Source: a virus. Taken from it: 20,683 nucleotides of DNA. Made by a program: the position numbers and the translations under genes. The first letter of the stretch is position 1. Every line of letters starts with the position of its first letter. Below are positions 1 to 20,683 of the stretch, piece after piece. The notes beneath the pieces are model-generated. The model was not told the origin of the DNA. It saw only the letters and a program-made list of their open reading frames with translations, and ran no database searches. The DNA lies in IMG/VR virus record IMGVR_UViG_3300046011_001425, positions 1 through 20,683 of that record; one strand, given 5' to 3'.

Positions 1-2710
1 ACGAAGCGAAATCTAAGTCTGTACCCATTTCTAGGCCGCGGCCGTATGTTCTTGAACCGATATAATCTGCTGTTATAGCGGCAAAGTTAGTACTTGATCT
101 ATGATCTACATAAGACTGCACTAGGTAATACGTGTCTGATGTTCCAGGTATAGCTGCTGTATCCCAAACATCATCAATAGTTGCTACTTTGTTAGTACCA
201 TCGTAATCTAATACTTTCTTAGATTGTACTACTTGTTTACCTGTTGTACTATTGTACTTAGTTACTACGATTGTATATCCGTTGTAGTAATCATCAACTG
301 AAGAAGCACCTGCAGCTAGTTTAATTGTGTTTCTAGACACAATTAAATTGTCGCCGCCGCCGCAAGCAGCAGAAGCGTAAGTACCTAAAGTAGTATAATT
401 TAGGTCTGTTAGTAGCGTAGTTGGTGTATCGGTACCTGCTATAATAGCAGTTCCAAACTTCTCATTTACAATTGGAGCTAAAGACGAATCTAGTATAGAA
501 TACTTTGGTGAAGGCTCATTTGGGTCACCGCCATATGTAAGATTAGGGTTGCTATCAAAGTTAAATTGTATTTTACCACCAGTATTTGTTATACTAGTAG
601 TTAAGCTTGAACTTAACTGCGCTCCTACAACACCCGAGTGTTCCTGGAAATTATAAGTTACCATAGTCCAAGTATTCACACCTGATTTCATGTAGAACTT
701 AGTAATGCTAGGTACACCGTCGGTGTACCCTAGAGCAGGGGTAGCACTAAACCTGAAGCGTACATTCTCTGTGCCATCAGGATTAAACATAGTCCACTTG
801 TCTATAATTTGTACAGAGGAATTAATTACAGCGTTTGTATCTGATCTGTGTAGATCGACAGTAGCACCTAACTTAAAGTTAGCGTCATCCTCCCCAGACG
901 CTTTAGCATACTGAGAGTAACTATAATCATAGTTGTAACAAGGTAATACCTTACCTTTAATGATAAACTCAAGCTCAGGTATAGTAGTTTCACCCTCAGC
1001 TATCTTAATTTTAGTAACTACGTAAGCAGAGTCGAGTAGTCTGTGGTTAGGACCCCAGTATTCTGCAGTGTCTGTTCCACTCCAGTAATCATTTTGGATT
1101 TTAAAGTTACCTGCAGCAGCTATTTTCACTAAGGATGATGCAGCTTTTTGAGCAGAGCTACCAGCAAAGAAGTCAATAGCTATTTCTTGTGGTGAAGACA
1201 ACACTAGTGTCTCCCCGTCAAGTATACCTACTTGTTCGGCAGCAGCTTCGGCCGGAACAGTGTAATCTAGATAGTTATACTGCTCTAGGATATTGTACCC
1301 GAAGTCTAATAAGTAGTCATCGCCAGCATAGAAGGATATTGGACTACCAGATGTAGCTATATTTCCACCTAGAACATCACCTCTATCAGCTCTACCCTTA
1401 CAAATAAGAGGAACTGTGTTATCTGGTGTTTGTACGCTTCTGGCGTCGTAGTCTGACTCATTAGTACAGATTAGTGAGTTGCCGTCTTGGTATACGTCGT
1501 AGATAGCACCAATTTCACCCTCACCAAGTACATAAACCATGTATACGGTAGAAGGGTCATTATTTAGGGTATCAGCAAATACAGGAATGCCTGTTACAGG
1601 AGCTACACCATAATGAACTGGGATATTTTTTGAGCTTAGTTGAAAGTCAAGCTCACTTGTTCTTTCTTCTGGAGCTAAGTACTTCTTTACCTTTACCTTG
1701 GAACCAATACCAAAGAACCCATTCTTTACCTTAATATTCTGCTTCTCTACCTGCACAATATAACGCGCAAGCATATTTATAGAGGTCTCAGCATGCGAGA
1801 ACCCCTTGTCGTAAGCGTACAGTGGCTTTAGAGTAGATAATGGATTAGGATTACCCGACTCATCTATGGCTCTGTGGAAGTCGTCAGACGTAATACGCCC
1901 AGCTACTTGTGACCAGTCACCCCAGTGACTAGTTAAACCCCAGGAGACTTTAATAGCACCTTCATTATCATCAAACACACTATTACTGATTAAACCCTTA
2001 AATATCATTACAGGTGCGCCAACGATGGCTCCATCCTGAAAGAAGGCTTTATACACGAATACGTGTCTATTTAGGAAGGAAGCATAGTCAGCAGAGTTCT
2101 TGTCCGCTAGTATTCCCTTAATTTCGTCAGAAGCTAGAGTCACCGAAGCTGTGAATGTTCCGGCTGTCATAGTGCTGTCTATTTTAGTAACGCGTAATGT
2201 GTTGCCGGTTCTGAAACTGAAGATTGAGTAGTCGCCATCTACGAAGGCGCCATCTCCTGTTATAGTTATCTTGTCTCCCTCTCTGAACCCCTCTTCAACT
2301 AGGTCAACAGTAGTAGGGAATACAACATCATAAACCCCGGTAGAGACTACCGAGGTTGTGATAGAGACGTCAGAAACAGAAGCGCCCAGTGCTGTTCCAT
2401 CAAGTTCAATATTGAATGTACTGGCTTTGGCTTCTGTTTCCTCTGTAATGGAACTAACTTTTAGTACTTTATTAGCTTTATAAACTTGTGTACCATTCGA
2501 AGTTCCGTTTAAATCTGTGCTGCCGTCGTCGAAAGAAACATTAATAGACCCATCAGTTATGTAAGCATATCTAACAGCAGAAGTACTTACTTTACCAGTG
2601 GCAGAATCTGGTAAAGAAGGTCTTTCTATTTTAATAAGATGGCAGTAATCAAATGCTTCATTGTTAATAAGCATTGATCGTAATGTTGAATTTAATGTTC
2701 TTTCTGTCAT
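1..2710 (-). CDS. Tail tip hub / central tail protein, N-terminal 903 residues (runs off window)
   Basis: The minus-strand frame from an ATG at 2710 stays open to base 1, so the 3' end lies outside the window. An AGGA lies 7 bases before the ATG. Residues about 1-290 look like the gpL-like N-terminal domain of siphovirus hub proteins: AFDYCHLIKIERP near the start, then VLKVSSITEETE (82-93) and SHWGDWSQVAGR (261-272). Residues about 345-410 resemble the gpJ-type hub, with KNIPVHYGVAPVTGIPVF and YVLGEGEIGAIYDVY, and the segment near 887 (YIGSRTYGRG) fits the same family. Residues about 101-190 and 790-870 look like inserted beta-modules. In this family the protein forms the tail tip, binds minor tail proteins and carries or anchors the receptor-binding part. 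Hub identity is well supported; exact domain borders and the missing C-terminus are not visible. Confidence 0.8.
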   Translation of the reverse strand, partial: MTERTLNSTLRSMLINNEAFDYCHLIKIERPSLPDSATGKVSTSAVRYAYITDGSINVSFDDGSTDLNGTSNGTQVYKANKVLKVSSITEETEAKASTFNIELDGTALGASVSDVSITTSVVSTGVYDVVFPTTVDLVEEGFREGDKITITGDGAFVDGDYSIFSFRTGNTLRVTKIDSTMTAGTFTASVTLASDEIKGILADKNSADYASFLNRHVFVYKAFFQDGAIVGAPVMIFKGLISNSVFDDNEGAIKVSWGLTSHWGDWSQVAGRITSDDFHRAIDESGNPNPLSTLKPLYAYDKGFSHAETSINMLARYIVQVEKQNIKVKNGFFGIGSKVKVKKYLAPEERTSELDFQLSSKNIPVHYGVAPVTGIPVFADTLNNDPSTVYMVYVLGEGEIGAIYDVYQDGNSLICTNESDYDARSVQTPDNTVPLICKGRADRGDVLGGNIATSGSPISFYAGDDYLLDFGYNILEQYNYLDYTVPAEAAAEQVGILDGETLVLSSPQEIAIDFFAGSSAQKAASSLVKIAAAGNFKIQNDYWSGTDTAEYWGPNHRLLDSAYVVTKIKIAEGETTIPELEFIIKGKVLPCYNYDYSYSQYAKASGEDDANFKLGATVDLHRSDTNAVINSSVQIIDKWTMFNPDGTENVRFRFSATPALGYTDGVPSITKFYMKSGVNTWTMVTYNFQEHSGVVGAQLSSSLTTSITNTGGKIQFNFDSNPNLTYGGDPNEPSPKYSILDSSLAPIVNEKFGTAIIAGTDTPTTLLTDLNYTTLGTYASAACGGGDNLIVSRNTIKLAAGASSVDDYYNGYTIVVTKYNSTTGKQVVQSKKVLDYDGTNKVATIDDVWDTAAIPGTSDTYYLVQSYVDHRSSTNFAAITADYIGSRTYGRGLEMGTDLDFAS

Positions 2711-2757
2711 TCCTCTATCCTATAGTTTATTGACTTCTTTGTCAAGATTAATTTTAT

Positions 2758-3720
2758 TCAGGGTAGAATTTCCTCTAGAGATAATCCAAACTGATAAAGA
2801 TTATTTGTTTGTAGGTCATATTCCTGAATGTCACTCTTTAGTATACACCTTATTTTAGGGTTTGTAAACACTACTAGCGTGGGTGTCGGTGTAAAGACCG
2901 AGTTAGTTGAGTTAGTAAGATTTACAGTAGTAGCTAAATCGGACGTTGGTGATAGAGTAAATGATGTAGTTAATGGAGTTGTTTTTACCCAATAAACTGC
3001 ATCTGCCGTTAGTCCTCCTGTCAATCCACTTATAGCACGTACTTGCTGACCTACCACCAATCCATGTGCCGGCGATGTAGTAAATACATCAGTAGCAGCA
3101 GTAGCAGTGGCAGTAGTTATATTCGCTAGTCCAATAGCAGTATCTCTTACTAGAGGAGGTGTAAAGTGTATTCTCTTCTGTGTAGTTGCCAGACCAGCTG
3201 TTTCATACACTGTATCAGTCTCTACTCTTGTGATTTTATACGCCTTTACATGATTAGTATCAGTAGGATCTGTTATAGTAAACATATCCCCTGGCTTAGG
3301 ACTGCCCGACATGCTGAGATGCTTAACAGTTATGTTAGTGGCTCCAGCTGAGGCAGCTGTTTGTAGATAGATAGGGTAAGCTAATGCCGTAGCAGCAAAT
3401 GTAGAGCTCCTAGAAGATGCATATTGAGGAAGAGCAACATAAAATGCAGTTCTTCTACCATTTCTAGACATAAGAAAAGAATCCACAGGTGCAAACTCAT
3501 CTCTAGTAAGTGGGTTATACTTGATATCAATTTCCCAGTACTGAGTGCCGAATGATCTCGGCACTCCACGACCAGACTGTGTGCGCGATACCTGAGTATC
3601 GCGCACTGATCTGAAGTTTACGGAAGCAAAGCCGGGTCCAGCTGTGCCGGTGCTATTATCATAGACACCTGCATCAGTTATTTTGTTTACTGGGTCTGGT
3701 AATACGTTTGAAAACGCCAT
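2758..3720 (-). CDS. Minor / distal tail protein with inserted beta-module
   Basis: A 320-residue protein just before the tail tip hub, where siphoviruses keep distal tail and minor tail genes. AGGAGG lies upstream of the ATG at 3720. The N-terminal part (about 30-105) has the pattern of a tail protein core: SGRGVPRSFGTQYWEIDIKY followed by LTRDEFAPVDSFLMSRNGRR and FYVALPQ. Residues about 120-195 form a second module (GATNITV, PKPGDMFTI, FTPPL). Residues about 201-275 form an inserted beta-module (PAHGLVVGQQVRAISGLTGG, then YWVKTTPLTTSFTLSP) similar to the one in the tail tube protein of this window. The C-terminus (NPKIRCILKSDIQEYDL, YQFGLSLEEILP) closes the core. No enzyme motif is visible. 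Structural role is inferred from context and pattern; the precise homologue (lambda M/L or a Dit-like protein) is not settled. Confidence 0.65.
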   Translation of the reverse strand: MAFSNVLPDPVNKITDAGVYDNSTGTAGPGFASVNFRSVRDTQVSRTQSGRGVPRSFGTQYWEIDIKYNPLTRDEFAPVDSFLMSRNGRRTAFYVALPQYASSRSSTFAATALAYPIYLQTAASAGATNITVKHLSMSGSPKPGDMFTITDPTDTNHVKAYKITRVETDTVYETAGLATTQKRIHFTPPLVRDTAIGLANITTATATAATDVFTTSPAHGLVVGQQVRAISGLTGGLTADAVYWVKTTPLTTSFTLSPTSDLATTVNLTNSTNSVFTPTPTLVVFTNPKIRCILKSDIQEYDLQTNNLYQFGLSLEEILP

Positions 3721-3788
3721 TACAGTAGCCCTCCTGCGGGTTCACTAGAAAAGCCTAGAGTTTTTAACGTACAGTATTTAATCACCTT

Positions 3789-4619
3789 TTAGGGCTCTCC
3801 TATAAATACTGATAAAATTTCAGTATTTCCGCTTTTTAATATATTTTCATTCACAGCAAAGCTACTATACTCTCTTAGTATACGTTGTTCTGTGTCTCTT
3901 GCATGCTTACCAATTACGTACTCTTTTAACCACAATAGTCTCATATTAAAAGTAACCCAATCTTTCCCGAATCTTTTTCGTATATCACTATTATTAGTTA
4001 TCCCTATTTTAAAATAGATTTCTCCGTTATAGATTAACTCTACAAAATATAAATACCCCATTAGATTTGGTTTGAAGCCAGATACAGCACAAGCAGGGCA
4101 TCTAGTACCTTGTATAAAATTATCTGGCGCAACTAACCATTCATGACCACATACGATATGTTTGTGTTTTATTGGTGTGCCTGACTTTATATAAGACTCC
4201 AGTACTTCATAACCTTCAGGTATTCTTGATAAATAATCTGTTTTAGTACGGGAAATATTGTAACAGTTAGGACATCTAGTACCTTGGTTTATACTCTTAG
4301 GGGTAATTAACCATTCATGGCCACATAATGTATGTTTATGTAGAGCATGCTCAGTAATTTTAGTGTACTCCCCCAACAGTTCATAATCCTCGGGTAGTTG
4401 TTTGAGGTACACATTTTTAGTTGTACTCATGGACATAGTGTAGCAATTTTTGCACCCCATACCTCTTAATATATCACAAGGCCGGGCGTACCATATATTT
4501 CCACACAAACATTCGTGTAGTATTTTAATATTAGAACCTTTATACTGTTCAACCGGCCAGTATAAAGATTCCTTAAACCACAGTTCTGATTCATATTGTT
4601 CATGAGTTTTCTTTTTCAT
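3789..4619 (-). CDS. Putative homing endonuclease: three zinc repeats plus C-terminal GIY-YIG-like domain
   Basis: A 276-residue protein with no structural-protein character, lying between the tape measure gene and a minor tail gene. Three repeats of about 58 residues each carry a Cys/His pair, a Trp, and a closing C-x2-C: HECLCGNIW...CKNC (about 35-59), HTLCGHEW...CPNC (96-119) and HIVCGHEW...CPAC (154-177). They should fold as small zinc ribbons or treble clefs that bind DNA. Residues about 189-276 hold YLYFVEL, YFKIGIT, RKRFGKDW, DTEQRIL and SGNTE, the order of elements in GIY-YIG/T5orf172-like nucleases, although the canonical GIY...YIG letters are degenerate. It is paralogous to the protein at 19226-20074, sharing CAVSG, LYFV, GITN, DWV.F and SGNTE. 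AAAGG precedes the ATG. Cleavage activity and target are inferred, not seen. Confidence 0.75.
   Translation of the reverse strand: MKKKTHEQYESELWFKESLYWPVEQYKGSNIKILHECLCGNIWYARPCDILRGMGCKNCYTMSMSTTKNVYLKQLPEDYELLGEYTKITEHALHKHTLCGHEWLITPKSINQGTRCPNCYNISRTKTDYLSRIPEGYEVLESYIKSGTPIKHKHIVCGHEWLVAPDNFIQGTRCPACAVSGFKPNLMGYLYFVELIYNGEIYFKIGITNNSDIRKRFGKDWVTFNMRLLWLKEYVIGKHARDTEQRILREYSSFAVNENILKSGNTEILSVFIGEP
4093..4339 (-). repeat. 174-bp-spaced internal direct repeat in the endonuclease gene
   Basis: Zinc repeats 2 and 3 of the endonuclease gene are still recognisable as DNA repeats. CATCTAGTACCTT occurs at 4099-4111 and 4273-4285, and AACCATTCATG then CCACATA occurs at 4135 and 4309, all exactly 174 bases (58 codons) apart. 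Copies run roughly 4093-4165 and 4267-4339 and diverge between the conserved blocks. The matching protein text is CGHEWL...QGTRCP.C in both copies. Confidence 0.7.
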
Positions 4620-4642
4620 TTAAACCTTTAATTTACATATAA

Positions 4643-7600
4643 TTATATACGTCTACCACCACGCCTATATTTGGCTATGTTTATATTCTCCAAAAAATTT
4701 TGCCCGTTTGAGTTAGCTGCCTCACGTAGCATTCCTATAATATGACCTTTTTGGTTTGTTAGTACTTGTTCTACTCCTTCGGCGTCAATAGCATGAATAT
4801 TGATATTAGCGTTTATAGGAGCTTGAGATTTAGCGTTATCATTAGCAACCATAGTACCTGGTGAGTCTGGAACAAATATCTCTGGACCTTTTTCACCCAC
4901 TATCATACCAGCATGACCATACCCACCATAAGCCCTATTACGGAAGTTTGATGAGTTAGCTCCAGTACCTTGATTACCTTGTAGGTACCCAAGTTCGCCA
5001 CCAACGTTAGTATTGTTTCTAGCAAGGTCGACAGAGTTGCCTCTTGATCCTACAGAAACTGATGATGGGCTTGCTACAGAAGCCGAGGAAGATGCAGAAC
5101 TTTGATAACTAGTTCCTGCAATTATTCCTATTTGAGCTGCCCCTAAAGCTCCCATTCCTATAGCCATAGCTATATTCCAAGGGGACCCTGGAAATGGTGG
5201 CGCTGCTAATGCGCCAGTGACAGCGGCAGCTGTTGACATGATAGCCTGAGCTAGCTGTAATTTTTTCTGTACTTCGAAAGATTTTCTAGCAATAGAGTCT
5301 TTCTTTGACTCCATTGCTTTTATTCTAGATACACTTGCTTCTGATTTACCATCTCTTTGCTGCTCTGCGGCTATTTCTCTATCAATATTAGCTATTTTAG
5401 CGTCACTACCTGCTTTTGTAATAGAAGCAATTTGACCTATTATAGCTGCAACTCCATTTAATTTATCCGCAGTACTTGACGAAGCATCTCGTATTTTAAG
5501 CATAGAATCCGCTATAACTAAAGAACCTTCAGCCATAGCAGCTACATATTCGCCATCAGGACCTAATTTTTTTAGTTTTTCTATGTATGGATCTAAATCT
5601 TTACTCAATCCAACTAGAGACTCGCGTGCACTTTCCCCTCTGCCTCTGGACTGTAGGAATTCTGATGGGGCTTCAGTAGGTGTTAAATACTTAGGTGCTG
5701 TAGAAGCCTCTAACGCGTCTCTTTTTGCTTGTATAGCTTTATAGATAGCGTCTATAGCTAATCTTTCTTGCTCACCCAAATTACCAATAACTGCATCTAA
5801 TAGTGGAATTGTATCTTTTACAAAGCTTATATTAGCTTCTAGTCCGGCTATAGTGCCAGGATTAGCCTCGGCCCCTTTTGCTTTCTCTCTGTCTAACTCT
5901 ATAGCTGTTGCTGTCATTACATTATAGAGTTTAATTTTTTCTAAACCATATTGTGCCTTTAATAAAGCATATTCGGCCTTTACTGCTAGTTCTTTGATTT
6001 TTGCTACGTTTGTCGCTGCCGTTATCTGATCTTGTAGAGAGTCTTGTAGTATAGAGCGCTCTTCCACTGCTGTTAATTCTCTTCCAGTAGCTTTAATAGC
6101 TCTTCTTTTGGCTTCTGCAGCGGATTCTATATCCGCTAATGCTGCTGATTCTACTATTGATGCTTGTTCTTTTAAAACATCAGTATATTTTTTTGCTACC
6201 TCTAGACGCTCTATATCTTTGGTCAAACCTATAGCCTGTAATCTAGCTAATCTATCCTCTACATCTAGAGTACCTACTTTGATATCTCTTTCATTATTGG
6301 CTTGTGCTATTAAAGCGTCGAATAGCTGTTGGGTTACTTTATCAGAAGAGTTTCTATCAAATGCTAAACGTTTTTGTGCCTCTAAATCTTTTATTTTTAC
6401 AGCGGCTTGTTGCTCTATAAGCCTGGTTCTATGTTCTATAGAATCAGCCTGTTCCTTTGACAGTCTATTATAAGTGTCCAGGGTAGATTCAGCTTCCCCA
6501 GAAATTATATTCTGTATGTCGGCCAACATTTTTAGACGCTTAGCCACACCTTCAATTGCTGATACTTGATTAGTGAAAATTGTTTCATAAGTCTTGGCCT
6601 TTGTTAATAACCTAGATAATTCTATATATTCATCAGAGTATGATCCAGATAAAGCTGCCCTTGCTTTCATTCTAGCATTTTCCGCTGCAGCCTGATTTCT
6701 AGCATTAGCTGCTACTCCATCATCATATTCTTTTACTTTCAGTAGTTGTTCAGTTAAATTCTTGGATAGTCTATCTAACTCGTCTAATCTAGCTTTACCA
6801 GGCTTACTAGATCTTTCTATAGCTATAGCTGTTAACTCTTCCTGAATTCTGACTTGAGTTGTCATACCAAGTAATTCTGTAGTTCTTGCTATTTTATCTA
6901 TAGTTAGTTTTAGTACATCTAAAGAAATAGCTTTTATCTTTATTTCAACCTCTAGTTCATCAGCTTGTAATGATAGCTGAGATGCTTGCAGACTCTTAAT
7001 AGCATTTTCAGCCTTAAGTTTAGCAGCTGTACCATTACCTGATAAATCATTATAGCTACTAATAGAGCTTAAATGAGCCTGGGCTAGAGCCAGTTGGCCT
7101 TCCATTAAAATACTTTCTATTTGTAATTTCTGTATTTTCTCTTGATGTTTAGCTATGTCTCTAACAGTATTTGTAACTATATTGATAGATAAATCTTTTA
7201 TAATACTTTCAGATGATCTGATTTGATCAACTAATTCTTTAATAATTTCTTGCTTTCTAGCTCTTCCTCCCAGGCTTTGGTCAGATTGAGATCTCTTTTC
7301 TGCTATATCTTTTTCCAGCTCTTTTATTTTTTGTAATTCATCCTGCAGTCTAATAGTCTGAGCTAATGTTTCCGCGGAAACTATAGAACTTGTTTTACTA
7401 CCTATTCCTGTCAATACGGCTGCATATTTTTCAAGGCTTATTGTACCTTGACCTAGTTTTATATTTAAAAGACTTAATTCTCCGGTTAGTTTGGTAAACG
7501 TTGTTAACATACCATCATATGGGGTAGAAGGCACTAAAGCTTTATAGTAGTCTTGTATTGATTTTTCTGCTTCAACAAATGAAGAGCCAATTTCACTAAC

Positions 7601-9595
7601 ACCTTTGTTAGCTTCAATAGTCTCTTTTAAACTAGCTATAAATTTATCGTTAGCTTCTATAGACTCTTTTACTACGTTCTTCCAACCACCTTGCGCTTCT
7701 GCCGCTCTATTTAAAGCGTCTATATTCTCAGGTATATTTGTGTCTCTTAAACCTTGTACAGATTTACCTAGTTCTGCGTCTTTAAAAGCTTCTTTATTAG
7801 GTATTTGATTTTTTAATGAGTCTCTTGTACCTCCAGCATCAATATCATTGTTTCTCTTTTTTGCTGCTGCTAAAGCCTCTAGTTGAGTCACTTGCTCTTG
7901 TAGTGCGTTAGAAACTATTCTAGACCTAGCTGTTTCTTGTGACGCTAACGCTGCTGAAGATTCAGCTATCTTTTCATATTCTGATCCTAATTTCTTTAGA
8001 GTTTTTAGAGTCTCCTTAAAAGCTTTTTCCGCCTCCAAGAATTCTTTTCCGTAGATTGATTGCTTGAAATAGTTCCATACAGCAACTAGGCCACCAACAG
8101 CTATAGCTATTAAACCTAGCCAAGGTAGTATAGTTAGTAGGGCTACTCCTGCGACTTTAGCAGCAGCAGATAGGCCAAATAAACTAATTTTTGCTGCATT
8201 AGCTGTTACAGTAAATATACTATTGTTCACTGATGCTTGTCTCACCCCAAGTGAGTATTGCGCTATGCTTTGACCTAACGTTCTGTATGAATCCTTAAGC
8301 TTGCCATTAGAGGCCAACAGAACTGAGTCGCTAAGGGCTGTTTGGGCTCCAGCTTGGTTTAATTCGCCCATACCTCTTCGTACAGTAGAGATATCAGCCC
8401 TAGAGCGATCTAGTTTACCTGGTGTACCCGCTGTTCTAGGTCCATTAGCTAGAGCGTCTTTTTCCTCTCTTAATTCCTTTAATTTTTGTGCCGCTGTATC
8501 TAATGTAAATGATCCGCCCTTAACATCAGAAAACAACGTTTTTAGACTATCACTATATTTAACAGTAGAATTTTTATTAGCTATATTTGCTAAAGCTAAT
8601 TCATTAGCTTCTTTGGCCATTTTAGACATGGCTGTCGCACTATTGACCAGACCTGGCATTAACTGACCTTTAATACTAGAAGCAAACAAAAGCATACCCC
8701 CGAGCAATGCTACAGGTGATTTAGAAAATAATGAAGCTATAGGACTAGCTAGTTTATTTATTCCAGAAAATATTGTATTTATTAAGTTACTAAAAGTAGC
8801 AGATAATTTAGTGAATCCTGAGGCTCCTCCAGCAGCATCCGCAATACCACTAAATTTAAGCTCCGATTCTGCTAGTGCTGCATTTAAGAAGGCTTGTTGT
8901 TTTTCAGCAACAGTTAACTGCGATGCAGTTTTTCCTAATTCTCTTGCGTATCTAGAAGTAGCCTCGTCTAATCGCACCATTATACCCAATTCATCAAGTA
9001 GTTCTGGCTCTAGTTTAATGATACCGCGAGTTAAACGATCCATGCTTTCTTGCATGTCTCGGCCAAGAGCAAATGATGCATTTTTAGCTGCTTCTGTTAT
9101 ACGTACAACTTGGTCTGCTTTGAATCCCGCTGCCAATACTTGCGCGCTTGAGCGAGCTGATTGTTCCATACTTAGTAGTCCATCAGCAGCCTCTTGTACT
9201 CTAGCAGTAACATTACTATACGTAAGGCCTACTTTAGTACCACTAGCGTCTAGACCTCTTATAACTTGTTCTACTTCAGCAGCGTTTTTAAGGGCATTGA
9301 AAGCAGCAGTAACTGCGAAGATGTTGGCGGCTAACGCAGCGTAAGCACCAACAAGGCTGTTATTATCCCCATTGATGCTAGAAGCCATCTTACTGAAACT
9401 TTTTGTGCCGTTGGCTACGCCTGACACACCCTTCGCTTGACGATGGAAGTGGTCATCGGCTGCAGCACCGGCGCGTTTATGCGCAGTAGCTACCTTGTCT
9501 ACCTCTATACCAGCAGCCTTAAGTTGGCTCACTACTTTCTTTAGTGAACCATCGTCAGTTGCATTAACTTTAATAGTAATAGTCTTAGTAGCCAT
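4643..9595 (-). CDS. Tail tape measure protein
   Basis: At 1650 residues this is by far the largest gene, placed just after the chaperone-like pair as is usual for a tape measure gene. The protein is mostly helical and coiled-coil-forming, rich in Ala, Glu, Lys, Leu and Gln. Hydrophobic stretches occur at about 81-102, 293-306, 472-508 and 1448-1494, compatible with membrane contact during DNA ejection. The N-terminal third has the usual pattern of the family (ELLDELGIMVRLDEATSRYA at about 198-217). The C-terminal motif MIVGEKGPEIFVPDSPGT (about 1564-1581) is a recurrent tape measure ending. It should fill the tail lumen, set tail length and leave with DNA. At the usual ~0.15 nm per residue the tail would be near 250 nm. 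No lysozyme or peptidase motif was seen. GGAAGTGAG precedes the ATG. Confidence 0.93.
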   Translation of the reverse strand: MATKTITIKVNATDDGSLKKVVSQLKAAGIEVDKVATAHKRAGAAADDHFHRQAKGVSGVANGTKSFSKMASSINGDNNSLVGAYAALAANIFAVTAAFNALKNAAEVEQVIRGLDASGTKVGLTYSNVTARVQEAADGLLSMEQSARSSAQVLAAGFKADQVVRITEAAKNASFALGRDMQESMDRLTRGIIKLEPELLDELGIMVRLDEATSRYARELGKTASQLTVAEKQQAFLNAALAESELKFSGIADAAGGASGFTKLSATFSNLINTIFSGINKLASPIASLFSKSPVALLGGMLLFASSIKGQLMPGLVNSATAMSKMAKEANELALANIANKNSTVKYSDSLKTLFSDVKGGSFTLDTAAQKLKELREEKDALANGPRTAGTPGKLDRSRADISTVRRGMGELNQAGAQTALSDSVLLASNGKLKDSYRTLGQSIAQYSLGVRQASVNNSIFTVTANAAKISLFGLSAAAKVAGVALLTILPWLGLIAIAVGGLVAVWNYFKQSIYGKEFLEAEKAFKETLKTLKKLGSEYEKIAESSAALASQETARSRIVSNALQEQVTQLEALAAAKKRNNDIDAGGTRDSLKNQIPNKEAFKDAELGKSVQGLRDTNIPENIDALNRAAEAQGGWKNVVKESIEANDKFIASLKETIEANKGVSEIGSSFVEAEKSIQDYYKALVPSTPYDGMLTTFTKLTGELSLLNIKLGQGTISLEKYAAVLTGIGSKTSSIVSAETLAQTIRLQDELQKIKELEKDIAEKRSQSDQSLGGRARKQEIIKELVDQIRSSESIIKDLSINIVTNTVRDIAKHQEKIQKLQIESILMEGQLALAQAHLSSISSYNDLSGNGTAAKLKAENAIKSLQASQLSLQADELEVEIKIKAISLDVLKLTIDKIARTTELLGMTTQVRIQEELTAIAIERSSKPGKARLDELDRLSKNLTEQLLKVKEYDDGVAANARNQAAAENARMKARAALSGSYSDEYIELSRLLTKAKTYETIFTNQVSAIEGVAKRLKMLADIQNIISGEAESTLDTYNRLSKEQADSIEHRTRLIEQQAAVKIKDLEAQKRLAFDRNSSDKVTQQLFDALIAQANNERDIKVGTLDVEDRLARLQAIGLTKDIERLEVAKKYTDVLKEQASIVESAALADIESAAEAKRRAIKATGRELTAVEERSILQDSLQDQITAATNVAKIKELAVKAEYALLKAQYGLEKIKLYNVMTATAIELDREKAKGAEANPGTIAGLEANISFVKDTIPLLDAVIGNLGEQERLAIDAIYKAIQAKRDALEASTAPKYLTPTEAPSEFLQSRGRGESARESLVGLSKDLDPYIEKLKKLGPDGEYVAAMAEGSLVIADSMLKIRDASSSTADKLNGVAAIIGQIASITKAGSDAKIANIDREIAAEQQRDGKSEASVSRIKAMESKKDSIARKSFEVQKKLQLAQAIMSTAAAVTGALAAPPFPGSPWNIAMAIGMGALGAAQIGIIAGTSYQSSASSSASVASPSSVSVGSRGNSVDLARNNTNVGGELGYLQGNQGTGANSSNFRNRAYGGYGHAGMIVGEKGPEIFVPDSPGTMVANDNAKSQAPINANINIHAIDAEGVEQVLTNQKGHIIGMLREAANSNGQNFLENINIAKYRRGGRRI

Positions 9596-9602
9596 GTGTT
9601 TC

Positions 9603-9959
9603 TCACTTCCGCTTCATCTTATCGCGGGCTTTTTTCATTTCGGCCTGGGATTTAGCCACGACCTTGGAGTCCAGCCAAGCTAGTACTTCCAAAAATAATT
9701 CTCTGTCTTCTATATCCTCTAAATAAGCTGGTAATAGACTGTAGTCTTTTCCTAAATACCCTATATCCGCAACAATGCGGTCCCCAAGAGTATTGAAGAC
9801 CGCAATAGCTTGTTGCACTGTAGCTGGAAAATCATCCCAGTCTGGAGGGCATTTAGCAGGATCAGGCTCTCTACCTAGTTGCTCTTGGAGCGATAGATAT
9901 TTAGCCTTACTCATACCCTGTTCTAGATTATTCTGCCACTTTTCCAGTCTTTCCCACAT
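9603..9959 (-). CDS. Tail assembly chaperone-like protein, downstream partner
   Basis: A 118-residue, charged, helical protein that ends 7 bases before the tape measure gene and overlaps the upstream gene by 32 bases. This pair-before-tape-measure layout is the hallmark of tail assembly chaperones (lambda G and G-T), which bind the tape measure protein and recruit tail tube subunits. The ATG at 9959 has only a weak AGAG-type ribosome site, and the frame is open upstream to a TAG near codon -11. Translation could therefore come by coupling or by ribosomal frameshift from the upstream gene. Its frame is +1 (equivalently -2) relative to the upstream gene, not the -1 of lambda. The sequence includes CPPDWDDFP and a highly charged C-terminus. 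Function rests on position and size. Confidence 0.6.
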   Translation of the reverse strand: MWERLEKWQNNLEQGMSKAKYLSLQEQLGREPDPAKCPPDWDDFPATVQQAIAVFNTLGDRIVADIGYLGKDYSLLPAYLEDIEDRELFLEVLAWLDSKVVAKSQAEMKKARDKMKRK

Positions 9960-10374
9960 CAGGACTCTTTGGTTCGCTACGAAAATTCTCTAGATCGAAG
10001 ATCACCCCATTCAGCCATCCATCAAACGTAGATGAATTTTCTACTAGCATAGCAGCATTTTCTTCGTTGTAGTCCAATAGGCTCTCTGGATCTGCCTTAC
10101 CGAGATCTACTAGTAGTAGTTCTTCAAGGTACTTCAGCTTTAGTCCCTTCCAATTCTTAACGGTGGCCTTAGTAAATTCGCGAACGAATTTAGCGTCGTC
10201 TAGTGTCTCGATTGGTTGGCGAGTCTGCCTGTCAAACTTAGTGGAGACACAGCGTGTGCGCAGGGCTACCAGCTCTTTACGGGCTAGGTTAACAACCTGC
10301 ACCTCGAAGCCGTCGCAGCCTGGGAAGTCTACCCAAGCATCCTTAGTGTCTACCATTAGTGATTTTAAGTCCAT
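9928..10374 (-). CDS. Tail assembly chaperone-like protein, upstream partner
   Basis: I place the start at the ATG at 10374 (MDLKSLMVDTKDAW; 148 residues), because GAGAGG sits about 7 bases before it. A TTG start 15 bases further upstream (10389) would put that ribosome site inside the gene and is less likely. The protein has the feel of a gpG-type chaperone: a short domain with FEVQVVNLARKELVALR, then FVREFTKATVKNWKGL, and an acidic helical C-terminal half. The gene before it encodes a tail-tube-like protein and the gene after it the downstream chaperone partner, then the tape measure. Role inferred from position: binding the tape measure protein during tail tube polymerisation and absent from the virion. 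I see no residues that prove it. Confidence 0.65.
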   Translation of the reverse strand: MDLKSLMVDTKDAWVDFPGCDGFEVQVVNLARKELVALRTRCVSTKFDRQTRQPIETLDDAKFVREFTKATVKNWKGLKLKYLEELLLVDLGKADPESLLDYNEENAAMLVENSSTFDGWLNGVIFDLENFRSEPKSPDVGKTGKVAE

Positions 10375-10385
10375 TTTTATTCCTC

Positions 10386-11291
10386 TCAATTATAGGTGAT
10401 TACGCTCGATAGAGCGGTCGGGTTTGTCAGCATACGGAAATCGTATGACTGGGTTAGTAAGTCTCCAGGCTCCGTTCTATTAGTATAAACGGCACTTGGA
10501 ATGTTTACATCTATCGCATAGGGACTCTTGTCCCCCGATTGAATTGTTATAGCTGATCCTGTGGACCAGGTTTGTTGTTCCGTATAGGAGTCACTTGTAA
10601 CATACTGAGTGATTGATCCTGAAAGGATCCGACCCTCAAGTGTGAACGACGAAGGATATATAGTATTTGAAGCACTAGTAACTGCTAGAGATGCATGGAG
10701 AGTATCATTTTGAGTCCATGATATCTTGTTTTGTATCTCTAATTTAATGTCTCTGACAGAATCGAGTTCAACTCCACCTATTGTTACTTTATTCTTAGTA
10801 GGTATTATATATGTTCTAGTACTTGATCTAGTTACTGGAGTACCAGGTATACTATATACTCCTCGTATGCCCACTCTAGTGAGCTGCTTGGCTGTGCCAG
10901 ATAGTGCTAGCGCTAATACATCGTTTCTTTCTATAGTAAAGAGACCGCTCTCAAATACGCAAGTATCGAGTTTATAGACCCCATGATCAGATTCAGCATA
11001 TAAATCAAACGTATTAATAGTATACCCTGTATAGTCTACAAGTAGGTTAAATACTGTCTGGAAATCCTCTTCCTCTAGTAGTGGTATTGTGAAATTGAAA
11101 TTGGCTGGAGCAGCCTTAACTATAACGGCGCCGTCGAAGTTATCATTTTGTGAGTGTAAAGTCTTTTTTACTACAGACTCTTCTGAGAAGGTTTGGGAAA
11201 ATATAACATCGGGGTACACGTCTAGCGTATACTTGTTGCCTCCGTACACTAAGTAGAAGTCGGTATTTCTTTTAAAATTGTACGTGGTCAT
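10386..11291 (-). CDS. Second tail-tube-like protein (paralogue of the main tail tube protein)
   Basis: A 301-residue beta-rich protein between the main tail tube gene and the chaperone pair. Its ATG at 11291 follows GGAGG by 4 bases, a very strong ribosome site, and a near-consensus promoter lies just upstream. It looks homologous to the 557-residue tail tube protein: FSQTFSEESVVKKTLHSQN...ANFNFTIPL here against ASQSMSTSDITLNEMASS...TEWSFDTYI there. Further pairs are FTLEGRILSGSITQYV against GTRTISGTLTAYL, and NIPSAVYTN...LLTQSYDFRML against EVPSIGFDDVLSTEVNFHAL. It lacks the accessory modules of the larger protein. It could be a minor tube subunit, a tube-initiating or tube-ending ring, or the main tube protein itself. 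The similarity was judged by eye. Confidence 0.55.
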   Translation of the reverse strand: MTTYNFKRNTDFYLVYGGNKYTLDVYPDVIFSQTFSEESVVKKTLHSQNDNFDGAVIVKAAPANFNFTIPLLEEEDFQTVFNLLVDYTGYTINTFDLYAESDHGVYKLDTCVFESGLFTIERNDVLALALSGTAKQLTRVGIRGVYSIPGTPVTRSSTRTYIIPTKNKVTIGGVELDSVRDIKLEIQNKISWTQNDTLHASLAVTSASNTIYPSSFTLEGRILSGSITQYVTSDSYTEQQTWSTGSAITIQSGDKSPYAIDVNIPSAVYTNRTEPGDLLTQSYDFRMLTNPTALSSVITYN

Positions 11292-11309
11292 AGCGCCTCC
11301 ATAGTTAAT

Positions 11310-11338
11310 AGTATAGACTTTAGTGTATACAATGTCAA
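11310..11338 (-). promoter_or_regulatory. Strong sigma70-type promoter
   Basis: On the minus strand, TTGACA (11338-11333) is separated by exactly 17 bases from TATACT (11315-11310). That is 6 of 6 and 5 of 6 matches to the consensus hexamers. Transcription should begin about 7 bases downstream of the -10, leaving a short leader with GGAGG before the ATG at 11291. It sits 27 bases downstream of an intrinsic terminator and would restart transcription for the second tail-tube-like gene and the tape measure cluster. Confidence 0.85.
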
Positions 11339-11364
11339 GGTTTATTTTCCGCAGGTACGGACAT

Positions 11365-11390
11365 AAAAAAGCCCCGATTTCTCGGGGCTT
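11365..11390 (-). terminator. Rho-independent terminator after the main tail tube gene
   Basis: On the minus strand a perfect 9-bp stem AAGCCCCGA / TCGGGGCTT with a GAAA tetraloop is followed by an uninterrupted run of six U (bases 11370-11365, the first two shared with the stem). It begins 6 bases after the end of the tail tube gene. On the plus strand the hairpin lacks a U tract, so its direction is clear. Confidence 0.93.
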
Positions 11391-11396
11391 AATCTA

Positions 11397-13070
11397 TTAT
11401 AGGTTTTGTCCAATATACTTTATACCAGATATTTCGTTAGTACCAGCCACAGTATCAGATAGGGCGTGGAAATTAACTTCGGTAGATAGTACGTCGTCAA
11501 ATCCAATAGAAGGAACTTCTAGATGCACATAAGGCATACTAATTAGTACACCTGGAGCAGTAGGGGCAGAGCCAGAACCACCACCAATGAAAATACCTGT
11601 AGTAAACCTGTTCTGTACCGCAGTGTTGTTAAATTCTGCTAGATGTTGGAATAGATCAGCTGTACCACTAGTTACTTCATCCAGATACGCTGTTAGAGTA
11701 CCAGAGATAGTTCTTGTTCCAGTGACATGACCAATTGGCTTATTTACAACACCAAGGGTTTCAGGGGTTAGGTAGCTAATATTGTTAGAAATAGTTATAC
11801 TACCACCAGTTAGTGTAATAGCGTATGTATTTGAAGCTGGTGTCATAGAGCTGGCAGATACTAAGCTTAGTGCTGTTAGTCTATTTCTAATGAAGTTGGA
11901 CGTAGAACTAATACCAAAACTACTAGCTCCGGTTCCGTAGAACGCTCCCATTTCAGTTAGGTTGGATCCCATGCCAGACCAACTTACCATAGAAATACCA
12001 TCAATATCAAATGTGATGCCCATTTCATTTATAACAGCATCTGCTACCCTATAAATACTTGTAGAACCACCATCAGCCCTTGAAGCATAAGATCTACCTG
12101 ATACTTTGTTTGCTCCTGCAATAAAGTAGAGCGTAAAAGTACCTAGTGTTACTGTGTTCGAAGAGTTGAAATCAAAGTCTAAGTCTGTAGAATCTCTAGT
12201 TACTCCGGCCCTCCAAACAGTTACGGGAGTAACACTTGGTGTAGCTATGTGTGCATGATTATTGGCTAATAGGAAGGCCATCATAGGCTCTTCTACACAA
12301 TAGTGGTTTGTAGACTTAAATGGACGAATATATGTATCGAAACTCCACTCTGTGGGCGATAGTGCATCGTTAAATACTTGCCTACCACGTCTAGAAGTTC
12401 CAGTGGATGATGCCATTTCATTTAGAGTTATATCAGATGTGGACATACTTTGTGAAGCAGAATATCCAGATAGTACTGGCATTTCCCACATATGTAAGCG
12501 TCTGATCTTGGCTGTTGCGGCCCAAGCTCCAGTAGTAACAGTCACAGCAGAATCTAGAGTAATGTTAAACGTTGCTGTAGTGCCTATTGCATCAACATTA
12601 TACACACCATTTAAGTAAGCATACGTAGAGTCGGTAATATTATAAATCTCTACTAAATCATTTTGAGCAAATTTATGTGTAGTTGTTATAGTAACCGTAG
12701 TGGATGATCCTGAGGTTGCAATACCAGTGGCAGTCTCACTCTTACCATATGCGGTTAGAATAGTTGTAAGGTAGGTTCCTCCTAGTGTAACTGGTGAGGT
12801 CCCAGCCAATGCTAGTGCTAAAGTGGTATGTAAACTGAATGTAGTTGCTGAGGGAACATTTACGTAATAAAATATATCTGCTGTTGGTCCTGTTAATCCA
12901 CCCATAGTAGTAATTACTACTACGTCACCTGAACTCATTCCGTGTGCTCGTGTAGTTAGCACGTTAGCCGCTCCCGCAGTTGTGATTAGCCTGATTCCTG
13001 CATCAGCCCCCACGAAAACTTTAGTGTCTCTGTTGAAAAATAAATTGCTGTCGCCTGCTGCAATAGCCAT
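11397..13070 (-). CDS. Major tail tube protein with two N-terminal accessory beta-modules
   Basis: A 557-residue beta-rich, Ser/Thr-rich protein just after the tail terminator-like gene, the usual place of the tail tube gene, and followed at once by a strong terminator as expected for a highly expressed structural gene. AGGAG lies 6 bases before the ATG. Residues about 35-100 (TTRAHGMSSGDVVVITTMGG, then YYVNVPSATTFSL) and 118-185 (TTTHKFAQNDLVEIYNI, then LNGVYNVDAIGTTATFNITL) are two related small beta-modules. The tube core follows from about 190 (MPVLSGYSASQSMSTSD) through EWSFDTYIRPF to the C-terminal SIGFDDVLSTEVNFHAL. Lambda gpV is less than half this size, so the extra modules may decorate the tube. 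Tail tube identity is inferred from order, composition and the paralogue at 10386-11291. Confidence 0.7.
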   Translation of the reverse strand: MAIAAGDSNLFFNRDTKVFVGADAGIRLITTAGAANVLTTRAHGMSSGDVVVITTMGGLTGPTADIFYYVNVPSATTFSLHTTLALALAGTSPVTLGGTYLTTILTAYGKSETATGIATSGSSTTVTITTTHKFAQNDLVEIYNITDSTYAYLNGVYNVDAIGTTATFNITLDSAVTVTTGAWAATAKIRRLHMWEMPVLSGYSASQSMSTSDITLNEMASSTGTSRRGRQVFNDALSPTEWSFDTYIRPFKSTNHYCVEEPMMAFLLANNHAHIATPSVTPVTVWRAGVTRDSTDLDFDFNSSNTVTLGTFTLYFIAGANKVSGRSYASRADGGSTSIYRVADAVINEMGITFDIDGISMVSWSGMGSNLTEMGAFYGTGASSFGISSTSNFIRNRLTALSLVSASSMTPASNTYAITLTGGSITISNNISYLTPETLGVVNKPIGHVTGTRTISGTLTAYLDEVTSGTADLFQHLAEFNNTAVQNRFTTGIFIGGGSGSAPTAPGVLISMPYVHLEVPSIGFDDVLSTEVNFHALSDTVAGTNEISGIKYIGQNL

Positions 13071-13132
13071 GGGCTTCTCCTATAGTATTGAAAAGGCAAA
13101 ATTCCTGAACATTTGTTCTGATTAAGCGTTTT

Positions 13133-13579
13133 CTAATATTTTACTTGGATTAGTATCTCACCTACTCCAATTGGGTCTAAGACCCCTTCATCCGTAGAGA
13201 TATCTATAATTACGATATCTCGTGTAAATTGTGTCGCTCCTGTGGAGTCTAAGTATGCCAACCTACCGTTATCATCTATAACTGACTCGACATCCTCCAG
13301 GAGCGCTTCAAGCGCGTCAATTGAGTTTTCCTCATTAACATAACACCTGATAGTTGCTGATAGATACCTATCTTTCATCCCACCAGCTTGATAAACACGG
13401 CTCTCTGAGCCTGCGTTCATATGAATAGCTGGGAACTCTTGTATTTCATCCCAGAATAGAAGTCTGGGGGACACTGACCTAACCTGAGATCTGTAAGTGC
13501 CTGAACCATCTATAAGACGACTAAACAGTTCCGTGAGGGCTGTTAGTATGGCCGATCTTCTTGAGGTCTGTGATCTCAT
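13133..13579 (-). CDS. Tail terminator / tail completion-like protein
   Basis: A 148-residue protein between the neck protein and the tail tube gene, where lambda-like phages carry the tail terminator (gpU-like). Visible pattern: a helical start (ILTALTELFSRLI), then VSPRLLFWDEIQEFPAIHM, an IRCYVN strand, and IDALEALLEDVESVIDD. This resembles tail terminator and completion proteins of siphoviruses, which cap the finished tube and join it to the head. The ATG at 13579 overlaps the previous gene's stop (TAATG), so the two are translationally coupled. AGGAG sits in the loop of a small hairpin directly before the ATG. A 62-base gap separates it from the tail tube gene. Function by position and pattern, no catalytic motif expected. 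Confidence 0.65.
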   Translation of the reverse strand: MRSQTSRRSAILTALTELFSRLIDGSGTYRSQVRSVSPRLLFWDEIQEFPAIHMNAGSESRVYQAGGMKDRYLSATIRCYVNEENSIDALEALLEDVESVIDDNGRLAYLDSTGATQFTRDIVIIDISTDEGVLDPIGVGEILIQVKY

Positions 13580-14889
13580 TATACTCTCCTAGTATAGAAT
13601 CTACCCAACATCATTTCTTGGGCTAATGATCTTATGGAAGCATCAATTATGTCTCGTGGCTCTCTATCTGGAGTAGCTAGGCGACTTCTGCCTCTTTCGA
13701 ATAGTTGGTATGGGTCTTTTTGGTACGTGTACGCTATAGAAGTTCCACCCTTTGGGGTTGTATCTGCAGATACTACTTGTACTGATTCCGAGAATCTACC
13801 GGTTCTATTAACTAGGCGTGGGTAAGTCATCCGACTACGAATCTCTTGTGGAAGTCTAGCGTTGAGTAAGGCTACTATATTAATCTGTGAGGGTTTGCTT
13901 GATACTTTATTATATTGACGTTGTACTTGCCCTGTCTTAAATTTAGACCTCTTTACAGATGTTTTAGTGACTATCTTTTCAGAGGCTTTATGTGAATTGC
14001 TATATTTTGATCTACCCTTTGGTCCAGTTACCTTAACCCCCCGGGCTTTAGATGTTAATGAGTTGAATAATACCCCTTCTATGGCCTCTTCTAGAGTATC
14101 TCCTCCATGTTCCGTCATAAACTTATACGCGTTTTCGTACCTATTTGTCAGATACTTTCTTACTTCTTTAAGAGCCTCTCCTTCTTTAATGCTGGCAGCT
14201 TGGTTAGATTTTGCATCTTCAAATGTCAACCTATATATATTATGTTTATGTAAATCCCCACTTTTATTAACATACATTTCAGTTTCTATACTGGCGGTAA
14301 TTTCTCTGCTTACATGCAAAACTGGAGCTTCTAAAATGCTAATAACAGAAAGTACAGATTGAAATCTTATGGCTTCTACTTGTTGTTTACCTAAAGCCGA
14401 ACCACCAAATCTGTCGGAATGAACTAAATGGGTTAAAGCTCTAAGTGCTGTCCAAGCAGCCACAGCTAACCCTCTGTCCCCGTGTCCTATCTGTACTCCA
14501 GTGTTATTATTTGAACCATCTAAAGTACTTACTTCAATGCCTGTGGCCTTGTTTACAAGCTGGGCCCAGTAGTTTTTTAAATCTGTAGCCGCTTTATGGT
14601 CGTTGACTACATATCCATCCGTCAAGGCTTTTAATTGAGTGTGTCTAGTTTCATCTCTAGACTTATAGTATTGATCCAGTTCGTTGGCTTTAGCAACGAA
14701 GTCTTTGTATATATCTTTGTGTACAGTATCTGTTATGCCATATTTATCGTGAAAAACTTTTAAGTCGCGCTCGGACACTTCAAGTATTTGTCCCTTAGTA
14801 ATTTGAACTGTAGAACGAGTTTTAAGGTTTGCATCGATTATATCTCGTATAGGCTGCAATAACTTAGTTCTTACAAAAGGTAATGACAT
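13579..14889 (-). CDS. Neck / virion structural protein, gp10-like C-terminus with long unknown N-terminal extension
   Basis: A 436-residue protein between the head-tail connector and the tail terminator-like gene, a slot usually filled by a ~120-150 residue HK97 gp10-type neck protein. The last ~90 residues fit that type: MTYPRLVNRTGRFSESVQVV, then IAYTYQKDPYQLFERG and DIIDASIRSLAQEMM. The first ~300 residues are not recognised. They are helical and hydrophilic, include VQIGHGDRGLAVAAWTALRA, and end in a strongly basic stretch (about 295-335, with KGRSKYSNSHKASEK and SVKRSKFKTG). The start overlaps the connector stop by one base (TAATG), with AGGA 7 bases before the ATG. The long extension could project into the capsid or contact DNA; this is a guess. 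Confidence 0.55.
   Translation of the reverse strand: MSLPFVRTKLLQPIRDIIDANLKTRSTVQITKGQILEVSERDLKVFHDKYGITDTVHKDIYKDFVAKANELDQYYKSRDETRHTQLKALTDGYVVNDHKAATDLKNYWAQLVNKATGIEVSTLDGSNNNTGVQIGHGDRGLAVAAWTALRALTHLVHSDRFGGSALGKQQVEAIRFQSVLSVISILEAPVLHVSREITASIETEMYVNKSGDLHKHNIYRLTFEDAKSNQAASIKEGEALKEVRKYLTNRYENAYKFMTEHGGDTLEEAIEGVLFNSLTSKARGVKVTGPKGRSKYSNSHKASEKIVTKTSVKRSKFKTGQVQRQYNKVSSKPSQINIVALLNARLPQEIRSRMTYPRLVNRTGRFSESVQVVSADTTPKGGTSIAYTYQKDPYQLFERGRSRLATPDREPRDIIDASIRSLAQEMMLGRFYTRRV
13580..13596 (-). promoter_or_regulatory. Hairpin presenting the ribosome binding site in its loop
   Basis: The 17 bases directly before the ATG of the tail terminator-like gene read TATACT-AGGAG-AGTATA on the minus strand. 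This is a perfect 6-bp inverted repeat whose 5-base loop is the Shine-Dalgarno sequence. The stem also contains the stop codon of the upstream gene. It may tune coupling between the two genes; the stem is AU-rich and so weak. Confidence 0.4.
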
Positions 14890-15476
14890 TAATAAATCCT
14901 ATAAAGGTCCAGTACCCTTTTAATATGGTCTGGGAAGTCCGGACTGTTCTTTTGAGTTGTACTAGTTTGGTTCTGAACAGTAATAGAACCGATAGACCTG
15001 TTCTGCTTGTATTCGTCCTTCAAGTAATAAGTTACGAGATCGAATACAGCTAGTTTTAAATCTACTGGGCAGTTCTCGTAGCCAGCCTTATAAGTTACCT
15101 TTACAGATGCAGGGCCTTTCTTATAAGCTTGGTACCCAGTACCACTGCTATCAACACGATAGATGCTATCAGTGTCAATATCCAGATAATACTCAGTAGC
15201 AGAAAGTGTAACATAGCTCTCCGAGATAGCTTCGCGCTCTTGGACGCTAGTGATTGAAACTATGGGAGTTTCGGATAATTGTACAAAATCCTCTTCCCAT
15301 TTGATTGTGAAATATTCAATTTTATCAGTTGAGTAATAACTCGTGAAATCCCTACCACAATAGGTTCTTACCAATTGACTCACTGACGCTAATAAAGGTG
15401 TTATCTTAGCGTCGTCCGTTACCCCGGACAAACCCTTAGATATTTTATAATCTTCTAATGTAATAAGATTTGCCAT
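14889..15476 (-). CDS. Head-tail connector protein (HK97 gp6 / SPP1 gp15-like)
   Basis: A 195-residue protein directly after the capsid gene, the normal position of the connector that docks under the portal. The N-terminal helical part LITLEDYKISKG...ITPLLASVSQLVRTYCGRDF matches the pattern of the family, in which a short helix bundle precedes a beta insertion. The middle holds beta-strands (FVQLSETPIVSITSV, YYLDIDTDSIYRVD), and CPVDLKLAVFDLVTYYLKDE is the closing helix. A hairpin lies 17 bases before the ATG and the ribosome site is weak (GGA about 5 bases upstream), suggesting lower expression than capsid. The gene ends in TAATG shared with the neck protein gene. Confidence 0.8.
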   Translation of the reverse strand: MANLITLEDYKISKGLSGVTDDAKITPLLASVSQLVRTYCGRDFTSYYSTDKIEYFTIKWEEDFVQLSETPIVSITSVQEREAISESYVTLSATEYYLDIDTDSIYRVDSSGTGYQAYKKGPASVKVTYKAGYENCPVDLKLAVFDLVTYYLKDEYKQNRSIGSITVQNQTSTTQKNSPDFPDHIKRVLDLYRIY

Positions 15477-15492
15477 ATGAATCCATAAGTAA

Positions 15493-15514
15493 GAGGGGGA
15501 GTTGCCTCCCCCTC
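15493..15514 (-). terminator. GC-rich hairpin after the capsid gene, possible partial terminator
   Basis: GAGGGGGA (minus 15514-15507), a 6-base loop and TCCCCCTC form a perfect 8-bp stem 8 bases beyond the capsid stop codon. The following bases (TTACTTAT) are only moderately U-rich, so efficient termination is doubtful. It could stop a fraction of transcripts, protect the 3' end of capsid mRNA, or reduce entry into the connector gene. Confidence 0.55.
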
Positions 15515-15521
15515 AAATCTC

Positions 15522-16907
15522 TTAGGAACCTTTGTACTGAAGGCCCCAAACTGAAGTTGCGTTGGTGATAAGTTCTGTGAATCCAACACGTTGTGAACCA
15601 ACAAGAACTGTACGCTGGTTTGCAGTCTCGTAGTCACTTTCCATACGCATACCACGTAGACGGGGAACAACAAAGTTACGTGTGTTAACCGCTAGTGCGT
15701 GGTACTTAGATACTGCTGGTGTTGCGAACTCATCGCAGACCATAACCTTAGAGCCGAAGATAGATCCTACTTCACCAGTCATCTTAGTACCCATGTTTTG
15801 TACTTGTGTCCAGTCTTGGAAGTCTGTGTCTTCTAGTAGTTCGTAGTAGCCTCTTAGAGAAACAACGAACGATACGTCAGTAGGATTCACACCGTACTTA
15901 CCTAGGTTCTTACGAGCAGCTAGTAGTTGGTCTCCAGTTAGTACGTACGAAGCATACGCAGTAGCAGACTGAGTTGTACGTGACTGAGTAGAGGCAAGCT
16001 TTACTAGACCATTAAAGATACCTGAAGTATAAGCACCGTCTGCGTGGTTACCAGCTAGAAGAGCATTTTCCATACCACGTGCGTGTGAACGAACGATCGA
16101 CTCACGGATAAGCGGTAGAATTGGTAGAATTGCGTCTTCTTCAGTTTCGTTACCTAGGTACGACTGAGAGATTAGCTTGTAGGTTTGCAGAGTGATTTCG
16201 CCAAGGTCAAGACCACCGTAAGGAGATCCGAATGTATCACCACGTTGTGCTAAGTTACCATGTGGTGAAGAACCAGCAGCTGTTTGCGATGTAGTGAATT
16301 CTGCGTAACCTGAGTCAGGCATGATAGGCACGATTTGTGTTGCCGAACGCATTTGGATTTCACGGAATAGAGGAGCTAGAACCAGCTTTAGCTGAATATC
16401 GCGCTCTAGATTAGTAGAAACTTCTTGTTCAAAATCAGCAGAGCTAACTTGTAGACCAGAATGTTCGTTAACCTTGTTCATTACGCCCTTACCAAAGTCC
16501 GTATTGAGTGTACCCTTACGAGTAGCTAGACCAAGAATAACTGCGTCTTCTACTTCTGCAGATAGAGACTTGTTTGTCTTCCAATCTCCAGAACCACCGT
16601 TACCACCAAATTGACGCTTACTGTCGCGCATCTTTGTTAGTTCTTCAGCTTGTGCCTTAATATCTGCCATACCGGCTTCAAGAATCTTAGCAACGTCTGC
16701 TTCACGAACAGCCATCTTTGCTTCTAGATCAGCGTATAGACGCTCTGCACCTGAAGTTAGGCCGGATGTAACAGCTGTCTTAATTGCTTCATCGGCTGCT
16801 GCTTTTTCTGCTGCTGCGTCGGCTACTGCCTTATTAGCTGCACGTTCGTCGGCAACTGCCTTAGCTGCTGCTGCTTCCGCGATTTTCTTGATTTCTTCGG
16901 GATCCAT
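15522..16907 (-). CDS. Nested major capsid precursor from an internal start (predicted)
   Basis: An in-frame ATG at 16907 (residue 196 of the fusion, MDPEEIKK) is preceded by GGAGAA with a 7-base spacer, a better ribosome site than that of the full-length frame. Translation from here would give a 461-residue capsid precursor that starts exactly at the coiled-coil delta-like domain. That domain then spans about 100 residues before the Gly-rich junction (KRQF then GGNGG). HK97's delta domain is also about 100 residues. This would let the phage make many capsid subunits and few protease-bearing fusions, as HK97-type assembly needs. Inferred from sequence; both products would share the same C-terminus. 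Confidence 0.55.
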   Translation of the reverse strand: MDPEEIKKIAEAAAAKAVADERAANKAVADAAAEKAAADEAIKTAVTSGLTSGAERLYADLEAKMAVREADVAKILEAGMADIKAQAEELTKMRDSKRQFGGNGGSGDWKTNKSLSAEVEDAVILGLATRKGTLNTDFGKGVMNKVNEHSGLQVSSADFEQEVSTNLERDIQLKLVLAPLFREIQMRSATQIVPIMPDSGYAEFTTSQTAAGSSPHGNLAQRGDTFGSPYGGLDLGEITLQTYKLISQSYLGNETEEDAILPILPLIRESIVRSHARGMENALLAGNHADGAYTSGIFNGLVKLASTQSRTTQSATAYASYVLTGDQLLAARKNLGKYGVNPTDVSFVVSLRGYYELLEDTDFQDWTQVQNMGTKMTGEVGSIFGSKVMVCDEFATPAVSKYHALAVNTRNFVVPRLRGMRMESDYETANQRTVLVGSQRVGFTELITNATSVWGLQYKGS

Positions 16908-17492
16908 TATTTTATTCTCCATAGATGCGTTCGCATCACTTAGTGTGGTTTCTTCTGGTTCGGAAGCATTTACTTCTTCGTCAGTAAGGTACACTTTTTT
17001 AAATTCGTCATATTCATTCGTGCTAGCAAATGATTTTGCCACAGAGAATAGAGCTGTTTGGTTGCATGGAACAGATACTACAGAGATTTCTAGTAGTTCT
17101 GCCTGTTTAATAATAAAACCATCTGTGATTTTATTGTAGTCCATTTTCTTAGGCAGAAATCCTACAGAAAAGGTTTTTAGTACACCCTGCTTTATTAGGT
17201 CGTAAGTTGATCCTGCTGCTTTAAATATTTGAGCAGTAACCAATAGTCCTTCAGCTACAACTTTTATATCAATAACCTTACCAATTGGTGTATTATAGTT
17301 ATGATTAAATAGTACTACTGAATTTTTGCGGTAGTTATCTAAACCACCATCCCAAGCAGAATGCAAAATTATATCGCCAGCTCTATCTACACTATCTGTA
17401 CTAGCTAGCCCGGTGATTGTAATACTCTCCGAACCATCCTCATCTGTATCAATAGTTTTAAACTGGCTGAAAAGCTCAAGCATGTTTTTCAT
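15522..17492 (-). CDS. Prohead protease / major capsid protein fusion (HK97 type)
   Basis: A single 656-residue frame joins two genes that are usually separate. Residues 1 to about 165 are a prohead protease (S78-like): ITGLASTDSVDRAGDII, then VVLFNHNYNTPIGKV with candidate catalytic H64, LKTFSVGF with candidate S109, and LLEISVVSVP with E135. Residues about 196-295 are an Ala/Glu/Lys-rich coiled coil like the HK97 delta (scaffold) domain. From about 296 (GGNGGSGDW) to the end is an HK97-fold capsid domain, with MPDSGYAEFT, the GGLDLGEITL strand, and the C-terminal FVVPRLRGMRMESDYET segment. The protease would cut off the delta domain during prohead maturation, probably near residues 292-297. 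The start overlaps the previous gene by 17 bases and has a weak ribosome site. A strong internal start at 16907 may yield capsid alone. Confidence 0.9.
   Translation of the reverse strand: MKNMLELFSQFKTIDTDEDGSESITITGLASTDSVDRAGDIILHSAWDGGLDNYRKNSVVLFNHNYNTPIGKVIDIKVVAEGLLVTAQIFKAAGSTYDLIKQGVLKTFSVGFLPKKMDYNKITDGFIIKQAELLEISVVSVPCNQTALFSVAKSFASTNEYDEFKKVYLTDEEVNASEPEETTLSDANASMENKIMDPEEIKKIAEAAAAKAVADERAANKAVADAAAEKAAADEAIKTAVTSGLTSGAERLYADLEAKMAVREADVAKILEAGMADIKAQAEELTKMRDSKRQFGGNGGSGDWKTNKSLSAEVEDAVILGLATRKGTLNTDFGKGVMNKVNEHSGLQVSSADFEQEVSTNLERDIQLKLVLAPLFREIQMRSATQIVPIMPDSGYAEFTTSQTAAGSSPHGNLAQRGDTFGSPYGGLDLGEITLQTYKLISQSYLGNETEEDAILPILPLIRESIVRSHARGMENALLAGNHADGAYTSGIFNGLVKLASTQSRTTQSATAYASYVLTGDQLLAARKNLGKYGVNPTDVSFVVSLRGYYELLEDTDFQDWTQVQNMGTKMTGEVGSIFGSKVMVCDEFATPAVSKYHALAVNTRNFVVPRLRGMRMESDYETANQRTVLVGSQRVGFTELITNATSVWGLQYKGS
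16905..16920 (-). promoter_or_regulatory. Internal ribosome binding site and start codon inside the protease/capsid frame
   Basis: The minus strand reads GGAGAA-TAAAATA-ATG at 16920-16905, an optimal Shine-Dalgarno sequence and spacing. It falls exactly at the border between the protease and the delta/capsid parts. A second in-frame ATG overlaps the GGAG at 16922 but has no comparable upstream site. Confidence 0.65.
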
Positions 17493-17703
17493 TTGCAGTC
17501 TCTACGGCCACTGTGGGCTCTGTGAGACTCTTTCGTCTCTTTCTAGCGTTTATGTACCTTAGAGCTCCAGACCATGATCCAAAGGCTTTTTTGATTACAC
17601 TAGAATTTACTGGAGTATCTGCTTTCTTATACTCCGATAGTGATACTTCTCCATGTTTCTCGAAGTAAGCTTCTAGTAGATCAATTAGTTTTGTTCTTGT
17701 CAT
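17476..17703 (-). CDS. Small DNA-binding-like protein (homing-endonuclease-associated repeat pattern)
   Basis: A 75-residue protein wedged between portal and protease/capsid, overlapping the portal by 23 bases and the fusion gene by 17, which argues that it is a real, coupled gene. Residues 1-55 read KLIDLLEAYFEKHGEVSLSE, then TPVNSSVIKKAFGSWSGALR. The FGSW..AL signature and two-helix layout fit the homing-endonuclease-associated repeat (HNH-repeat, a helical DNA-binding module). The tail KRRKSL is basic. The ribosome site is weak. No nuclease residues are present, so it may be the remnant of an endonuclease, or a small DNA-binding protein now fixed in the head operon. Function unknown. Confidence 0.6.
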   Translation of the reverse strand: MTRTKLIDLLEAYFEKHGEVSLSEYKKADTPVNSSVIKKAFGSWSGALRYINARKRRKSLTEPTVAVETANEKHA

Positions 17704-18874
17704 CTTTTGGGTCTTTCGGGCGTCCGCCTGTGCTAGGATTAGCGGCGGAGCCTGCTACGTTTGCGGGAACAACTAGTTCACCGTGCTCTCCGCCTTTAGG
17801 ATCTTTACCAATATCTGCACGGGCTTCATCAGCTGAGATGATACCACCATTCTTAAGTGAGCTAAGATAGTTTGCTTGCTCTGCTAATTCTGGTTGTAGT
17901 GCTGGGATGTTTACTACGTCTGCCGTAACTTTAAACCCAAAGAAACGCTCAAAAGCGGAATTTAACTTCTTAGTAATTGGGATTATAGTCTCTAGGTAGT
18001 AAAGACGGTGGTTAGGTCTAAGATTAGCATTGTTTCCTGAGTTCAGTAGAATTGGTGGAACACCTAGACTCTTAAGGATTGTTTCTTCGTTTGCTGTGAT
18101 TGACGATTGGAAGTCTAGATCCTTGAAGTTAATCTTGGAAATGTCTTCTAGTTCCATTCCACCATCTAAGATAAGTGGTCTGCGCCCACCAGCTGTAGGG
18201 TTGTATCTGTTACCCCACGCTTGCAGCATTCTGTCCTTAATCTTATCTGACAGAGTATTTGGACTTTTAATCACCAAGCCGGGAATTGCCCCGTTCTTGA
18301 AGAAGTTATCTTGGAAGGTTCTCATTGACTTAAGTAACTTCATAGTTCTTAAGCAGGCCTTCAGCCTTGGAACACCTCTATAGATAGAATAGAAACTGTT
18401 TTCTTTAATATGTATGATCTCTGATGGATCATAGTTCACCATACCATCGTACACATATCCAGCTACGTAAGCTTTAGTGTCTGGGGTAATTACCATCTTG
18501 CTAGCTGGTAGGTGGTACATATGAGCACCATCGAAATAAACGAATATGTTGCCGTCGATAATTAGATCAATTACTAAATTACGGTAGAATGCATTTACAT
18601 CTTGATATGGATTGGGTTGCACATTAAGTAGTTTTTCTAGTGTTACCTTCTTAATATTTGTTGAACCGATAACACCCAGGTTATCACCCACTTTTACTCT
18701 AATCTCGCTAACATCGTCCACGATCATGTTGACTGCGCGGTTTACGATCTCTAATTCTTCGTAGAACTTCTGGTAGCTAGTAGTGTCTTCACGGCTAGCA
18801 ACATCCATTCCCTCACTGCGAGCAATGATAGGCTGAGCTGGATTTGCTCTAGTGAATACATCATACCACGCCAT
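17681..18874 (-). CDS. Portal protein (HK97 family)
   Basis: A 397-residue protein of the usual size for HK97-type portals, which form the dodecameric ring at the packaging vertex through which DNA enters and leaves. Supporting segments in family order: YEELEIVNRAVNMIVDDVSE near the N-terminus, then LLNVQPNPYQDVNAFYRNLV, DLIIDGNIFVYFD, YDPSEIIHIKEN, RGVPRLKACLRTMKLL, FFKNGAIPGLVI, ANEETILKSLGVPPILLN and RLYYLETIIPITKKLN. The C-terminus (after ISADEARADIGKD) is Pro/Gly/Lys-rich and disordered. AAGGAG sits 4 bases before the ATG, and the start overlaps the HNH gene by 14 bases. Confidence 0.93.
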   Translation of the reverse strand: MAWYDVFTRANPAQPIIARSEGMDVASREDTTSYQKFYEELEIVNRAVNMIVDDVSEIRVKVGDNLGVIGSTNIKKVTLEKLLNVQPNPYQDVNAFYRNLVIDLIIDGNIFVYFDGAHMYHLPASKMVITPDTKAYVAGYVYDGMVNYDPSEIIHIKENSFYSIYRGVPRLKACLRTMKLLKSMRTFQDNFFKNGAIPGLVIKSPNTLSDKIKDRMLQAWGNRYNPTAGGRRPLILDGGMELEDISKINFKDLDFQSSITANEETILKSLGVPPILLNSGNNANLRPNHRLYYLETIIPITKKLNSAFERFFGFKVTADVVNIPALQPELAEQANYLSSLKNGGIISADEARADIGKDPKGGEHGELVVPANVAGSAANPSTGGRPKDPKDDKNKTN

Positions 18875-19238
18875 GTTTCTCCTTCTGGAGTTTAACCCAG
18901 TTCATCTGTTTTTTGGCAGTCCCTAGTCCAGGACTCTTTGCAAAAATTTTGTGTAAGCAATTATGATGGTGATGGTGGCATAAAGTAACAGTTGCATCAA
19001 ACAGCTCGTACTCGTGCTCAGAAATAAACTCATCCCTAAAAGAAATTACTTGCTCGTTTGTATCTGCTTTATACCCCTTTTTGCGTAACCATCTATCTAA
19101 CAAAGGGGTGAGGCTATAATAATGATGAAAATCAAGGTCCTCTGTAGACTTACATATCTCGCATTCAACACCTTTATTGTATCGACTCTTCGCCTTATCT
19201 CTCACAAATTTCACCGCATCCCTAATTAAACCGGACAT
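18861..19238 (-). CDS. HNH endonuclease
   Basis: A 125-residue protein with an HNH signature: CEIC (C26, C29), DFHH (H38, H39) and LCHHHHHNCLHKIF (C87 to H96, with N93). The two Cys pairs should hold a structural zinc, and the His/Asn/His set forms the metal-dependent active site. In HK97-like phages an HNH protein beside the terminase genes takes part in DNA cleavage during packaging, so this may be a packaging accessory nuclease rather than a selfish element; a homing role is also possible. The start is inside the last 13 bases of the upstream endonuclease gene, with GAGAGGA 6 bases before the ATG. The gene then overlaps the portal gene by 14 bases. Confidence 0.85.
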   Translation of the reverse strand: MSGLIRDAVKFVRDKAKSRYNKGVECEICKSTEDLDFHHYYSLTPLLDRWLRKKGYKADTNEQVISFRDEFISEHEYELFDATVTLCHHHHHNCLHKIFAKSPGLGTAKKQMNWVKLQKEKHGVV

Positions 19239-20074
19239 GGTATTTCCTCTCTCATGGTCTCTGTATTTCCTGAAATTAACAGATTTCTATTAACTAATAT
19301 ATGTTTATAATTTTTTAATAGGCCCTGTTCAACAGTATAAGCAATTTTCCCATTAGGGAAATCTATTTGCCAAACTACCTCTATACCGAACTTAACCCAG
19401 TCCGATTTAAATCTTTCTCGTACAGTTTTATTAGTTATACCTACTTTAAATAAATCTTCACTTATTTTCACAAAATACAGCGTAGTGGGTTCATTGTATT
19501 TTAACCCTGATACCGCACAGGAAGGGCACCCACCGTTATGCTCTAATATATCATTTGGTCTTATATCCCAAATATACGAACATTTAGTACACTGATGGGC
19601 TGTTTTAGTTAAAGCACTAGTATAAGAACCTACTAGAGTATATTTTGTACCTAACAATTCCTTTATATATGTTTCTTCCGATTTTCTAGTAGTGGCCCAG
19701 CATTTTGTACATGCTATTCCATTCTGTAAGATGCTTCTTGGCTCTGCCATCCACTCACTAGAACAATGCTTACACTTATGTAATATTTTGGTGTGTGCAT
19801 TAATATAAGGTTGTAATGAATAACAGCCTTTAGTTTCTAGTTCCTTTTTATATTGTTCGTTAGATTTAGTACATACGTAAACTTTATTGGGACACTTAGG
19901 ACATTTATCTTTAGAAGCTTTTAATAAGATAGTTGGGGTAGTATTCCACATATAGCCACAAACACATAAATGATTGAGCTTAGTATTGTTGGTAGAGTAT
20001 ACTCCTATAACTTTTAAGTTTGGACGCAACAATTTTAGTTCTTTTTTATACTGATCTGTAGTTTTACGTTCCAA
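19226..20074 (-). CDS. Putative homing endonuclease: three zinc repeats plus C-terminal GIY-YIG-like domain (TTG start)
   Basis: A 282-residue protein between terL and the HNH gene. Three tandem repeats each begin with a Y-x-x-EL motif and hold two Cys pairs: C37/C39 with C58/C61, C101/C104 with C122/C125, and C162/C165 with C183/C186, each with a W and a P between the pairs. This implies three zinc ribbons for DNA recognition. Residues about 198-282 carry TLYFVK, LFKVGITN, VRERFKSDW, YTVEQGLL and SGNTE, a divergent GIY-YIG/T5orf172-like layout. Paralogue: 3789-4619. The start is TTG at 20074, chosen because AGGAG lies 7 bases before it, an in-frame stop is close upstream and the next Met is at residue 42. 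It has its own promoter. Homing is inferred from architecture and placement. Confidence 0.75.
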   Translation of the reverse strand: MERKTTDQYKKELKLLRPNLKVIGVYSTNNTKLNHLCVCGYMWNTTPTILLKASKDKCPKCPNKVYVCTKSNEQYKKELETKGCYSLQPYINAHTKILHKCKHCSSEWMAEPRSILQNGIACTKCWATTRKSEETYIKELLGTKYTLVGSYTSALTKTAHQCTKCSYIWDIRPNDILEHNGGCPSCAVSGLKYNEPTTLYFVKISEDLFKVGITNKTVRERFKSDWVKFGIEVVWQIDFPNGKIAYTVEQGLLKNYKHILVNRNLLISGNTETMREEIPCPV

Positions 20075-20099
20075 TTTTATACTCCTAAATATTACTTTA

Positions 20100-20128
20100 A
20101 TAATAAATGCTTATGGATTGAGAGTCAA
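20100..20128 (-). promoter_or_regulatory. Sigma70-type promoter before the endonuclease gene
   Basis: On the minus strand, TTGACT (20128-20123) and TATTAT (20105-20100) are separated by exactly 17 bases, each matching 5 of 6 consensus positions. It lies in the 71-base gap between terL and the TTG-started endonuclease gene. It would give a leader of about 20 bases containing the AGGAG at 20086-20082. It could serve the endonuclease alone or the whole portal/capsid cluster. Confidence 0.7.
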
Positions 20129-20145
20129 GAACTTTTTCCGCTAAC

Positions 20146-20683
20146 CTAGAAGGAGATTTGAGCGACTTCGAATGAGTAAAGTGCATATCTCAAAGCATCA
20201 GCACAGTGCGAAGCATCTGTGTGTCGCGGCTTTTCCTTAGTCAACCCAGGATTAGGGTCCCACTGATAAGCATCTACAGCTGCGATAGTATGTACACAAT
20301 GATCACCAATAATAAGACGACCACTCTCAGTTATCACCCCAACTGCCGCAATACCATCTAAAACGCTCTTCTTAGCGTTAGTAGTTGATATATCATAGTT
20401 CTGCGCGAAGTCGAAACGGGTTTGCTGCGCAGCCGCGTCAATGTAAACTATATCAATATTCCACTTTGCAACCAATTCGGCAATCGCCTCAGCGTGCTCT
20501 GCTGTCGTAGCCTCAGCGCGCTTATACTCGTCTAGGACATAATATACATCAGCATCCCAGTCATAGCCAATTACCACCATTGCTGTAGGATCCTTGAATC
20601 CAACGTCTAGGCCAGCTATGATATCAAATCGCCCAGTTTCTAGTGAAGACAAGTCCTGCACGCAAGTAGCTTCATCAAAGTTC
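20146..20683 (-). CDS. terL: Terminase large subunit, C-terminal nuclease domain (5' end outside window)
   Basis: The frame ends at a TAG at 20146 and is open to the window edge, so only the last 179 residues are seen; the ATPase half lies outside. A GTG at 20661 is not a real start, because the frame continues upstream (NFDEATCVQDL). The visible part is the RNase H-like nuclease that cuts concatemeric DNA at the start and end of packaging: IAGLDVGFKDPTAMVVIGYD, VLDEYKRAEATTAEHAEAI, then IDIVYIDAAAQQTRFDF and TDASHCADALRYALYS. Metal-binding acidic residues are expected at the Asp of GLDVG and the Asp of CADALRY. Together with the ATPase half it powers DNA translocation through the portal encoded downstream. 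Confidence 0.92.
   Translation of the reverse strand, partial: NFDEATCVQDLSSLETGRFDIIAGLDVGFKDPTAMVVIGYDWDADVYYVLDEYKRAEATTAEHAEAIAELVAKWNIDIVYIDAAAQQTRFDFAQNYDISTTNAKKSVLDGIAAVGVITESGRLIIGDHCVHTIAAVDAYQWDPNPGLTKEKPRHTDASHCADALRYALYSFEVAQISF

Follow-up and report, generated by a model that had tools for sequence, protein, structure and literature searches.

Prohead I of phage T5 contains 775 copies of the capsid protein pb8, which are cut by pb11 (PMC5292684). In the T5 family (Demerecviridae) the protease and the capsid protein are encoded by two genes with a stop between them, whereas the virus locus analyzed here carries homologs of both in one frame. Nested products of a single gene region are known from phage lambda, in which an in-frame internal start in gene C gives Nu3, an assembly protein that lacks the protease and has the identical C-terminus, and from the herpesviruses, in which UL26 and UL26.5 yield a protease-scaffold and a scaffold-only product with a common C-terminus. 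The part shared by the lambda products is scaffold only, whereas the part shared at the present locus includes the capsid protein, and, unlike here, the herpesvirus products come from separate transcripts and the capsid protein lies outside the frame. In the capsid gene of Gifsy-2 (NF045540 class), a protease, a middle region and the capsid also share a single frame, and an SD-like GAGGAG, followed after 9 nt by an in-frame ATG, is located 3' of the protease, as in our locus; the Gifsy-2 protease is Clp-like and unrelated to the S78 protease studied here. Protease-capsid fusions, Gifsy-2 among them, are already known (PMC9671004, PMC6606914), and a literature search of incomplete coverage found papers on such fusions, none of which reported an internal start.

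The stretch of DNA analyzed, referred to below as the window, is a virus record of 20,683 bases. Its head gene was aligned with 161 fused loci. These came from scans of viral sequences (two) and of genomes (one); four contigs are present twice (L080/L085, L063/L097, L065/L161 and L078/L164), leaving ~157 distinct contigs. The genome scan gave one relative, located in a Gammaproteobacteria MAG, for which the bin-based host assignment is weak. The features of the window gene are as follows:

15522-17492, minus strand: fusion gene for prohead protease, scaffold (delta) and HK97-fold major capsid protein, 656 aa
16908-17492, minus strand: S78 prohead protease domain and linker, residues 1-195, with H64 and S109 invariant in 162/162
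16915-16920, minus strand: internal Shine-Dalgarno GGAGAA
16905-16907, minus strand: internal ATG (residue 196), predicted start of a 461-aa, 49.5-kDa capsid precursor
16476-16907, minus strand: delta (scaffold) domain, residues 196 to ~339, mainly helical, its end inferred from the mature T5 capsid alignment
15525-16475, minus strand: mature capsid part, ~residues 340-656, T5 pb8-like by phmmer and Foldseek
17476-17703, minus strand: 75-aa ORF that matches HNH_repeat below the cut-off and overlaps the fusion start by 17 nt at its 3' end

A first-pass annotation had described a 656-residue frame carrying a prohead protease and an HK97-like capsid domain, and both were recovered in a single frame: 656 codons run without a stop, Peptidase_S78 covers residues 17-157 (E 8.5e-15; Pfam score 55.7 against a cut-off of 21) and Phage_capsid covers residues 373-638 (E 1.4e-8; above the Pfam cut-off). 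The fusion scores 60.8 bits with the HK97 prohead protease model TIGR01543 (cut-off 59), and H64 and S109, which from family knowledge we take to be the catalytic residues, are unchanged in all 162 aligned sequences, so that the profile and the conserved His and Ser alike place it among the HK97-type (S78) prohead proteases. The window differs from all 161 other aligned fused loci at two positions, having S58 in place of P and K116 in place of D. A phmmer comparison of the capsid part with T5-type structures gave matches to 8ho3 (E 6e-52) and 5tjt (E 6e-44), and Foldseek with an AlphaFold2 model of the fusion, of modest confidence (mean pLDDT 65), returned the DT57C and T5 capsids as top matches; the capsid part is thus of the T5 (pb8) type by both sequence and fold. 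The model showed a beta-rich N-terminal domain, a low-confidence stretch at residues 169-198, long helices beyond residue 198 and a capsid fold, and helices after the internal start were predicted at residues 198-238, 248-262 and 264-290. The alignment of the mature T5 capsid with the fusion begins at residue 341, which corrects the length of the delta or coiled-coil region from the ~100 residues given in the first-pass annotation to ~144. The computed masses are 71.0 kDa for the full-length product and 49.5 kDa for the predicted internal product, comprising residues 196-656.

Genes neighboring the fusion also match T5, namely portal, head completion, tail terminator, a pb9-like distal tail protein and the p140 family. 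In addition, two genes with CapR/treble-clef zinc-finger matches were seen at 3789-4619 and 19226-20074 (both minus strand), one weakly matching T5orf172 (GIY-YIG-like), the other an endonuclease PHROG; by these matches they are likely free-standing homing endonucleases within the structural cluster. The best cultured relatives of the fusion are T5-family phages, which match it in two pieces at ~34-38% identity and, where annotated, have separate protease and capsid genes. The separate capsid genes of phiR201, D239, Kamaji, AAS21, River4, DevonBitter and RP7 encode precursors of 460-474 aa, compared with 461 aa here, and in the alignment the first residue of each of these precursors falls at the internal Met of the window. 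The protease and capsid genes of phiR201, Kamaji and RP7 share a frame and are separated by a stop. The capsid starts of T5-family phages are often preceded by GGAG or AGGA.

The protease/capsid junction of the window reads TCT ATG GAG AAT AAA ATA ATG GAT, in which the arrangement GGAGAA-7-ATG reported earlier at the protease border (16920-16905) is found exactly, with the spacer at 16914-16908. The ATG at 16922 (ATGGAG), though in the usual start column, was rejected in favor of 16907 because it has no upstream motif and because that Met is missing in L087-L093, which retain the GGAG and the later ATG. Counting against the site is its spacing, as the 9 nt from GGAG to ATG in the window clade exceed the common 6 nt. 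We consider it highly probable that in this T5-like phage the head gene is nested and yields two products from one frame, a protease-free capsid precursor and a protease-bearing subunit. Initiation at 17492 would give the 71-kDa protease-delta-capsid protein, and initiation at 16907 would give the 49.5-kDa delta-capsid precursor, the equivalent of T5 pb8. Because the capsid C-terminus is common to both products, the fusion could co-assemble with the precursor, become incorporated into the shell and carry the protease into the prohead, where the protease would cut off the delta domains and, probably, free itself from its tether.

The full-length start had been described as having a weak ribosome site. 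This holds in the window, where the anti-SD duplex is -2.9 kcal/mol at the full-length site and -6.4 kcal/mol at the internal site, and the latter is also accessible (mean unpaired probability 0.69, compared with 0.43 on average); it does not hold for the family, since among 32 representatives the pairing was better at the internal site in 17, better at the full-length site in 13 and equal in 2. The argument from a weak full-length start is therefore not general, and for the same reason the product ratio may vary among relatives. Translation of the full-length product may, moreover, be coupled to that of the 75-aa ORF, because the two overlap. We also weighed a reading in which ribosomes initiate at both sites but most capsid subunits are the full-length fusion, the internal product being a minor, tuning one. 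The AAGGAGG-type sites at the full-length starts of several relatives and the 13 representatives just mentioned point that way; nevertheless, the better pairing and greater accessibility of the internal site in the window, and the hundreds of protease domains that would be packed in the shell, which seems unlikely, lead us to regard it as unlikely.

The first-pass annotation had proposed to see whether relatives that share the fusion retain the internal GGAG and ATG. They do: GGAG, AGGA or GAGG is present 4-11 nt 5' of an in-frame linker ATG in 162/162 sequences (the window and 161 loci), so that, as in lambda C/Nu3, a conserved in-frame ribosome site and start are located 3' of the protease. 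All 161 fused loci are stop-free within the frame. The linker around the internal start is otherwise variable, with 36 different hexapeptides preceding the internal Met among 73 representatives at 95% identity, and the motif occurs in varying codon phases (CAG GAG, ACG GAG, ATG GAG, TTC GGA GAA, TCA AGG AAA). Of the 63 Glu codons at -3 from the internal Met, 60 are GAG, compared with 27% GAG gene-wide (P = 1.5e-30, binomial, with relatives treated as independent though they are kin). Among the 32 representatives (at 85% identity) the motif was present at the internal site in 32/32, before other in-frame ATGs in 32/420 (7.6%) and before out-of-frame ATGs in 57/887, a comparison that is partly unblinded, as the site was picked in the linker as the motif-preceded ATG, and in which this choice of the best ATG inflates the motif counts somewhat. 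When synonymous codons were shuffled with the residues fixed, the motif survived in 20% of draws on average, and the product over 13 representatives at the 75% level was 10^-10.6; since these motif statistics treat kin sequences as independent, they serve as supports and not as exact probabilities. Judged from these alignments, the conservation at the junction is of nucleotides more than of residues. This bears on the alternative that the full-length fusion is the sole product and that self-cleavage in the linker yields the capsid precursor, the motif being the protease site. An active-looking protease with invariant H64 and S109, covalently tied to its own substrate, would suit such a scheme, as would the fact that prohead proteases cut their own capsid proteins, but the diversity of the junction residues, the retention of GGAG or AGGA across codon phases and the preference for GAG over GAA all tell against it, and we judge it very unlikely. 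In support of the nested gene, a single substitution would turn any of 630 linker codons in the 32 representatives into a stop, yet all frames are open; both the fusion and the internal start therefore seem to be preserved. The conservation together of the catalytic residues, the open linker and the internal start argues that both products matter.

A third viral scan, which used the T5/fused alignment, gave further fused genes, and overall the internal site is kept in ~200 relatives. Some of these genes (L201-L212) are closer to T5 and have AAGGA or GAGGA 5' of an ATG at the protease/capsid border, while in L213/L214 the site is further downstream, with GAGGA before a Met leaving a 454-aa product. 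The distant fused clades among L201-L252 have a site except for L232, in which only a weak purine run was found. The fused frames of L233 and L234 are open for 1,028 and 938 codons, compared with the usual ~690, the extra part being N-terminal. Fused L201 reads TAAGGAAATCCAAGATATG, which resembles TAAGGAAATCCTAAAAATG, found 5' of the capsid gene in TS3, where that gene is separate. A tree built from 37 capsids has all 14 split forms on one side of a single branch, and midpoint rooting, by which the root is not established, places the split clade within the fused forms. An alternative in which the capsid gene was once separate, fused with the protease gene and left behind a start that is no longer used is extremely improbable. 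In its favor, the capsid gene of the T5-family relatives is separate and starts at this position, and three of them have both genes in the same frame; a relic, however, would be expected to decay in so variable a linker, whereas the site persists in 162/162 sequences and in the distant L201-L213 and L229, and the midpoint-rooted tree, its rooting not being established, nests the split clade in the fused ones. Two T5-sized viral contigs, L203 (108,868 bases) and L206 (108,151 bases), carry a fused gene. Among the fused forms these lie nearest to the split T5 clade, as seen for L203 in the tree, and would be useful for asking whether the two genes of T5 derive from a fused one.

Other protease-capsid fusion families were sampled rather than surveyed, and their counts are descriptive. 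Most sampled members of NF045541, of the Clp-type Gifsy-2 class and of the actinophage fusions have an internal site. In the NF045541 prophage fusions, an SD-like site and an in-frame ATG soon after the protease were found in 24 of 25 sequences, several of which come from the same genomes; in L268 the internal site was not found by the anchor used. These fusions join an S78-like or annotated protease to a capsid, but their capsid and protease lineages differ from those of the window, which scores 47 bits with the NF045541 model against a cut-off of 525 and is not a member. Clp-type fusions with a site include Gifsy-2, Eeyore, mEp460_ev081, Solano and 4 of 5 genome loci, with a spacing of mostly 9-10 nt; because residues are conserved there too, selection on the nucleotides is less clear in these sequences. 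The internal site is also present in the fusions of LPPA33, RcKemmy, RcSwan, B8b and Microcystis yong2, whereas by a strict test the motif is weak or absent in PY223 and Vibrio 1.050.O, and in Pd_22F a GGAG is located before a TTG, or 11 nt before an ATG. Among actinophages, the fusions of Hunnie, Kels, Root, Adaia, Anseraureola, Publix, Naby, Barebow and Schiebs have the site, which in Schiebs lies further downstream than in the others. Together, the conservation among the fused relatives, the alignment with the T5 capsid start and these other families support the initial proposal of a nested gene whose internal start would make the capsid precursor.

We lean slightly toward the view that phage protease-capsid fusion genes generally have an internal ribosome start immediately 3' of the protease, that this start arose or was retained in four or more protease/capsid lineages (T5-like S78, NF045541 S78, the Clp-type Gifsy-2 class and the actinophage fusions), that genes annotated with one product would each make two, and that the separate genes of T5 may be the split form of a nested ancestor. 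A nested start would be a simple answer to the question of how phages with a protease-capsid fusion avoid attaching a protease to each subunit, and in that case a second product has probably been missed in the annotation of many deposited fusion genes. Because cultured phages (Gifsy-2, Microbacterium EE and Arthrobacter AN) carry similar sites, the ratio of protease to capsid protein in the prohead becomes directly testable.
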